NCBI GenBank assembly: GCA_020161615.1
Contig: JAIUPD010000001.1
Coordinates: 62,001 to 126,000, forward strand
Direction: 5' to 3'
DNA from: Pseudomonadota bacterium
GTDB lineage: Bacteria; Pseudomonadota; Alphaproteobacteria; Rhodobacterales; Rhodobacteraceae
DNA: 64,000 nt
Under the pieces are notes generated by a model. That model was not told where the DNA came from, searched no databases, and saw only the letters and a list, made by a program, of their open reading frames with translations. This document shows positions 1-64,000 of the stretch, piece by piece. Position numbers and translations under genes: made by a program. The first letter of the stretch is position 1. The number at the start of each line of letters is the position of its first letter.

Positions 1-1
1 G

Positions 2-433
2 GACCCGGTGACAGGCGCCGTCACCGGTGCGCCGGGAACCGACGGCTTGCCCGTCACGCCGGAAGGGGCCATCGAATCCCTGCAGCACGCGGGCATCGCC
101 TTCCAGGGCTCGGTCAACGAATATCTGTCGCTGGCCACGAAGTTCATCATCGCCTTCGGCCTCTGCTTCCAGCTGCCCGTCCTGCTCACGCTGATGGGCA
201 AGGCCGGGCTCGTCTCGGCCCAGGCGCTGAGGAACGGGCGCAAATGGGCGATCGTCGGCATCCTGGTGCTGGCCGCGCTCGCCACGCCGCCCGATGTCAT
301 CTCGCAGATCGTGCTCTTCTCGGTGGTCTATTCGCTCTATGAGATTTCGGTGATCCTGGTCGCCCGGGTCGAACGCAAGCGCAACGCCGATCTGATGGCC
401 GAGGGCCTGTTGGACCCCGAAGACCTGGAATAA
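2..433 (+). CDS. tatC: Sec-independent (twin-arginine) translocase subunit TatC, C-terminal part
   Basis: This is the 3' part of tatC; the gene begins before the window and the frame is open from base 2. TatC is the polytopic inner-membrane receptor that binds twin-arginine signal peptides with TatB and recruits TatA to export folded proteins. The 144 codons present hold the last periplasmic loop and the final membrane segments: a helix starting around [15 protein letters not shown], the family-typical FQLPVLL stretch, and a last hydrophobic pair around [12 protein letters not shown] and [15 protein letters not shown]. The acidic, cytoplasmic tail ends in PEDLE. The next gene starts 10 bases after the stop and may be co-transcribed. 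Family assignment is secure from the FxLPV motif and helix pattern; only the truncation limits it. Confidence 0.9.
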
Positions 434-443
434 CCGCGACCCC

Positions 444-1286
444 ATGAGTGACCCGATCCTGACCCGCATCGCCGAGGCGCTGGAGCGCCTCAGCCCGCCC
501 CCCGCCGAGGCGCCCGATTTCACGGCCGCCGATGCCTTCGTCTGGCATACCGAGCCCGACCGGCTGGAGCCGGTGACCAAAGTGAGCCGCGTGCCGCTGG
601 CGCTGCTGCAGGGTATTGGCCGGGTGCAGGGGATCCTTCTGGAAAACACCCTGCAATTCGCGCGCGGCTTCGGGGCGAACAACGCGCTCCTCTGGGGCGC
701 ACGCGGGATGGGCAAGTCGTCGCTGGTCAAGGCGGTGCATGCCGAGGTTCTGGCCCAGGGCCTGCCCTGCACCCTGGTCGAGATCCAGCGCGAGGATCTG
801 CCCTCGGTCGGGCGGCTGCTGAACCACCTGCGGGCGGCGCCCGAGCGGCGGTTCGTCCTCTTCTGCGACGACCTCAGCTTTTCGCACGACGATACGCATT
901 ACAAATCGCTGAAGGCGGTGCTGGACGGCGGGATCGAGGGGCGGCCCTCGAACGTCATCCTCTACGCCACCTCGAACCGCCGCCACCTGATGCCCCGCGA
1001 CATGATCGAGAACGAGCGGTCCACGGCCATTTCGCCCTCCGAGGCGGTCGAGGAAAAGGTCTCGCTGTCCGACCGGTTCGGCCTCTGGCTGGGTTTCCAC
1101 CCCTGCACACAGGACGAATATCTGGCGATGATCGACGGCTATGTCGGCGCCTATGGGCTCAACGTGGACCCGGCGGTCCTGCGCGCCGAGGCCATCGAAT
1201 GGCAGGCGACGCGGGGCGGACGCTCGGGCCGGGTGGCCTGGCAGTTCTTCTGCGATCTGGCGGGGCGCATGGGCAAGGCGATCTGA
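444..1286 (+). CDS. DUF815-family AAA+ ATP-binding protein
   Basis: This 280-residue protein belongs to the DUF815 family of AAA-like ATPases, which are widespread in proteobacteria and have no firmly established role. A Walker A loop, GARGMGKSS, lies at residues 85-93, and a Walker B-like strand, FVLFCDDLSF, at 137-146. A sensor-1-like ILYATSNRR follows, and then the family-typical DRFGLWLGFHPC segment. There is no signal peptide or membrane segment, so it should be cytoplasmic. The gene sits 10 bases after tatC, a neighbourhood I know from other Rhodobacterales; this suggests co-transcription rather than a part in Tat export. The paired hairpins just downstream could end transcription. The fold is clear, the function is not. 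Confidence 0.85.
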   Translation: MSDPILTRIAEALERLSPPPAEAPDFTAADAFVWHTEPDRLEPVTKVSRVPLALLQGIGRVQGILLENTLQFARGFGANNALLWGARGMGKSSLVKAVHAEVLAQGLPCTLVEIQREDLPSVGRLLNHLRAAPERRFVLFCDDLSFSHDDTHYKSLKAVLDGGIEGRPSNVILYATSNRRHLMPRDMIENERSTAISPSEAVEEKVSLSDRFGLWLGFHPCTQDEYLAMIDGYVGAYGLNVDPAVLRAEAIEWQATRGGRSGRVAWQFFCDLAGRMGKAI

Positions 1287-1298
1287 ACCGCCCTGCAT

Positions 1299-1351
1299 GG
1301 TGGGTTGAAAACCCACCCTACGGGGGCTGTCGGGTGGGTTTTCAACCCACC
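1299..1351. repeat. Pair of GGTGGGTT-N3-AACCCACC hairpins between convergent genes
   Basis: Two perfect 8-bp-stem hairpins with three-base loops lie at 1299-1317 (loop GAA) and 1333-1351 (loop TTC, the complement), so the second is an inverted copy of the first. They fill the 75-base gap between the convergent DUF815 and DUF1499 genes and could act as a bidirectional terminator, although no T-run follows. The same hairpin type recurs at 12856-12874 and 53829-54111, so it is an interspersed family. Confidence 0.8.
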
Positions 1352-1361
1352 TTGGCGCCCC

Positions 1362-1790
1362 TCACTCCGGCAACCACCGCGCCAGCCGCGCCTGGTTCAC
1401 CCCCCGGTCGCCATATCCGAACCGCGAGCGCGAAAAGGCGACGATCCGCGTGCCCTCGCCCTCGGGAATGAGCCGGATCGACACGTAATCGGGATAGCGC
1501 ATCAGCGCCGTGCGCGCGATCCAGGTGGTTCCCGCTCCATCCTCGGCCAGCACCACGGCGCCTTCCGCCCGGGCGCGTCGGGCGATGAGGGCTGCGGCCT
1601 CAGCGCTGGGCAGGGCGACCAGCCGGTCGATCCGGGCGAAATTCGGCGATGTCGGATCCGGCGCGGTCAGCGGATCGACATGCCAGCGTCCCGGGTCCGA
1701 AGGCGCCAGGCGGACATAGGCGGCGAAGCCCAGGCCCAGGGCGATCAGACAGACGACAAGCAGCGCTAGAAGGGTCATCGCTCGGGACAT
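1362..1790 (-). CDS. DUF1499 domain protein, membrane-anchored
   Basis: This 142-residue protein has an N-terminal hydrophobic segment (TLLALLVVCLIALGLGFAAYV) that reads as a membrane anchor or uncleaved signal. A soluble domain follows that ends in RYPDYVSIRLIP, TRIVAFSRSRFGYGDRGVN and ARLARWL, the conserved core of DUF1499, a family of unknown function. I chose the ATG at 1790 because AGAGG stands five bases before it; the longer open frame adds 30 residues with no ribosome site. It is the only gene in the 1.3-1.9 kb segment on this strand, convergent with the DUF815 gene. The family call is good; no function can be given. Confidence 0.8.
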   Translation of the reverse strand: MSRAMTLLALLVVCLIALGLGFAAYVRLAPSDPGRWHVDPLTAPDPTSPNFARIDRLVALPSAEAAALIARRARAEGAVVLAEDGAGTTWIARTALMRYPDYVSIRLIPEGEGTRIVAFSRSRFGYGDRGVNQARLARWLPE

Positions 1791-1910
1791 GCCAACCTCT
1801 GTCGCGCGGTGCGCCAGTGCCCGCTCTCGGGGATATCCTAACACCGGGTAAACGGCCGCTGCCAAGCCCTTGATTCCCAAAGGGCCGAAAACTGTCCCAT
1901 GCGTGGGACA

Positions 1911-2876
1911 TCAGCCCTTTCGCCGGGTCCAGGCCCAGAGGCAGAGGATCTCCATCGCCACATGCGCCCCCGCGATGGCCGTGGCCCCCGTGCTGTCATA
2001 GGGCGGGCTCACCTCGACCACATCGCCGCCGGTCAGCCGGATCCCCGCCAGCCCCCGCAGGATCGCCGCCGCCTGCCAGCTGGCCAGCCCGCCCCAGACT
2101 GGCGTGCCCGTGCCGGGCGCGAAAGCGGGGTCCAGCGCGTCGATGTCGAAGGTGAGGTAGCAGGGCCCGTCGCCCACGATCTCCTTCACCCGCGCCGCCA
2201 CCGCCGCCGGCCCCATCTGATGCACCGCGGGCGCGTCGATGACGTTGACGCCCAGATAATCCTCGCATTCCGTGCGGATGCCGATCTGCACCGAATGCGC
2301 GGGATCGACCAACCCCTTCTTCACCGCCTTGTAATAGAAGGTGCCGTGGTCGATCCGCTCGAAATCGTCGTCGGCCCAGAGGTCGGAATGCGCGTCGAAG
2401 GTGATGACCCTGAGCGGCCCGAACCGCTCGGCATGGGCTTCCAGGATCGGCAGGGTGATCGAATGGTCGCCCCCCAGCACCAGCGAGCCGCAGCCCGCAT
2501 CCAGAATGCCGCCGATATGGCGCTTCAGCGCGGCCGGGAATTCCGAGGTCTTGGCATAATCGAAGGCCAGATCCCCGTAATCCACGACGCTGAACTCGCC
2601 CAGCGGATCGAAGCCCCAGCCATAGGGCGGGTCATAGGGCTGCAGGGTCGAGGCCTCGCGGATCGCGCGCGGGCCGAAGCGGGTGCCGGTCCGATGCGTC
2701 ACCGCCTGATCGAAGGGCACACCCGTAACGGCCAGATCGGCGCCGGTCAGATCCTTGGTATAGGCCCGGCGGAGGAAACTCACGGCGCCGCCAAAGGCAT
2801 TCTCGTAACTCAGGCCCCGCCGGTCGGTGCGGGTGAAGGCCCCGTCAACCTCGGTCTTTGCGTCTTCCAGCGCCAT
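1911..2876 (-). CDS. speB: Agmatinase (ureohydrolase family)
   Basis: This is a Mn-dependent ureohydrolase of 321 residues, most likely agmatinase, which splits agmatine into putrescine and urea. The ureohydrolase metal-binding signatures are present in order: GGDHSIT, FDAHSDLW and FDIDALDPAFAPGTGTP. The early GTRFGPRAIREAS motif is also typical of agmatinases, and the length fits. I placed the start at the ATG at 2876, which is preceded by AGGGG at good spacing, and not at the longer open frame. It is divergent from glmU. Related enzymes (guanidinopropionase, guanidinobutyrase, formiminoglutamase) share these motifs, so the substrate is inferred. With the ornithine decarboxylase at 48-49 kb, the organism seems to have two routes to putrescine. 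Confidence 0.85.
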   Translation of the reverse strand: MALEDAKTEVDGAFTRTDRRGLSYENAFGGAVSFLRRAYTKDLTGADLAVTGVPFDQAVTHRTGTRFGPRAIREASTLQPYDPPYGWGFDPLGEFSVVDYGDLAFDYAKTSEFPAALKRHIGGILDAGCGSLVLGGDHSITLPILEAHAERFGPLRVITFDAHSDLWADDDFERIDHGTFYYKAVKKGLVDPAHSVQIGIRTECEDYLGVNVIDAPAVHQMGPAAVAARVKEIVGDGPCYLTFDIDALDPAFAPGTGTPVWGGLASWQAAAILRGLAGIRLTGGDVVEVSPPYDSTGATAIAGAHVAMEILCLWAWTRRKG

Positions 2877-2999
2877 CCCAAGCCCCTTTTTCGTTGCCTC
2901 CGGCAGGGGACCAAAAGCCGCCCGCAAAGGCAAGCGGGCAATTCCGGGCGGGGTTTTGCCTGTGTTTCAGACTGTCACGCGCTGTGATCGCCGGGAATC

Positions 3000-3027
3000 T
3001 TGCATTGGCCCCATGACACGGTAAAAC
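3000..3027 (+). promoter_or_regulatory. Candidate sigma-70-type promoter of glmU-glmS
   Basis: In the gap between divergent speB and glmU, TTGCAT (3000-3005) and TAAAAC (3022-3027) are separated by 16 bases and lie about 27 bases before the glmU ATG. It is the best housekeeping-like match in the gap. Spacing is slightly short and the assignment is by eye only. Confidence 0.35.
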
Positions 3028-3053
3028 GGGCGCGAATTTAGAGCAGGAATAGC

Positions 3054-4406
3054 ATGTCCATATCCTTAGTCATTCTCGCCGCCGGCATGGGAAGCCGGAT
3101 GAATTCCGCACGGCCCAAGGTTCTTCATCCGATCGGCGGGGCGCCGCTTCTGGCCCATGCCATGCGCGCGGGCGACAGTCTGGAACCCGAACGCGTCGTG
3201 GTCGTCACCGGCCATGGGGCCGAGGCCGTGGCGAAGGCCGCGAAAGCCGCCAATCCCGAGGTGCTGATCGCCCATCAGGCCGAGCAGCTGGGCACCGCGC
3301 ATGCGGTCGCCCAGGCGCGCGAGGCGCTGGCGGGGTTCACCGGCGATGTGGTGATCCTGTACGGCGACACCCCCTTCGTCAGCCCCGAGACACTGGAGCG
3401 GATGTGCGAGGCGCGCGCGCGTCACGCCGTCGTGGTGCTGGGTTTCGAAGCCGCCGATGCGGGGCGCTATGGCCGGCTGGTCCTGAATGGCGAGATGCTG
3501 GAGCGGATCGTCGAATTCAAGGACGCGACCGAGGCGGAGCGGGCGATCACGCTGTGCAACTCGGGCGTGGTCTGCGCCGATGCATCGGTACTTTTCCAAC
3601 TTATCGACAGCGTAGGCAACCAGAATGCCGCGGGCGAGTATTACTTGACCGACATTGTGGCGATTGCCAGACAAAAGGGCCTCAGCGTCGGCGCGGTGCG
3701 CTGCGACGAGGCCGAGACGCTGGGCATCAACACCCGCGCGGAACTTGCCGCGGCCGAGGTCGCCTTCCAGACCCGCGCCCGGGCCGAGGCGCTGGAGAAC
3801 GGTGTCACGCTGATCGCGCCCGAGACGATCTATTTCTCGCTGGATACGGTGATCGGGCGCGACGCGGTGGTCGGCCCGAACGTGGTCTTCGCCCCGGGCG
3901 TCACCGTCGAAAGCGATGCGACGATCCGCGCCTTCTGCCATCTGGAGGGCTGCCATGTCAGCCGCGGCGCGACGGTCGGTCCCTTCGCCCGGCTGCGGCC
4001 CGACGCCTATCTGGCCGAGGATGTGCATGTCGGCAATTTCGTCGAGATCAAGAACGCCAATATCGACGAGGGCGCCAAGGTCAATCACCTGACCTATATC
4101 GGCGACGCGGATGTGGGCGAGGGATCGAATATCGGCGCGGGCACCGTCACCTGCAATTACGACGGTGTGTTCAAGCACCGCACCACCATCGGCAAGAACG
4201 TGTTCGTGGGCTCGGACACGATGCTGGTGGCGCCGGTGCGGCTGGGCGACGGGGCGATGACCGGCTCGGGCTCGGTCATCACCGAGGACGTGCCGGCGGG
4301 GGCGCTGGCGCTGGGCCGCGCCCGGCAGGAGAACAAGCCGGGCCTCGCGACCCGGCTGATGGAACGTCTCAGGGCCAAGAAGGCCGCGGCAAAGAAAGAG
4401 GTCTGA
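3054..4406 (+). CDS. glmU: Bifunctional UDP-GlcNAc pyrophosphorylase / glucosamine-1-phosphate N-acetyltransferase
   Basis: GlmU makes UDP-N-acetylglucosamine for peptidoglycan and lipopolysaccharide: the C-terminal half acetylates glucosamine-1-phosphate and the N-terminal half transfers UMP. The nucleotidyltransferase signature LAAGMGSRM (residues 8-16) with Lys22 opens the protein. The C-terminal third is a left-handed beta-helix made of hexapeptide repeats (for example VGPNVVFAPGVTV and IGAGTVTCNYDG) and carries the acetyltransferase residues around KVNHLTYIGD. At 450 residues it has the normal family length. The start ATG has a modest AGCAGGA upstream. glmS begins 4 bases after the stop, so the two consecutive pathway enzymes form an operon. 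Confidence 0.97.
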   Translation: MSISLVILAAGMGSRMNSARPKVLHPIGGAPLLAHAMRAGDSLEPERVVVVTGHGAEAVAKAAKAANPEVLIAHQAEQLGTAHAVAQAREALAGFTGDVVILYGDTPFVSPETLERMCEARARHAVVVLGFEAADAGRYGRLVLNGEMLERIVEFKDATEAERAITLCNSGVVCADASVLFQLIDSVGNQNAAGEYYLTDIVAIARQKGLSVGAVRCDEAETLGINTRAELAAAEVAFQTRARAEALENGVTLIAPETIYFSLDTVIGRDAVVGPNVVFAPGVTVESDATIRAFCHLEGCHVSRGATVGPFARLRPDAYLAEDVHVGNFVEIKNANIDEGAKVNHLTYIGDADVGEGSNIGAGTVTCNYDGVFKHRTTIGKNVFVGSDTMLVAPVRLGDGAMTGSGSVITEDVPAGALALGRARQENKPGLATRLMERLRAKKAAAKKEV

Positions 4407-4410
4407 TCTC

Positions 4411-6228
4411 ATGTGCGGGATTGTGGGCGTTCTGGGAACGCACGAAGTGGCTCCGCTGATCCTCGAGTCGCTCAAGCGGCTGGAGTACCGGGGATACGAT
4501 AGCGCCGGGATCGCCACGGTGAACACCGGGCGGCTGGATCGCCGCAGGGCCGTGGGCAAGCTGATCAACCTGTCGGACCTGCTGGTGCACGAGCCGCTGG
4601 CGGGCAAGGCGGGGATCGGCCACACGCGCTGGGCCACCCATGGCGAGGCGAATGTGAAGAATGCGCATCCGCACAGCTCGGGCCCGGTGACGGTGGTGCA
4701 TAACGGCATCATCGAGAATTTCCGCACCCTGCGCGAGGAACTGGCGGCGGTCGGGCTGGGTCACGAGACCGACACCGACACCGAAACCATCGCCCTGCTG
4801 ACCCGGCACCTGATGGAGCAGGGCCTGGACCCCGAGGCGGCCGTGCGCGAGACGCTGGCGCGGCTGGACGGGGCCTTTGCGCTGGCCTTCATCTTTGAAG
4901 GGCAGGACGATCTGATGATCGGCGCCCGCAAGGGCTCGCCCCTGGCGGTGGGCTGGGGCGATGGCGAGATGTATCTGGGGTCGGATGCGATCGCGCTGGC
5001 GCCGATGACCGACCGCATCACCTATCTGGACGAGGGCGACTGGGTCGTTCTGACCCGCGGCGGTGCCACGTTCTACGATTTCGCGGGCAACCGCGTGAAT
5101 CGCGACGTCACGGTCATCCGGCTGGACCAGGCTCGCGTCGACAAGGGCGGCCACCGGCATTTCATGGCCAAGGAAATCGCCGAGCAGCCCTCGGTCCTGG
5201 GGGCCGGCCTGGCGTTCCACCTGTCGCCCGATGGCAAGACCATCGCCTTCCCGCCCGAGGTGGATTTCCGCGGCATCGACCGGGTGACGATGGTCGCTTG
5301 CGGCACCGGCCATTATGCGACGCAGGTGGCGAAATACTGGTTCGAACAGATCGCGGGCCTGCCCTGCGATACCGATATCGCCAGCGAGTTCCGTTACCGC
5401 GAGCCGGTGCTGAGCGAGAAGGGCATGGGCATCTTCGTCAGCCAGTCGGGCGAGACCGCCGACACGCTGGCGGCGCTGCGCTATGTCGACGGCAAGCTGA
5501 GCCGCACGGTTGGCGTGGTCAACGTCTCGACCTCGTCCATCGCGCGGGAATCGGATGTGGCGCTGCCGATCCTGGCGGGACCCGAGATCAGCGTGGCCTC
5601 GACCAAGGGCTTCACGGCGCAGCTGCTGGTCCTCCTGCTGCTGGCGCTGAAGGCCGCGCATGACCGTGGGAAGCTGGACGATGCGGGCCTGGCCGAGAAG
5701 CTGGCCGAACTGCGCATGCTGCCGGGGATCCTGGCGCAGGCGCTGGACCGCGAGGCCGAGATCGAGGCGCTGGCGCACAAGATCTCCAGCGCCAAGGACG
5801 TGCTGTTCCTGGGCCGCGGCGTGATGTATCCGCTGGCGCTGGAAGCGGCGCTGAAGCTCAAGGAACTGAGCTATATCCACGCCGAGGGCTATGCCTCGGG
5901 CGAACTGAAGCACGGCCCCATCGCGCTGATCGACGAGGTGATGCCGGTGGTGGTGCTGGCGCCCCGTGACGCGCTCTATGACAAGACCGTCTCGAACATG
6001 CAGGAAGTCATGGCCCGGCTGGGTAAGGTCATCCTGATCTCGGACCGCAAGGGTCTGGACGAGGCGGGCAAGGTCTGGGGCACGCTCGCCATGCCCAATG
6101 TGCCGAACCTGATCGCGCCCATCGTCTATGCGGTGCCGGCGCAGATGCTGGCCTATCACACCGCCCTGGCCCGTGGCACCGATGTCGACCAGCCGCGCAA
6201 CCTGGCGAAATCGGTGACGGTGGAGTGA
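4411..6228 (+). CDS. glmS: Glutamine--fructose-6-phosphate aminotransferase (isomerizing)
   Basis: GlmS makes glucosamine-6-phosphate from fructose-6-phosphate and glutamine, the first committed step of hexosamine synthesis. The N-terminal class II glutamine amidotransferase domain starts with MCGIVGVLG, with Cys2 as nucleophile, followed by GHTRWATHG and HNGIIEN. Two SIS domains follow, marked by CGTGHYAT, SQSGETADT and GRGVMYPLALE. The C-terminus ends LAKSVTVE, the conserved tail that closes the active site. The length of 605 residues is standard. With only 4 bases between glmU and glmS there is no room for a glmS ribozyme; expression probably depends on the glmU promoter. Confidence 0.97.
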   Translation: MCGIVGVLGTHEVAPLILESLKRLEYRGYDSAGIATVNTGRLDRRRAVGKLINLSDLLVHEPLAGKAGIGHTRWATHGEANVKNAHPHSSGPVTVVHNGIIENFRTLREELAAVGLGHETDTDTETIALLTRHLMEQGLDPEAAVRETLARLDGAFALAFIFEGQDDLMIGARKGSPLAVGWGDGEMYLGSDAIALAPMTDRITYLDEGDWVVLTRGGATFYDFAGNRVNRDVTVIRLDQARVDKGGHRHFMAKEIAEQPSVLGAGLAFHLSPDGKTIAFPPEVDFRGIDRVTMVACGTGHYATQVAKYWFEQIAGLPCDTDIASEFRYREPVLSEKGMGIFVSQSGETADTLAALRYVDGKLSRTVGVVNVSTSSIARESDVALPILAGPEISVASTKGFTAQLLVLLLLALKAAHDRGKLDDAGLAEKLAELRMLPGILAQALDREAEIEALAHKISSAKDVLFLGRGVMYPLALEAALKLKELSYIHAEGYASGELKHGPIALIDEVMPVVVLAPRDALYDKTVSNMQEVMARLGKVILISDRKGLDEAGKVWGTLAMPNVPNLIAPIVYAVPAQMLAYHTALARGTDVDQPRNLAKSVTVE

Positions 6229-6260
6229 GCTGAGACCGCGCCCGGCGACAGGGCGCAGGC

Positions 6261-6303
6261 GACCCTCTGCGGCCCGTTCCGGGCGGCAGGGGGTCTTTGC
6301 TCT
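6261..6303 (+). terminator. Hairpin terminator after glmUS
   Basis: An imperfect 16-bp stem (GACCCTCTGC... at 6261-6276 against 6280-6295, loop TTC) is followed by TTTGCTCT. It lies 33 bases after the glmS stop and is the likely end of the glmU-glmS transcript. The rest of the 224-base gap before the next gene shows nothing I recognise. Confidence 0.55.
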
Positions 6304-6452
6304 GCTGGCGCCGCCATATCCCCGGCAGTCGGGCGCTGCGCACCGGCTGCGAAGGCGCCACCCGCTTCGACCGGGACCGGTCCTGCGGCCCGTCGTGATC
6401 CGGTGGGCCCTGCCGGGCGTATCTCTGGCATCAATGCCCCCGGAGGTCGCCC

Positions 6453-6974
6453 ATGCTCACCCGCCGCCTTGTCATCCTCGCCGCGCCGCTGCTCGCCGCG
6501 GGCTGCGCCGTCCGTCCCGAGGCGCCGGACACCGCCGGTCCCCTGACCCTGCCCGAGGTCTTCACCGGCGAGGTCCGGGGCCGCGGGGTCTTCCGCGTCG
6601 ATCTGACCGGCGCCGAGCGGCGCTTCACCGCGCGCCTGCACGGGCGGATGCAGGGCGAAAGGCTGATCGTGGCCGAGGATTTCCTCTATGACGACGGCCA
6701 GACCGGCCGCCTCACCTGGGTTTTCGAGCCCGCCGGGCCCGGACGCTGGACGGGGCGGCGCGAGGATACGGTGGGCCTGGCCGAGGTGGTCGAGGAAGGC
6801 GAGACGATCCGCATGGAGTATACCGCCGATTTCGAATCGCTCGAGGGCGTGACGCGGCTCGCCTTTTCGGACGTGATCTATCGCGCGCCGGGGGGATTGG
6901 TTATCAACGAAGCCATCGTGCGGCGCTGGGGGATCCCCGTGGGCCGCGTCCGCTTCGAAATGACCCGAGCATGA
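6453..6974 (+). CDS. DUF3833-family lipoprotein
   Basis: This 173-residue protein starts with a classic lipoprotein signal: MLTRRLVILAAPLLAAGC, with lipobox LAAGC and Cys18 as the lipidation site. The mature part matches the DUF3833 pattern (FxGxxxGxGVFRVDLTG, FLYDDGQTGRLTWVF, ADFESLEGVTRLAFSDVIYR), a family of envelope proteins of unknown function. GGAGG stands six bases before the ATG. The stop overlaps the start of the alkD-like gene by ATGA, so the two are translationally coupled. The pairing of an envelope lipoprotein with a repair protein has no obvious functional logic; it may simply be an operon of convenience. Confidence 0.78.
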   Translation: MLTRRLVILAAPLLAAGCAVRPEAPDTAGPLTLPEVFTGEVRGRGVFRVDLTGAERRFTARLHGRMQGERLIVAEDFLYDDGQTGRLTWVFEPAGPGRWTGRREDTVGLAEVVEEGETIRMEYTADFESLEGVTRLAFSDVIYRAPGGLVINEAIVRRWGIPVGRVRFEMTRA

Positions 6975-7654
6975 TTGATCCAGAGACCGCATTTTCCCGC
7001 CTGCACGCCCAGGCAGACCCCGCCCGCGCCGCCGAGATGCGCGCCTATCACAAGGTGGACCGGATCTATCTGGGCCTGTCGAACCCACAGATCGACGCGC
7101 TGGTCGCCGAATGGCGGGCGGTTTGCAGCGTCGAGGAGCGCGTGGCGCTGGCCGGCGCGCTCTGGGCCAGCGACATCCATGAGGCGATGATCGCGGCGGC
7201 CAAGCTGCTGACCCAGGCCCGGTTGCGGCCCGATGCCGCGGCCTGGGCGCTGATCGCCGACTGGGCCGAGGGATTCCTGGGCTGGGCCGTTGCCGATACC
7301 GCCGCCGCGGCGGGTAGCCGCCGGCTGGTCGCCGATCCGTCGCGGCTCGACCAGGTGGAGGGCTGGACGCAGCATCCCAACATGTTCACCCGCCGCGCCG
7401 CTCTGGTCATGACCCTGCCCTGGGCCCGGCTCAACCACCCGAAAGAGGCGGATCTGGCGATACGCGAGCGGGTATTGGGCTGGGCCGCGCTCTATGCCAA
7501 CGACCGCGACTGGTTCATTCAGAAGGCAGTGGGCTGGTGGCTGCGCGATCTGTCGAAACATGATGCCGACCGGACCCGGGCCTGGATCGCCGATCATGGC
7601 GACCGGCTGAAGCCCTTCGCCCGCAAGGAAGCCCTGCGGCTGCTGCCGGCGTAA
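6971..7654 (+). CDS. DNA alkylation repair protein, AlkD-like HEAT-repeat glycosylase
   Basis: The 227-residue sequence has the AlkD/DNA alkylation-repair layout: an N-terminal YHKVDRIYLGLSNPQIDAL segment, successive HEAT-like helical pairs, and the conserved C-terminal DRDWFIQKAVGWWLRDLSKHD, followed by AWIADHGDRLKPFARKEALRLL. AlkD enzymes remove bulky N3- and N7-alkylpurines from DNA. The start overlaps the lipoprotein stop (ATGA). The assignment to the AlkD-like superfamily is good; activity on a given lesion cannot be told from sequence. Confidence 0.85.
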   Translation: MIDPETAFSRLHAQADPARAAEMRAYHKVDRIYLGLSNPQIDALVAEWRAVCSVEERVALAGALWASDIHEAMIAAAKLLTQARLRPDAAAWALIADWAEGFLGWAVADTAAAAGSRRLVADPSRLDQVEGWTQHPNMFTRRAALVMTLPWARLNHPKEADLAIRERVLGWAALYANDRDWFIQKAVGWWLRDLSKHDADRTRAWIADHGDRLKPFARKEALRLLPA

Positions 7655-7657
7655 GCG

Positions 7658-7990
7658 GCGGGAGGCGCGCGCCCACCCGCCCACCTCGCGCGCCTCCCGC
7701 CGCGGAGGGTTCGGCGCTTGTTGCGGTCCCGGGGGGCCAGCCCCCCGGACCCCCCCCCGCGTATTTTTGGCAAAGTGAGGGGAAGGGTCGCGCGCCCGGT
7801 CAGGCGCTCGCTTCGGTCTTCACATCTTTTAAAGAGGGTGAGGGCCGCCCGGACGAGGCGCCCGTGGCGCGTCGTCAGGCCCGAGGGCCAGGTGCGCAGG
7901 CGCGCGGGGCCGGACCAGGCGCCTGGGGCCAGGCGGAGGCAGATGGCCCTCCTCTTCTTGGGCGGGGCGGAAGGGGCGAGGGCGAAACCC
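7658..7990. repeat. Intergenic repeat module, copy A (related to 57681-58089)
   Basis: The 339-base gap between alkD and doxX holds no gene. It starts with a 14-bp-stem inverted repeat (GGCGGGAGGCGCGC ... GCGCGCCTCCCGCC). A GGGGGGCCAGCCCCCC palindrome and the string GTATTTTTGGCAAAGTGAGG follow. This first ~115 bases is almost identical to 57690-57815, in the same orientation relative to the + strand. The remainder shares shorter blocks with that copy (CGCCCGGACxAGGCGCC, GCGCGTCGTCAGGCCCGA). Confidence 0.8.
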
Positions 7991-7993
7991 CTG

Positions 7994-8431
7994 CTATCTG
8001 TCGAGTCCCAGCGCCCGGTCGACCGAGACCCGGCCGGGTCCATAGGCCAGCACCGCCAGCAGGCTTGCCGCCCAGGTACCGTGCAGCACCCAGGCCTCGG
8101 GATAGACGAAGATCTGGATCACGGCCGTCATCGCCAGCAGCCCCGCAGCCGACAGCCGCGTGCAGAGCCCCGTGATGATCAGAACCGAAAACGCATGCTC
8201 GCCGAGCGTGGCCAGCACCGCGGCCCAATCCGGGGGGATCAGGGGCAGGGCGTATTCGTGTTCGAAGAGGTAAAAGGTCGAGGGTTTGATCGAGACTCCC
8301 TCGACCTTCGTCCGCGCCGACAGCCAGAAGGTCACGCCGACGAAGGCCCGCGCGGCGAGTTGCACCAGATCGGCGGGGACCAACCGTCCGGCGCGGGCAT
8401 TGGCTGACAGGATCCGGCTGGGCAGGGTCAT
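7994..8431 (-). CDS. DoxX-family membrane protein of the bufferin operon
   Basis: This is a 145-residue integral membrane protein of the DoxX family with about four hydrophobic segments: the LVQLAARAFVGVTFWLSARTKV opening, then stretches around WAAVLATLGEHAFSVLIITG, LSAAGLLAMTAVIQIFVYP and WAASLLAVLAYGPG. DoxX proteins are commonly found at the end of DUF692/DUF2063 (bufferin-type) operons, and this gene overlaps bufC by ATGA, so it is the fourth cistron of bufA-bufB-bufC-doxX. A role in membrane redox or copper handling is inferred from context only. Confidence 0.85.
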   Translation of the reverse strand: MTLPSRILSANARAGRLVPADLVQLAARAFVGVTFWLSARTKVEGVSIKPSTFYLFEHEYALPLIPPDWAAVLATLGEHAFSVLIITGLCTRLSAAGLLAMTAVIQIFVYPEAWVLHGTWAASLLAVLAYGPGRVSVDRALGLDR

Positions 8432-9159
8432 GGCGTTTCTCCGATCTCGGTGATGAGCTGGTGGCGGATCAGCAGGGCCAGCAGCGGGGTTGGGTCAGTC
8501 TCGGCTTCGGCCAGCGGCAGGCCTTGCAGCAGGGCGCAGAGCAGGCTGTGGCTCTCGGCGGTCAGCGGTTCCACCAGCACGGCAAGGCCCGGATTGCGCG
8601 CGATCAGCGCCTGCTCGGGTCCGGCCCGCAGCGGTTCGGGCGCCGCGCCGGGCTGGTTCAGGCGCCAGAGGCTGACCGCGGGGCTGGCGGCCGCGAAGGC
8701 CTGGACCGAAGGAGCGAGCCGCAGGACCAGCCGTTCGGGATCCGTCTGGCCGAGCTTCGCCGGGTCGGCCGGGGCCGCGTCCGGCGCGTGATAGGCCAGA
8801 CCGCGCAGCCATTCCAGCCGGGCGACATCGGGCAGATAGGGCAGCGATCGCGCCGGGGGAAAGGTGGCCAGAAAGCCCGCGAAGGACGCGCCCCAATCGA
8901 GAAGGACCGGCGATCGCGGCGGATGGCTGGCTGCAAAGACCCGGGCCATGGCGGCGAAGAACGCGACGCCGACCAGCCGCTCGATCACCGGGAAACGGGC
9001 CGCCAGCGCCCGGGAGAGTCCGTGCTGGACATTGTTGCGGTAGATGGCAAAGCGGCGGTCGCGGCTGGGTTCGGGGCCAAGCCCCTCGGGCGTCCGGGGC
9101 GCCCAGAGCGCGGCGGCGATCCGCGCTTCGGTCAGGGCGTGATCGGCGGGAGGGGGCAT
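8428..9159 (-). CDS. bufC: DUF2063 (HvfC/BufC-type) partner of the MNIO enzyme
   Basis: The 243-residue protein has the DUF2063 N-terminal domain, seen in the conserved FAIYRNNVQHGLSRALAARFPVIERLVG and FFAAMARVFAASHPPRSPVLLDWG blocks (quoted here for recognition, both in the first third), and the LPYLPDVARLEWLR core. Proteins of this family are obligate partners of DUF692 (MNIO) enzymes and are thought to present the peptide substrate. I chose the ATG at 9159, which has GCGAGG upstream; a GTG at 9171 would add four residues. It lies 66 bases after bufB and overlaps doxX by ATGA. Confidence 0.88.
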   Translation of the reverse strand: MPPPADHALTEARIAAALWAPRTPEGLGPEPSRDRRFAIYRNNVQHGLSRALAARFPVIERLVGVAFFAAMARVFAASHPPRSPVLLDWGASFAGFLATFPPARSLPYLPDVARLEWLRGLAYHAPDAAPADPAKLGQTDPERLVLRLAPSVQAFAAASPAVSLWRLNQPGAAPEPLRAGPEQALIARNPGLAVLVEPLTAESHSLLCALLQGLPLAEAETDPTPLLALLIRHQLITEIGETP

Positions 9160-9225
9160 GGGGCCTCGCACTGGCGGGGGATCGGTTTGATTGGGTCAGG
9201 GGATGCTGGCAGGGTCCGAGGTACG

Positions 9226-10068
9226 TCAGGCCGCATGGACATCGCGCTGCCCGGCCAGCAGGGCCTCGGCGCGGCGGGCTTCGGCCAGCAGCGTCTCGAA
9301 ATCCGGAACGTCGTTGTCCCATTCAATGAGCGTGGGTTTCGGTCCGGTCCGGGCGATGACCTCGGCATAGAGCGTCCAGACCGGATCGGCGACCGGGCGG
9401 GAATGGCTGTCGATCAGCAGAGGGCCGTCCTCGAGCGTCTCGGCCTCGTGCCCGGCGAGGTGGATCTCGCCGACCAGTGCCAGCGGAAAATCGGCCAGAT
9501 AGGCGCGGGGATCGGTCCGGTGGTTCACCGCGGAAACGAAGACATTATTGACGTCGAGCAGCAGGCCGCAGCCGGTGCGCCGCGCGATCTCGCGCAGGAA
9601 ATCCGCCTCGGCCCAGGTGCTGTCGGCGAAGGTCACATAGGTCGCGGGGTTTTCCAGCAGCATCCGGCGGCCCAGAACCTCCTGCGTCTGGTCGATATGG
9701 GCGCAGATCGTGGCCAGCGTCTGATCCGTATAGGGCAGGGGCAGGAGGTCGTTCAGCCAGGCCGCGCCATGCGAGGACCAGGCGAGATGTTCCGAAAAGC
9801 TCTCGGGCTGATAGCGGTCGAGGAGCGCCTTCAGCCGGGAAAGATGCGCCGGGTCCAGAGGCGCCGCGCCGCCGATCGACAGGCCGACGCCGTGGATCGA
9901 GAGCGCATGCGCCGCGCGCAGCCGTTCCAGCATCGCATGGGGGGCACCGCCCGCGCCCATGTAATTCTCGGCATGGACCTCGTAGAAGGCGACGGGCGCG
10001 CCGAGGGCCTGGCGGAAATGCTCGGGCTTGAAGCCGAGGCCGGGGGCGTCGGGCAGACGGGGGGACAT
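9226..10068 (-). CDS. bufB: DUF692 multinuclear iron oxidative enzyme (MNIO) for bufferin maturation
   Basis: This is a 280-residue DUF692/UPF0276 protein, a TIM-barrel enzyme with a multinuclear iron site. Family blocks appear in order: [76 protein letters not shown] and LIEWDNDVP. The His, Glu, Asn and Asp residues in these blocks are the expected metal ligands. In described bufferin systems such enzymes turn cysteines of the precursor into 5-thiooxazoles that bind copper. AGGAG stands six bases before the ATG at 10068. It follows bufA by 53 bases and precedes bufC. Confidence 0.92.
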
Positions 10069-10089
10069 GGCGGGCTCCTGTCGGGGAAG

Positions 10090-10116
10090 GGGCCGCCCCG
10101 GGGCGCGGGGCGGCCC
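10090..10116 (-). terminator. Intercistronic hairpin between bufA and bufB
   Basis: A perfect 10-bp G/C stem (GGGCCGCCCC with GGGGCGGCCC, loop of 7) begins 5 bases after the bufA stop codon. It has only TTCC after it and no T-run. It may be a weak terminator or a 3'-end stabiliser that lets the small precursor be made in excess over its modifying enzymes. Confidence 0.6.
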
Positions 10117-10121
10117 GGGGA

Positions 10122-10499
10122 TCACATCATGACCGGCATGTAGGTCTCGGCCACCGCCATGTCGAAGCCCGCGGGCAGGTCGCGGTTGATGCCGGGACCA
10201 TAGCCGCCGGCCTCGAGCTGCTCGGCGGTGGCGCCCATGCGGGCATGGCCCATACCGTCGGCCGGCAGTTCCATCGTCGCGCAGGTGCCCGCCGGGACCA
10301 GCGTCCAGGCATTGCCCTGGTAGTCGATGGTCGAGGTGCCGGCGCAGCTGGTGCCCGGACCGGCGGCGCAATCGTTCTGCCCGGCCAGCGAAACGCCGTA
10401 GCAGCGCTCTTGCGCCATGTCGTCGGCCTGGGCGGCGCCGGCGGCCAGCGTCAGGGCGGCAGCGATCGAGGCGGCGAGGATCGGGGTTTTGGTCTTCAT
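10122..10499 (-). CDS. bufA: Bufferin-type precursor peptide (DUF2282 family), exported
   Basis: The 125-residue product starts with a Sec-type signal: MKTKTP, a hydrophobic run to about residue 20, and a likely cut near AQA-DD (residue 25). The mature part has the DUF2282 pattern [32 protein letters not shown], with four cysteines at 33, 44, 52 and 73. In described bufferins the outer two cysteines form a disulfide and the inner two are made into thiooxazoles, giving a periplasmic copper-binding peptide. Unusually, about 50 residues follow the last cysteine; they contain seven methionines and one histidine. It is first in a four-gene operon behind an ECF-type promoter, with GGGAG before the ATG. 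The family call is strong; the metal is inferred. Confidence 0.9.
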
Positions 10500-10551
10500 G
10501 GTTGGGATCTCCCGGTTGAAGGCCCCGCATCCGTTGCGGGCCTGCCAGACA

Positions 10552-10578
10552 GGACGGCGCGGCGGGGCGCGTCGTTAC
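10552..10578 (-). promoter_or_regulatory. ECF-sigma promoter of the buf operon
   Basis: On the minus strand GTAAC (10578-10574) and CCGTCC (10557-10552) are separated by exactly 16 bases, about 53 bases before the bufA ATG. The same GTAAC-N16-CCGT arrangement stands before the divergent sigma gene, which is what is expected if the sigma factor drives both arms. Confidence 0.75.
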
Positions 10579-10636
10579 GCCTGTTCACGCAGCCGTGACA
10601 TCGGCGCGTTTTTCGTCGATCTTGGCGCCGGGCGGT

Positions 10637-10663
10637 GTAACAACACCCGCCATTGCACCGTAT
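10637..10663 (+). promoter_or_regulatory. ECF-sigma autoregulatory promoter of sigF-nrsF
   Basis: GTAAC at 10637-10641 and CCGTAT at 10658-10663, 16 bases apart, match the buf operon promoter base for base in both core boxes (GTAAC, CCGT). Transcription would start around 10668-10672, only a few bases before the GTG I call as the sigma start, which raises the question of the true start codon. Confidence 0.7.
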
Positions 10664-10673
10664 CGGAGGTCGC

Positions 10674-11222
10674 GTGCCCCCCCTGGACGAGCCGAGCTGG
10701 GAGACGCTGATGCGCGCCGCGAACCGCGGCGACCAGCGGTCCTATGCCCGGCTTCTGGGGGCGGTCACGCCGGTCGTGCGCGGGATCGTCCGGGCACGCG
10801 GCGGGGTGCTCGGCCCCGAGGCTTGCGAGGATGTGGTGCAGGAGGTGTTGCTGACCATCCATCTGAAACGGCAAAGCTGGCGCGAGGATGCGCCGCTCCG
10901 CCCCTGGCTCTATGCTGTGACGCGGCACAAGGTGGTGGATGCGTTCCGCGCCCGGGGCCATCGGGTGGAGATCCCGGTCGAGGATGTGGCCGAGATCCTG
11001 CCCGCGCCGCAGGGCGAGGACCCGTTCGAGGCGCGCGATATGGCGCGGGTGATCGGGCGGCTGGAGCCCCGCGCGGCCGAGATCGTGCGCGCCATCGGCA
11101 TCGAGGGCGAAAGCGCGGCCGAGGCGGGCGCCCGGCTGGGCATGAGCGAAGGCGCCGTGCGGGTGGCGCTGCACCGGGCCTTCAAGTCGCTGGCCAGGCT
11201 GCGGGAAAGGATGATCGAATGA
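10674..11222 (+). CDS. sigF: ECF RNA polymerase sigma factor, SigF type
   Basis: This is an ECF (sigma-70 family group 4) factor of 182 residues with region 2 (ACEDVVQEVLLTIHLKRQSW, PLRPWLYAVTRHKVVDAFRAR) and region 4 (IGRLEPRAAEIVRAIGIEGESAAEAGARLGMSEGAVRVALHRAFKSL, shown in part by GMSEGAVRVALHRA). The next gene is a DUF1109/NrsF anti-sigma, overlapping by ATGA, the arrangement known from Caulobacter SigF-NrsF, which responds to heavy-metal and oxidative stress. I call the GTG at 10674 because GGAGG stands four bases upstream. An ATG at 10710 with GGGAG before it is a real alternative, since the candidate promoter would put the transcript start almost on the GTG. Confidence 0.88.
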   Translation: MPPLDEPSWETLMRAANRGDQRSYARLLGAVTPVVRGIVRARGGVLGPEACEDVVQEVLLTIHLKRQSWREDAPLRPWLYAVTRHKVVDAFRARGHRVEIPVEDVAEILPAPQGEDPFEARDMARVIGRLEPRAAEIVRAIGIEGESAAEAGARLGMSEGAVRVALHRAFKSLARLRERMIE

Positions 11223-11851
11223 AGACCGACGCGCTGATCGCGGCCCTGGCCGCCGATACCACACCCCGGGTCGCCCCCGGCGCCCGGCTGGCGCGGGTGC
11301 TGCCGGTGGCTTTCGTGGTCTCGGGCCTCATGCTCGTCGCTTTCTGGCATGTGCGCCCGGACCTGGCCCAGGCGCTGACCTCGGCGCCGGTCTACAAGAC
11401 GCTGGTGCCTATGGTGCTGGCCCTGGCGGCGCTGTGGCTGGCCCGCGGCATGGCCCGGCCCGAGGCGCGGGTCGGGGCCGAAGCGGCCCTGGTGGGGGTT
11501 CTGGGGCTGGGGATGCTGGCGGCGCTGGTCTATGGTCTGTCGACCAACAGCCTTTCGGAGATCGGCGCGCTGCTCGATACCCGCGATTTCGAGAATTGCC
11601 TCGTCTCGGTGCCGGTGCTGGCGGCCTTGCCGCTGGGGGGCGCGCTCTGGGCGCTGAAGGCGGGCGCGCCGCGGAACCCGGCGCTGGCCGGGGCGGCCGC
11701 GGGGCTTCTGGCGGGCGGGCTGGGGGCGGCGGTCTATTCGCTGCATTGCCCGCATGACCCGCTGATGTATTTCCTGCCGGCCTATGGGGGTGCGATGCTG
11801 ATCGTGGTGGCGCTGGGTGCCCTGATCGGGGGACGGGTCCTGCGCTGGTAG
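11219..11851 (+). CDS. nrsF: DUF1109 membrane anti-sigma factor, NrsF type
   Basis: The 210-residue protein has six hydrophobic segments and a short N-terminal cytoplasmic part (MKTDALIAALAADTTPRV), the layout of NrsF/DUF1109 anti-sigma proteins that hold an ECF factor at the membrane. Two cysteines stand alone, at residues 127 (DFENCLVS) and 177 (SLHCPHDP), 50 residues apart. The conserved periplasmic cysteine pair of the family is thought to sense metals or oxidants by changing redox state. The start overlaps the sigma stop by ATGA, so production of both is coupled. It should release the sigma factor under stress and thereby switch on the buf operon. Confidence 0.88.
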   Translation: MKTDALIAALAADTTPRVAPGARLARVLPVAFVVSGLMLVAFWHVRPDLAQALTSAPVYKTLVPMVLALAALWLARGMARPEARVGAEAALVGVLGLGMLAALVYGLSTNSLSEIGALLDTRDFENCLVSVPVLAALPLGGALWALKAGAPRNPALAGAAAGLLAGGLGAAVYSLHCPHDPLMYFLPAYGGAMLIVVALGALIGGRVLRW

Positions 11852-12040
11852 GATCGGCAATATTGCCCCATCCCAGGGGGGCAGGGCGGGGCGGTGCGCG
11901 AGAGCACGCGCCCCGCGCGCCGGGTGGGATGAACGCCCACCGCGCGACCGGGGCAATCCGTCGTCGATCCTTTCAATACTCTTGAGCGGCGAGCGCAAAC
12001 CGCATACCGCTTGCCGAGGTACTGAGTATGAGGATCAAGC

Positions 12041-12748
12041 ATGAACATCTGGAAACGGCTTCGGCTCGCGTTCGGGGGACACAAGGCCGAAAAGGACCTC
12101 TACAGCCAGACCCTCGGGGCGCTGCAGGTCGAGGACAAGGGCAGCTATTCGCTGGTTACCTACCAGCGCGACGGCGTCTTCGATTACGAGGCCTATCGCC
12201 GGATCCAGACCGAGGGCAACAAGCGCAAGCTGACCACGGTCTTCGTGCAGCAGGAGGTGATCAGCGCGCTGGCCGATTACGCCACGGCGCGCGGCCCCGT
12301 GCGCCGCGTGATCTGCCACGGCACCCGCAACGCCGCCGAGCAGAGCTTCTTCAAGGCCGCAATCCCCGGCGTCGATGTGCTGGGGACCGAAATCTCGGAC
12401 ACCGCCACGCAATTCCCCGACACGATCGAATGGGATTTCCACGAGATTCGCGCCGATTGGCCGGGGGCTTTCGATATCCTCTACTCGAACAGCTGGGATC
12501 ACAGCTACGATCCGATCAAGCTGTTCGCGGCCTGGTCGTCCTGCGTTGCGCCGGGCGGGATCATGGCGCTGGAGCATAGCTCGCGGCACGAGCCCAAGGC
12601 GGTCAACGCGCTGGATCCTTTCGGGGTCGATTTCGACGGGCTGGTGTCGCTGGTGACCGCCAATCCCGGCATGACGTTCGAGGCGGCGCTGGATTTCGGC
12701 GGGCGGCGGCAGCGGCGTCTGGCGATCTTTCGCAAGGCCGGCGACTGA
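12041..12748 (+). CDS. Class I methyltransferase-like protein of unknown substrate
   Basis: The 235-residue protein reads as a Rossmann-type methyltransferase with an atypical first motif: the usual glycine-rich loop is replaced by VICHGTRNAAEQSFF, followed by VDVLGTEISDTA (the acidic residue that would bind the ribose) and FDILYSNSWDHSYDP in the motif IV position. WSSCVAPGGIMALEHS matches the motif V-VI region. I have seen the CHGTRN...GTEIS pattern in uncharacterised methyltransferase-like proteins, but cannot name a substrate. AGGA stands 8 bases before the ATG. It stands alone between repeat-rich gaps (189 bases before, 194 after). No membrane segment or signal is visible. Confidence 0.65.
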   Translation: MNIWKRLRLAFGGHKAEKDLYSQTLGALQVEDKGSYSLVTYQRDGVFDYEAYRRIQTEGNKRKLTTVFVQQEVISALADYATARGPVRRVICHGTRNAAEQSFFKAAIPGVDVLGTEISDTATQFPDTIEWDFHEIRADWPGAFDILYSNSWDHSYDPIKLFAAWSSCVAPGGIMALEHSSRHEPKAVNALDPFGVDFDGLVSLVTANPGMTFEAALDFGGRRQRRLAIFRKAGD

Positions 12749-12781
12749 GGGGCAGGTGAGCCGCGCCCGCCGTCCCCTCCA

Positions 12782-12980
12782 TCGGGAAGCGGGATGAATT
12801 CGGCCGTATTCCCGGGGTCTGAGCTGGTGCGTGCGAGCACGCACCCAATGGGGCAGGTGGGATGAAAACCCACCCTACACGGGGCTTTTCCCGGACCACT
12901 TCGGGTAGGGTGCGTACTCGTACGCACTCTACCCTCATTCCCTCACTCGGGAAGCGGGATAAATTCCTCCGTATCCCCCG
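12782..12980. repeat. Decayed duplicate of the pirin 3' end with three hairpins between the copies
   Basis: Bases 12782-12814 resemble 12946-12980, the last codons of the pirin gene; 14 identical bases at the start are followed by scattered differences. On the minus strand the extra copy reads TAEFIPLPD against TEEFIPLPE in pirin but lacks the stop. Between them lie three hairpins: 12826-12845 (GGTGCGTGC, loop GA), 12856-12874 (GGTGGG/CCCACC) and 12903-12934 (15-bp stem with one G-T pair, loop TC). The last lies just after the pirin stop and may end its transcript. Confidence 0.7.
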
Positions 12981-13875
12981 GCGGCAGCTCGAACAGGCCC
13001 TTGCCCCAGTCACCGCGGCGCCAGGCGTCTTTCGCCTCTTCGATCTTCTCCTTTGAGGAAGAGACGAAATTCCACCAGATATAGCGCGGCCCGTTCAGCG
13101 TATCGCCGCCCAGCAGCATCAGCCGCGCGCCCGCGGGGCCAGCCTCGAGCGTGATGGCGTCGCCCGGGCGGAACACCGCCATCTGGCCCGTCTCCAGCAC
13201 CTGACCCGCCACCGTGACCGAGCCCGCCAGCACATGCAGGCCGCGATCTTCGTGATCCATCGGCATCGGAATCCGCGCGCCCGCCTCCAGCACCGCATCG
13301 GCGTAGAACACGCCGCCGAAGGTCGAGACCGGCGCCTTCTCGCCCCAGGCGGTGCCCAGGATCAGGCGCACCCTTTTGCCCTCGGCCTCCAGCATCGGCA
13401 GGTCGGGCTTGCCGAAATGCTCGAAGGCGGGGGCCATTTCTTCGCGGTCCTCGGGCAGGGCGAGCCAGGTCTGCACACCGAACAGGTCATGCGGCCCCTG
13501 CCGGACCAGCGGATCGGTGCGCTCGGAATGGGTGATGCCGCGGCCGGCGATCATCCAGTTGACCTCGCCGGGGACGATCTTCTGATCGGTGCCGAGCGAA
13601 TCCTTGTGGATGAAATGGCCGTTGAGCAGATAGGTCACGGTGCCCAGGCCGATATGCGGATGCGGTCGCACATCGATGCCCGCGCCGGTGACGAATTCCG
13701 CCGGGCCCATCTGGTCGAAGAAGACGAAGGGGCCGACCATGCGGCGCTGGGCGGCGGGCAGGGCGCGGCGCACCTCGAACCCGCCCAGGTCGCGGGTCCG
13801 GGGTACGATGAGGGTTTCGATCGCGTCGGGATCGGTGGTTAGGGGGCCGGGGTCGAAGGCCGGGTTCCAGCTCAT
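12943..13875 (-). CDS. Pirin family protein
   Basis: This 310-residue protein is a bicupin of the pirin family. The N-terminal cupin has the signature block GPFVFFDQMGP, then VRPHPHIGLGTVTYLL, which supplies the metal-binding histidines, and GEVNWMIAGRGITHSERT. The C-terminal cupin is marked by GPAGARLMLLGG and RYIWWNFVSSSKE. Pirins are cytoplasmic iron-binding proteins; some have quercetinase activity and others are regulators, so the role here is open. It is monocistronic, with rhomboid upstream on the same strand 87 bases away. The C-terminal tail is duplicated just downstream. Confidence 0.92.
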   Translation of the reverse strand: MSWNPAFDPGPLTTDPDAIETLIVPRTRDLGGFEVRRALPAAQRRMVGPFVFFDQMGPAEFVTGAGIDVRPHPHIGLGTVTYLLNGHFIHKDSLGTDQKIVPGEVNWMIAGRGITHSERTDPLVRQGPHDLFGVQTWLALPEDREEMAPAFEHFGKPDLPMLEAEGKRVRLILGTAWGEKAPVSTFGGVFYADAVLEAGARIPMPMDHEDRGLHVLAGSVTVAGQVLETGQMAVFRPGDAITLEAGPAGARLMLLGGDTLNGPRYIWWNFVSSSKEKIEEAKDAWRRGDWGKGLFELPPGDTEEFIPLPE

Positions 13876-13962
13876 GAATGTCCTCCTTGGGTTGCTTCCA
13901 AGATGGACTGCCCGGGCGGTTTCGCAAAGCCCCGCACAATGGCTCTGCGCGGGCGAACAGGT

Positions 13963-14733
13963 TCAGTCGCGGCGGAACAGGCCCCGCGATTGCGGCGGCG
14001 GCAGCACGGCGCCGGCGCGGCGGACCACCGGGATCGCCGCGGGGGCCTGGGGGTGGGGCGGCAGGCCGCCGAAGCGACGCCAGAAGCGCACGCCGCCCAG
14101 CTGCCGCCAGGTATGCGCGGAAAGCGCGACGCCCGCCAGGAAGCCGCCGACATGCGCCCAGAAGGCGACGCTGCTGCCCGAGGGCGTGGCGAGCCCCCCC
14201 GCCACCTGTACCAGCAGCCAGAGGCCGAGCAGCGCCCAGGCGGGGACCGCAAAGGTCCGCAGACCGATGATGTAATAGACCAGCAGATCGACGCGGGCGC
14301 GCGGGAACATCAGGAAATAGGCCCCCATGACCCCCGCCACCGCGCCCGAGGCCCCGGCGATCGGCACCGGGCTGTCGGTCCGGGCGATGAACTGCAGCGC
14401 AAAGGCGATCAACCCGCAGGCCAGATAGAAGCCGAGGAACCGCAAAGGTCCCATCTCGGCCTCGACATTGTCGCCGAAGACCCTGAGGAACAGCATGTTC
14501 AGCCCCAGATGCAGCCAGCCGCCATGAAGGAACAGGGCCGTCACGGGGGTCAGCAAGCCATCGCCGTCGCTGATCCGCGCCGGGACCATCCCCCAGTCGT
14601 GATAGACGGCCAGCACCGAAGCCGCGCTGCCCAAGGGGTAGAAGGCCATGAACACCAGGATGTTCACGGCGATCAGCGTCCAGGAGACGACGGGGACATG
14701 CCCCGAGGGATTGTGGTCACGGACCGGCAGCAT
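13963..14733 (-). CDS. Rhomboid family intramembrane serine protease
   Basis: A 256-residue polytopic membrane protein of the rhomboid family. The catalytic serine is in IAGASGAVAGVMG, and the partner histidine in FWAHVGGFLAGVALS. The conserved HGGWLHLGLNMLFLRVFGDNVE block in loop 1 (His and Asn) supports an active protease. About six hydrophobic helices are visible, starting with WTLIAVNILVFMAF. The tail after about residue 215 is Arg/Pro-rich and cytoplasmic. AGAGG touches the ATG, so ribosome spacing is short. The substrate is unknown. Confidence 0.9.
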   Translation of the reverse strand: MLPVRDHNPSGHVPVVSWTLIAVNILVFMAFYPLGSAASVLAVYHDWGMVPARISDGDGLLTPVTALFLHGGWLHLGLNMLFLRVFGDNVEAEMGPLRFLGFYLACGLIAFALQFIARTDSPVPIAGASGAVAGVMGAYFLMFPRARVDLLVYYIIGLRTFAVPAWALLGLWLLVQVAGGLATPSGSSVAFWAHVGGFLAGVALSAHTWRQLGGVRFWRRFGGLPPHPQAPAAIPVVRRAGAVLPPPQSRGLFRRD

Positions 14734-14764
14734 CCTCTAGGGGTGCAGCGTGCTTAACAAATCG

Positions 14765-17700
14765 TCAATCCCCGGAAGCGGCAACAAGCAGTTGCGCATT
14801 TCCGCCCGATGCGGTCGTGTCGATGCACAGATGTCGCTCGGTCAGGGCATGGGCACGGTCGGGCGCCGTGGTGATCAGCGGCAGGATCGGCCCCTTGCGG
14901 CGCGACAGCGCCAGCCCATAGGCCCGGGCCTGCACCGTGTCGCCCCACCAGATTGCGCCGCTGAAACCCTGGGCCGTTTCCAGCCAGTCGGGTGCGACCG
15001 TGCCGCCCGCCGGGACCGCCACGCCCCCCAGCGCGCGGATGGCGGCGGCCTGCGCCGCTTCCGCCTCGGCGCCGGGGCCGAGGCAGAGGACCGGCGCGCG
15101 GGGATGCAGGCTCAGCCGGTTCGATTCGCCGGTCGGGCCGGGCATGTCATGGGTGGCCACCGCCTCGGCCGGTGCCGGGGCTTTCAGCGCCTGTTCCAGC
15201 GCCTGCAGATCGGCCGGGGCGCCCGCCGCCTGCGCCATGGGCGCGGGAACAGGGGCGGCGAGACGCGCCACATAATCGGGCCCGCCTGCCTTCGGCCCGG
15301 TGCCTGACAGCCCCTCGCCCCCGAACGGTTGCGAGCCGACCACGGCGCCGATCTGGTTGCGGTTGACGTAGAGGTTGCCGACGCGTAGCGCCTCGACCAC
15401 CTCCTGCACCCGGTTGTCGATCCTTGTGTGCAGGCCGAAGGTCAGGCCGAAGCCGCGGGCGTTCACCGCCTCCAGCACCATGGGCAGGTCGCGACCCTTG
15501 AAGCGGGCGACGTGCAGGACCGGGCCGAAGATCTCGCGCGGCAGCGCCTCGATGCCCGAAACCTCGATCACCACGGGGGCCACGAAATGCCCGGCGTCGG
15601 GGGCGCGCAATTCGTGCAGCACGCGGCCGGCGCGGCGGGCTTCGGTGACATAGGCGCGGATCTCGCGCGCGGCGTCGGCGTCGATCACCGGGCCCACGTC
15701 GGTGGCCAGCTGCCAGGGATCGCCGAGGGTCAGCGCCTCCATGGCGCCGCCCAGCATCTCCAGCACGCCGTCCGCCACATCCTCCTGCACATAGAGGCAG
15801 CGCAGGGCCGAGCAGCGTTGCCCGGCCGACTGGAAGGCCGAGGCCACCACGTCGCGCACCGCCTGTTCCGGCAGCGCGGTGGAATCGACCACCATGGCGT
15901 TGAGCCCGCCGGTTTCCGCGATCAGCGGCGCGCCGGGGGCGAGATTGGCGGCCATCGCCCGGCGGATCGCCTGTGCCGTCTCGGTCGAGCCGGTGAAGAC
16001 CACGCCATCGACCCGCGGGTCCGAGGTGAGCGCGGCGCCCACCTCGGCCCCCTCGCCGGGCAGCAGTTGCAGCGCGGTGCGGGGCACACCGGCCTCGTGC
16101 AGCAAGGCGACGGCGGCGGCGGCGATCAGCGGCGTCTGTTCGGCGGGTTTCGCCAGAACCGCGTTGCCCGCCGCCAGCGCACCCGCGATCTGGCCGGTGA
16201 AGATGGCGAGCGGGAAGTTCCAGGGGCTGATGCAGGCGGTCCGGCCGCGCGGCGCCATGCCCGCCTCGATCCGGGCGGCGTAATAGCGCAGGAAATCCAC
16301 CGCCTCGCGCAGCTCGCCCACGCAATCGGGCAGGCCCTTTCCGGCCTCGCGCGCCAGCAAGGCGAAGAAGCGGCCGAAGTCGCGTTCGTAGAGGTCGGCG
16401 GCGCGGGTCAGGACGGCGGCGCGTTCGGCGGCCGGCGCGTCCCAGACCTGCGCGGCCCCCAGCGCGGCGTCGACATCGGCGCGGGTGGCCTGCGTGACAT
16501 GGCCCACGGTTTCATCTGGACGCGCGGGGTTGCCGACCGCCAGAACCGCGCCGCCCTGCGAAGGCGCCGCGATCATCGGCCCTGCGGTGAAGGTTGTTGT
16601 GGCGAAAGGGGCGCGCCCGGCCTCGATGGCGGCAAGGTCCTGCGTGTCGGTCAGGTCGAAGCCCCGGGAATTGCGCCGTTCGGGCGCGAATAACTCGGGT
16701 CCCTTGGTCAGCGCCTTCGGCCGGTGCGCGGTCAGGGGATCGGCCACCACCTGCTCGGGCGACACCTTCTCGTCCACGATCTGGTTGACGAAGGAGGAAT
16801 TGGCGCCGTTTTCCAGCAACCGGCGCACCAGATAGGCCAGAAGGTCGCGATGCGCACCGACGGGCGCGTAGATCCGGCAGCGGGTGCCCTCGCCGGTCAG
16901 CACCAGGTCATGCAACCGCTCGCCCATCCCGTGCAGGCGCTGGAATTCGAAAGCGTCGCGCGGCAGGCCCTGCGCCATCTCCAGCACGGCGGCGACGGTC
17001 TGGGCGTTATGGGTCGCGAATTGCGGATAGATCCGGTCGGTCAGGGACAGGAGCTTGCGCGCATTCGCCATATAGGAAATGTCGGTCGCGGTCTTGGCGG
17101 TGAAGACCGGAAAGCCCGGCAGGCCCAGCACCTGTGCGCGCTTGATCTCGCTGTCCCAATAGGCGCCCTTGACCAGACGGATCATGATCCGGCGATTGAG
17201 GCGCCCGGCCTCCGCCGCCAGCCAGTCGATCATGGCGCCGGCGCGCGGCCCATAGGCCTGCACCACCACGCCGAACCCGTCCCAGCCGTCGAGCGCGGGA
17301 TCGGCCAGCACCGCCGCGATCACGTCGCGCGAGAGGACCAGCCGGTCCTGCTCTTCGGCGTCGATGTTGAAGCCCATGTGGCGCTTGGCGGCCATCCGCG
17401 CCAGCTGCGTAACCCGCGGCACAAGCTCGCGCATCACCCGGGCGCGCTGGCCTTCCTCATAGCGGGGATGCAGCGCGCTCAGCTTGACCGAGATGCCGGG
17501 ATTGGCGCGGATGTCGGTGCCCTGGCAGCCCTTGCCGATCGCCTCGATGGCCTTGGCATAGGCCGATTGATAGCGCAGCGCATCGGCCTCGGTCCGCGCG
17601 GCCTCGCCCAGCATGTCGTAGGAATAGGCATAGCCCCGCGCCTCCATCGCCGCGCCCCGGGTCATGGCGGCGGTGATGGTCTCGCCCAGCACGAACTGGC

Positions 17701-18190
17701 GCCCCATCTCCTTCATCGCGCGGGAGACGGCGGTGCGGATCACCGGCTCGCCCAGCCGGCGGACGGCGGCGCGCAGATGGCCGGCGATCCCGGGCTCGGC
17801 CTCGTCGTCCAGGACCCGGCCGGTCAGCATCAGCGCCCAGGTCGAGGCGTTGACCAGCGACGAGGCGGAATGGCCCAGATGCCGCCCCCAGTCCGAGGGG
17901 GCGATCTTGTCCTCGATCAGCGCGTCCATGGTGCCCGCATCCGGCACGCGCAGCAGCGCCTCGGCCAGGCACATCAGCGCGATGCCTTCATCGGTGGAAA
18001 GCCCGTATTCGGCGAGGAACACCTCCATCAACCCGGGCTTCGCGCCCTCGCGGATCGCCTTGACCAACGCCACGGCACGGTCATGGATGCGGGCGCGGGC
18101 CTGGTCGGGCAGGGTGGCGGCCTGGGCGAGGGAAGCGACCAGCGCCTCCTCATCGGCGGGGATCGGGGTCAGCAGCGGCTGGGTCGTCAT
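14765..18190 (-). CDS. putA: Bifunctional proline dehydrogenase / L-glutamate gamma-semialdehyde dehydrogenase
   Basis: PutA oxidises proline to glutamate in two steps with FAD and NAD. The 1141-residue protein has the proline dehydrogenase barrel (GFNIDAEEQDRL, IRLVKGAYWDSEIKRA, FATHNAQTVA, FEFQRLHGMGERL) in the first half. The aldehyde dehydrogenase domain follows, with PWNFPLAIFTGQ, ETGGLNAMVVDS and the catalytic cysteine in SAGQRCSALR. It lacks the N-terminal ribbon-helix-helix DNA-binding domain found in enteric PutA, so it should not regulate itself; the divergent Lrp-type gene is the likely regulator. I placed the start at the ATG at 18190 (MTTQPLLTPIPADE); the longer open frame runs into the divergent gene. 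Confidence 0.95.
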   Translation of the reverse strand: MTTQPLLTPIPADEEALVASLAQAATLPDQARARIHDRAVALVKAIREGAKPGLMEVFLAEYGLSTDEGIALMCLAEALLRVPDAGTMDALIEDKIAPSDWGRHLGHSASSLVNASTWALMLTGRVLDDEAEPGIAGHLRAAVRRLGEPVIRTAVSRAMKEMGRQFVLGETITAAMTRGAAMEARGYAYSYDMLGEAARTEADALRYQSAYAKAIEAIGKGCQGTDIRANPGISVKLSALHPRYEEGQRARVMRELVPRVTQLARMAAKRHMGFNIDAEEQDRLVLSRDVIAAVLADPALDGWDGFGVVVQAYGPRAGAMIDWLAAEAGRLNRRIMIRLVKGAYWDSEIKRAQVLGLPGFPVFTAKTATDISYMANARKLLSLTDRIYPQFATHNAQTVAAVLEMAQGLPRDAFEFQRLHGMGERLHDLVLTGEGTRCRIYAPVGAHRDLLAYLVRRLLENGANSSFVNQIVDEKVSPEQVVADPLTAHRPKALTKGPELFAPERRNSRGFDLTDTQDLAAIEAGRAPFATTTFTAGPMIAAPSQGGAVLAVGNPARPDETVGHVTQATRADVDAALGAAQVWDAPAAERAAVLTRAADLYERDFGRFFALLAREAGKGLPDCVGELREAVDFLRYYAARIEAGMAPRGRTACISPWNFPLAIFTGQIAGALAAGNAVLAKPAEQTPLIAAAAVALLHEAGVPRTALQLLPGEGAEVGAALTSDPRVDGVVFTGSTETAQAIRRAMAANLAPGAPLIAETGGLNAMVVDSTALPEQAVRDVVASAFQSAGQRCSALRCLYVQEDVADGVLEMLGGAMEALTLGDPWQLATDVGPVIDADAAREIRAYVTEARRAGRVLHELRAPDAGHFVAPVVIEVSGIEALPREIFGPVLHVARFKGRDLPMVLEAVNARGFGLTFGLHTRIDNRVQEVVEALRVGNLYVNRNQIGAVVGSQPFGGEGLSGTGPKAGGPDYVARLAAPVPAPMAQAAGAPADLQALEQALKAPAPAEAVATHDMPGPTGESNRLSLHPRAPVLCLGPGAEAEAAQAAAIRALGGVAVPAGGTVAPDWLETAQGFSGAIWWGDTVQARAYGLALSRRKGPILPLITTAPDRAHALTERHLCIDTTASGGNAQLLVAASGD

Positions 18191-18215
18191 GGGGCACCGG
18201 AAGATGTCGTTTCGG

Positions 18216-18235
18216 CGCAAGATACGCCGATTGCG
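18216..18235. promoter_or_regulatory. Candidate PutR operator in the putA-putR gap
   Basis: CGCAA and TTGCG form an inverted repeat with a 10-base centre in the 114-base gap between divergent putA and its Lrp-type regulator. Lrp/AsnC dimers bind inverted sites of this size. A related TTTTCGCAAGG half-site lies further on, near 18283-18293, which would suit a multimeric Lrp protein. By-eye assignment. Confidence 0.4.
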
Positions 18236-18304
18236 ACCCGCGTTTTTCCCGATTACCGTGGGACGGCAGGCAGAAATGCCGATTTTCGCAAGGCGGACAG
18301 GCGA

Positions 18305-18763
18305 ATGACCCGCGACGACCTGGACGATTTCGACCGGACGATCCTGCGCATCCTGCGGCAGGACGGGCGGATCAGCGTGACTGAACTGGCGGGGCGAATC
18401 AACCTGTCGAAATCGCCGACCCAGACCCGGCTGCGCCGGCTGGAAAAGGCGGGATTGATCACCGGCTATCAGGCCCGGCTCGATCATGCGCGGCTGGGCG
18501 CGGGGCATGTGGCCTTCGTCGAGGTGAAGCTCTCGGACACGCGCGAGGCGGCGCTCAGGGCCTTCAACACGGCGGTGCGGGGACTGGCCGAGGTCGAGGA
18601 ATGCCACATGATCGCCGGCGCCTTCGACTATCTGCTGAAGGTGCGCTCGGCCGATATCATGGACTATCGCCGGATCCTGGCCGAGAAGATCTCGGCCCTG
18701 CCGCATGTCGCCGCGACCTCGACCCATGTGGCGATGGAATCGGTGAAGGAAAGCGGCGGCTAA
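18305..18763 (+). CDS. putR: Lrp/AsnC-family regulator, probable proline utilisation activator
   Basis: The 152-residue protein has an N-terminal winged helix-turn-helix (LDDFDRTILRILRQDGRISVT start, then RINLSKSPTQTRLRRLEKAG) and a C-terminal RAM ligand domain (GHVAFVEVKLSDT, EVEECHMIAGAFDYLLKV). It lies divergent from putA, 114 bases apart, which is the layout of PutR, the proline-responsive activator of putA in Rhodobacter and Agrobacterium. The start ATG at 18305 gives the normal family length. I call it PutR from position; the second Lrp-type gene at 49.6 kb is a different protein. Confidence 0.9.
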   Translation: MTRDDLDDFDRTILRILRQDGRISVTELAGRINLSKSPTQTRLRRLEKAGLITGYQARLDHARLGAGHVAFVEVKLSDTREAALRAFNTAVRGLAEVEECHMIAGAFDYLLKVRSADIMDYRRILAEKISALPHVAATSTHVAMESVKESGG

Positions 18764-18769
18764 CGGTCC

Positions 18770-19086
18770 GGGCCGGGGGGTGCGGGGGGCCAGCCCCCTC
18801 GACTCCCGGCCGCGCCACGGGCGCGGCGTTCGCGGCTGAAACGTGCCACTGGCGCGTTTCCAAGACGCCGCTCACCCCCGCCAAAGGGGACCCTCGGGCC
18901 CCCCTTTGGAAACCCCCGAGGATATTTGAAGAACAAAGATGAAGGTTAAGGGGGCGTTAAGTCGCCTTCTTTGCGCTTCAAATATCCTCGGGGGGTGAAT
19001 GCCCGCAGGGCAGAGGGGGGCAGACGGCCCCCCTTCTTCGGCGCCGGAGGCGTCGCGGCCGGGGGGGGGCGAAACGCCTCCTCCCG
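18770..19086. repeat. Intergenic repeat module R1 (inverted relative of 23505-23870)
   Basis: The 324-base gap between putR and xseA holds no gene. It contains, in order, a C-rich block, an Arg-Gly-rich GC run, AAAGGGGACCCTCGGG, CCCCCGAGGATATTTGAAG, then the same motif inverted (CTTCAAATATCCTCGGGGG) about 55 bases later, and a GGCGCCGGAGGCGTCGCGGCC block. The two GATATTT motifs form a long-armed inverted repeat around a relatively AT-rich centre. Nearly the whole arrangement reappears in reverse after recO. Confidence 0.85.
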
Positions 19087-19087
19087 G

Positions 19088-20593
19088 TCAGAAAAGCGAG
19101 CCTTGCCCCTGCGGCGGCTCGGCCGGCTTGCGGCGGGGGCGCGGGGTGGCGCCGACCGGGACGGCCTCGACGCTGCCGTCGCGCAATTCGGCGGTGACCA
19201 CCGGCTGCTGGCGCACGGCCTCGGCGCTGGTCAGCAGCCGGCCTTCCGCATCGCGCAGCACCGCATAGCCGCGGGCCAGTGTCTCGGGATAGCCCAGCGA
19301 GCGGTGCATTCTTGCCAGCGCCGCCAGCTTCTCGGTCGCCCGCGTCAGCCGCTGCGTCAGGGCGGCCGTGGCGCGCGCGCCATAGCCCGGGCCTTCCAGC
19401 CGCTCGGTCTTCAGCGCGAGGCTCTGGGCCAGAGCGGGCGTGAGCCGCGCGCCCGACTGGGCCAGGCGTTCGGCCCTTTGTTCGATCCGGGCGCGCAGGG
19501 TGCCTGGGCGCAGCCCTGCGCCCGCCCGGTTCAGGTCGAGCGCCTTGCGTTGCGCCAGCGCCCTGAGCGAGCCTGCGAAGCGGTCGCCCGCGCGGTCCAG
19601 CCGCTGCACCGGGGTCGCCAGCAGGGCCTCGGGCCGGGGCAGGGCACGCGCCAGATCGCGCAACCGCTGGCTGCGCATCTCGACCGCGGCCCCGCCCGAG
19701 CGGTGCAGCCGGGCGCCCAGCGCCGCGACCTGGGCCAGCAGGTCCGCCCGCACCGGTACGGCGAGTTCCGCCGCCGCCGTGGGCGTGGGCGCGCGCAGGT
19801 CTGCGGCGTGGTCGATGAGCGTCGTATCCGTCTCGTGCCCGACCGCCGAAATCAGCGGGATGGCCGAGGCCGCCGCCGCGCGGACCACCGCCTCGTCGTT
19901 GAAGCCCCACAGATCCTCGATCGAGCCGCCGCCGCGGGCGACGATCAGCACATCGGGGCGCGGCACCGGGCCGCCCGGTTCCAGCGCGTTGAAACCCTCG
20001 ATGGCGCGCACCACATCCCGGGGACAGCGCTCGCCCTGGACCGCCACCGGCCAGACGATGACCCGGCGCGGGAAGCGGTCGGCCAGCCGGTGCAGGATGT
20101 CGCGGATCACCGCGCCCTGGGCCGAGGTGATGACGCCGATCACCTGCGGCAGGAAGGGGATGGGCCGCTTGCGCCCGGCGTCGAACAGCCCCTCGGCCGC
20201 CAGCTTCAGGCGCCGCGCCTCCAGCATCGCCATCAGCGCCCCGGCGCCCGCCGGTTCCACATTGTCGACCTGCAACTGGTATTTCGACTGCGGCGCGAAG
20301 GTGGTCAGGCGCCCGGTGGCGATGACCTCCATCCCCTCCTCGGGGCGGACGGTCATCCGCGCGACCTGGCCCTTCCAGCTGACCGAAGCGATGACCGAGC
20401 GGTCGTCCTTGAGGTCGAAATACATGTGGCCGGTGCGGGCGATGACCACGCGGCCCACCTCGCCCCGCACCCGCACGCGGCCGAACTCGCCCTCAAGCGT
20501 GCGCTTCACCGCGCCGGACAGCTCCGAGACGGTGAAGTCATGCGCATTGCCGGGGCCCTCGGGGCCGGGGAGGTCGTCGTCGATCAGGTCCAT
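19088..20593 (-). CDS. xseA: Exodeoxyribonuclease VII large subunit
   Basis: XseA is the catalytic subunit of exonuclease VII, which degrades single-stranded DNA from both ends with XseB. The 501-residue protein begins with an OB-fold (FTVSELSGAVKRTLEGEFGRV, then GRVVIARTGHMYFDLKDD), followed by the nuclease core (IGVITSAQGAVIRDI, RFPRRVIVWPVAVQG, DVLIVARGGGSIEDLWGFNDE, PLISAVGHETDTTLIDHAADLRAPTPTAAAE). A long, Ala/Arg/Leu-rich coiled-coil region and the C-terminal LARGYAVLRD close it. xseB is not in this window. The final residues are basic and proline-rich. Confidence 0.95.
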   Translation of the reverse strand: MDLIDDDLPGPEGPGNAHDFTVSELSGAVKRTLEGEFGRVRVRGEVGRVVIARTGHMYFDLKDDRSVIASVSWKGQVARMTVRPEEGMEVIATGRLTTFAPQSKYQLQVDNVEPAGAGALMAMLEARRLKLAAEGLFDAGRKRPIPFLPQVIGVITSAQGAVIRDILHRLADRFPRRVIVWPVAVQGERCPRDVVRAIEGFNALEPGGPVPRPDVLIVARGGGSIEDLWGFNDEAVVRAAAASAIPLISAVGHETDTTLIDHAADLRAPTPTAAAELAVPVRADLLAQVAALGARLHRSGGAAVEMRSQRLRDLARALPRPEALLATPVQRLDRAGDRFAGSLRALAQRKALDLNRAGAGLRPGTLRARIEQRAERLAQSGARLTPALAQSLALKTERLEGPGYGARATAALTQRLTRATEKLAALARMHRSLGYPETLARGYAVLRDAEGRLLTSAEAVRQQPVVTAELRDGSVEAVPVGATPRPRRKPAEPPQGQGSLF

Positions 20594-20651
20594 GGGAGGG
20601 TTCTAGCGCGAGGGCGAGGGGTGATGAAAGCCCGAACCCGTCGGCGTATCG

Positions 20652-20885
20652 TCAGAAGACATCGGCCTCGCCGATCCGGATCGGTCCATCCCGGTGCAGG
20701 GCAAACCCGTGGGCCGCGGAAATAGCAAGAGCAAGGAAGCCGGGAACTGCGACAAGGCTGTACTGAAAACCAACCCCGAGGGCGCCTATCGCCCTGGCAC
20801 CAGCGGATGCCCGGAAGACCCTCGCGCTGCGCTTGACCCTGCCGCAATACTCTGGCGGGGCAGCGCCCTCCGGCGGCGTAGTCAC
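20652..20885 (-). CDS. Possible small membrane protein coupled to the upstream gene (uncertain)
   Basis: A 77-codon frame starts at a GTG that overlaps the previous stop (GTGA) and runs to 20652. It has one hydrophobic stretch, GFQYSLVAVPGFLALAISAA. Against it: the codons are less G/C-rich at the third position than in neighbouring genes (ATA and AGG occur), no ribosome site is visible, and I recognise no family. If it is not a gene, the 288-base gap between xseA and the next gene holds nothing else I can see. Confidence 0.22.
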   Translation of the reverse strand: MTTPPEGAAPPEYCGRVKRSARVFRASAGARAIGALGVGFQYSLVAVPGFLALAISAAHGFALHRDGPIRIGEADVF

Positions 20886-21439
20886 AGCCAGCGTTTGCGC
20901 ATCGGCTGATTGAAGCTCGCGATCACCAGCCAGACGAAATTCGCGCCGATCAGGGCGGTCCAGAGGCCGGGAGACAGGGGCAGGTCCAGCACATGCGCCA
21001 CCAGCCCCATCGCAACCAGCGCCGCCATCCCCGCCAGCGCGCCCTGCAGGAATCGCATCTGCCGCCGCTCGCGCCGCCCCAGCCACAGGCGCGGATCGGG
21101 GGCGGCATCGAACTCGGCGGTGTAGAGCGGGATGGTACCTTCGTGCAGGTCATCGAAGGGCGAGAAAGGCTCGGTCAAATGCCGGGGCAGCGCGGGCAGG
21201 GCCGCCAGACGCATCGTGTCGTGCAGCCGCGCCACATCGGCCACCAGCGGCGGCGGCACGGTGCGCTCGACGTCGATCCGCGCCAGATAGGCGCAGCGGG
21301 CGTAATCGGTCACCAGTGTGCGGGCCTCGGTCTGATATTTCACCAGCTTGCGATGCGCGGCGGCGGACAGAGCCTCGGCCTCGGGGCTGGCCAGCCAATT
21401 CTCGAGCGGTTGCCACAAGGCGGGGTCGCGGATCGGCAT
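20882..21439 (-). CDS. Conserved hypothetical protein with two C-terminal membrane helices
   Basis: I do not recognise this 185-residue protein. The first 130 residues are soluble and rich in charged and Leu/Ala residues (WQPLENWLASPEAEALSAAAHRKLVKY; DYARCAYLARIDVERTVPPP), with a Trp-containing WLGRRERRQMRF just before the membrane part. Two hydrophobic helices follow, GALAGMAALVAMGLVAHVL and LWTALIGANFVWLVIASF, and a short basic tail (QPMRKRWL). The coding bias is normal. It is divergent from purD, 76 bases apart. Confidence 0.7.
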   Translation of the reverse strand: MPIRDPALWQPLENWLASPEAEALSAAAHRKLVKYQTEARTLVTDYARCAYLARIDVERTVPPPLVADVARLHDTMRLAALPALPRHLTEPFSPFDDLHEGTIPLYTAEFDAAPDPRLWLGRRERRQMRFLQGALAGMAALVAMGLVAHVLDLPLSPGLWTALIGANFVWLVIASFNQPMRKRWL

Positions 21440-21515
21440 GTCGCTGCGCCTTGAGCAAGGGGTGCAATCAGCCTAAAAGCCGCTCGCAAGGTTGTAAACG
21501 GGCAAGGGGCGCGGC

Positions 21516-22778
21516 ATGAACATCCTCATCCTGGGCGGCGGTGGGCGCGAACATGCGCTGGCCTGGGCGATCAAGCAGAACCCGAAATGCGACCGGCTGA
21601 TCGTCGCCCCGGGCAATGCCGGGATCGCGGCGATTGCCGAATGCGCGGCGCTCAACCCCGAGGACGGGGCCGAGGTCGTGGCCTTCTGTGAAGAGAACGC
21701 CGTCGATTTCGTGGTGGTCGGGCCGGAGGCGCCGCTCGCCGCGGGCGTGGCCGATGCGCTGCGGGGGGCGGGGATCCTGTGTTTCGGCCCTTCGGCCGAG
21801 GCCGCCCGTCTGGAAAGCTCCAAGAGCTTCACCAAGGAGGTCTGCGACGCGGCCGGGGCGCCGACCGCGGGCTGGGCGCGGTTCTCGGACCTCGACGCCG
21901 CCAAGGCCCATGTCCGCGCGCTGGGCGCACCCATCGTGGTGAAGGCCGACGGGCTGGCCGCGGGCAAGGGCGTGATCGTGGCGATGACGCTGGACGAGGC
22001 GCTGGCCGGGCTGGATGAGATCTTCGGCGGGGCCTTCGGCGCCGCGGGGGCCGAGGTGGTGATCGAGGAATTCATGGCGGGCGAGGAGGCGAGTTTCTTC
22101 GTCCTCGTCGATGGCGAGACGGTGCTGCCCATCGGCACCGCGCAGGACCACAAGCGCGTGGGCGACGGCGATACCGGGCCCAATACCGGCGGCATGGGCG
22201 CTTATTCTCCGGCCCCGGTGCTGAGCCCCGAGATCGCCGAGCAGGCGCTCGACCGGATCGTCCGCCCGACCATGGCCGAGATGGCGCGGCGCGGCACGCC
22301 TTACCAGGGGGTCCTCTATGCGGGGCTGATGATCGAGAATGGCGCGGCGCGGCTGGTGGAATACAACGTCCGTTTCGGCGACCCGGAATGCCAGGTACTG
22401 ATGATGCGGCTGGGCGCGCAGGCGCTGGACCTGCTGCTGGCGGCGGCCGAGGGGCGGCTGGCCGAGGCGCGGGTCAACTGGGCCGACGACCATGCGCTGA
22501 CCGTGGTCATGGCCGCGCGGGGCTATCCCGGCGCCTATCGGAAGGGCAGCGAGATCAAGGGGCTCGACGCCCTGCCCGAGGACAGTTTCGCCATGGTGTT
22601 TCACGCCGGGACCAGCGCCGAGGGCGGCCGCCTGCTGGCCAATGGCGGCCGCGTCCTGAACGTGACCGCGCGCGGCGCCACGCTGGCCGAGGCGCAGGCG
22701 CGGGCCTATGCCATGGTGGATGCGATCGACTGGCCCGGCGGTTTCTGCCGCCGCGACATCGGCTGGCGGGCGCTCTGA
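21516..22778 (+). CDS. purD: Phosphoribosylamine--glycine ligase
   Basis: PurD (GAR synthetase) joins glycine to phosphoribosylamine in the second step of purine synthesis. The 420-residue ATP-grasp protein opens with MNILILGGGGREHALAW. VVGPEAPLAAGVAD, KADGLAAGKGV, QDHKRVGDGDTGPNTGGMGAY and EYNVRFGDPECQ follow, all signature blocks of the family. The length is standard. recO starts at the base after its stop, so the two are co-transcribed. Confidence 0.97.
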   Translation: MNILILGGGGREHALAWAIKQNPKCDRLIVAPGNAGIAAIAECAALNPEDGAEVVAFCEENAVDFVVVGPEAPLAAGVADALRGAGILCFGPSAEAARLESSKSFTKEVCDAAGAPTAGWARFSDLDAAKAHVRALGAPIVVKADGLAAGKGVIVAMTLDEALAGLDEIFGGAFGAAGAEVVIEEFMAGEEASFFVLVDGETVLPIGTAQDHKRVGDGDTGPNTGGMGAYSPAPVLSPEIAEQALDRIVRPTMAEMARRGTPYQGVLYAGLMIENGAARLVEYNVRFGDPECQVLMMRLGAQALDLLLAAAEGRLAEARVNWADDHALTVVMAARGYPGAYRKGSEIKGLDALPEDSFAMVFHAGTSAEGGRLLANGGRVLNVTARGATLAEAQARAYAMVDAIDWPGGFCRRDIGWRAL

Positions 22779-23501
22779 ATGGACTGGACGGGCGACGGCA
22801 TCCTGCTTGCCGCCCGTCCGCACGGCGAAACCTCTGCCATTCTTGACGTCCTGACGGCCGAGCATGGCCGGATGCGGGGCGTACTGCGCGGCGGGACCTC
22901 GCGCAAGGTAGCGCCGACCCTGCAGCCGGGGAACACGCTGGCGCTGCGCTGGCGGGCGCGGCTCGACGACCAGCTGGGCAGTTTCACGGTCGAGCCGCTG
23001 AAAGCCCGGGCCGGTGCCATCATGGCCGATGCCGAACGGCTGGCGGCGCTCAACGCACTCTGCGCGCTGGCGGTTTTCGCCCTGCCCGAGCGCGACCGGC
23101 ACCCCAGGCTTTATGTGCTCAGCCTGCATCTGCTGGACCGGCTGGCGCAGGGCGAGGCCTGGTTCGGCGCCTATCTGCTCTGGGAGCGGCTGTTGCTCGA
23201 GGAGACCGGCTACGGGCTCGACCTGAGCGCCTGCGCGGTGACGGGCGCGGTCGAGGGGTTGGCCTATGTCTCGCCCCGCACCGGCCGCGCCGTCACGTCC
23301 GAGGGTGCGGGGGACTGGGCGGACAGGCTTCTGCCGCTGCCGCCCCTGCTGCTGGATGCGACCTCGCCGGAGAGCCGCGCCCAGATGGCCGAGGGACTGC
23401 GGACAACCGGGCATTTCCTGTCCGAGGTCCTGACGCCTGCGCTGGGCTCGCGCCCCTTGCCCGAGGCCCGCGCCCGGCTGGTACAGCGCTTTCAGTCCTG
23501 A
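22779..23501 (+). CDS. recO: DNA repair protein RecO
   Basis: RecO helps load RecA at single-stranded gaps with RecR (RecF pathway). The 240-residue protein has the N-terminal OB-fold ([21 protein letters not shown], then [19 protein letters not shown]) and the helical C-terminal part ([15 protein letters not shown]-like block at about residue 140: [19 protein letters not shown]). The zinc-binding cysteine cluster of some RecO proteins is absent, with only two cysteines present. The ATG follows the purD stop without a gap. The 3' side runs straight into a repeat module. Confidence 0.92.
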
Positions 23502-23504
23502 GGG

Positions 23505-23870
23505 GGGGCGGAGGGGTTTCGCCCTCGTTGCCCGCGCCTTCGGCACGAGCAACGAGGGCGACCAGCGGCGCGGCGTGCCGCCGCGCCGAAGAAGGGGGGC
23601 CGTCTGCCCCCCTCTGCCCTGCGGGCATTCACCCCCCGAGGATATTTGAAGCGCAAAGAAGGCAGCTGGACGCCCCCTTAACTTTTATCTTTGCGCTGTA
23701 AATATCCTCGGGGGTCTCCAAAGGGGGCCCGAGGGTCCCCTTTGGCGGGGTGAGCGGCGTCTCGGAAACGCGCCAGTGGCGCGCCTCTGGCCGCGAACGC
23801 CGCGCCCGTGGCGCGGCTGGGAGTCGAGGGGGCTGGCCCCCCGCGTGGCTCGGCCCGCGCCGCGACTCAT
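23505..23870. repeat. Intergenic repeat module R2 (inverted relative of 18770-19086)
   Basis: The 404-base gap between recO and the uracil-DNA glycosylase gene carries the R1 arrangement in reverse order and on the other strand. It holds a GCGCCGAAGAAGGGGGG block, CCCCCGAGGATATTTGAAG, its inverse AAATATCCTCGGGGG about 55 bases later, CCGAGGGTCCCCTTTGG, and a GAACGCCGCGCCCGTGGCGCGG block. By eye most positions match R1. A CTCGTTGC/GCAACGAG hairpin near 23525-23560 is extra to this copy. Confidence 0.85.
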
Positions 23871-23905
23871 TGGCGAGGCGCTGCCGATGGTCTAGTCTCG
23901 CGCCG

Positions 23906-24718
23906 ATGAACGCACATCTCGACTGGCATCTGGCCCGGGCGCTGCTGGAATGGCAGGCGGAACTGGGCGTGACGGAGGCGCTGGAGGCGCAGCCGCTGGA
24001 CCGATTCGCGCTGGCGGCCGAGGCGGCGGTGCTGCGGGCGGCGCCGGTGCCGCAGAGAGCTGCGCGGGCCGCGGCGCCGACGCCCGCGCCCCCGCTGCTT
24101 TCCGACCCGGATCTCGGCGTCGCCGAAGCGCAGCGCAGTGCCGCCGCCGCCCCCGACCTCGCCGCCCTGGCCGAGGCGCTCGCCGCCTTCCCGCATTGCC
24201 AGTTGAAGCTCGGCGCGCGGAATTGCGTCTTTGCGGATGGCAACCCCAAGGCCCGCGTCATGATCGTGGGCGAGGGGCCGGGCGCCGACGAGGACCGCCT
24301 GGGCCGTCCTTTCGTTGGCCGGGCCGGGCAGCTGCTGGACCTGATGTTCGGTGCCATCGGCCTGTCGCGGCAAAGCCCCGATCCGGCCAAGGCGCTCTAT
24401 ATCACCAACACCGTCCCCTGGCGCCCGCCCGGCAACCGCGAGCCGACCCGCGACGAGCTGGCGATGCTGAAGCCCTTCCTCATGCGGCATATCGAGCTGG
24501 CCGATCCCGACCTGCTGGTCGTCGTCGGCAATGTCGCCTGCGACGCGCTGCTGGGCCTGCGCGGCATCCTCAGGCTGCGAGGCAAATGGACCGAGGCGCT
24601 GGGCCGCCCGGCCCTGCCGATGCTGCATCCTGCCTATCTTCTGCGCTCGCCCGAGGCCAAGCGCGAGGCCTGGGCCGACCTTCTGGCGCTGCAGGTGCGC
24701 CTGCGGAGCCTGTCGTGA
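23906..24718 (+). CDS. Uracil-DNA glycosylase, family 4/5-like
   Basis: The 270-residue protein has the uracil-DNA glycosylase fold motifs: [27 protein letters not shown] (residues quoted in part; motif A is GEGPGADED), then [26 protein letters not shown] and motif [12 protein letters not shown]. It removes uracil from DNA to start base excision repair. Compared with iron-sulfur family-4 enzymes, the first Cys-X2-Cys pair is not present: only [11 protein letters not shown] is found there. The N-terminal ~85 residues are Ala-rich and poorly conserved. The ATG at 23906 gives normal length. Its stop overlaps the next GTG start. Confidence 0.85.
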
Positions 24719-25329
24719 TCGACCCTGTTATCCTGCTGGCCTATATCCCCGCCGCTGTGGCGCTGAACCTGACCCCGGGGGCGGACATGATGTTCTGCCT
24801 CGGCCAGGGGCTCAGGGGCGGCCCGCGGGCGGCGATGGCGGCCAATCTGGGGATCGGGCTCGGCTCGCTGGTGCATGTGCTGATCGCCGGGCTGGGGCTG
24901 GGCGCTTTGGTCGCCGCGCATCCGGGGCTCTTCGACGCGATCCGCTGGATCGGGGTCGCCTATCTGCTGTTCCTCGCCTGGAAATCCTTGCGGGCCAGCG
25001 CTTTGCCCGAGGTGCCGCGCGTCTCGCCCCGCCGGGCGTTTCGCGAGGGGCTGATGGTCAATCTGACCAATCCCAAGGTGATCCTGTTCGTGCTGGCCTT
25101 CATCCCGCAATTCGTCGATCCGGCCCGCGCCATCCTGCCGCAATTCCTGATCTTCGGGGCGATCATCGGGCTGGGCGGGCTGGTGGTGAACGGGGCGGTG
25201 GGCCTCGCGGCCGGGGGCGCGGCGGGGCGTTTGATGCGCTCGGCGCGCTTTGCCGCATGGCTGGGGCGCGTCTCGGCGGCGATCTTTGCCGGGCTGGCGC
25301 TGAGGCTGGCACTGATCCAGAGGGGGTGA
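24715..25329 (+). CDS. LysE/RhtB-family amino-acid exporter
   Basis: The 204-residue protein has the LysE translocator layout: six hydrophobic helices, the opening LNLTPGADMMFCLGQGLRGG (family signature NxTPGPxxxxxxxxGxxxG), and a middle NLTNPKVILFVLAFIPQFVD. Such proteins export amino acids such as homoserine, threonine, lysine or arginine across the inner membrane. It starts with GTG at 24715, overlapping the uracil-DNA glycosylase stop (GTGA); moaB follows 3 bases after it. The substrate cannot be read from sequence. Confidence 0.9.
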   Translation: MIDPVILLAYIPAAVALNLTPGADMMFCLGQGLRGGPRAAMAANLGIGLGSLVHVLIAGLGLGALVAAHPGLFDAIRWIGVAYLLFLAWKSLRASALPEVPRVSPRRAFREGLMVNLTNPKVILFVLAFIPQFVDPARAILPQFLIFGAIIGLGGLVVNGAVGLAAGGAAGRLMRSARFAAWLGRVSAAIFAGLALRLALIQRG

Positions 25330-25332
25330 ATC

Positions 25333-25875
25333 ATGGGCCGTATCGACGAGACGAAACCCTTCATCCCGGTGCGCATTGCCGTGCTGACCGTTTCGGACAC
25401 CCGCACGGCGGCCGAGGACCGTTCGGGCGACACGCTGGTCGAGCGGATCGCGGCGGATGGGCATGTCCTGGCCGCACGCACCATCCTGCCGGATGAACGC
25501 GCCGAGATCGCGGCGCAGCTGCGGCTCTGGATCGCCGATCCCGGCATTGACGTGATCCTGTCCACGGGGGGCACGGGCCTCACCGGCCGTGACGTGACGG
25601 TCGAGGCGCATCGCGATGTCTATGAGAAGGAGATCGAGGCTTTCGCCACCGTCTTCACCATGGTCTCGATGCAGAAGATCGGCACCTCGGCGGTCCAATC
25701 GCGCGCCACCGGCGGGGTGGCCGGGGGCACCTATCTGTTTGCGCTGCCCGGCTCGCCCGGGGCCTGCCGCGATGCCTGGGACGAAATCCTGCACTGGCAG
25801 CTCGATTTCCGGCACCGGCCCTGCAATTTCGTCGAAATTATGCCCCGTCTGGACGAACATCTGCGACGGAAGTAA
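25333..25875 (+). CDS. moaB: Molybdenum cofactor biosynthesis protein B
   Basis: This MogA/MoaB-type protein of 180 residues acts in the adenylylation step of molybdopterin. Signature blocks are VLTVSDTRT, the GD-rich loop, ILSTGGTGLTGRDVTVEA and FALPGSPGACRDAWDEIL. The start is 3 bases after the LysE stop, and the three genes udg-lysE-moaB look like one transcript. Its product would feed molybdoenzymes such as the one encoded at 46-48 kb. Confidence 0.92.
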   Translation: MGRIDETKPFIPVRIAVLTVSDTRTAAEDRSGDTLVERIAADGHVLAARTILPDERAEIAAQLRLWIADPGIDVILSTGGTGLTGRDVTVEAHRDVYEKEIEAFATVFTMVSMQKIGTSAVQSRATGGVAGGTYLFALPGSPGACRDAWDEILHWQLDFRHRPCNFVEIMPRLDEHLRRK

Positions 25876-25972
25876 CGCGGTCCTGCGTGAAACAGGGGCA
25901 CAGGCTGGCCCGCTGCGGTGATCCGGCCCCCACGTTGCCCCGTACCAGACGGGCCCATCGGAAGGTCGATGC

Positions 25973-27439
25973 ATGCGGTTTCTGACCCGCAGCCTGATTG
26001 CTGTATTCCTCGGCGCGCTGGCGCTGGGTCTGTTGGGCTTTGCCGGCGGCATGATCCGCGACACGATCGAGGCGCGGGCGGCGCGGCAGGACATGCCGCG
26101 CACGGCGCGCGAGCGGATCTTTACCGTCCGGGTGATGAGCTTGCAGCCGGGGGCGGTGGCGCCGGTGCTGTCGGCCTTCGGCGAGGTCGTCTCGCGCCGG
26201 ACGCTGGAATTGCGCGCGCCCTCGGCCGGACGGATCGCTGAGATCGCCCCGGGGTTCGAGGAGGGCGCGACGGTCGAGGCGGGGCAGGTGCTGGTGCGGC
26301 TCGACCCCGCCGATGCGGTGACGGCGCGCGATCTGGTGCGGACCAATCTGACCGAGGCCGAGGACGAGGTGCGCGACGCCGAGCGGGCGCTGGAGCTGGC
26401 ACGGCTGGACCGGGCGGAGTCGGAATCGCAGGTGGATCTGCGCCGCCGCGCCTTTGAACGGCAGCAATCGCTCAGCGAGCGGGGTGTGGGCACCGCCGCG
26501 ACGGTCGAGGATGCGGAACTGGCCTTCGCCTCGGCGCGCGCCGCGCTCATCGCCCGCCAGCAGGCCGAGGCCAATGCCGAGGCCCGGGTGGCGAGCGCCC
26601 GCACGGCGTTGGAGCGGGTTCGGATCAACCTGGCCGAGGCCGAGCGGCGGGTCGCCGAGACCGAAATCGTGGCCAGTTTCGGCGGGGTGCTGAGCGGCAC
26701 GGCGGCGGTGGTGGGCGGGCATGTCGCGGGCAACGAGCGGCTCGCCTCGGTCATCGACCCGGATGCGCTGGAGGTCTCGTTCCGGCTGTCCACGGCGCAA
26801 TACCTGCGGCTGCTGGACGAGTCGGGCGGGCTGGTCCCTGCCCGGGCGCAGATCGCACTGGACATGGGCGGGGTCGAGATCACTTCGCCCGGGCGCCTCA
26901 GCCGCGCCGCGCCCTCGGTCGGCGAGGGGCAATCGGGGCGGCTGGTCTATGCCCAGATCCAGGCGCCGCGCGGCTTCCGCCCGGGCGATTTCGTCACCGT
27001 GCGCATCACCGAGCCGGAAGTGCCGGGCGTTGCCATGATCCCGGCCGCGGCGGTGGGTGCGGATGGCAGCGTGCTGGTTCTGGCGGCCGATGACCGGCTG
27101 GAGGCGGCGACGGTCGAGGTGGTGCGACGGCAGGGCGATCAGGTGCTGGTGCAGGTGGGCGGCCTTGCCGGACGCGAGATCGTCGCCGCCCGCAGCCCGC
27201 TGCTGGGTGCGGGTATCCGCGTCCGGCCACAGCGCGAGGCCGCGGCCCAGGTCCCCGCCGCGCCCGAGCTGGTGGCGCTGGACGCTGACCGCCGCGCCGC
27301 GCTGATCGCTCGGGTCGAGCAGAACACCCGCATGCCCGAGCAGGTCCGCACCCGCATTCTGGCCCAGCTGGAGCAGCCCACGGTCCCCGCCCAGCTGATC
27401 GAACGGCTGGAGCAGGGCGGCGGGCGGCAGGGGGGCTAA
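25973..27439 (+). CDS. RND efflux periplasmic adaptor (HlyD/MFP family)
   Basis: The 488-residue protein is the membrane-fusion partner of the pump encoded 3 bases downstream. It begins with an N-terminal membrane anchor (LIAVFLGALALGLLGFAGGMI). A lipoyl/barrel-sandwich half (RTLELRAPSAGRIAEIAPGFEEG) is followed by a long alpha-helical hairpin (about residues 110-225, rich in Ala, Glu, Arg), the second half (VASFGGVLSGTAAVVGGHV) and beta-barrel domains. After the usual end there is an extra segment of about 50 residues (AALIARVEQNTRMPEQVRTRI, ending GGGRQGG), predicted helical. No TolC-type gene is nearby. The substrate is unknown. Confidence 0.9.
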   Translation: MRFLTRSLIAVFLGALALGLLGFAGGMIRDTIEARAARQDMPRTARERIFTVRVMSLQPGAVAPVLSAFGEVVSRRTLELRAPSAGRIAEIAPGFEEGATVEAGQVLVRLDPADAVTARDLVRTNLTEAEDEVRDAERALELARLDRAESESQVDLRRRAFERQQSLSERGVGTAATVEDAELAFASARAALIARQQAEANAEARVASARTALERVRINLAEAERRVAETEIVASFGGVLSGTAAVVGGHVAGNERLASVIDPDALEVSFRLSTAQYLRLLDESGGLVPARAQIALDMGGVEITSPGRLSRAAPSVGEGQSGRLVYAQIQAPRGFRPGDFVTVRITEPEVPGVAMIPAAAVGADGSVLVLAADDRLEAATVEVVRRQGDQVLVQVGGLAGREIVAARSPLLGAGIRVRPQREAAAQVPAAPELVALDADRRAALIARVEQNTRMPEQVRTRILAQLEQPTVPAQLIERLEQGGGRQGG

Positions 27440-27442
27440 GCC

Positions 27443-30400
27443 ATGGCGAAGGAACGGATGCTTGCCGCCACCTCGCTGGGCCTTTTCCGCTATTTCACCC
27501 GCCACCGGACCGCGGCGAACCTGCTGCTGGTGCTGATGCTGGCCGCGGGGCTGGTGGCGGTGCCGCGGATGCATGCGCAATTCTTCCCCGATATCGTGGT
27601 GGACAGCGTTTCCGTCACCGTTCCCTGGCCGGGCGCGGGTTCGGCGGATGTCGATGCGGCCATCGTGCAGATCGTCGAGCCGGTCCTGATGGCGGTCGAG
27701 GGGGTGAGCGCCACCTCGTCCCGGGCCAGCGAGGGGCGGGCCCAGATCACGCTGGAATTCGAGCCCGGCACGGATATTGAGCGCGCGGCGCAGGATGTGC
27801 AGGACGCGATGGACGGCATCTCGACCCTGCCCGCCGATGCCGAGGATGCGCGGGTCAACCGTTCGGCCTGGAGCGACCGGGTGACGAATGTCATCGTCTC
27901 GGGCCCCGTCGCGGTCGAGCAGCTGGCACGGTTCACCGACGAATTCGTGGCGCGGCTGTTTGCTGCTGGGATCACGCGGGTCTCGATCCAGGGTATCGCC
28001 TCGCCCGAGGTCTCGGTCGAGGTGCCGGCGATGCGCCTCGTGCAATATGACGTGACCCTGGCCGAGATCGCCGCGGCCATCGGCAATTCGGTCGCGGCGG
28101 ATCCTTCGGGCCAGCTGGCGGGCGGGGCGCAGCGGGTCCGCACCGGCCAGGCCCGCCGCACGCCCGAGGAAATCGGCGCCATCGTCCTGCGCTCGGCCGC
28201 GGATGGCAGCACGCTGACCGTGGGCGATGTGGCGAGCGTCACCGCCCGCACCATCGACCGCGACCGCGCCTATTATGTGGGACCCAGCCAGGCCATTGTC
28301 GTGCGGGTCAACCGTTCGGCCAATGGCGATGCCATCGGCATCCAGAACACGGTGCAGGACGTGGCGGACGAGATGCTGCTGTCGCTGCCCGAGGGGGTGG
28401 ATATCCAGCTGGCCAACGCCCGTGCGCAGGAGATTTCGGCGCGGCTGAACCTGCTGATCAAGAACGGCGCGCAGGGGCTGGCGCTGGTGCTGGTGCTGCT
28501 GTTCCTCTTCCTCAACGCGCGCACGGCGCTGTGGGTGGCGATGGGCATTCCGGTCAGCATGCTGTCGGCCGTGGCGGTGATGTATGTCGCGGGCATGAGC
28601 CTGAACATGATCTCGCTGTTTGCGCTGATCATCACGCTGGGGATCGTGGTGGACGATGCCATCGTCGTCGGCGAACACGCCGACTGGCGGCATCGGGCAT
28701 TGAAGGAAGGGCCTTTCGAGGCGGCCGAGAATGCCGCGACCCGGATGGGCATGCCGGTTCTGGCAGCCTCGCTCACCACGATCATCGCCTTTGGCGGGCT
28801 CACGGTCATCGGGGGGCGCTTTGGCTCGATGATCGCCGACATCCCGTGGACGGTGATCGCGGTGCTGATCGCCTCGGTCGTCGAATGCTTCCTGATCCTG
28901 CCCAACCACATGGCCCATGCGTTGACCGGATCGGCCAAGGATCACTGGTACGACTGGCCCTCGCGCCAGGTGAACCGCGGCTTCGACTGGTTCCGGGCGC
29001 GGGTCTTCCGGCCCTTCATGATGCTGGTGATCCGCGCGCGCTATGTGGTCCTGGCAGGGCTGATGGTGCTGCTGGCCTGGTCGGCCACGATGTTCATCAG
29101 CGGGCAGGTGCAATGGCGCTTCTTCGCCTCGCCCGAACAGGGGACGCTGAGCGCGAATTTCGTCATGGCGCAGGGTTCGACGCGCGACGACACGATGGCG
29201 ATGATGCAGGAACTCCAGCGCGCGGCGAACGACCTCTCTGCGCGGCTGGAGGCCGAGCACGGCGAATGGCCGATGGCCTCCATCGTGGCCGAAGTGGGCG
29301 GCAACGCGGGCAGGGCGCTGGCGGCGGCCGACAATGCCGAGCCTGACCGGCTGGGGTCCTTGACCATCGACCTGATCGGCGCCGATCACCGGCCCTATTC
29401 CTCGTTCGAATTCACCGCCATGTTGCAGGAGGAAGTGCGCCAGCATCCGCTGCTGGACGAGCTGAGCTTCCGCAGTTTCGGCTCGGGCCCCGGCGGGGAT
29501 TCGCTGTCGGTGGACCTGATCGGGCAGGATGCCGAGACCCTGAAAGCCGCCGCCGAGGCGCTGAAGGCGCAGTTGGCGCAATTCGCCAATGTCACGGGGC
29601 TGGAGGATTCGCTGGCCTATGACAAGGAAGAGATGCTGCTGCAACTGACCCCGCAGGGGCTGGCGCTGGGCTTTTCCACCGAGGCGCTGGCGCGTGAGCT
29701 GCGCCAGCGGCTGAGCGGGATCGAGGCGGCGAGCTTCCCCGACGGTGTGCGTTCGGCCGAGATCTGGGTCACGCTGCCCGAGCACGAGCGCGCGGCGGAT
29801 TTCCTGGAGAGCACGCTTCTGCGGTCCGCGAGCGGGCGCTATCTGCCGCTGGGCGACATCGTGCATGTCGAGACGCGGCAGGGTTTCAGCAGCATCCAGC
29901 GCGAGAACGGGCTGCAACTGGTTACGGTGAGCGGTGTCCTGGACGAGGAGGATCCCGCCGGGGCCTCGGCGCTGCTGGCGCAGATGCAGGCCGAGATCCT
30001 GCCGCGGCTGGCCGAGGATTTCGGCATCACCTTCCGTCTGTCGGGGCTGAGCGAGCAGGAGAACGAATTCCTCTCGGATGCGCTGCTGGGGGTCATCGGC
30101 TGCCTGATCGCGATCTATCTGACGCTGGCCTGGGTGTTTTCCAGCTGGCTCAGGCCCCTGGTCGTCATGTCGGTCATCCCCTTCGGCCTGATCGGCGTGG
30201 TCTACGGGCACATGGCCTGGGGGATCGCGCTGAGCATGTTCTCTGTTGTGGGGATCATCGGCATGGCCGGGATCATCATCAACGACAGCATCGTGCTGGT
30301 TTCGACCGTCGATGAATACGCCCGCGACCGGGGGCTGTTTCCCTCGATCGCCGATGCGGCGGCGGACCGGCTCAGGCCGGTGCTGCTGACCACGGCGACC

Positions 30401-30862
30401 ACGGTTTTCGGGCTGGGGCCGCTGCTGTTCGAACGCTCGAACGACGCGCAATTCCTGCGCCCCACCGTGGTTACCTTGTCCTACGGGCTGGGCTTCGGGA
30501 TGGTTCTGGTGCTGCTGATCGTGCCGGCGCTGCTGGCGTCGGGGCACGACCTGAGCCGCGCCGTGCGCTCGCTGCGCCGGGCCTTCCGCATGCCGGCGGG
30601 GCAGGTGGGACGGGGCCTGCGGGCGCTGCCCTACCTGGCGGCGGCGCTGGTGCTGGCGGCCTTCGGGCTGAGCATGGGCTGGACGCTGGTGACGCAGGCC
30701 CCGGGGCCGCTGACCGCGCTTGTCTGGGGCGGGGGCGAGGGTCTGGTGGCGGGCTTTGCCGTCTTCACCGCGACAGTGGGCGCGGGGCTCGTCCTGCTCT
30801 GGGGGTTGGGCGGCTTGCTGATGCTGCGGGCCCCGGCGGCGCCGTCGCCGCCCGCCGAATGA
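27443..30862 (+). CDS. RND efflux pump permease with extra C-terminal membrane segments
   Basis: This is an AcrB/MexF-type RND transporter of 1139 residues. It shows the N-terminal helix, the FFPDIVVDSVSVTVPWPG porter start, the proton-relay helix with paired aspartates in TLGIVVDDAIVVGEH, and the C-terminal repeat (GIIGMAGIIINDSIVLVST). Canonical members end near residue 1040; here about 94 more residues follow (from RAFRMPAGQVG) with two further hydrophobic helices, ALPYLAAALVLAAFGLSM and VAGFAVFTATVGAGLVLLWG. The adaptor gene lies 3 bases upstream. The family is closer to the RND group found in Rhodobacterales with unknown substrates than to drug pumps of known range. Confidence 0.92.
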   Translation: MAKERMLAATSLGLFRYFTRHRTAANLLLVLMLAAGLVAVPRMHAQFFPDIVVDSVSVTVPWPGAGSADVDAAIVQIVEPVLMAVEGVSATSSRASEGRAQITLEFEPGTDIERAAQDVQDAMDGISTLPADAEDARVNRSAWSDRVTNVIVSGPVAVEQLARFTDEFVARLFAAGITRVSIQGIASPEVSVEVPAMRLVQYDVTLAEIAAAIGNSVAADPSGQLAGGAQRVRTGQARRTPEEIGAIVLRSAADGSTLTVGDVASVTARTIDRDRAYYVGPSQAIVVRVNRSANGDAIGIQNTVQDVADEMLLSLPEGVDIQLANARAQEISARLNLLIKNGAQGLALVLVLLFLFLNARTALWVAMGIPVSMLSAVAVMYVAGMSLNMISLFALIITLGIVVDDAIVVGEHADWRHRALKEGPFEAAENAATRMGMPVLAASLTTIIAFGGLTVIGGRFGSMIADIPWTVIAVLIASVVECFLILPNHMAHALTGSAKDHWYDWPSRQVNRGFDWFRARVFRPFMMLVIRARYVVLAGLMVLLAWSATMFISGQVQWRFFASPEQGTLSANFVMAQGSTRDDTMAMMQELQRAANDLSARLEAEHGEWPMASIVAEVGGNAGRALAAADNAEPDRLGSLTIDLIGADHRPYSSFEFTAMLQEEVRQHPLLDELSFRSFGSGPGGDSLSVDLIGQDAETLKAAAEALKAQLAQFANVTGLEDSLAYDKEEMLLQLTPQGLALGFSTEALARELRQRLSGIEAASFPDGVRSAEIWVTLPEHERAADFLESTLLRSASGRYLPLGDIVHVETRQGFSSIQRENGLQLVTVSGVLDEEDPAGASALLAQMQAEILPRLAEDFGITFRLSGLSEQENEFLSDALLGVIGCLIAIYLTLAWVFSSWLRPLVVMSVIPFGLIGVVYGHMAWGIALSMFSVVGIIGMAGIIINDSIVLVSTVDEYARDRGLFPSIADAAADRLRPVLLTTATTVFGLGPLLFERSNDAQFLRPTVVTLSYGLGFGMVLVLLIVPALLASGHDLSRAVRSLRRAFRMPAGQVGRGLRALPYLAAALVLAAFGLSMGWTLVTQAPGPLTALVWGGGEGLVAGFAVFTATVGAGLVLLWGLGGLLMLRAPAAPSPPAE

Positions 30863-30877
30863 TCAGCCGCCTGTTGA

Positions 30878-31726
30878 TCAGCCGCCTGTGCAACCCTGCG
30901 ACCAGGACATCCGCCCCTCGCTGAGGACGGTGAACGCGATGGAGGCGCGGTCGATCCCCACCGCTTCGCTCCGGCGGGGCGGGCGCAGGCTGGCTTGCGC
31001 GACCAGCTCGCCCCCCTCGCGCCAGGTGCGGCTTTCGGTGATCCGGTAGGGGCTGCCCGGCAGCTCGAGAATGATATCCTCGGCGCTGCCCTGCGGCGGC
31101 AGCGTGGCGCGCAGCGTCAGTTCGGCGCCGCGCCCTTCGGGCTCCAGCCGGCAGGTCGCACGCGTCAATCCGGCCCGGGCGCCGGGCTGCGCGGCGGTGT
31201 CAAGCGCGCCGGCGATGCGCCGGTCCCGCTCGCCCGCGCCGCGCAGCACGCCCTGCACCGTTACATCGGCCGGTACGCAGGTCTCGTTGCAGACCCCGAT
31301 CGCCAGCGCGCCCAGCAAGGCCATCGGGCGGCCCGGGTCCTGCGGCGTGACCTCCAGCGGCAGGATCAGCTCGTCCTCGTAGCCATAGCTGCGATAGCCG
31401 TTCTGGTCGAAGACCCGCGGCCGGGGCCAGATCGGCACCACCGAGGCCACGTTCTGCGATTGTCCCCAATCGAGGCGCGGCGCGATCCCCGCCTCGCCGG
31501 GAATGCGCCAATAGGTGTGCCAGCCGGGGGTCAGGATCAGCCGCAACGCCGCCATCCGCGTGCCGTTGCGGGTGGTCCAGCCCGGCAGGATCTCGGCCTC
31601 GACCACGGGATTGTCCACGCGACCCTGGGCCACGGCCGTTCCGGGGCCGGGCGGGGCAAGGCTGAGGGCGAGGGCTGACAGCGCCGACCCGAGGGCGGCG
31701 CGGCGGGCGCGGCAGAGGAAAGTCAT
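30878..31726 (-). CDS. Periplasmic protein with DsbD N-terminal-like domain
   Basis: The 282-residue protein has a signal sequence (to about AVAQG, residue 35) and a single soluble domain of the DsbD-alpha type. The conserved GWHTYWRIPGEAG and DWGQS blocks are present, as is the cysteine pair in GVCNETCVPADVTV, which receives electrons from the membrane part in full DsbD. The membrane and thioredoxin domains of DsbD are absent, so this is a stand-alone protein; a partner such as CcdA would have to be encoded elsewhere. It is convergent with the RND permease gene, 15 bases apart. A role in thiol reduction in the periplasm, possibly for metal resistance, is inferred. Confidence 0.82.
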   Translation of the reverse strand: MTFLCRARRAALGSALSALALSLAPPGPGTAVAQGRVDNPVVEAEILPGWTTRNGTRMAALRLILTPGWHTYWRIPGEAGIAPRLDWGQSQNVASVVPIWPRPRVFDQNGYRSYGYEDELILPLEVTPQDPGRPMALLGALAIGVCNETCVPADVTVQGVLRGAGERDRRIAGALDTAAQPGARAGLTRATCRLEPEGRGAELTLRATLPPQGSAEDIILELPGSPYRITESRTWREGGELVAQASLRPPRRSEAVGIDRASIAFTVLSEGRMSWSQGCTGG

Positions 31727-31846
31727 GCGCCGTGCTTAGCAGATGCACCCGAAGCGAAAAGTCACAAATCGGCGAGAGCGGCCGGACCCCCGCCTTGGCT
31801 TTTGGGTCGGGGCGGGCCACATTGAGGGGGTGCTTGCGCAGACAGA

Positions 31847-32416
31847 ATGGCCATGACCTTCGACCTGACCGGAAAATTGCTGATTTCGACACCCTCGATG
31901 GGGGACCGGCGGTTCACGCATTCGGTCATCTATCTGTGTGCCTATGGCAGCGAAGGGTCCTTCGGCCTGGTGCTGAACCGGCCGCTGCCGCATCTGCGGT
32001 TGGGCGATGTGCTGGACCAGATCGGCATCGACGAACACGGCCCGCATGCCGAAGCGCCGGTCCTGTCGGGCGGTCCGGTCGAGACGCAGCGCGGCTTCGT
32101 CCTGCATACCGCCGGCGGCTTCGAGGATGGCACGGCCCAGCCGCTGCCGGGCGGCCTGATGCTCAGCGCCTCGACCGACATCCTGCGCGCCATTGCCCGG
32201 GGCGAGGCGCCCGCGCGCTGGCTGTTGGCGCTGGGCTATGCTGGCTGGGGGCCGGGGCAGCTGGAAGCAGAAATCGCCCAGAACGCCTGGCTGACCGCCG
32301 CCGCGCCCGAGGACCTGATCTTCGCCGCGACGCCGGGCGAACATCAGTGGAATGGCGCGCTGCGTTCGATGGGGGTCGATCCGCTGAGCCTGTCGGCGGT
32401 GGCCGGACGGGCCTGA
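31847..32416 (+). CDS. YqgE/AlgH family protein (UPF0301)
   Basis: The 189-residue protein carries the UPF0301 signatures: GKLLISTPSMGDRRFTHSVIYLC at the start, then GLVLNRPLPHL, LSGGPVETQRGFVLHT and GYAGWGPGQLEAEIAQNAWLT. The function of the family is not firmly known. An in-frame ATG two codons in (at 31853) is an alternative start. It is convergent with the MarR gene, 8 bases between stops. Confidence 0.92.
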   Translation: MAMTFDLTGKLLISTPSMGDRRFTHSVIYLCAYGSEGSFGLVLNRPLPHLRLGDVLDQIGIDEHGPHAEAPVLSGGPVETQRGFVLHTAGGFEDGTAQPLPGGLMLSASTDILRAIARGEAPARWLLALGYAGWGPGQLEAEIAQNAWLTAAAPEDLIFAATPGEHQWNGALRSMGVDPLSLSAVAGRA

Positions 32417-32424
32417 GGGCCGGG

Positions 32425-32919
32425 TCAGTCGTTGGCGGGCAGCGCCTCGGTCACGATCCTGAGTTCGTTCAGCATGTCGAGGAGAAGCGTCATCTTGTCC
32501 TCGCCAAAGGCTTCCTCGATCTCGCGCCGCGAGGATTCCGAGGCGCCCACCAGCCGGTCGAAGAGCGCCTGGCCTTCGGGCGTCAGCGCGACCATATGGC
32601 GCCGGGCGTCGTCGCATTCGACCGGCCGGATCAGCCCGCGTTCCGACAGCGCCCGCAGGATGCGTGTCAGCGACGGCGGCAGGATCACGCAGCGCTGGCA
32701 GAGCGTGCCCGCGTCCAGCGCCTCGCCATCCGCCAGCGCCCTGAGCACCCGCCATTGCGGCAGCGACAGATCGGCCTGATCGGCGTATTTCTTGAATCGC
32801 CGCATGGTCGATTCGCGCGCCCTGAGCAGCGCGACCGTCAGCGAGCGTTCATAATATTCCTTGCCCGAGGGGATGCGCTCGGGGAGCGGGATCTGTGCAC
32901 GTGCAGAATCTGTTTTCAT
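32425..32919 (-). CDS. MarR-family regulator, HpaR-like
   Basis: The 164-residue protein is a winged-helix MarR regulator. The N-terminal SLTVALLRARESTMRRFKKYAD and LSLPQWRVLRALADGE are typical of the HpaR subfamily (homoprotocatechuate degradation repressor). LCQRCVILPPSLTRILRALSERGLI is the recognition region, and DARRHMVALTPEGQALFD the wing. No aromatic-degradation genes are near, so the regulon is unknown. I chose the ATG at 32919 (MKTDSARAQ); the longer frame enters non-coding, AT-richer DNA. A candidate operator lies right before the start, consistent with self-repression. Confidence 0.85.
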   Translation of the reverse strand: MKTDSARAQIPLPERIPSGKEYYERSLTVALLRARESTMRRFKKYADQADLSLPQWRVLRALADGEALDAGTLCQRCVILPPSLTRILRALSERGLIRPVECDDARRHMVALTPEGQALFDRLVGASESSRREIEEAFGEDKMTLLLDMLNELRIVTEALPAND

Positions 32920-32921
32920 AT

Positions 32922-32934
32922 GGTAACAATTGCC
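32922..32934. promoter_or_regulatory. Candidate MarR operator upstream of the HpaR-like gene
   Basis: GGTAA-CAA-TTGCC is an imperfect palindrome two bases before the start codon of the MarR gene. A second palindrome, AAGTACTT, is at 32952-32959. MarR proteins usually bind such sites in their own promoter. The rest of the 282-base gap to ileS is AT-richer than average and shows no gene or leader structure that I recognise. Confidence 0.3.
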
Positions 32935-33201
32935 GCTTCCGTCGCAAATGCAAGTACTTTTTTCACAGGCGAAGCAAAATCTCCGCGCTGCTCGCTTCCC
33001 GGCGAAGGCTGTGGCCCTTGCAGCCTCTTTACCCGGCAGTCGTGGGGGCCTATACGCCGCCTCATGTACGTCGCTTGCGGCATCCTTCGTCGAATTAGCG
33101 GCCCGGCGCTCTGAGTCCAGAGTTGCCGGGACAAGGCGTATGGCGACCTGCGCCAACCTTTGCTATTCCCCCAGACGATCCAGATGACCGGAGCCCACGC
33201 G

Positions 33202-36129
33202 ATGTGTGCCGATACCCCCGACTACAAGGACACGCTGTTCCTTCCCGAGACCGATTTCCCGATGCGCGCGGGCCTGCCCCAGCGCGAGCCCGAGTGGCTG
33301 GCCCGGTGGGAACGGATCGGCGTTTACGAGCGCCTGCGCGAAAAGCAGGGCCGCAAGCCCTTCATCCTGCATGACGGCCCTCCCTATGCGAACGGGCATC
33401 TGCACATCGGACATGCGCTGAACAAGACGATCAAGGACATCATCGTCCGCTCGCATCAGATGATGGGCTTCGACAGCCGCTATGTGCCGGGCTGGGATTG
33501 CCACGGCCTGCCGATCGAATGGAAGATCGAGGAGCAATACCGCGCCAAGGGGCTGAACAAGGACGACGTGGATATCGTCGCCTTCCGCCAGGAATGCCGC
33601 AAATTCGCCGAGGGCTGGATCGAGGTCCAGCGCGAGGAATTCAAGCGGCTGGGCGTGACCGGCACCTGGAACGATCCCTATCTGACCATGGATTTCCACG
33701 CCGAGGCGGTGATCGCCGAGGAATTCATGAAATTCCTGATGAACGGCGCGCTCTATCAGGGCTCGAAGCCGGTCATGTGGTCGCCGGTGGAGAAGACCGC
33801 GCTGGCCGAGGCCGAGGTCGAGTACCACGACCATACCAGCCATCAGGTCTGGGTGCGGTTCCCGGTGGTGAATCCGGGACTTCACGATACTGAAGGTTCA
33901 AACCAAGTTCCCGAGAGCGTGCTTGGAGCGTCAGTTGTCATCTGGACAACGACGCCTTGGACGATTCCGCAAAACCGTGCGGTAGCGTTTAGTCCAGACA
34001 TCGTCTACAGGCTTTTTCGCGTTATCGAAGTCGAAGAAAGTAGCGCTGCTAAGGTAGGCGAAGCAGTAATCGTCGCAGAACAATTGGCAGATGCGATTTT
34101 CAAAGCTGCGCGCGTCATTCACTACGCCGCCCACCAAGTGATAACCCCTGCTCAGCTTCAAGGTATGACTCTCGCCCACCCCTTCCGCGGCGTGGCCGAG
34201 GGCAATGGCGAATGGGATTACAACGTCCCCATGCTGCCGGGCGACCATGTGACCGACGACGCGGGCACGGGCTTCGTGCATACCGCGCCCAGCCACGGCG
34301 ACGACGATTATGTGCTGGGCGTGAAGCACGGCCTCAAGATGACCTATAACGTCGAGCCGGACGGCAGCTACCGCGCCGACCTGCCGCTCTTTGGGGGGCA
34401 GCACATCATCACCCCGGATGGCAAGGAAGGCCCGGCTAATGTCAGCGTCATCAAGCAGCTGGCCTATTCGGGCGCGCTGCTGGCCAAGGGCAAGCTGAAG
34501 CATTCCTACCCGCATTCCTGGCGCTCGAAAGCGCCGGTGATCTATCGCAACACGCCCCAATGGTTCGCCGCCATCGACAAGAAGCTCGACGACGGCATGG
34601 GCCAGTACGGCGACACGATCCGCCAGCGGGCGCTGAAATCGATCGAGGATCTGGTCAAGTTCACCCCCGTCTCGGGCCGCAACCGCCTGCATTCGATGAT
34701 GGAGACGCGGCCCGACTGGGTGCTGAGCCGTCAGCGCGCCTGGGGCGTGCCGCTGACCTGCTTTGTCAAGAAGGGCGCGAAACCGGACGATGCGGACTTC
34801 CTGCTCAAGGATCCGCGGGTCAACACAAGGATTCGTCTGGCATTCGAGGCCGAAGGCGCCGATGTATGGTATGTGCCAGGCTTCAAGGAGAAGGTGCTGA
34901 AAGACCTGCACGATCCGGACGCCTATGACCAGGTTTTTGACATTCTGGACGTGTGGTTCGACTCGGGCTCGACCCATGCCTTCGTGCTGCGCGACCGGGC
35001 AGACGGCGTGCCGGACGGCATCGCCGATGTCTATATGGAAGGCACCGACCAGCACCGCGGCTGGTTCCATTCCTCGATGCTGCAAGGCTGCGGCACGAAG
35101 GGGCGGGCGCCTTACCGCAACGTGGTGACCCATGGTTTCACGCTGGACGAGAAGGGCATGAAGATGTCCAAGTCCATCGGCAATACCGTGGTCCCGCAGG
35201 AGGTCATCGACCAATACGGCGCCGATATCCTGCGGCTCTGGGTGGCGCTGTCGGATTACACCCAGGACCAGCGGATCGGGCCCGAGATCCTGAAAGGCAC
35301 CGCCGACAGCTACCGCCGCCTGCGCAACACGTTGCGCTTCATGCTCGGCGCGCTGGGCGATTTCGACCCGGCGCAGGCGGTGCCGCGCGCGGCGATGCCG
35401 GAACTGGAGCAGCTGATGCTGCACCGTCTGGCCGAACTCGACGCGCTGGTGAGGAAGAGCTACGCCGCCTTCGACTTCCAGGGCGTGTTCCAGGCGCTTT
35501 TCACTTTTGCGACCACGGACCTCTCGGCTTTCTACTTCGACGTGCGCAAGGATGCACTTTACTGCGATCCGAAAGGCTCGGCCGTGCGGCAGGCCTGCCT
35601 GACGGTGATGGACGCGCTGTTCCACCGGCTGACCACCTGGCTGGCGCCGATCCTGCCCTTCACCATGGAGGATGTCTGGCTTGCGCGTTTCCCGGGCGAG
35701 GACGAGAGCGTGCATCTGCAGGACTTCCCGGCGACGCCGGAAAGCTGGCTCGACCCGGAACTGGCGGCGCGGTCGGCCAAGGTCCGCGCGGTGCGCCGGG
35801 TCGTTACCGGCGCGTTGGAAGTCGAGCGGCGCAACAAGACCATCGGCGCCTCGCTCGAGGCCGCGCCGGCGGTCTATCTGTCGCCGGAACTGGCGCAGAT
35901 CGTGACGAACCCCGACACTTTCGCAACGCTCTGCATCACCTCGTCGCTGACGCTCACGACCGATGCCGCCCCCGAAGGCGCCTTCATGGCCGATGACGTG
36001 CCGGGCGTCGGCGTGGTCTTCCACCATGCCGAGGGCGAGAAATGCCAGCGCTGCTGGAAGATCCTGCCCGATGTCGGCACGCACAAGCATCCCGGCACCT
36101 GCGCCCGCTGCGACGCGGCGCTGGGGTGA
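33202..36129 (+). CDS. ileS: Isoleucine--tRNA ligase
   Basis: IleRS charges isoleucine tRNA. Motifs include the class I HIGH box (HIGHALNKTIKD), the GWDCHGLPIEWKIEE block, WTTTPWTIP in the editing domain, the KMSKS loop (GMKMSKSIGNTV) and a C-terminal zinc-type cysteine set (CQRCWK and CARC). At 975 residues it is of bacterial type. I chose the ATG at 33202 (MCADTPDYKDT) because GGAG lies upstream and the N-terminus fits homologues; an ATG at 33184 is possible. Inside the editing domain, about 33887-34170, the composition is distinctly lower in G+C than the rest of the gene; the frame and motifs are intact. Confidence 0.96.
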   Translation: MCADTPDYKDTLFLPETDFPMRAGLPQREPEWLARWERIGVYERLREKQGRKPFILHDGPPYANGHLHIGHALNKTIKDIIVRSHQMMGFDSRYVPGWDCHGLPIEWKIEEQYRAKGLNKDDVDIVAFRQECRKFAEGWIEVQREEFKRLGVTGTWNDPYLTMDFHAEAVIAEEFMKFLMNGALYQGSKPVMWSPVEKTALAEAEVEYHDHTSHQVWVRFPVVNPGLHDTEGSNQVPESVLGASVVIWTTTPWTIPQNRAVAFSPDIVYRLFRVIEVEESSAAKVGEAVIVAEQLADAIFKAARVIHYAAHQVITPAQLQGMTLAHPFRGVAEGNGEWDYNVPMLPGDHVTDDAGTGFVHTAPSHGDDDYVLGVKHGLKMTYNVEPDGSYRADLPLFGGQHIITPDGKEGPANVSVIKQLAYSGALLAKGKLKHSYPHSWRSKAPVIYRNTPQWFAAIDKKLDDGMGQYGDTIRQRALKSIEDLVKFTPVSGRNRLHSMMETRPDWVLSRQRAWGVPLTCFVKKGAKPDDADFLLKDPRVNTRIRLAFEAEGADVWYVPGFKEKVLKDLHDPDAYDQVFDILDVWFDSGSTHAFVLRDRADGVPDGIADVYMEGTDQHRGWFHSSMLQGCGTKGRAPYRNVVTHGFTLDEKGMKMSKSIGNTVVPQEVIDQYGADILRLWVALSDYTQDQRIGPEILKGTADSYRRLRNTLRFMLGALGDFDPAQAVPRAAMPELEQLMLHRLAELDALVRKSYAAFDFQGVFQALFTFATTDLSAFYFDVRKDALYCDPKGSAVRQACLTVMDALFHRLTTWLAPILPFTMEDVWLARFPGEDESVHLQDFPATPESWLDPELAARSAKVRAVRRVVTGALEVERRNKTIGASLEAAPAVYLSPELAQIVTNPDTFATLCITSSLTLTTDAAPEGAFMADDVPGVGVVFHHAEGEKCQRCWKILPDVGTHKHPGTCARCDAALG
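33887..34170 (+). other. Low-GC mosaic segment inside ileS
   Basis: Between the codons for VVNPG and LAHPF the third-position G/C bias collapses: codons such as GTT, GAA, AAA, GTA and TTT cluster, while flanking ileS codons almost all end in G or C. A hand count of 33901-34140 gives about 127 G+C in 240 (~53%), clearly below the neighbouring ileS sequence. The segment covers part of the CP1 editing domain. This fits a gene-conversion or transfer patch from a lower-GC donor, or an insertion in the domain. Confidence 0.7.
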
Positions 36130-36213
36130 ATCCTGGCAGGATGGGCAATATTGCCCATCCTAAGCCACCCGCCGGGTCTGGGCGGTCGGCGGGCGATGTG
36201 CCATGCTGGCGCC

Positions 36214-36669
36214 ATGCCCGCCCTCACCCTCGACACTCCGACCGGTCCCTTCACCCTCATCGAGCGAGAGGGTGCCCTCGTTGCCGCGCGCTGGGGCGAT
36301 GACCGGGGGCGCGACGAAACCCCGCTCCTGATCGAGGCCGCGCGGCAGGTCGCCGCCTATTTCGCCTCGGAGGATGCCGGTTTCGACCTGCCGCTCCGCA
36401 TCGAGGGCAGTGCCGTCCAGCAGGCGGCCTGCGCCGCGATGGCGGCCATACCCCGGGGCGAGACCCGCACCTATGGCGAGATCGCCCGCGACCTCGGGGT
36501 CAGCGCGCAGGCCATGGGCCAACTCTGCGGGCGCAACCCGATCCCGTTGATCGTGCCCTGTCACCGGGTTCTGGGCTCGAACGGTCTGGGCGGGTTTTCC
36601 GCGCCGGGCGGGGTGGAAACCAAGGTCTGGCTCCTCCGCCATGAACGGGCCGGGGGGCTGCTGATCTAG
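36214..36669 (+). CDS. ogt: Methylated-DNA--protein-cysteine methyltransferase
   Basis: The 151-residue protein repairs O6-methylguanine by transferring the methyl group to its own cysteine. The active-site block IVPCHRVLGSNG is present, with IPRGETRTYGEIA and the C-terminal GFSAPGGVETKVWLLRHE. The start at 36214 (MPALTLDTPTGPF) gives normal family length. The stop shares CTAG (36666-36669) with the stop of the convergent pcs gene. A short palindrome, GGATGGGCAATATTGCCCATCC, which is quoted here only by its halves GGATGGGCAAT and ATTGCCCATCC, lies between ileS and this gene at 36138-36159. Confidence 0.93.
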   Translation: MPALTLDTPTGPFTLIEREGALVAARWGDDRGRDETPLLIEAARQVAAYFASEDAGFDLPLRIEGSAVQQAACAAMAAIPRGETRTYGEIARDLGVSAQAMGQLCGRNPIPLIVPCHRVLGSNGLGGFSAPGGVETKVWLLRHERAGGLLI

Positions 36670-37361
36670 AGCGCTTCGCGGTAGAGGAGCTGCTGTACAA
36701 AGCCCGCGCAAAGCAGGTACACGCTGGTCACGATCAGCCCCAGCGTCACCAGCGGCGGCTGGGTGAAATCGGTCCAGGCGGCGGCGGTGCCGAAGGCGAC
36801 CCAGGCCAGCGCCATCGGCAGCGTCAGGTAGCGCCAGCGCTGGGTCCGTACCGGATGGACGAATTTCACGCGCAGGAACATCGTCACCGACAGCACCACG
36901 ACCAGCCCCAGGATGACCCAGAAATCCGGCCTCGTGGCAAAGACCACCAGCGCCACCATGTTCCAGCAGGACGGAAAGCCCGAGAACGAGTAATCCGCCG
37001 TCTTCATCCGTGTGTCGGCGAAATAGAGGACCGAGGCAAAGGTGATGACGATGATCGCCGTCCAGCCGGTCCAGCCGGGCAAGAGCCCCGAATTGAAGAG
37101 GGCGAAGGCCGGGATGAAGACATAGGTCAGATAGTCGATGATCAGATCCAGCAGGATCCCGTCGATGATCGGCGCCTTGGTCTTCACGTCGTATTTGCGC
37201 GCCATCGGCCCGTCGATCCCGTCGACGATCAGCGCCACGACCAGCCACAGGAACATCAGTGCCCATTCGGACTCGACCGCGGCCAGCATCGCCAGCATGG
37301 CGAAGACGGCCCCGGTGGCGGTGAACATATGGACGAAATAGGCGCGGAAGGTCTCGATCAT
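36666..37361 (-). CDS. pcs: Phosphatidylcholine synthase (CDP-alcohol phosphatidyltransferase)
   Basis: Pcs joins choline and CDP-diacylglycerol to make phosphatidylcholine, a lipid route typical of alphaproteobacteria and rare elsewhere. The 231-residue membrane protein has about seven to eight hydrophobic helices. The CDP-alcohol motif is present in the Pcs form, starting DGIDGPMARKYDV and ending GILLDLIIDYLTY with its conserved aspartates. FSGFPSCWNMVALV is a further Pcs block. It is convergent with ogt, sharing the last four bases. The function depends on external choline, whose uptake genes are not here. Confidence 0.9.
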   Translation of the reverse strand: MIETFRAYFVHMFTATGAVFAMLAMLAAVESEWALMFLWLVVALIVDGIDGPMARKYDVKTKAPIIDGILLDLIIDYLTYVFIPAFALFNSGLLPGWTGWTAIIVITFASVLYFADTRMKTADYSFSGFPSCWNMVALVVFATRPDFWVILGLVVVLSVTMFLRVKFVHPVRTQRWRYLTLPMALAWVAFGTAAAWTDFTQPPLVTLGLIVTSVYLLCAGFVQQLLYREAL

Positions 37362-37426
37362 GCCCTTGTCTGCCGGTTTTGGGCGCGTGGCGCAAGAACT
37401 TGCAGGTCACGCCATTGCGAAATGCG

Positions 37427-37456
37427 ATGACCCCGGCCTGGGGGGGCCGGGGTCAT
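37427..37456 (-). terminator. Strong hairpin upstream of pcs
   Basis: A perfect 12-bp stem (ATGACCCCGGCC with GGCCGGGGTCAT, loop of 6) lies after the small candidate genes and before pcs. On the minus strand it is followed by CGCATTTCG, a weak T-run. It should separate the small upstream cistrons from pcs. Confidence 0.6.
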
Positions 37457-37474
37457 GCCTGGGTCCGGCACGCT

Positions 37475-37639
37475 TCAGGCGTGGAGGGCGATGGCCGGGG
37501 TCAGCAGGGAAACCGCCGCGCTGCGGTCGGCAAGGGGCAGCGCCAGGCGCGGCAGCGGCGGCAGGGGGCCGCCCAGACCGATCAGGACCTGCAAGGCGAA
37601 GGCGGCAGAGAGGCGCAGGGCGAGGGTCGGGGCAGGCAT
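37475..37639 (-). CDS. Possible small hydrophobic protein (54 aa)
   Basis: The frame gives a 54-residue product, starting MPAPTLALRLSAAFALQVLI and ending TPAIALHA; it has one hydrophobic stretch in the first half and a Pro-Leu-rich middle. It starts 10 bases after the end of the 26-codon frame upstream and is followed by a strong hairpin, which favours a real transcript. The ribosome site is weak (AAGACAAGG touches the ATG) and I recognise no family. Confidence 0.35.
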   Translation of the reverse strand: MPAPTLALRLSAAFALQVLIGLGGPLPPLPRLALPLADRSAAVSLLTPAIALHA

Positions 37640-37648
37640 CCTTGTCTT

Positions 37649-37729
37649 TCAGCGCGGGGTCGAGGGCAGGGCGGGGCGCGGCGCGTGGAGTTTCGGCTTG
37701 GGCGAGAAAAGGGTGAAGCGGCGGGTCAT
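37649..37729 (-). CDS. Possible 26-residue leader peptide
   Basis: A 26-codon frame (MTRRFTLFSPKPKLHAPR..., basic and proline-rich) has a good ribosome site, GGAG six bases before the ATG. It lies just before the 54-codon frame and may be a leader or a very small protein. No family is recognised. The remaining 475-base gap between pcs and rpiB contains only these two frames and two hairpins. Confidence 0.3.
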   Translation of the reverse strand: MTRRFTLFSPKPKLHAPRPALPSTPR

Positions 37730-37785
37730 GGCTGTCTCCGGTGTTCTGTACCTGTAGGTCGTGCGGGCGACGATACCGGTTCAAT

Positions 37786-37812
37786 GAAAAACGGCGCCCA
37801 GGGGGGCGCCGT
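37786..37812 (-). terminator. Rho-independent terminator of rpiB
   Basis: A 9-bp stem (ACGGCGCCC / GGGCGCCGT, loop of 4) is followed on the minus strand by TTTTTCATTG. It lies 25 bases after the rpiB stop and has the classic hairpin plus T-run form. Confidence 0.85.
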
Positions 37813-37836
37813 GGCGTCGAGGGTCTGGCGGGGGAC

Positions 37837-38271
37837 TCAGCCCTCGATCATGGCGACCCTTGTGGCGTGGCGGCCGCCTTCGAAGGCGGCGGTGAGGAAG
37901 GTCTCGGCGATCTCCAGCGCCAGACCCTCGCCCACGACCCGGGCGCCGATCGACAGCATGTTGGCGTCGTTGTGCTGGCGGATCATCCGGGCCGAGAAAG
38001 TGTCCGAGCAGACGCCGCAGCGGATACCGGGCACCTTGTTGGCGGCCATCATGATCCCTTGGCCGGTGCCGCAGAGGATGATCCCCAGATCGCAATCGCC
38101 CGAGGCGACGCGCTCGGCCGCGGCCTTGCCATGCAGCGGGTAATGCGTGCTTTCGGGCGTGGTGGGGCCGATGTCGACCACCTCCCAGCCCAGCGTTGCG
38201 GCGTGGCTGGCGATGGCCTGGCGCAGCGCGATGGCGGCGTGGTCGCTGGAAAGGACGAGGCGATTGCTCAT
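37837..38271 (-). CDS. rpiB: Ribose-5-phosphate isomerase B
   Basis: RpiB interconverts ribose-5-phosphate and ribulose-5-phosphate. The 144-residue protein matches the family in order: LVLSSDHAAIALRQAI, DIGP, YPLHGKAAAERVASGDCDLGIILCGTGQGIMMAANKVPGIRCG (quoted in part; the catalytic cysteine is in ILCGTGQG), ARMIRQHNDANMLSIGARV and FEGGRHATRV. Related LacAB-type isomerases exist, but the length and the single subunit fit RpiB. It has its own terminator and is separated from xerC by 72 bases. Confidence 0.93.
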   Translation of the reverse strand: MSNRLVLSSDHAAIALRQAIASHAATLGWEVVDIGPTTPESTHYPLHGKAAAERVASGDCDLGIILCGTGQGIMMAANKVPGIRCGVCSDTFSARMIRQHNDANMLSIGARVVGEGLALEIAETFLTAAFEGGRHATRVAMIEG

Positions 38272-38343
38272 GGGTCGGTCCGTTGGCAGGGGCGGTGAGT
38301 CGGCCCCCCATAGCGCGTTTGGCGGCCGCGCGCCACGCGGCGG

Positions 38344-39291
38344 CTAGCCGCCCTGCGCGCGGGGATGGGCGGCGCGGTAGCTTTCCATCAGCCGGGCGCT
38401 GTCGACGGCGGTATAGACCTGTGTGGTCGAAAGCTTGGCGTGCCCCAGCAATTCCTGGATCGCCCGGAGGTCGCCGCCCGCGCTGAGCAGATGGGTAGCG
38501 AAAGAATGCCTCAGCGCATGGGGCGTGGCCGTCGCCGGCAGGCCGAGGCGCAGGCGCACCCCCTCCATCGCCCGGGCGATCAGGCGGGGATTCAGCGGAC
38601 CGCCCCGCGCGCCGCGAAAGAGCGGCCCGTCGGGTTCCGGCGGATAGGGGCTGAGCTTGAGGTAATGCGCCACGGCCTGCGCGGCGGCGGGGATCACCGG
38701 CACCAGCCGCTCCTTGCCGCCCTTCCCGAGGATCCTGAGGCTGCCGCCGGGGCTTTCGATCCGCGCGGCGTCGCGGCCGGTCAGGCCCAATGCCTCGGAG
38801 ATCCTGAGGCCCGAGCCATAGAGCAGCGTCACCACGGCGGTGTCGCGGGCGCGAATCCAGGCCTCGGCCTTGTCGTCGCTGATCTGCAGGGTGACGGCGC
38901 GGGCGGCGTCCACGTCCAGGGGGCGGGGCAGGGGTTTCTGGTGGCGGGGTGCGCGGGCCGAAAGGATGGCGGTGGCGTCGAAATCGTCCTCGCGGTCGGA
39001 CAGCCAGCGGGCGAAGGCCTTCACCGCCGACAGCGCCCGGGCCAGCGAGCGGGCGCCTAGGCCCCGGGCGCGGGCCTGCGCCATCCAGGCGCGCAGGTCG
39101 GCCGTCTCGACCGCCCGGAGCTGCGCCATGCCGGCAGCGCCGCCGTGGTGGCGGGCAAGGAAATCGAGGAAGCCGGTCACATCGGCCCTGTAGGCCTCGA
39201 CCGTATGGGGAGAGGCGTCGTTCAGCGCGGCGAGATGGGTGAGCCAGCCCGCCAGCGCATCGCGCAGGGCCGGGCTGATCGCCACCGTCAC
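38344..39291 (-). CDS. xerC: Tyrosine recombinase XerC
   Basis: XerC acts with XerD at the dif site to resolve chromosome dimers. The 315-residue protein has the N-terminal SAM-like domain (HTVEAYRADVTGFLDFLARH) and the catalytic domain with the Arg in LYGSGLRISEALGL, the HxxR box HALRHSFATHLLSAGGDLR (in part) and the tyrosine in STTQVYTAVDS. The start overlaps the DUF484 stop (ATGA), and the DUF484-xerC pair is common in proteobacteria, which favours XerC over a phage integrase. Confidence 0.93.
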   Translation of the reverse strand: MTVAISPALRDALAGWLTHLAALNDASPHTVEAYRADVTGFLDFLARHHGGAAGMAQLRAVETADLRAWMAQARARGLGARSLARALSAVKAFARWLSDREDDFDATAILSARAPRHQKPLPRPLDVDAARAVTLQISDDKAEAWIRARDTAVVTLLYGSGLRISEALGLTGRDAARIESPGGSLRILGKGGKERLVPVIPAAAQAVAHYLKLSPYPPEPDGPLFRGARGGPLNPRLIARAMEGVRLRLGLPATATPHALRHSFATHLLSAGGDLRAIQELLGHAKLSTTQVYTAVDSARLMESYRAAHPRAQGG

Positions 39292-40004
39292 GACAGCCAG
39301 CGCCGGAGCACGCGCTCGAACGTGCCGGTGAAGAAGGCCAAGAGGTCGGTGCCCTGCCCGGGCTTGAACCGGTGCGGGTCCTCGGAGCCCATGGCCAGCA
39401 TGCCCGGAAGCCGCCCCTTGCCCAGATCGAGCCGCATCAGCGCCTCGGACCTGAGGTCCGCCGCAACCTCGCCATAAGGGCCGGAGGAAGGCGGCACGCC
39501 TTGCCGCAAGACGATGGGCCGGGCCGGGGCCGGGCGCCCGCCGCTCATGTAATGTTCGGTAAAGCCCGGCTTTTTCACCCGAAGGATGGCGTCGAGCTTG
39601 CCCAGGCTTGCGCCCGGCTCGGCGCTTTCCAGCACCAGGCGCACCGCCTCGACCCCCAGAATCTCGGCCACAGGGCCGCCCAGATCCATCACGAAGGTCT
39701 CGAACTTGTCGGCGTCGAGCAGCCTGAGCAGCGCGCGGTGGATCTGGTTGGTCGAGGCGAGGTTTTCATAGGCGGCGGCGATGACGGCGCGGTGGGTATC
39801 CTCCAGCCGTTCAAGCCGGGATTCCAGCCGTTCCATCGCCATGCCGCGCAGATCGACGACATTGCCGCCCATCGCCCGTTCCGAGGTCAGGACGAGGGCG
39901 CGCATGAGCTCGGGATCGTCCAGCACCAGCCCCGGATCGGCCAGCACGCGCGCGCGCCATTCGTCCTGCACTCTGCTGTCCTGCGCCGGTCCGGTGGCAG
40001 CCAT
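39288..40004 (-). CDS. DUF484 family protein
   Basis: The 238-residue protein fits DUF484, a GAF-like domain family always found near xerC in proteobacteria. Blocks are VRAVLADPGLVLDDPELMRAL-like (here WRARVLADPGLVLDDPELM), VVDLRGMAMERLESRLERLED, LGKGRLPGMLAMGSEDPHRFKPGQGTDLLAFF (in part). Its job is unknown. The stop overlaps the xerC start by ATGA. Confidence 0.88.
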   Translation of the reverse strand: MAATGPAQDSRVQDEWRARVLADPGLVLDDPELMRALVLTSERAMGGNVVDLRGMAMERLESRLERLEDTHRAVIAAAYENLASTNQIHRALLRLLDADKFETFVMDLGGPVAEILGVEAVRLVLESAEPGASLGKLDAILRVKKPGFTEHYMSGGRPAPARPIVLRQGVPPSSGPYGEVAADLRSEALMRLDLGKGRLPGMLAMGSEDPHRFKPGQGTDLLAFFTGTFERVLRRWLS

Positions 40005-40046
40005 GTCGTCCCCGATCTTGTGTCCTTCGGCCGATCCTATACCGGA

Positions 40047-40700
40047 TCAGACGATTTTCTGCCCGGTTTTTTCCCAGTCCTTCATGAACTGTGCCAGACC
40101 TGCATCGGTCAGCGGGTGCGAGGCCAGCTTGCGGATCACTTCCGGCGGGGCGGTCATCACATCGGCGCCGACGAGGGCGGCCTGCGTCACATGGTTCACC
40201 GTGCGGATCGAGGCGGCGAGGATTTCGGTCGCGAAACCGTAATTGTTATAGATCGTGCGGATGTCGCCGATCAGATCCATCCCGTCGAGGTTGATGTCGT
40301 CGAGCCGGCCGATGAAGGGCGAGATGAAGGTCGCGCCGGCTTTCGCCGCCAGCAGCGCCTGGTTGGCCGAGAAGCAGAGCGTCACGTTGACCATCAGCCC
40401 CGCGTCCGAGAAATACTTGCAGGCCTTGAGGCCGTCCCAGGTCAGCGGCAGCTTGATCGCGATGTTCTCGGCGATCTCGGCCAGTTTCTTGCCCTCGGCG
40501 ATCATGGCGTCGGCTTCCAGCGCCACGACCTCGGCCGAGACCGGACCCTCGACGAACGAGCAGATTTCCTTGGTGACCTCGATGATGTCGCGGCCCGATT
40601 TCAGGATCAGCGACGGGTTGGTGGTCACGCCATCGACCATGCCCAGGGCGTGAAGGTCGCGGATCGCGGCCACATCGGCGGTATCGACGAAGAATTTCAT
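40047..40700 (-). CDS. Fructose-6-phosphate aldolase / transaldolase, TalC type
   Basis: The 217-residue protein is a small class I aldolase of the transaldolase family (FSA/TalC). It has [40 protein letters not shown] (Schiff-base lysine), [25 protein letters not shown] and the Ala-rich C-terminal block. In alphaproteobacteria these proteins usually serve as the transaldolase of the pentose phosphate pathway, so it may work with rpiB nearby. The ATG at 40700 follows GAGAGAGCC. It is divergent from priA, 108 bases apart. Confidence 0.9.
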
Positions 40701-40808
40701 GGCTCTCTCGGTGCTGTCTCGATGCCTGGCGGCAGGCGTCTTGCGGTTGCGAAGGGGGTTCGGTCGCGTCATACCCTATCGCAACCTCGCCCGAAAGGTC
40801 TTTCGCCC

Positions 40809-43013
40809 GTGCCCCTGGTTGCGCAAACAGGCATCCCCCCCCGGTTCGCGCCCGGCCAGCCGCTCGCCGTGCTGACCACGCAGCCGCTGGACCGGCTGCT
40901 GGATTACCGGGCGCCGGAGGGGGGCGCGCAGCTGGGCGATTTCGTCGAGGTGCCGCTGGGTCCGCGGCTGGTGCTGGGGTGCGTCTGGGGTCCGGCCGAG
41001 GGCGGTTTGCCGGTGACCAAGCTGCGCGCGGTCAATCGCGTGCTGGACGTGCCCCCGATGCGCGAGGAATTGCGCCAGTTCCTGCAGAAGGCCGCGGAAT
41101 ACACGCTGACGCCGCTGTCCCTGATGCTGTTCCTTGCCACCCGCGCGCCCGGCCTTTTTCAGGGGCCGGCGACAATCCGTGTCTATACCCCGGGCGAGCC
41201 GCCCTCGCGGATGACCGAGGCCCGCAAGCGCGTCCTCGATGTCTTCGAGACCTATGGCGGCGCCGCGCTGACAGTGGGCGAGATCACCCGGGCAGCAGGC
41301 GTTACCGGATCGGTGGTGCACACGATGGCGGCGCAGGGTGCGCTGACCGAGATGGAGGCGCCGAAGGACCAGCCCTATCCCCGCCTCGACCCCGAGCGTG
41401 CGGGCAAGGAGCTGAGCGAGGATCAGGCGGCGGCGGCCTCGGTGCTGCGCGCGCGCGCCGATGCGTTTGGCGTGACGCTGCTGAAGGGCGTGACCGGTTC
41501 GGGCAAGACCGAGGTGTATCTTGAGGCGGTCGCCGAATGCCTGCGCAAGGGCCGTCAGGCGCTGGTCCTGCTGCCCGAAATCGGCCTGACCGAAGGCTTC
41601 CTGGAACGGGTCGAGGCGCGATTCGGTCACCGGCCCGGTGAATGGCATTCCGGCGCCACCACGACCGAGCGGCGCCGGCTCTGGCGCATGGTCGGCGAGG
41701 GCGGGGTGCAGATGGTGGTCGGCGCGCGCTCGGCCCTGTTCCTGCCCTACCGCGACCTCGGGCTGATCGTCGTCGATGAGGAGCACGACAGTTCCTACAA
41801 GCAGGACGAGGGTGTCCTCTACAACGCCCGCGACATGGCGGTGCTGCGCGCCTCGCTGTCCTCGGCGCAGGTGGTGCTGGCCTCGGCCACGCCGTCGCTG
41901 GAAAGCTGGGCCAATGCCGAAAGCGGAAAATACGAGCGGCTCGACCTGCACGCCCGCTTCGGGGTGGCGGAACTGCCCGAGATGCGGGCCTTGGACCTGC
42001 GGGGCCAGAAGCTGCCCCACGGCCGCTGGATCAGCCCGGCTCTGAAGGAGGCGGTGGACCAGCGGGTCGGCGCGGGCGAGCAATCGCTTCTGTTCCTCAA
42101 CCGGCGCGGCTATGCCCCGGTCACCACCTGCCGCGCCTGCGGCCATCAGATCGCCTGCGATCACTGTGATTCGCGGATGGTCGAGCATCGGTTTCTGAAC
42201 CGCCTGATGTGCCACCAATGCGGCGCCACCCAGCCGATCCCTCATGCCTGTCCCGCCTGCAAGACCGAGGGCTCGATGCATCCGATCGGCCCGGGGGTGG
42301 AGCGTCTGGAGGAGGAAGTCCGCGCCACCTGGCCCGAGGCCCGCGTGGCGGTGCTGTCCTCGGACCTTTTCGGTTCGGCGCGCGCGCTGAAGGAGCAGAT
42401 CGCGGCGATTGCCGGGGGCGGCGCCGATATCGTCATCGGCACGCAGCTGGTGGCCAAGGGGCACAATTTTCCGCTTCTCACCCTGGTTGGCGTGATCGAC
42501 GCCGATCTCGGCCTGCATGGCGGCGATCTGAGGGCGGCCGAGCGCACCTTTCAGCTGATCCGGCAGGTGGCGGGCCGGGCCGGGCGGCACGAGAAGCCGG
42601 GGCTGGCGCTGTTGCAGACCCACCAGCCCGACCATCCGGTGATCCAGGCGATTCTCAGCGGCGATGACGAGGGCTTCTGGCGGGCCGAAGCGGCCGAGCG
42701 GCAGGCGCTGGGCATGCCGCCCTACGGGCGGCTGGCCGGGATCATCATCTCCTCGACCTCGGTCGAACAGGCGTTCGAGACCGGCAATCTGCTGGCCCAG
42801 CACGCCGGGCCCCTGCACGCCATCGGCGCCCAGCTCTTCGGCCCGGCACCCGCGCCGGTGGCCCGGGTGCGCGGCCGCCACCGCGTCCGGCTGCTGATCA
42901 AGGCCGCCAAGGGCGCGCCCCTGCAGGGGGCGATCCGGGCCTGGCTGGCGGGGCTCAAGCCGCCGGGCGATACGCGGCTTGCGGTCGATATCGACCCGCA
43001 GAATTTCTGGTAA
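40809..43013 (+). CDS. priA: Primosomal protein N' (replication restart helicase)
   Basis: PriA rebuilds replication forks after collapse. The 734-residue protein has the N-terminal DNA-binding part (VAVLTTQPLDRLLDYRAPEG-like), Walker A GVTGSGKTEVYLE, the DEEH box VVDEEHDSSYKQ, LASATPSLES, and two zinc-type cysteine pairs in CRACGHQIACDHCDSRM and CHQCGATQPIPHACPAC. Motifs VVIGTQLVAKGHNFPLLTLVG and QVAGRAGRHEKPG (helicase V-VI) close the core. The start is the GTG at 40809; the frame runs open far upstream but into the fsa and DUF484 genes, so that extension is not real. Confidence 0.95.
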   Translation: MPLVAQTGIPPRFAPGQPLAVLTTQPLDRLLDYRAPEGGAQLGDFVEVPLGPRLVLGCVWGPAEGGLPVTKLRAVNRVLDVPPMREELRQFLQKAAEYTLTPLSLMLFLATRAPGLFQGPATIRVYTPGEPPSRMTEARKRVLDVFETYGGAALTVGEITRAAGVTGSVVHTMAAQGALTEMEAPKDQPYPRLDPERAGKELSEDQAAAASVLRARADAFGVTLLKGVTGSGKTEVYLEAVAECLRKGRQALVLLPEIGLTEGFLERVEARFGHRPGEWHSGATTTERRRLWRMVGEGGVQMVVGARSALFLPYRDLGLIVVDEEHDSSYKQDEGVLYNARDMAVLRASLSSAQVVLASATPSLESWANAESGKYERLDLHARFGVAELPEMRALDLRGQKLPHGRWISPALKEAVDQRVGAGEQSLLFLNRRGYAPVTTCRACGHQIACDHCDSRMVEHRFLNRLMCHQCGATQPIPHACPACKTEGSMHPIGPGVERLEEEVRATWPEARVAVLSSDLFGSARALKEQIAAIAGGGADIVIGTQLVAKGHNFPLLTLVGVIDADLGLHGGDLRAAERTFQLIRQVAGRAGRHEKPGLALLQTHQPDHPVIQAILSGDDEGFWRAEAAERQALGMPPYGRLAGIIISSTSVEQAFETGNLLAQHAGPLHAIGAQLFGPAPAPVARVRGRHRVRLLIKAAKGAPLQGAIRAWLAGLKPPGDTRLAVDIDPQNFW

Positions 43014-43055
43014 TCCTGTCCGCAGAGCCTATCTGCCGCAAAAAGGAGAAGCGTC

Positions 43056-43649
43056 ATGTGGGAAGACCGTTATCGCGGCAGCGAGGAATACCTGTTCGGC
43101 ACTGCCCCCGCGCGGTTTCTTGTGGAAAATCCCTGGCTGGTCATCCCGCGCGGCACTGCCCTTGCCGTCTCGGACGGCGAGGGGCGCAACGGTGTCCATC
43201 TGGCCGCCGCCGGCATGCATGTGACCAGCTTCGACCTTTCGCCCACGGCCGTGTCGCGCGCCCGGGCGCTGGCGGCGGGGCGGGGCGTGGCGCTGGACGC
43301 CCGGGTCAGCGACTGGAAGGCCTGGGAATGGGAGCGGCCCTATGATCTGGTCATGGGCATCTTCATCCAGTTCGTGCCGCCCGACCAGCGCCCCGGCCAG
43401 TTCGCGGATCTCGCCCGGACGCTGAAGCCGGGCGGGCGGCTGGTGCTGCACGGCTATACGCCCGAGCAGGTGGCGCTGGGAACCGGCGGACCGCCCGATC
43501 CGGCGCAGATGTGGACGCCCGGGCTGCTGGCGGCGGCCTTCCCCGGCTGGCGGATCGAGCGTCTGGCAACCTATGAGCGCGACGTGCAAGAGGGCCGTGG
43601 CCATGCCGGCCGTTCGGCTCTTATCGACTTCGTGGCCCGCAAACCCTGA
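43056..43649 (+). CDS. Class I SAM-dependent methyltransferase, TehB-like
   Basis: The 197-residue protein is a small methyltransferase. The opening WEDRYRGSEEYLFGTAPARFL and motif I ALAVSDGEGRNGVHLAA are typical of the TehB/thiol-methyltransferase-like group, followed by VTSFDLSPTAVSRARALA and MGIFIQFVPPDQR, then LKPGGRLVLHGYTP. Members of this group methylate small thiols or tellurite, but many are unknown. It lies 42 bases after priA with an AAGGAG before the ATG. The 3' side is a repeat module. Confidence 0.82.
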   Translation: MWEDRYRGSEEYLFGTAPARFLVENPWLVIPRGTALAVSDGEGRNGVHLAAAGMHVTSFDLSPTAVSRARALAAGRGVALDARVSDWKAWEWERPYDLVMGIFIQFVPPDQRPGQFADLARTLKPGGRLVLHGYTPEQVALGTGGPPDPAQMWTPGLLAAAFPGWRIERLATYERDVQEGRGHAGRSALIDFVARKP

Positions 43650-43662
43650 GCCATCTTTGTTC

Positions 43663-43780
43663 CTCAAATATCCACGGGGATTTTCAAGGGGGGCGTGCCC
43701 CCCCTTGAAGCAGGGGGTGCGGGGGGCGGCAGCCCCCCGCCTTGTGCGTTCTCCGGGGGCGGCAGTCCCCCGCCTTTCCC
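43663..43780. repeat. Short intergenic repeat module with long-stem hairpin
   Basis: The gap after the methyltransferase gene contains CAAATATCCACGGGG (the GATATTT-type motif of the R1/R2 modules, with one change), a TTCAAGGGGGGC / GCCCCCCCTTGAA hairpin and two GGGGGCGGCAG-type runs. The hairpin may end transcription of the priA side. Confidence 0.65.
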
Positions 43781-44266
43781 TCACGCCCGCATGATGATGC
43801 AGGTCGTCGAGCCCGTGGCATAAATCTTGCCATCCTCGACGCCGGTGATCGTGGCCTCGGCCACGGCGGTCGAGCGGCCCGCGTGCTGGACGCGGGCGCG
43901 GCATTCGACCAGCACGCCAGGCTTCAAGGCCCGGGTCAGGTTCACCTTGTATTCGAGCGTGGTATAGACCGAGCCCTGCTCCAGCACGGTCGCCACGGCG
44001 CAGCCCAGCGCGCTGTCCAGGATCGTCCCGTACCAGCCGCCATGCACCCCGCCCATCGGGTTGGAATGCCGGAACTCGGCCGATCCGCGGAAGGCGACCT
44101 CGCCCTTCGCGGCCTCGTGCAGGCGGAAGTTCATCACCTCGGCGATGGGGGCGCCCGGCAGCTTGCCGTCGCGGATCGCCTCGATGAACGCGAGGCCGGT
44201 CATCCCCGCCATGGTCTCGCGGTCCGGGATCTCGGCGGGGGAACGGGCGACGTATTGTTCGGGCAT
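43781..44266 (-). CDS. PaaI-type hotdog thioesterase
   Basis: The 161-residue protein has the hotdog-fold thioesterase pattern of the PaaI family, with NPMGGVHGGWYGTILDSALGCAV holding the catalytic region (HGG and the Asp of the helix), then YTTLEYKVNLTRALKPG and AEATITGVEDGKIYATGSTTCIIM. Such enzymes hydrolyse acyl-CoA thioesters. There is no companion gene. The substrate is unknown. Confidence 0.87.
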   Translation of the reverse strand: MPEQYVARSPAEIPDRETMAGMTGLAFIEAIRDGKLPGAPIAEVMNFRLHEAAKGEVAFRGSAEFRHSNPMGGVHGGWYGTILDSALGCAVATVLEQGSVYTTLEYKVNLTRALKPGVLVECRARVQHAGRSTAVAEATITGVEDGKIYATGSTTCIIMRA

Positions 44267-44357
44267 CGGGACCTCCCTTTGGGTGCGGGAAAGCTAGGCA
44301 GGTCCCCGGCGCGGGGCCAGCCCGCAGGTCCGGCCCCGACGCAACGTCACGCCCAGG

Positions 44358-44744
44358 TCAGTGCCCGGCGGGCGGGTTGGCCTCCAGCCAGGCGCGCATG
44401 AAGGCGATCTCGGCCTCCTGTGCCGCGATCACCGCCTCGGCCATGGCGCGGATCTGGGGATCCTGGCCGTGTTCCAGCACCACCCGGGCCATGTCGACCG
44501 CACCCTGATGATGCGGGATCATGCCCAGCACGAAATCGCGGTCCGCGTCGCCGGTGAGCGGGACATCCATCTCGGCATGCATGCGGGCGTTGATCTCGGC
44601 AAAGGCCGCGGCGGCGGGCGAGGGCGCCTGCATCGTCGCGGCTGGGGCCATGCCATGTCCCGCATGGTCACTGGTCTGCGCCAGCGCCGGCATGGCGGTC
44701 AGGGCGGTCAGGGCGAGGGCGGCGGCGGTCAGGGCGATGCGCAT
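44358..44744 (-). CDS. DUF305 domain protein, exported
   Basis: The 128-residue protein has a signal sequence (cleavage near ALA-QT, residue 22), a His/Met-containing linker ([16 protein letters not shown]) and one DUF305 domain with the signature [26 protein letters not shown] followed by [15 protein letters not shown]. Several DUF305 proteins are linked to copper binding, and the Met/His-rich segment would suit that, but this copy stands alone away from the buf locus. Confidence 0.85.
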
Positions 44745-44821
44745 GGGGGTTCCTCCGGTTCAAGTGCCGGGGCAGGGAACAGGATTCCCCCTGCTGGAAG
44801 GCAAATCACGCTGCGGTGAGT

Positions 44822-45931
44822 TCAGCCCTGCCGAGCCTCGGCCAGCGCCTCGGGCAGGACCCGGGCGAAGGCGTCGAGCTGGGCCTCGGGGCCGACCGAG
44901 ACGCGGATGCAGCGGTCATGCGGCGCCACGAAAGGCATGCGGATGAAGACCCCGCGCCGCACCACCCCGGCCAGCACCCGGCGGGCGAAATCGCCGTCCC
45001 GGCCGCAGTCGATGGTCACGAAATTGGTGGCCGAAGGCAGGGCGCGCAATCCATTCTCTGCGGCGATGGCGTTGAGGCGGGCGCGGGCCTGCGTCACCCG
45101 GGCGAGGGTCTGGGCCAGATAGGCCTCGTCCCCCAGCGCCGCCAGCGCGCCGATCTGCGCCGCGCGGTTCATGCCGAAATGGTTGCGCACCTTGTCAAAG
45201 GCGGCGATCAGCCCGGGCGCCCCCACCGCATAGCCGACCCGCGCCCCCGCCAGCCCATAGCCCTTCGAGAAGGTGCGGAAGCGGATCACCCGTTCGTCGT
45301 CGGGGTCGATCTCGGGCGCGGTGCCCTCGGGCGCAAACTCGACATAGGCCTCGTCCAGCGCCAAAAGTGTGCCCGCGGGCACCTGTTCGATGGCGCCGCG
45401 GATCACCGCGGCCCCGTGCCAGCTGCCCATCGGGTTGTCGGGGTTGGCGAGGTAGACGAGCTTCGCCTCGACCTCGCGCGCGCGGTGCATCAGCGCGGTC
45501 GGGTCCTCGTGATCGCCCAGATAGGGCACCTTGTGCAACACGCCGCCGAAACCCGCGACATGGTAGTTGAAAGTGGGATAGGCCCCCTCGGAGGTCACCA
45601 CGGCATCGCCCGGCTCGACCAGCAGCCGCACCAGATAGCCCAGAAGCCCGTCGATGCCTTCACCCACGATGATATGCGCGGGTGTGACGCCCAGCTTCGC
45701 CGCAAGCGCCTGTTTCAGATCGTAATTCTCGGGATCGCCATACATCCATTGCCCGGTCGAGGCGCCTGCCATCGCCTCGACCACGCGGGGCGAGGGGCCG
45801 AAGCCGTTCTCATTGGCGCCCAGCCGGGCCTCGAAAGTGCCGCCCCGGGCGCGTTCCTGGGTTTCGGGGCCGACGAAGGGCACGGTGGCGGGCAGGGTTT
45901 CGACCAGACGGGTGTAGCGGGGGCTCATCAA
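44822..45931 (-). CDS. HisC-like pyridoxal-phosphate aminotransferase
   Basis: The 369-residue protein is a class I/II aminotransferase of the histidinol-phosphate type. It has EARLGANENGFGPSPRVVEAM, the EGIDGLLGYLVRLLVEPGD block, NPDNPMG, LDEAYVEF and the PLP lysine in FRTFSKGYGLAGARVGYAVG. It overlaps the stop of the molybdenum hydroxylase gene (ATGA), far from any his operon, so it may serve another transamination; a role in histidine synthesis cannot be excluded. Confidence 0.83.
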   Translation of the reverse strand: MMSPRYTRLVETLPATVPFVGPETQERARGGTFEARLGANENGFGPSPRVVEAMAGASTGQWMYGDPENYDLKQALAAKLGVTPAHIIVGEGIDGLLGYLVRLLVEPGDAVVTSEGAYPTFNYHVAGFGGVLHKVPYLGDHEDPTALMHRAREVEAKLVYLANPDNPMGSWHGAAVIRGAIEQVPAGTLLALDEAYVEFAPEGTAPEIDPDDERVIRFRTFSKGYGLAGARVGYAVGAPGLIAAFDKVRNHFGMNRAAQIGALAALGDEAYLAQTLARVTQARARLNAIAAENGLRALPSATNFVTIDCGRDGDFARRVLAGVVRRGVFIRMPFVAPHDRCIRVSVGPEAQLDAFARVLPEALAEARQG

Positions 45932-48213
45932 TGGGCTTCCTTGGCGTCCTGGAGCCAGGTCCAGATCCTGAGGGGGGTGAGAGGCATGTCGACATGGCGC
46001 ACGCCCCGCGACCAGAGGGCATCGAGCGCGGCGTTGGAGAGGGCGGAAAGGGCGCCCACGGTGCCCGCCTCGCCGCAGCCCTTCATGCCGATCGGGTTGT
46101 TTTTCGACGGCGTGGGCTCGCTGACGAAACGGATGAAGGGCACATCCGCGGCACGGGGCAGGGCGTAATCCATCAGCGAGCCGGTCAGCAACTGGCCGTC
46201 GTCGTCGAAGCGCAGATCCTCGATCACCGCCTGGCCGAAGCCCTGCACGACGCCGCCATGCACCTGACCCTCGGCCAGTTGCGGATGCATCAGCACGCCG
46301 AGGTCATCGACGGCGAGGTAACGGTCGAGCCTGAGCGCGCCGGTCTCGGGGTCGATCTCGACCTCGCAGAGATGGGCGCCGTTGGGGAAGCTGCGGCCGG
46401 CGAGCTGGCTGCGTTTCTCGTGCCGGAGCAGGTCCTTGCGGCCCTTCTGGCGGGCCAGGTCGGCGGCCTCCAGCAGAGTCAGGCGGCGGTTCGAGCCGGG
46501 GGCGGAGAAGATGCCCTCCTCGAAGCTGAAGGGCGCGGCCTCGATCTCTTCCTCCAGGAAGGCGGTGAAGGCGGCGACCATCTGCTCGGCAGTGCCAAGC
46601 GTCGCCGCCGATTGCACGGTGACGGAGCGCGAGCCCCCCGTTCCGCCGCCCCGGGCGATCAGGTCGCTGTCGCCCTGCACCACCTCGATGCCGTCGAAGG
46701 GCAGGCCGGTCAGATCGGCGAGGTACTGGGCATAGACCGTCTCATGCCCCTGACCGTTCGACTGGGTGCCGACATAGAGCTTCGCGCCGGTCTCGGTCAG
46801 TTCGATCACCGCGGCCTCGCTGTCCTCGCCCAGGATGGATTCGATGTAATAGCTGAGGCCGAGGCCGCGCAGCAGGCCCTTCGCCTCGCTCGCGGCCCGC
46901 CGTGCGGCAAAGCCCGCGACATCGCCCAGCGTCTCGGCCCTTGCCAGCACCCGGCCGAAAGAACCCACGTCATAGGTCATCTCGCCCGGGGTGCGATAGG
47001 GGAAGGCGCCCTCGGGGATGAAATTGCGGCGGCGGATTTCCAAGGGCGAGAGGCCCAACTCGCGCGCGGCCATGTCCATCGTGCGTTCCAGAAGCGTGAT
47101 CGCCTCGGGCCTTCCGGCGCCGCGGTAGGCATCGACGGGCGTGGTATGGGTGTAGATCCCCTGCACGTCGAGCGTGGCGCAGGGGATGTCATAGACGCCG
47201 GTCAGCACCTTGGAGAACATCTCGCACTGAATGTTCTGGCCGAATTGCGAGTTGTAGGCGCCGAGGTTCGAGCGGTTCTGCACCCGATAGGCGAGGATGC
47301 GGTGATCCGCGTCCAAGGCCAGCTCCGCCAGGCTGTCGAGGTCGCGCGCGCCGTTGTCGGCCTGCATCGCCTCGCTGCGGTCCGAGATCCAGGCGACCGG
47401 ACGGCCGAGGACAATCGCCGCCTGCGCCAGCGCGTATTGCTCAGGGTATTGCATGGATTTCATGCCGAACCCGCCGCCTACATCGGGGGTGGTGACATGC
47501 ACCTGCTCGGGCCTCAGGTTCAGGAACTTGGCCAACTCCCGCTTGTGGCCCCAGACGCCCTGGCCGTTATAGGCGAAATGCAGCCGCTCGCCGTCCCAAT
47601 GGGCGAAGGCGGCGCGGGGTTCCATGCTGACGGTGGTGACACGGTTCTGGCGCACCGACAGGCGGGTGACATGGGCGGCCTTGGCGAAAGCGGCCTCGAC
47701 CGCTTCGGTATCGCCCAGATGCCAGTCGACGGGCAGGTTGTCGGGCACTTCGGCATGAACCGCGGGACCGCCGGGGACGAGCGCCAGATGCGCAGGTTTT
47801 TCGTCATAGTCGAGCCCGATGGCCTCGACCGCGTCCTGGGCCTGGGCCAGCGTCTCGGCCAGGACGATGGCGACGGGCTCGCCCACATGGCGCATCACGC
47901 CATCGGCCAGCGCCGGGCGGTGGGTCGCGCGGCCCGGGCGGCCGCGGCGGTCCTTGGCCAGCACCGCCCAGAGGCTTGCGGTAATGCCCGCGGCTTTCAG
48001 ATCCTCCGCGGTGAGGATTGCGTGGACGCCGGGCAGGGCCGCGGCGTCCTCGGTGTCAAGCCCGGTGATCACCCCATGCGCGACGGGGGCGCGCAGGAAG
48101 GCCGCCCTGAGCGTGCCCTCGGGGAGAATATCGGCCAGGTAGCGGCCGGTTCCGGTCAGAAACCTCAGATCCTCGCGCCGCAAGACGCCTTGCGCTTTGC
48201 CGAAAGCCCGCAT
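45928..48213 (-). CDS. Xanthine dehydrogenase-family molybdopterin-binding large subunit
   Basis: The 761-residue protein belongs to the molybdenum hydroxylase large subunits (CoxL/XdhB type). It shows GRYLADILPEGTLRAAFLRAP (in part) at the start, the MoCo-binding GGGFGMKS, AYRGAGRPEA, GTGGSRS and the C-terminal GCGEAGTVGALSALSNA with the catalytic glutamate. Neither the FAD subunit (CoxM) nor the iron-sulfur subunit (CoxS) is adjacent, so it works with partners encoded elsewhere or is an orphan. The CoxL active-site loop (AYXCSFR) is not present, so I do not call it CO dehydrogenase. It is translationally coupled to a HisC-like enzyme. Confidence 0.88.
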   Translation of the reverse strand: MRAFGKAQGVLRREDLRFLTGTGRYLADILPEGTLRAAFLRAPVAHGVITGLDTEDAAALPGVHAILTAEDLKAAGITASLWAVLAKDRRGRPGRATHRPALADGVMRHVGEPVAIVLAETLAQAQDAVEAIGLDYDEKPAHLALVPGGPAVHAEVPDNLPVDWHLGDTEAVEAAFAKAAHVTRLSVRQNRVTTVSMEPRAAFAHWDGERLHFAYNGQGVWGHKRELAKFLNLRPEQVHVTTPDVGGGFGMKSMQYPEQYALAQAAIVLGRPVAWISDRSEAMQADNGARDLDSLAELALDADHRILAYRVQNRSNLGAYNSQFGQNIQCEMFSKVLTGVYDIPCATLDVQGIYTHTTPVDAYRGAGRPEAITLLERTMDMAARELGLSPLEIRRRNFIPEGAFPYRTPGEMTYDVGSFGRVLARAETLGDVAGFAARRAASEAKGLLRGLGLSYYIESILGEDSEAAVIELTETGAKLYVGTQSNGQGHETVYAQYLADLTGLPFDGIEVVQGDSDLIARGGGTGGSRSVTVQSAATLGTAEQMVAAFTAFLEEEIEAAPFSFEEGIFSAPGSNRRLTLLEAADLARQKGRKDLLRHEKRSQLAGRSFPNGAHLCEVEIDPETGALRLDRYLAVDDLGVLMHPQLAEGQVHGGVVQGFGQAVIEDLRFDDDGQLLTGSLMDYALPRAADVPFIRFVSEPTPSKNNPIGMKGCGEAGTVGALSALSNAALDALWSRGVRHVDMPLTPLRIWTWLQDAKEAH

Positions 48214-48276
48214 GTCACCCCCTTGATGGTCAGGGCGGAGATTACCCGCCGGGGGCGCGAGGGCAAGGGGAGCCGC

Positions 48277-49431
48277 TCAGACGCCGAGGTCGAGCACCAG
48301 ATGATGCCGCGCCGCACCGAAGCCGTTGAAACGGGTGGCGATGGCGGCGGAATAGGCGCCCATGCCCTGAACCAGCAGGTAATCGCCCTCGGCCAGATCC
48401 TCGGGCAGGGCGGGCTCGCCCGGCAGCCGGTCGAGCGAGTCGCAGGTCGGACCGAAAACCACGCGGGGGCGGGGGGTGCCGGTGCGGGGCAGGCCCTCGG
48501 GCGAAAGGGCGCTGAGGCGGTCGGGCGTGCCGATGCTGGGTAGTTCCGCGAAGGCGCCATAGATCCCGTCATTCAGGAACACCGGCCCGTCATCGCGCAG
48601 CGCCTTTACCCGCGCGGCCAGCGCCATGGAATCGGCGACCATGGCCCGGCCGGGCTCGCAGACCAGCGCCGGGGCATCCATGCCGAAGGCCTCGAACGTG
48701 GTGCGGGCGATGGTGGCGAAGATCGCGTCGAGTGCCGGGGCATCGGCCCGCTGGCGGCGCGAGGGGAAGCCGCCGCCGGTGTTGAGCCGGGACAGGCGGA
48801 TCGGCCCGGCGATGCGGCGGGCGGCGCGGATATAGGCCTCCCAGGCGGCGGGGTCCTGGCATTGGGTGCCGGGGTGGAAGGTCAGCGCGGGGGCGAACCC
48901 GGCCGCCACTACGCGCTGCAACAGGCGGGCAGCCAGCGCTTCATCCGCGCCGAACTTGGCGCCGAAATCATAGGCCGCGCCCGGAACCGGCAATTTGAAG
49001 CGCACGGCGATCTCGGTCTGTGCCCCCGACGCGCGGCGGGGCGGGACCAGGGCGATCAGCTTGTCCAGCTCACTGTCCGCATCCACGGAATAGCTGGTCA
49101 CGTCCTGCACGACGGCAAAGGCGATCTCGGCCCGGGCCCGCACCGGGTTGTTGTAATGCAGCGCCGCGCCGGGGATCAGGCGCCGGACCAGCGCGATTTC
49201 CTCGGGCGAGGCGACGTCGAAGCCGGTGACCCCGGCGGTGGCCAGATTGGCGAGGATCGTCTCGTCCGGGTTGGCCTTCACCGCATAGGTGACGAGGCCG
49301 GGAAACCCCGCCAGAAACCGCCGGGCCTGCGCCTGTAGCGCGGCGGGCGAGAGGAAGAGGACCGGATCCTCGGGCTGATGCGCCCGCAGGTAATCGACCG
49401 GATCGGACCAGAGGCTGTCGGCAAATCCCAT
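48277..49431 (-). CDS. Ornithine/lysine decarboxylase, alanine-racemase fold
   Basis: The 384-residue protein is a PLP decarboxylase of the eukaryote-like ODC/DAPDC fold. The PLP lysine is in TYAVKANPDE (Lys52), followed by GFDVASPEEIALV, LTFHPGTQC, LNTGGGFPSRRQ, LVCEPGRAM and GPTCDSLDRL, whose Cys and Asp are the ornithine-decarboxylase signature. It converts ornithine (and possibly lysine) to putrescine (cadaverine). It is divergent from an Lrp-type regulator, 156 bases apart. Confidence 0.87.
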   Translation of the reverse strand: MGFADSLWSDPVDYLRAHQPEDPVLFLSPAALQAQARRFLAGFPGLVTYAVKANPDETILANLATAGVTGFDVASPEEIALVRRLIPGAALHYNNPVRARAEIAFAVVQDVTSYSVDADSELDKLIALVPPRRASGAQTEIAVRFKLPVPGAAYDFGAKFGADEALAARLLQRVVAAGFAPALTFHPGTQCQDPAAWEAYIRAARRIAGPIRLSRLNTGGGFPSRRQRADAPALDAIFATIARTTFEAFGMDAPALVCEPGRAMVADSMALAARVKALRDDGPVFLNDGIYGAFAELPSIGTPDRLSALSPEGLPRTGTPRPRVVFGPTCDSLDRLPGEPALPEDLAEGDYLLVQGMGAYSAAIATRFNGFGAARHHLVLDLGV

Positions 49432-49587
49432 GGCGTTTCCTTTCGCGCCGCTGCTCGATGGGGCCGGTTCAGGCCGGCTCTGCTATCAGGATGCCGCTAA
49501 ATGATGCGTCCCGAAGCCAGCATTTCGGTTGATATGCGCCATGGTCCCGTTATTTTGACAAGAGTTTCGTCATTTTGCAGGATGACC

Positions 49588-50019
49588 ATGGACGAGCTGG
49601 ATCGCGCGCTGGTGGCGCTGCTGGTTGCCGATGCGCGTCAGCCGCTGGCGACGCTGGCCCGCAGGCTGAAGGTCGCGCGCAGCACCGTGCAATCGCGGCT
49701 GGAGCGGCTTGAGGCCTCGGGCCTTGTGCAGGGCTATACTTTGCGGCTGGCGCAGCCAGCGGAACGTCCCCTGATCCGCGCCGCGGTGCTGGTCTCGATC
49801 GAGCCGCGGAACCAGACGAACATCCTTGCGCGGCTGAAGGCCATGCCCGAGGTCGAACGCGCCTTTACCACCTCAGGGCGGGTCGATCTGCTGTTGCAGG
49901 TCGCGGCGCCGACGACCGAGCAGCTGGACGCGATCCTCGATGCCATCGGGGCGATGCCGGGGGTGCGGTCCTCGGAAAGTCTGATCCATCTGAGCGTCAA
50001 GATCGACCGCGGCGCCTGA
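49588..50019 (+). CDS. Lrp/AsnC-family regulator next to ornithine decarboxylase
   Basis: The 143-residue protein has a winged-helix N-terminus (ALVALLVADARQPLATLARRLKVARSTVQSRLERLEASG, of which RSTVQSRLERLE is the recognition part) and a RAM ligand domain (VLVSIEPRNQTNI, EVERAFTTSGRVDLLLQV). I chose the ATG at 49588 with AGGA six bases upstream; a frame open from 49501 would add 29 residues. It probably controls the divergent decarboxylase in response to an amino acid. It differs from PutR at 18.3 kb. Confidence 0.88.
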   Translation: MDELDRALVALLVADARQPLATLARRLKVARSTVQSRLERLEASGLVQGYTLRLAQPAERPLIRAAVLVSIEPRNQTNILARLKAMPEVERAFTTSGRVDLLLQVAAPTTEQLDAILDAIGAMPGVRSSESLIHLSVKIDRGA

Positions 50020-50739
50020 TCAGTAATCCCCGCTCCAATAGCCCTGACCCCGCTGGGGATCGACATAGACGGTCACGGTACTGCCCGGGGGCGGCAGCTC
50101 GGCAACCGGGCGGGCCACGGCGATTCCGGTCAGGCCGGTGCTGTCGCTCCAGTGCAGCCGTGCCTTGCCGCTTGTCTTCTTGCCGGCGGGCTGCAGGCTG
50201 GTGACGGTGGCGCTGCGCGCCTCGCCGGCCTCGGCGGCCCGGCGTCTGGAGGCGGCCTGCCGCCGCGTCGCGCCCAGCAGCAGGAGTCCGACCCAGAGGA
50301 TCGTTCCGCCGATCAAGCCGAAGACGCTGCCCAGGCGGCGGCTCCGGCCCTGTTCGATCTCGGCGATGGCGGGGTTCGCGGCAACGTAGCGCAATTCGAC
50401 GCCGGACTGCCCGCGCGATTCGATGAAATACTCCCGCGAGACGAGGAAGACCGCGGAATGGAGCTGACCGGCGGCATCGCGGAAGCTGACATCCATGTAA
50501 TGCCGGTACGAGAGGCCGCCGTCGCGCCGCCGCGTGGTGGTCGAGTAGCTGTTGTCGATCTGGCCGGTGGTGGTCACGCCGCCCCGGCTGAGACGCAGGT
50601 CGTGGTAGAGATGCCAGAGCCCGACCGAACCGAAGGCGAGGCCCACGAGCAGCAGCACCACCCCCGGCCAGAAGCTGGGCCGGTCGAGGTAGAGCCGCCC
50701 GGAGGGTTGGGGGCGGGCGCCGGATGGCAGGTCGGTCAT
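50020..50739 (-). CDS. DUF3592-type membrane protein, paralogue A
   Basis: The 239-residue protein has two membrane helices, WPGVVLLLVGLAFGSVGLWHLYHD near the N-terminus and FGLIGGTILWVGLLLLGA near residue 150, enclosing a soluble domain of DUF3592 character (TTTGQIDNSYSTTTRRRDGG, RYVAANPAIAEIEQG). The C-terminal part ends VYVDPQRGQGYWSGDY. The same layout and ending occur in the gene 211 bases upstream, so the two are paralogues. The role is unknown; secretion or envelope stress has been suggested for neither. Start at the ATG at 50739 by comparison with the paralogue. Confidence 0.72.
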   Translation of the reverse strand: MTDLPSGARPQPSGRLYLDRPSFWPGVVLLLVGLAFGSVGLWHLYHDLRLSRGGVTTTGQIDNSYSTTTRRRDGGLSYRHYMDVSFRDAAGQLHSAVFLVSREYFIESRGQSGVELRYVAANPAIAEIEQGRSRRLGSVFGLIGGTILWVGLLLLGATRRQAASRRRAAEAGEARSATVTSLQPAGKKTSGKARLHWSDSTGLTGIAVARPVAELPPPGSTVTVYVDPQRGQGYWSGDY

Positions 50740-50950
50740 GGCAATACCGGGCAGAAAATTCTTCGATCTATGACCCGGAATCATGCGTGTTTCGGCCCAG
50801 CGTTCAAGCCTGGACCGACAATTTCACGCAGTCTTGCGCCGCAAGGGCCCCGGACAGGTCGCGTCCCAGCGCCTGGGCGCCGTGGAGGGGGGCGGGCATG
50901 TGCAACGTGACGGGGGGCTGGCCCGCGCGCTCACCCCGGGCCGCCTTGGC

Positions 50951-51649
50951 TCAGTAATCCCCTTGCCACCAGCCGCGTCCGCTGCGGGGATCGACATAGA
51001 CTGCGACCTGCGTGCCGATCTCGGGCAGGGCCTCGTTCGGGACCTGGCCCGACCGGCCGCGGGTCGAGCCCAGGTCCCAGCCAAAGGTCCAGCGGTTCGA
51101 CTTGGCCTTGCCGATGCGCTTGTGGTCGGTGACGGTGGCCAGCCGCCGCTCGCCTTCCTGCGCCGCGCGCCGCTGGGCGCCGGCCCCGCGCATCAGGACC
51201 AGCAGCGCGATCAGCGCGGCGATGCCGAAGCCGAGGGCGATGAAGCCCACGATCTTGCCGGTGCGGGCGGTCTGGCCCAGGGTCAGCTCGACCGTGGTCG
51301 GATGCGAGCGGGCGTAGCGGATCGGCAGGGTGGAGCCTGTGCGGTTCGCCTCGTAAAGCCCCGCGCTGACCGAGCGGTTGACCTCGACCGGGGCGCCGTC
51401 GGGGCCGGTGAAGCGGATCACCAGATGGTAATTGCGCGAGGTGGAGCCGTTCGAGCGCCGGGTCACGCTGGTCGATCGGTCGACGACAACGCCGGTGGTA
51501 TCGACGCCTTCGCTGGCCAGAAGCGAGGCTTCCCGAAGTTCATAAAGGCTGAAAGCGGCGGTGAGGCCGCCCATGATCAGGAAAACGATGGCGAGGGCAA
51601 AGCTCGCGCGCTTGGTATAGATCTTTCGGGAAAGGGTCGGGCGGTCCAT
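50951..51649 (-). CDS. DUF3592-type membrane protein, paralogue B
   Basis: The 232-residue paralogue has helices ASFALAIVFLIMGGLTAAFSLYEL and IVGFIALGFGIAALIALLVLM, with the same soluble domain (EGVDTTGVVVDRSTSVTRRSN, RYARSHPTTVELTLGQ). It ends VYVDPRSGRGWWQGDY, where YVDPxxGxGxWxGDY is shared with paralogue A. The frame is open upstream to 51766, but the ATG at 51649 (MDRPTLSRK) is where the conserved layout begins. Between the two genes, 50740-50950 is non-coding and unstructured by eye. Confidence 0.72.
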   Translation of the reverse strand: MDRPTLSRKIYTKRASFALAIVFLIMGGLTAAFSLYELREASLLASEGVDTTGVVVDRSTSVTRRSNGSTSRNYHLVIRFTGPDGAPVEVNRSVSAGLYEANRTGSTLPIRYARSHPTTVELTLGQTARTGKIVGFIALGFGIAALIALLVLMRGAGAQRRAAQEGERRLATVTDHKRIGKAKSNRWTFGWDLGSTRGRSGQVPNEALPEIGTQVAVYVDPRSGRGWWQGDY

Positions 51650-51716
51650 CAAACGCTCCTGAAAACGGGCCAATATCGCGCCCGTTCCCGAAGTGATATC
51701 CGCCGCCCGCCGAAAA

Positions 51717-52904
51717 TCAATCGCTGGCGAGAGCCCGCGCTGCGGCCTCGACCGCGCCCGGTCCATGGGGAATGCCCAGCGCTTTCATCCCGGTATCCAT
51801 GACCGCCAGCGCCCCCAGCGTCATATGCGCGTTGACATGGCCCATATGGGCAATGCGGAAATAGGCGTCGCCCGCGGGATCGCCGGGTTCCGCCATGCCC
51901 AGGCCGATGCCCAGCGTGACGCCTGCCTGATGTTCGCACCATTGGCGCAGCCGCGTGCCGTCCCTGCCCGAGAGCCGGGCGGCGGTGACCGAATGGCCGC
52001 GCCGCGCCGGGTCCTGGATGTTCAGGCGGAAAGCGCCGCCCTGGCCCCAGGCCTCGGCCGCGGCCCAGACGGCGCGGGCGAGGGCAGTGTGGCGGGCCCA
52101 GACGTTTTCCAGCCCCTCCTCGTGGATCATCGACAGCGCCTCGCGCAGGCCGAAAAGGTGATGCGTCGGCGCCGTGCCGTACCAGTTTTCATAGAAGAAC
52201 TGGGCCGAGTTGCGGGGGGTCCAGTCCCAATAGGGCGTGCGCAGGTCGGCGGTCTTGCCGGCCTCTTTCGCCTTGTCCGAGAAGAAGACGAAACCCAGGC
52301 CCGGCGGCGTCATCAGGCCCTTCTGGCTGGCGGCGATCATGACATCGACGCCCCAGTCGTCCATGCGGAACTCGTCGCAGGCCAGCGAGGCAATGCAATC
52401 TACCATCAAAAGGCCCGGGTGACCGAGGTCGTCCATGAGCCTGCGCACCGCCGCCACGTCATTCAGCGCGCTGGTCGCGGTATCGACATGGGTGACCATG
52501 ACGGCGCGCGCCTCGGGCGCCGCTTTCAGCGCGGCCTCGGCCCGGTTCAGGTCGATGGGTTCGCGGCCGAAATCGGTGATCAGCGGCGTCACCCCAAGCT
52601 GGCGCGCGTGTTCCGCCCAGCCATGGCCGAAGCGCCCGGTGGCCAGCACCAAGGCCTTGTCGCCGCGGCGAAAGACGTTGGTATTCGCGGCCTCCCATGT
52701 CGCGTGGCCGTTGCCGATATAGATGGCGAGATTCTGCGCGGTGCAGGCGACCCGTTTCAGATCGGCGCGCAAGGGCGCCACCATGTCCACCAGCGAGCCC
52801 TCGTAGATATTGGGCGCGGCGCGATGCATGGCGTTGAGCACGCGGTCGGGCATGACCGAGGGGCCGGGGATGGCCAGATAGGGACGGCCATTGGCGAGCG
52901 ACAT
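51717..52904 (-). CDS. Serine--glyoxylate aminotransferase (class V)
   Basis: The 395-residue protein is a class V PLP aminotransferase. AIPGPSVMPDRVLNAMHRA opens it, IGNGHATWEAANTNVF and HVDTATSALNDVAAVRR follow, and the PLP lysine is in IAASQKGLMTPPGLGFVFFS. It transfers the amino group from serine to glyoxylate, giving hydroxypyruvate and glycine; alanine-glyoxylate activity is also possible. AGGAG precedes the ATG at 52904. The frame is open beyond it but into the divergent ygfZ gene. Other serine-cycle genes are not seen in this window. Confidence 0.88.
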   Translation of the reverse strand: MSLANGRPYLAIPGPSVMPDRVLNAMHRAAPNIYEGSLVDMVAPLRADLKRVACTAQNLAIYIGNGHATWEAANTNVFRRGDKALVLATGRFGHGWAEHARQLGVTPLITDFGREPIDLNRAEAALKAAPEARAVMVTHVDTATSALNDVAAVRRLMDDLGHPGLLMVDCIASLACDEFRMDDWGVDVMIAASQKGLMTPPGLGFVFFSDKAKEAGKTADLRTPYWDWTPRNSAQFFYENWYGTAPTHHLFGLREALSMIHEEGLENVWARHTALARAVWAAAEAWGQGGAFRLNIQDPARRGHSVTAARLSGRDGTRLRQWCEHQAGVTLGIGLGMAEPGDPAGDAYFRIAHMGHVNAHMTLGALAVMDTGMKALGIPHGPGAVEAAARALASD

Positions 52905-53015
52905 GCCGGGAACTCCTGAACCTGTGTAGTGTTGCCGGCGGAGATTAGGCCCGGGGGCGGGGGCTGTGCAAGGGGCGGCGGCAGACCTATATCGGGGCTG
53001 ATGGAGAGAATGCCG

Positions 53016-53807
53016 ATGCCCGATCCGACGCTTTCGCCCGATGCCCGCTGCGCCCCGGTTCCGGGCCGTGGTTTCCTGCGCGTCACCGGGCCCGACCGCG
53101 AGAAATTCCTGCAAGGGCTGGTGACGCAGGACATGGGCCGCGTGATCCGCGACGGCATCGGCTATGGGGCGATGCTGACGCCACAGGGCAAGCTGCTGGC
53201 CGATTTCCTGATGGTGGCGGAACCCGAGGCGGTGCTGATCGACGTGGCCGAGGATCTGGCCGAGGATCTGGCGCGCCGGCTGCTGATGTTCAAGCTGCGT
53301 TCCAAGGCCTCGGTGGAAAGGGTCGAGGGCGTGGTCACGCGCGGGATCGGTCCGATGCCCGAAGGCGCGCTGGCCGATCCCCGTGACCCGGCGCTGGGCT
53401 GGCGGCTTTACGGCGTAGCGCTCGCGCAGGGGGCGCCGGTCGACTGGAACGCGCGGCGCATCGCTGCGCTGGTGCCAGAAACCGGGGCCGAGCTGGTCCC
53501 GGGCGAGAGTTTCGTGCTGGAACTGGGGTTCGAGCGGCTCCACGGCGTGGATTTCCGCAAGGGCTGCTATGTCGGACAGGAGGTCACGGCGCGGATGCAC
53601 CACAAGACCACGTTGCGCCGCCAGCTGCGGGTGGTCGAGGTCGCAGGCAAGGTCCCGGTAGGCACGCCGGTCCTGACGGAGGACGGTCGCGAGGCGGGCG
53701 TCCTCTATACCCAGGCCGGAGGCCGGGGGCTGGCGCTGATGCGGGTCGACCGGATCGACGGCGTTTTGAGCGCCGGCGGGCAGGCGGTGACGGTTCTGTC
53801 GGAGTGA
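53016..53807 (+). CDS. ygfZ: YgfZ/GcvT-family folate-binding protein
   Basis: The 263-residue protein is of the YgfZ family, which uses folate to help iron-sulfur enzyme assembly or repair. The signature KGCYVGQEV is present in FRKGCYVGQEVTARMHHK, as is GRGFLRVTGPDREKFLQG near the start. The ATG at 53016 is favoured by GGAGAG seven bases before it; ATGs at 53001 and 53010 are alternatives. The last codons (TVLSE) form the beginning of a 102-103 bp tandem repeat. Confidence 0.9.
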   Translation: MPDPTLSPDARCAPVPGRGFLRVTGPDREKFLQGLVTQDMGRVIRDGIGYGAMLTPQGKLLADFLMVAEPEAVLIDVAEDLAEDLARRLLMFKLRSKASVERVEGVVTRGIGPMPEGALADPRDPALGWRLYGVALAQGAPVDWNARRIAALVPETGAELVPGESFVLELGFERLHGVDFRKGCYVGQEVTARMHHKTTLRRQLRVVEVAGKVPVGTPVLTEDGREAGVLYTQAGGRGLALMRVDRIDGVLSAGGQAVTVLSE

Positions 53808-54111
53808 GGGGTGAGGTGGGGTCGCCATGGTGGGGTGAAACCCCACCCTACGGGGACGATCCGGTGCCCGCTGTGCCGTCGGGTCGGCGGAGACGGTTCT
53901 GTCGTGGTGAGGGCGTGAGGCGGGTCGCCATGGTGGGGTGAAACCCCACCTTACGGGGCGACCCGGTGCCCGCCGTGTCGTGGCGCCGGCGGAGACGGTT
54001 CTGTCGGAGTGAGCGGATGAGGCGGGGTCGCCATGGTGGGGTGAAACCCCACCCTACGGGGGCGGCCGTGTCGCGCGGTGCGGCGGGGTAGGGTGGGATT
54101 TCATCCCACCC
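53790..54111 (+). repeat. Three-copy 102-103 bp tandem repeat after ygfZ
   Basis: Units start at 53790, 53893 and 53995, each opening ACGGTTCTGTCG, the last codons and stop of ygfZ, then G/A-rich sequence, GGTCGCCATGG, and a GGTGGGGT-GAA-ACCCCACC hairpin (first at 53829-53847) followed by CCTACGGGG. Unit 3 loses similarity after about 54060 and is followed by an inverted GGGTGGGAT-TTC-ATCCCACCC hairpin (54091-54111). No gene lies in the 337-base gap to the Mth938-like gene. Confidence 0.85.
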
Positions 54112-54144
54112 GGGTCCAACGCCCGAGCCCCGGCCAAGGCCCGC

Positions 54145-54510
54145 TCAGCCCGCCGTGCCGACCGGTAGGAGCGCCACCCCGACGCGCCGCCCCTCGGACA
54201 GAAGCACGTTATAGGTCCGGCAGGCGGCGGGCGAGGCCATCGGCTCGGCGGCGATGCCGGCCTCTTCCAGCGTCTCGCGGAAGGCGCGGGGCAGATGGGC
54301 GATCTCGGCCCCCGTACCGACGAAGAGGACATCGACCTGACCGGCCAGCGGCAGCAGCGTCTCGGTATCCTCGAACCCGGCCCAGGCCACCACCTGACCG
54401 GGCACGATCACCACCGGCGCCGGATGCGCGACGCCGCCGATGCGGAAGAAATCGGCCCCATAGCCCTCGATGGGCTGGGCGGTGCCGAAGTCGATCTCGG
54501 TCAACCTCAT
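54145..54510 (-). CDS. Mth938-like / DUF498 domain protein
   Basis: The 121-residue protein fits the Mth938 (DUF498) fold, related to NDUFAF3. Blocks are YGADFFRIGGVAHPAPVVIVPG, LFVGTGAEIAHLP and GIAAEPMASPAACRTYNVLLSEGRRVGVALLP. In alphaproteobacteria it commonly follows secF; its start overlaps the secF stop by ATGA. A role in respiratory complex assembly is known for the eukaryotic relative only. Confidence 0.88.
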   Translation of the reverse strand: MRLTEIDFGTAQPIEGYGADFFRIGGVAHPAPVVIVPGQVVAWAGFEDTETLLPLAGQVDVLFVGTGAEIAHLPRAFRETLEEAGIAAEPMASPAACRTYNVLLSEGRRVGVALLPVGTAG

Positions 54511-55481
54511 TTCGAGGACGAGGTGGCGAATTGCGTGCCCGCCTTGTCGCCGCCCTTGCCCCAGTCGCGCTTGACGCCCAGCAGCTTCACGATGACCGCA
54601 GCAACATAGATCGACGACCAGGTGCCGACGAAAATGCCCCAGATCATCGCGAAGACGAAGCCGCGGATCACGTCCCCACCCAGCACGAAGAGGGCGATGA
54701 GCGCGATCAGCGTGGTGAACGAGGTCATCAGCGTCCGCGTCAGCGTCTCGTTCAGCGACAGGTTCATCACGTCCAGAACCGGGCGCTGCTTGTACTTGAT
54801 GAGGTTCTCGCGCATCCGGTCGAAGACCACCACGGTATCGTTCAGCGAATAGCCGACGATGGTCAGGAGCGCGGCGATGATCGCGAGGTCAAAGCGCAGC
54901 TGCAAGATGACGAAGACGCCGATGGTCAGGATCAAGTCATGGATCAGCGCGGCCACCGCGCCCAGGGCGAATTGCCATTCGAACCGCAGCCAGATGTAGA
55001 TCAGCACCGCCCCCAGCGCGGCCAGGACGGCGAGGATCGCCTCTTGCACCAGCTCGCCCGAGACCTTGGGGCCGACCGATTCGACCGAGGCGAAGGTGAT
55101 CGAGGGATCGACGCCCTGCAGCGCGCTCTGGACCTGGGCCAGGACCGCGGGCGAGACGGCCTCGCCATCCTCCGGGGCCTGGATGCGCATGCTGGTGACA
55201 TGCTGATCGGCGCGGAAGCTCGGGTCATAGACCTCGGTGATGGCGATGTCGCCCAGGTTGAGGGGCGCCAGCGCCGTGCGATAGGCGCCGACATCGACCG
55301 GTTGGGCGGCTTCCGTACGGATCGTGGTCCCGCCGCGGAAGTCGATGCCGAAGTTCAGGCCGATGGCGAAGAAGACGGCAATGGAGGCGGCGATCAGCAC
55401 CATGGACAGGCCGAAGGTGTATTTCCACGGCCCCATGAAGTTGATGTCGGTATCGTCGGGAACGATTTTCAGCCGATACAT
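54507..55481 (-). CDS. secF: Protein translocase subunit SecF
   Basis: SecF works with SecD to complete protein export using the proton-motive force. The 324-residue protein has six membrane helices, the FGIDFRGGTTIRTE block, VGPKVSGELVQEAILAVLAALG, and the C-terminal VGYSLNDTVVVFDRMRENL with its conserved Asp and Arg. secD lies 13 bases upstream and the Mth938-like gene overlaps downstream. Confidence 0.96.
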   Translation of the reverse strand: MYRLKIVPDDTDINFMGPWKYTFGLSMVLIAASIAVFFAIGLNFGIDFRGGTTIRTEAAQPVDVGAYRTALAPLNLGDIAITEVYDPSFRADQHVTSMRIQAPEDGEAVSPAVLAQVQSALQGVDPSITFASVESVGPKVSGELVQEAILAVLAALGAVLIYIWLRFEWQFALGAVAALIHDLILTIGVFVILQLRFDLAIIAALLTIVGYSLNDTVVVFDRMRENLIKYKQRPVLDVMNLSLNETLTRTLMTSFTTLIALIALFVLGGDVIRGFVFAMIWGIFVGTWSSIYVAAVIVKLLGVKRDWGKGGDKAGTQFATSSSK

Positions 55482-55494
55482 TCTGTGTCGCTCC

Positions 55495-57159
55495 TCAGAG
55501 GTTCAGCGTCTTGGGACGGCGGCGTTCGAACCACCAGACGATGATCAGCCGCGTGACGAAGATCGCCGAGAAGACCGAGGTCAGAATCCCCAGGCCCAGG
55601 GTGATGGCGAAGCCCCGCACCGGGCCCGAGCCCAGCGCATACAGGATCGCCGCGGTCATGAAAGTGGTGATGTTGGCGTCGAGGATCGCCGACATGGCGC
55701 GCTCGTAGCCCAGCTCGATGGCCCGCGCCGGGCCGCGCGCGGTGCGCAATTCCTCGCGGATCCGTTCGAAGATCAGCACGTTGGCGTCCACGGCCATGCC
55801 GATGGTCAGGACGATCCCGGCGATCCCGGGCAGGGTCAGCGTGCCGCCGATCAGCGACAGGATGGCGAAGATCATCGCCACGTTCAGCAGCAGCGCGACA
55901 TTGGCGATCCAGCCGTAGAAGCCGTAGCTCAGCCCCATGTAAAGCAGCACCGCCGCCATGGCGACGACCGCCGCGATCTTGCCCGCATCCACGCTGTCCT
56001 GGCCCAGTTCCGGGCCGATGGTGCGCTGTTCCAGCACCTCGATCGAGGCGGGCAGGGCGCCCGCGCGCAGAAGGATCGCCAGCTGCGTCGATTCCTCGAC
56101 CGTGAAACGGCCGGTGATGATGCCCGACCCGCCGGGAATGGCGCTCTGGATCACCGGGGCCGAGATCACCTCGTTATCCAGCACGATGGCGAAGGGATTG
56201 CCGATGTTCTCGGCGGTATAGAGGCCGAAGGCGCGGGCGCCCGCCGGGTTGAAGCGGAAGCTCACCGCCGGGCGGCCGTTCTGGTCGAAGGTCGGCTGGG
56301 CATCGGTCAGTTGCTCGCCCGAAACGACGGCCGTCTGTTCGAGGAAATAATAGACGCCCTGCTCGTTCATCGACGGATAGACGACCTGGCGCGGTCCGGG
56401 TGCCTCGGCCCCGTTCGCCGTGGTGCGCACGACCGGATGGAAGGTCAGCCGCGCGGTGCGGCCGATGAGGTCGAGGATCTCGTCGGCCGAGCCGACGCCG
56501 GGCACCTGGATCAGCACGCGGTCGGCGCCCTGGCGCAGGATGGTCGGCTCGCGGGTGCCCGCTTCATCGACGCGGCGGCGGATGATTTCGAGCGACTGGC
56601 GCATGGTGCGGTCGTCGGTCGCCAGCCGTTCGGCTTCGGAGAGGGTGACGATGATCTGGCCGTTGTCCTCGTGAATGTCGAGGTCCTGCTGGCCGATGCC
56701 CGTCAGCGTCTGCATCGGCTGCGACAGGGTGCGCACAACCTCCAGCGCGCGTGCCATCCCCTCGGGATTGCCGATGGCGACCCGCAGGACGCCCGGATCG
56801 TCCGACGGCATGCGGCGGACGCCGCCGACCGTGGCACGCTCGTCCCGGAGGAGGTCGCGGACCTCGGGCCAGAGGGCGTCGATGCGGTCGGCATAGACAT
56901 CCGAGACACTCACCTCGACGAGCAGATGCGCCCCGCCCCGCAGGTCGAGGCCCAGGTTGATCGTGTCCGAGGGCAGCCAGTCGGGCCAGAGCGCGCGCTC
57001 GGCCTGAAGCTCGGGCGTGTCGTTCCCCGCGGCGATCTGGGCCACGGCGTCGTTATGGCGCTCGACACGGTCGTAGAACAGGTTGGGCGCGGAGAACACC
57101 ACGGCGGCGAGGCAGATCAGGATGACCAGCGCGCGCTTCCAGAGCGAGAATTGCAGCAT
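55495..57159 (-). CDS. secD: Protein translocase subunit SecD
   Basis: The 554-residue protein is SecD, with the N-terminal helix, the LGLDLRGGAHLLVEV block, the P1 head domain in the middle, GRFTVEESTQLAILLRAGALPA, and the membrane half with IVLTIGMAVDANVLIFERIREEL, whose Asp takes part in proton relay. It stands 63 bases after yajC and 13 before secF, in an operon conserved across alphaproteobacteria. Confidence 0.97.
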   Translation of the reverse strand: MLQFSLWKRALVILICLAAVVFSAPNLFYDRVERHNDAVAQIAAGNDTPELQAERALWPDWLPSDTINLGLDLRGGAHLLVEVSVSDVYADRIDALWPEVRDLLRDERATVGGVRRMPSDDPGVLRVAIGNPEGMARALEVVRTLSQPMQTLTGIGQQDLDIHEDNGQIIVTLSEAERLATDDRTMRQSLEIIRRRVDEAGTREPTILRQGADRVLIQVPGVGSADEILDLIGRTARLTFHPVVRTTANGAEAPGPRQVVYPSMNEQGVYYFLEQTAVVSGEQLTDAQPTFDQNGRPAVSFRFNPAGARAFGLYTAENIGNPFAIVLDNEVISAPVIQSAIPGGSGIITGRFTVEESTQLAILLRAGALPASIEVLEQRTIGPELGQDSVDAGKIAAVVAMAAVLLYMGLSYGFYGWIANVALLLNVAMIFAILSLIGGTLTLPGIAGIVLTIGMAVDANVLIFERIREELRTARGPARAIELGYERAMSAILDANITTFMTAAILYALGSGPVRGFAITLGLGILTSVFSAIFVTRLIIVWWFERRRPKTLNL

Positions 57160-57222
57160 GGGGGAACCTTGCGTGGAGGTCCGCCCGCAGCCATGCCGCG
57201 GGCAGGATCCGGTGCGGCGGGC

Positions 57223-57555
57223 TTAGTCGGCCGTGGCGGGCTCGGTCTTCGACAGGACGCTGGTGACGGTCGAGCGGACGACGCGGACCTTGACGCCCTC
57301 GGCGATCTCGACCTCGATCTCGCCGTCTTCCTTGACCTTCGAGACCTTGCCGATCAGGCCGCCGGCGGTGATCACCTGATCGCCCCGGCGCAGGCCCTCG
57401 ACCATCGCACGGTGCTCCTTCATCTTTTTCTGCTGCGGGCGGATCAGCAGCATCCACATGATCAGGAAGATCAGGGCGAAGGGAATGATCTGCGTGGCGA
57501 GACCGGCAGCGCCGGCACCGCCGGCGGTCTGCGCGAAAGCGGGGGTGATGAACAT
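57223..57555 (-). CDS. yajC: Preprotein translocase accessory subunit YajC
   Basis: The 110-residue protein has one N-terminal membrane helix (IIPFALIFLIMWMLLIRPQQKK), followed by the conserved GDQVITAGGLIGKVSKV domain. It accompanies SecDF in the translocase. The ATG at 57555 (MFITPAFAQ) is chosen; a longer frame is unsupported. Confidence 0.94.
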   Translation of the reverse strand: MFITPAFAQTAGGAGAAGLATQIIPFALIFLIMWMLLIRPQQKKMKEHRAMVEGLRRGDQVITAGGLIGKVSKVKEDGEIEVEIAEGVKVRVVRSTVTSVLSKTEPATAD

Positions 57556-57680
57556 GAGGCTCCTCAGGTGGGGACGGGGCCGGAAAGGCCCGTCAGATCT
57601 GGCGCGCACCCTATATGGGGGCCGGTGCGAGTTCAAGCGAGAGGGCAGGGCGCAGAAACCGGCCCGTTTCGGCGGTTTCT

Positions 57681-58089
57681 TGCGGTGCGAAGCGGCGGGA
57701 GGCGCGCTCCCACCCGCCCACCCCGCGCGCCTCCCGCCGCGGAGAGGCCGCTGCTTGTTGCGACCCCGGGGGGCCAGCCCCCCGGACCCCCCGGCGTATT
57801 TTCGGCAAAGTGAGGAGAAAGGCGGAGCGTGCCGTCAGGCGGGCGCTCTTTCTCCGCTTCGTTCTTCAAGTATCCTCGGGGGGGGGCGCCCGGACAAGGC
57901 GCCTGGGGCGCGTCGTCAGGCCCGAACCCCGGCGCGCAAGCGCAGGGCCGGACAGGCCATCAGGGGAAAAGGGAGGCAGAAAGCTCCCCTCCCCTCGGCG
58001 CGGCGGCACGCCGCGCCGCTGGTCGCCCCCCGTTTCGTCTTTTGGGGCCTCGGCGCCGGAGGCGTCGCGGCCGAGGGCGAACCCCCGCC
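57681..58089. repeat. Intergenic repeat module, copy B (related to 7658-7990)
   Basis: The 534-base gap between gpsA and yajC holds no gene. The first part is a near copy of 7658-7780 (GGCGGGAGGCGCGC stem, GGGGGGCCAGCCCCCC palindrome, GGCAAAGTGAGG). Then CTTCAAGTATCCTCGGGGG, the motif of R1/R2, appears, followed by CGCCCGGACAAGGCGCC, and at the end GGCGCCGGAGGCGTCGCGGCC, shared with R1 near 19047. It looks like a mosaic of the two repeat families. Confidence 0.8.
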
Positions 58090-59061
58090 TCAGCCGCGTT
58101 CGTGGCGCAGGGGGCGCGACAGGAGCAGGTCTTTCGCTTCGTCAAGTGAGACCCGGCCCTTGAGCAAGGCCGAGACCATGCAGGTCACCGGCAGCGTGTC
58201 GGAATCGCCGTCCGCGGCCAGGGCATGGGCGGTCATCACGCCCTCGACCGTCTGGGCGCCATCCGGCAGTTCGCCGCGGCCGATGGCCTGGCCGTGGCGG
58301 AAGTTGCGGGATTTCTCGGAGGTGCAGGTCAGCACCAGGTCGCCGAAGCCCGAGAGCCCGGCCAGCGTCTCGGGCAGGGCGCCGCGGCTTTCGGCCAGGC
58401 GCTGGATCTCGGCGAAGCCGCGGGTCATCAGCGCGGCGCGGGCGCTTTCGCCGAAGCCCGCGCCCAGCACCACGCCGGCCGCGATGGCGATCACGTTCTT
58501 CAGCGCGCCGCCCAATTGCGCGCCCAGCGCGTCCTCGGTCAGATAGAGCCGCAGGTCGGGGGTGGCCAGCGTGGTCTGGAGCGCCTCGCCGCCCGGATGC
58601 GCCGTGGCGAGCGTCAGCGCGGTAGGTTTGCCCTGCGCAATGTCGACGGCGAAGCTGGGGCCGGTCAGCACCGCGGTCCGCGCGCCCGGGATCGCCTGTT
58701 CCAGCACCTGCGTCGGCAAGAGGCCCGTGCCCAGCTCCACCCCCTTGCAGCAGGCGACCAGGGTACGGCCGGCGAGGGCCTCGGCATGGGTTTCGGCCAG
58801 TCCGCGCAGGCTCTGCGTCGGCACCGCCAGCAGGAGGATCGGCGCCGCCGCGGCTTCGGCCACCTCGGCGGTCGGTATCAGGCGGGACGGCAGGTCGATG
58901 CCAGGCAGGCGGGCGGCGTTCTCGCCCGTCTCGCGCATCCGTGCGGCCTGCGCCCCGTCGCGGGCCCAGAAGGAGACGCCTCTGCCGGCCTGTGCCAAGG
59001 TGATGGCGAGCGCCGTTCCGAAGGCGCCTGCGCCCAGAACCCCGATTTCGGGCCGTTCCAT
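58090..59061 (-). CDS. gpsA: Glycerol-3-phosphate dehydrogenase [NAD(P)+]
   Basis: GpsA makes glycerol-3-phosphate for phospholipids. The 323-residue protein opens with [19 protein letters not shown], then [57 protein letters not shown] and [23 protein letters not shown] (in part). AAGGA lies before the ATG at 59061. It is divergent from pncB, 84 bases apart. Confidence 0.95.
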
Positions 59062-59145
59062 GCCGATCCTTTCTGCCCATTCGGGCTTTGCAGCCGTGGC
59101 GGCGTGACGTTATGACGGACCGAACCCCGGTTTCAGGACGGTCAC

Positions 59146-60438
59146 ATGGTCGATATCGCAACCCGCGTCCACAATCACAACTGGAAGATCGATCCGATCG
59201 TCCGGTCCCTGATCGACACGGATTTCTACAAGCTACTTATGTGTCAGTCGATTTTTCGCAACCGGCCGGACACACGGGTCACGTTTTCGCTGATCAACCG
59301 GACCAAGGAAATCCGTCTGGCCGAGCTGATCGACGAGGGCGAATTGCGCGAGCAGCTCGACCATGTGCGAGGGCTCAGCCTGACGCGGGGCGAGAGCACC
59401 TGGCTGAGGGGGAACACCTTTTACGGCAAGCGGCAGATGTTCCGGCCCGATTTCATGGAATGGTTCGAGGGGCTGCGGCTCCCCGATTATCACCTGGAAA
59501 AGCGTGACGGCCAGTACGAGCTGACCTTCGAGGGCGCCTGGCCCGAGGTCATGCTGTGGGAGATCCCGGCGCTGGCGATCCTGATGGAACTGCGCTCGCG
59601 TGCCGTGCTCAAGACCATGGGCAAGTTCGAGCTGGAAGTGCTCTATGCCCGGGCCATGTCGCGGGTCTGGGAAAAGGTCGAGCGGCTGCGCAAGATCCCG
59701 AACCTGCGCATTGCCGACTTCGGCACCCGGCGGCGGCATTCCTTCCTGTGGCAGGATTGGTGCGTGCAGGCGCTGATCGAGGGGCTGGGCGAGGCCTTCA
59801 CCGGCACGTCGAATTGCCGGATCGCCATGCGGCGCGATATCGAGGCGATCGGCACGAATGCGCATGAGCTGCCGATGGTCTATGCCGCGCTCGCCGAAAG
59901 CGACGCAGAACTGGCGCAGGCGCCTTACAAGGTGCTGGCCGATTGGCACGAGGAGCATGACGGCAATCTGCGGATCATCCTGCCCGACACGTACGGGACC
60001 GAAGGGTTTCTCAAGCGTGCGCCGGACTGGCTGGCGGGCTGGACCGGGATCCGTATCGATTCCGGCGATCCGGCGGCCGCCGCCGAGGTGGCGATCCGTT
60101 GGTGGACCGAGCGCGGCGAGGATCCGCGCGCGAAACTGGTGATCTTCTCGGACGGGCTGGATGTCGACAAGATCGAGGCGTTGAAGGCGCAATTCGCGGG
60201 GCGGGTGAAGGTGTCCTTCGGCTGGGGGACGCTGCTGACCAACGATTTCCGCGGCCTGACCCAGGGCGACCGGCTTGCCCCCTTCTCGCTGGTGTGCAAG
60301 GCGGTGGCGGCGAACGGACGGCCGACGGTCAAGCTGTCGGACAATCCCAACAAGGCGATGGGCCCGGCCGACGAGGTGGCGCGCTACAAGCGGGTCTTCG
60401 GCGTGGGCGAGCAGGAGGCGGTGGCGGTCGTCGTGTGA
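59146..60438 (+). CDS. pncB: Nicotinate phosphoribosyltransferase
   Basis: PncB makes nicotinate mononucleotide for NAD salvage. The 430-residue protein has [16 protein letters not shown], then [14 protein letters not shown] with the phosphorylated His, [25 protein letters not shown] (in part) and [18 protein letters not shown], closing with [12 protein letters not shown]. Normal family length and intact motifs. The ccdAB pair follows 60 bases downstream. Confidence 0.95.
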
Positions 60439-60498
60439 GCGACTTGTCGGGTTGGTCGGCGCGCGGTATGATTTTGCGGTATCCTCAGGAGGGTCGCC

Positions 60499-60753
60499 AT
60501 GTCGACTGCCGCGAAACGCAAGACCTCCCTCACGCTCGACGCAGCCTTGCTCGATGACGCGCGCGATCTCGACCTGAACGTGTCCGCGGTCGCCGATGCC
60601 GCTCTGCGCCAAGCGGTCGCCGAGGCGCGCCACAAGCGGTGGCTGGAAGAAAACGCCGACGCCTTCGCCGCGCAGGCCGAGTGGCACCGGACGCATGGCC
60701 ATCCGCTGGCCGATCTCATGGTCGGGCCGGGCAAGGCGACATGGAACGCCTGA
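60499..60753 (+). CDS. ccdA: CcdA-type antitoxin
   Basis: The 84-residue protein fits CcdA: a short N-terminal basic DNA-binding part (RKTSLTLDAALLDDARDLDLNVSAVAD, ribbon-helix-helix-like) and a C-terminal tail with RWLEENADAFAAQAEW that would wrap the toxin. AGGAGG stands six bases before the ATG. It overlaps ccdB by 13 bases, normal for toxin-antitoxin pairs. Confidence 0.88.
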   Translation: MSTAAKRKTSLTLDAALLDDARDLDLNVSAVADAALRQAVAEARHKRWLEENADAFAAQAEWHRTHGHPLADLMVGPGKATWNA

Positions 60754-61031
60754 GCCGGTTCGACGTGGTCGAGGCGAATGGCATCGCTATGGTTGTTGTG
60801 GAGAGCGAATTGCTTCCACCCGATCCGGCGGTAGTGGTCATCCCGTTGCTGGAAAATTATCCGGCGGTGACGACGCTCAACCCCATCATTCCCTACCGCG
60901 GGCTCTCGCTCGTTCTTGCCACGCGCCTGATCACGCCGGTCAGCAGGGCGGCTGTTCGGCGAACGGGCCGGGTCGAGGAGCATTCCGACAGGATAACGCG
61001 GGCGCTAGACGTTCTTCTGACCGGAATTTGA
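60741..61031 (+). CDS. ccdB: CcdB-type toxin (gyrase poison family)
   Basis: The 96-residue protein has the CcdB layout: RFDVVEANGIAMVVVESELL, VVIPLLENYPAVTTLNPII and the C-terminal VEEHSDRITRALDVLLTGI, ending in Gly-Ile as in CcdB, where the last residues contact gyrase. The ATG at 60741 lies inside ccdA. It looks intact. A strong terminator follows at once. Confidence 0.86.
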   Translation: MERLSRFDVVEANGIAMVVVESELLPPDPAVVVIPLLENYPAVTTLNPIIPYRGLSLVLATRLITPVSRAAVRRTGRVEEHSDRITRALDVLLTGI

Positions 61032-61036
61032 AAGCA

Positions 61037-61065
61037 AAAGGCCCCGCGCGATGCGCGGGGCCTTT
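61037..61065. terminator. Bidirectional terminator between ccdB and acnA
   Basis: A perfect 13-bp stem (AAAGGCCCCGCGC with GCGCGGGGCCTTT, loop GAT) sits between the convergent stops of ccdB (+) and acnA (-). The A-tract on one side and T-tract on the other let it work in both directions. Confidence 0.9.
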
Positions 61066-61084
61066 GTCGTTCCGGTGGGGCCGA

Positions 61085-63835
<2,751 letters not shown>

Positions 63836-63921
63836 GGGGAGGCTCCCTTCGGGTCAAGAGGGGTTTGGCTGCGCTGCTCATGCCTCATCGCGCGCCACCG
63901 ATCAAGGGGGGGAGGGGCATT

Positions 63922-63952
63922 TTGTATACCATTGTGCACAAAAACCGGTGAA
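63922..63952 (-). promoter_or_regulatory. Candidate acnA promoter with overlapping TTGTnnACAA-type palindromes
   Basis: On the minus strand TTCACC (63952-63947) and TATACA (63928-63923), 18 bases apart, form a plausible sigma-70 promoter about 88 bases before acnA. Overlapping it are two adjacent ten-base elements, TTGTATACCA (63922-63931) and the perfect palindrome TTGTGCACAA (63932-63941). Such TTGTnnACAA sites suit GntR-type or similar dimers. It could also serve a gene beyond the window. Confidence 0.35.
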
Positions 63953-64000
63953 TACCGCCGGCGGCCTCCGGCGCCGGGGTGGATGCGCGGGATTTGCGCA

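Follow-up and report, generated by a model that had tools for sequence, protein, structure and literature searches.

Bufferins of the Buf1 type sequester copper according to their published description (PMC12452194), and the nearest described counterpart of the locus analysed here is CC3252-CC3257 of Caulobacter, which has been characterised and whose sigma-F regulon is reported to answer chromium, cadmium and copper (PMC3511200, PMC8224329). The Caulobacter bufferin operon is SigF-dependent, and the report that established this left a second regulator of the sigF operon unknown (PMC3511200). The homologous operon is described as copper-induced and the sigF mutant as copper-sensitive, with a sensitivity to chromium and cadmium equal to that of the parent (PMC8224329). 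The gene arrangement is already known, both from Caulobacter and from a genome survey. Here we compare with these systems a locus from a Pararhodobacter-like member of the Rhodobacterales, contained in a 64,000-nt window (contig JAIUPD010000001.1 of assembly GCA_020161615.1, positions 62,001-126,000, forward strand).

A Buf1 cluster divergent from sigF-nrsF

In the window, bufA-bufB-bufC-doxX form a complete bufferin cluster of the Buf1 (DUF2282) type, with sigF-nrsF running divergently from it (Table 1). An earlier note on this DNA had claimed, for a Rhodobacterales genome, an MNIO cluster of the bufferin type that has its own ECF sigma/anti-sigma pair, and the analysis supports this: the six genes lie where the note had put them, all above the Pfam cut-offs, the profile search, a potential refutation, places the small protein inside DUF2282, and the ATGA overlap claimed for the end of the operon is found between bufC and doxX (8428-8431). 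The bufC gene starts with GTG, with an alternative ATG possible at 9159, and sigF and nrsF are also joined by an ATGA overlap. The start listed for sigF, TTG at 10653 (10653-11222), sits within the promoter, and GTG at 10674, preceded by GGAGG, is the likelier one.

Table 1. Genes and predicted regulatory elements of the bufferin locus (positions in the window)
Feature	Position	Strand	Description
bufA	10122-10499	(-)	Buf1 (DUF2282) bufferin precursor, 125 aa; Pfam DUF2282 85 bits, cut-off 22.4
bufB	9226-10068	(-)	MNIO (DUF692) bufferin maturase, 280 aa; Pfam MbnB_TglH_ChrH 352.3 bits, cut-off 25
bufC	8428-9171	(-)	DUF2063 partner protein, 247 aa; Pfam DUF2063 82.5 bits, cut-off 27.2
doxX	7994-8431	(-)	DoxX-family membrane protein, 145 aa; Pfam DoxX 61.9 bits, cut-off 23.6
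sigF	10674-11222	(+)	ECF sigma factor, 182 aa; Pfam Sigma70_r2 36.4 bits (cut-off 24), r4_2 40.2 bits (cut-off 25.7)
nrsF	11219-11851	(+)	Six-helix membrane anti-sigma factor, 210 aa; Pfam NrsF 143 bits, cut-off 26.8
Predicted SigF promoter of bufABC-doxX	10554-10578	(-)	GTAAC-N17-CGT, -35 at 10578-10574
Predicted SigF promoter of sigF-nrsF	10637-10661	(+)	GTAAC-N17-CGT
Palindrome TCACG-N4-CGTGA	10585-10598	.	Predicted operator of second regulator, 6 nt upstream of bufA -35 box

As expected of a Buf1 cluster, the genes follow the order bufABC, with the MNIO gene next to that of the precursor and BufC as the DUF2063 partner. BufB passes the NCBIfam bufferin-maturase equivalog MNIO_BufB (381.9 bits, cut-off 310) and matches the solved MNIO-family structure 3bww (E 8.4e-42); PDB sequence searches returned no relatives of BufA or BufC. 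Assignment of BufA to Buf2 (BufA2) was rejected on the NCBIfam model Cu_RiPP_BufA2 (19.5 bits, below the cut-off of 60), and so was an HvfABCX/oxazolin cluster, for which HvfB reaches 234.8 of 360 bits, HvfC 52.9 of 142 and HvfX 40.5 of 80, and whose EGKCG repeat is absent from BufA. SigF matches NCBIfam PRK12512 (204.6 bits, cut-off 198), and the pair has the features of ECF16, namely an ECF sigma factor adjacent to a six-helix NrsF (DUF1109) with two conserved cysteines, and GTAAC-N16/17-CG(A/T) ahead of sigF and of its targets. Since NrsF falls far short of the AntiSigF_NrsF equivalog (96.4 bits, cut-off 300), and bufC and doxX match only the HvfC and HvfX models of NCBIfam, below their cut-offs, these profile scores do not assure exact functional equivalence. 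The genome yielded no MNIO or DUF2282 matches besides bufB and bufA, and the neighbouring frame at 12041-12748 gave no useful match to PHROGs.

Across 81 loci, comprising the window and 80 relatives picked by BufB similarity, bufA and bufC are each present in 80, doxX in 76, sigF in 63 and nrsF in 64; this conservation of the gene set, together with the Pfam scores, rules out a chance occurrence of the operon. The linkage to SigF is not general in the family, since sigF-nrsF is missing within the 8 kb fetched for each locus at 57 of 66 sampled family loci and accompanies the other nine.

BufA begins with a Sec-type signal peptide, as judged by eye, and its Cys33, Cys44, Cys52 and Cys73 are invariant in a 20-row alignment. 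The conversion of the cysteines to thiooxazoles, as put forward in the earlier note, agrees with the published Buf1 chemistry for the two central residues but not for the first and last, which form a disulphide (PMC12452194), so that not all four would be converted. Beyond the last cysteine BufA carries a tail of 52 residues, seven of them methionines, which is longer than in most of the relatives examined. Its standing as a strong novelty is weakened by a methionine share in long tails (72/784 residues) that is little above the one in short tails (220/3032), by the short tail at two of ten bufA loci of the genus, and by the reported Buf1 lengths of 30-835 residues, a range that includes BufA (PMC12452194, PMC13097082). 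The AlphaFold2 model of BufA has a mean pLDDT of 55, too low to interpret; that of NrsF reaches 86. Cys127 and Cys177 of NrsF are both present in 63 of 64 alignment rows, are spaced by 50 residues as are C131 and C181 in Caulobacter, and probably face the periplasm, judging from hydropathy and loop charges. The earlier note was right that both residues are there, but in calling them a sensor pair it went beyond the published evidence: in Caulobacter, single cysteine mutants are still inducible and the formation of a disulphide within the molecule was excluded (PMC3511200), from which it follows that the cysteines matter but are at most a putative sensor.

SigF elements and a palindrome at the bufA promoter

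Among 55 divergent loci, the GTAAC-N17-CGW element occurs towards bufA in 47 and towards sigF in 46 (0.15 and 0.35 expected from shuffles), and both elements together in 40 (0 expected), leaving 15 from which one or both strict elements are absent. The -10 variant, CGT or CGA, is the same in both promoters at 36 of the 40 two-element loci. Within the family sample the bufA element is found at 8/9 loci with sigF-nrsF and at 2/57 without (Fisher p 6.8e-8, 66 loci), the latter rising to 5/57, and the former staying at 8/9, when a spacing of N16-18 is allowed. The pattern GTAACR-N16-CGTM has only four matches in the 4.87-Mb genome, against 26 for the reversed-pattern control. Two lie at this locus; the other two, by eye one within a coding frame and one between convergent frames, were taken as chance.

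The part of the locus that looks new, from sequence comparison, is the composite bufA promoter, in which the SigF element is joined by the palindrome. A site 4-6 nt upstream of the bufA -35 box is present at 24 of 30 Rhodobacterales sigF-nrsF loci in the named set and at 8 of 9 in the family sample, and the palindrome is perfect at all ten DUF2282 loci found in the genus. It also occurs at 39 of the 57 sampled SigF-less Rhodobacterales loci, and 37 of the 57 carry two copies exactly 15 nt apart, an arrangement found neither in shuffles nor in the 71 SigF loci. In Hyphomicrobiales a site 4-6 nt from the box occurs at 1 of 29 loci, and the palindrome is counted at 2 of 29 SigF promoters. When the -35 box is the sole anchor of the tally, 35 loci of Rhodobacterales show the palindrome and 25 of Hyphomicrobiales have an A-rich tract in that position. 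Common to SigF and SigF-less loci, the palindrome points to a putative second regulator, and as it also precedes a few genes other than bufA, the locus is probably not the "self-contained" island that it had been called.

The distance between the palindrome and the -35 box hardly varies (4-6 nt in 35 of 44 palindrome-promoter pairs), which would also suit a reading without a regulator, in which the palindrome extends the SigF promoter or acts through DNA structure. The same reading draws on a genome-wide palindrome number that is not above a hand estimate from base composition, and on the failure to find a binder: a CopR/CusR heavy-metal response regulator was rejected in that role, as none of 18 genomes of the genus has a TIGR01387 protein that reaches the cut-off. 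We regard it as unlikely, given the presence of the palindrome, and of its paired copies, at loci without SigF, its rarity at the SigF promoters of Hyphomicrobiales, and the perfect preservation of its halves, with a varying spacer, ahead of unrelated genes. In 52 stretches taken around such sites from genomes of the genus, many of the palindromes lie within unrelated genes or close to them and probably arose by chance. By eye, the most frequent neighbours of the 57 SigF-less loci, many of them wrong-strand frames, include no obvious regulator.

Returning to a second regulator, we lean slightly towards a joint reading in which TCACG-N4-CGTGA is the binding site of an undescribed Rhodobacterales transcription factor with a small envelope regulon for copper and oxidation. 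At loci without SigF this factor would be the sole controller of bufferins, through the pair of sites spaced by 15 nt; at loci with SigF, the factor would act jointly with SigF from the single site abutting the -35 box, at the place of the Hyphomicrobiales A-rich tract. Within the genus it would further target genes for a DUF1194 (VWA) protein and for a small COX1-like membrane protein, as well as the fasciclin-msrPQ region; in this genome the interval between msrP and the fasciclin gene holds a 9/10 palindrome. Present in both classes of bufferin promoter, the conserved site offers a concrete bait for such a regulator and could explain the control of SigF-less bufferins.

Proposed working and the inducing signal

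As a whole, the locus is very probably best explained as a Buf1-type cluster under SigF-NrsF, with a putative second regulator at the palindrome. At rest, NrsF would tether SigF to the inner membrane; a periplasmic metal that reacts with thiols, most likely copper, with cadmium, chromate or other soft metals possible, would perturb NrsF and free SigF, which would then transcribe bufABC-doxX and its own operon from the two divergent promoters. BufB and its partner BufC would turn Cys44 and Cys52 into thiooxazoles, and BufA, exported via Sec, would pair the outer Cys33 and Cys73 and chelate Cu(I), with DoxX as a putative accessory membrane protein and the second regulator modulating the promoter from its site upstream of the bufA -35 box.

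Homology lends good support to the copper reading. That the bufferin instead handles a different soft metal (gold, silver, mercury or cadmium) is suggested by the gig cluster of Cupriavidus, upregulated by gold, silver and copper (PMC8224329), by the response of Caulobacter SigF to chromium and cadmium (PMC3511200) and by the existence of MerC-bufferin fusions (PMC12452194), but copper protection is reported for bufferins (PMC12452194) and it is to copper that the Caulobacter sigF mutant is sensitive (PMC8224329), which makes this a rather improbable alternative. The C. metallidurans cluster was without effect on copper resistance, which its authors attribute to redundancy (PMC8224329). Least probable is a role mainly in defence against oxidants such as hypochlorite, with SigF-NrsF sensing reactive chlorine and the methionine-containing tail acting as a sacrificial, MsrP-recycled scavenger, a role put forward for MrpX/BcrX: the HOCl-responsive Brucella operon (PMC8315932), the tail methionines and the palindrome near msrP speak for it, but the complete MNIO/partner pair and four Buf1 cysteines lie outside the bcrXQP operon as described, methionine is only slightly richer in long tails, some genus loci have short tails, and no GTAAC-N16-18-CG element was found in 4.7 kb around msrP, on which ground SigF was also rejected as a regulator of msrPQ here.

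Comparison with described systems

With the Buf1 bufferins (PMC12452194) and captophorins (PMC13097082) the locus has in common a DUF2282 precursor with a Sec signal and four cysteines, an MNIO, a DUF2063 partner and DoxX; a sigma factor and NrsF are described as optional in those clusters, and both are present here. By their published description, the gig operons known from Cupriavidus metallidurans and Legionella resemble it as bufferin clusters answering gold and copper. The ECF16/DUF1109 pair BcrS-AbcS of Brucella likewise combines a sigma factor with a six-helix anti-sigma factor, with two cysteines 50 apart (C129, C179) and a promoter of the type (T/C)GTAAC-N17-CGAA, but as described its targets are a methionine-rich peptide and msrPQ, with no bufferin operon among them (PMC8315932).

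Caulobacter crescentus CC3257-CC3254/sigF (CC3253)-nrsF (CC3252) is like the window in its genes, a bufferin operon adjoining sigF-nrsF, and in the similar promoters ahead of both operons, published as GTAACC-N16-CGAA (PMC3511200). It differs in that SigF there is reported also to run a second DUF2282/DUF692/DUF2063 operon and msrPQ-type genes (PMC3511200), whereas the present genome has one bufferin locus; the -10 in the window is CGT, and BufA has 125 aa here against 93 there. The palindrome is recorded for the bufA promoter of the window. A known copper-buffering peptide system is thereby extended to another genus, and the comparison of promoters makes the second-regulator question left by the Caulobacter report (PMC3511200) testable.

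Gene content and predicted promoters of the bufferin locus

The earlier note had described a complete bufferin-type (MNIO) operon beside its own ECF sigma/anti-sigma pair. The six genes lie where it had placed them in the window, and their proteins score above the Pfam cut-offs for DUF2282, MNIO, DUF2063, DoxX, sigma-70 regions 2 and 4, and NrsF. BufB also exceeds the cut-off of the NCBIfam bufferin-maturase model and matches the solved structure 3bww; an ATGA overlap of bufC and doxX closes the bufABC-doxX operon. Searches of the own genome found one MNIO gene, one DUF2282 gene and one NrsF above its cut-off, plus one weak partial NrsF match below it. A DUF2282 gene is present in 10 of the 18 genomes of the Pararhodobacter-like genus, and a sample of 248 genomes of the family Rhodobacteraceae gave BufA-like genes in 178. 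Among the named loci, relatives chosen by BufB similarity, the closest is that of Pararhodobacter zhoushanensis (86% BufB identity). The bufferin locus of a record labelled Novosphingobium sp. MW5 (L008) closely resembles the P. zhoushanensis one (L005), and the record's label may be wrong. The 235-residue product of a further gene in the window (see table) gives no hit at E 0.001 in either Pfam or NCBIfam and by eye resembles a small methyltransferase.

Coordinates and handles of features in the window and compared loci
Feature	Location	Strand	Remark
bufA, bufB, bufC, doxX	window	minus	intergenic gaps of 53 and 54 nt among first three
sigF, nrsF	window	plus	divergent from bufABC-doxX; ATGA overlap between sigF and nrsF
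GTAAC-N17-CGT facing bufA	10578-10554	minus	pattern match
GTAAC-N17-CGT facing sigF	10637-10661	plus	pattern match
Perfect TCACG-N4-CGTGA	window 10585-10598		one match in 64 kb, 0.09 expected
235-aa protein	12041-12748
Palindrome in bufferin loci of Rhodobacterales, SigF-linked or SigF-less	window 10585-10598; L162; L173-L237		locus handles
Sites paired at 15 nt	L173-L237		SigF-less family loci
Palindrome upstream of DUF1194 (VWA) gene	L243 3520-3533		own genome (C5)
Palindrome upstream of 124-aa COX1-like membrane protein	L244 3446-3459		own genome (C5)
Fasciclin-msrP palindrome copies	L160 1932-1945; L282 1501-1514; L151 1896-1909		9-10 matches
Tandem bufA	L033, L039-L044, L047, L052, L053, L055, L056, L060, L062, L063, L065, L070, L075, L082		Hyphomicrobiales loci

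The only two matches to GTAAC-N17-CGT in the whole window (0.21 expected) are those at bufA and sigF. Among 55 divergent loci (54 relatives and the window), GTAAC-N17-CGW lies bufA-ward in 47, sigF-ward in 46 and on both sides in 40, where dinucleotide shuffles predict 0.15, 0.35 and 0.0. The -10 letter agrees in 36 of the 40 double-element loci (20 CGT/CGT, 16 CGA/CGA, four mixed), the pattern that a single sigma factor serving both promoters would produce, although kinship of the loci inflates the count; all counts given here are similarly inflated, and the sampled relatives are biased toward those close to the query. A second sample of 66 family loci, hand-picked from the BufA-like matches listed and including one from the same genus, overlaps slightly with the first (two upstream regions are identical). 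Nine of these have sigF-nrsF within the 8 kb fetched, and the strict bufA element is present in eight of the nine versus 2 of the 57 SigF-less loci (Fisher p 6.8e-8), SigF-less referring to the fetched stretch only, since such genomes may bear sigF elsewhere. With spacers of N16-18 allowed, the figures are 8/9 and 5/57. A genus-derived element has four matches in the own genome, two of them at this locus, versus 26 for its reversed control, the pattern having been built partly from these two sites.

A midpoint-rooted BufB tree of 146 rows, obtained by a quick method, splits into two parts, in which 1 of 66 and 70 of 80 loci, respectively, are linked to SigF; nine changes of this label are needed on the tree, versus a mean of 49 after shuffling. 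The window BufB belongs to the SigF-linked part, within a well supported 14-row group.

A palindrome as predicted operator

Spaced-word counts in the bufA upstream regions of the 57 SigF-less family loci revealed CGTGA/TGACG dyads, which we read as the palindrome TCACG-N4-CGTGA, visible by eye in the window too. Scored at no fewer than 9 of 10 matches and at most 250 nt upstream of bufA, it is found in 8/9 family and 28/62 named SigF loci (shuffles, 0.0 and 1.0), in 39/57 SigF-less family loci, which are the discovery set (0.8), and in 8/17 named SigF-less loci (0.2). By order, with two short-upstream loci dropped, it occurs in 24/30 Rhodobacterales and 2/29 Hyphomicrobiales named SigF loci, and in 7/12 named SigF-less Rhodobacterales.

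The gap between palindrome and -35 box is 4-6 nt in 35 of 44 palindrome-promoter pairs of SigF loci; counted per locus, this holds for 24/30 named Rhodobacterales, 8/9 of the family sample and 1/29 Hyphomicrobiales. A tally anchored on the -35 box alone, made without choosing loci for the palindrome, brings it out clearly for 35 Rhodobacterales loci; in 25 Hyphomicrobiales loci an A-rich tract occupies that position. Paired sites (at least 8 matches) separated by exactly 15 nt are present in 37/57 family and 3/18 named SigF-less loci, in no shuffles of these sets, and in 0/71 SigF loci. Searches of open-access literature turned up no mention of the palindrome, though it may have been described elsewhere.

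A perfect copy lies close to each of the 10 DUF2282 loci detected in the genus. The own genome contains four (reversed control, none), a number that alone proves nothing because about five are expected by a hand estimate from base composition; the 18 genus genomes together contain 73 sites versus 11 for the reversed control, many of the others looking like chance occurrences. At 7 of the 11 DUF1194 (VWA) loci inspected a perfect copy with varying spacer immediately precedes the gene, and the same holds for a COX1-like gene at 3 of 3 loci from close genus relatives. Each count includes the own genome, and both genes were picked because their own copies bear the palindrome. Across 14 msrP-type loci, some from the same genome, a 9-10-match site could be placed in the fasciclin-msrP interval in three (own genome, G006 and G007, the latter two being other genomes compared), gene starts being unrecognised in most others. 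Since copper stress induces msrPQ in E. coli, where it protects CusF methionines (PMC9302797), a joint bufferin-msrP regulon is plausible. As a candidate binder of the palindrome, no CopR/CusR-class regulator scored above its cut-off in the 18 genus genomes.

BufA tails and NrsF cysteines

The BufA tail past the last cysteine measures 52 residues in the window; across the ten genus loci it spans 52-70 residues in eight and 27-28 in two. Tails of at least 40 residues occur in 15 of 146 rows and require at least six changes on the BufB tree; their methionine enrichment is modest, given 72/784 residues in long and 220/3032 in short tails. An AlphaFold2 model of BufA was too poor for use. At nineteen Hyphomicrobiales loci two bufA genes stand in tandem, and in 18 of them the first copy has a short xHxC stretch before the third cysteine, not the usual PGTTC.

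NrsF Cys127 and Cys177, proposed earlier as the sensor pair, are each conserved in 63 of the 64 NrsF rows. Both lie on the side opposite the positive loops, as judged from loop charges between six hydrophobic stretches, and AlphaFold2 models six long helices (mean pLDDT 86). However, Caulobacter NrsF single cysteine mutants are still inducible (PMC3511200), so that the pair is important for NrsF function rather than a proven sensor. Only L061, another of the compared loci, lacks both cysteines (alanine and valine instead), a naturally occurring case against which the sensor idea can be tested.

Relation to known systems

PMC12452194 defines the core of bufferin clusters as precursor, MNIO, DUF2063 and DoxX genes, reports sigma and NrsF genes for Buf1 though not for Buf2 clusters, and places the modification on the central cysteines, the first and last forming a pair; PMC13097082 groups such peptides as captophorins. 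For Caulobacter, PMC8224329 reports that a sigF mutant is copper-sensitive and that copper induces the operon together with sigF and nrsF under the conditions used, although for two genes in one condition this holds only by a laxer test. The kind of system is thus already known from the Caulobacter, bufferin and captophorin descriptions. The two NrsF cysteines of the window are 50 residues apart, as are C131/C181 in Caulobacter and C129/C179 in Brucella. The locus has the same gene set as Caulobacter CC3254-CC3257, which adjoin sigF-nrsF, are SigF-dependent and belong to a system whose SigF-binding sequence is GTAACC-N16-CGAA (PMC3511200).
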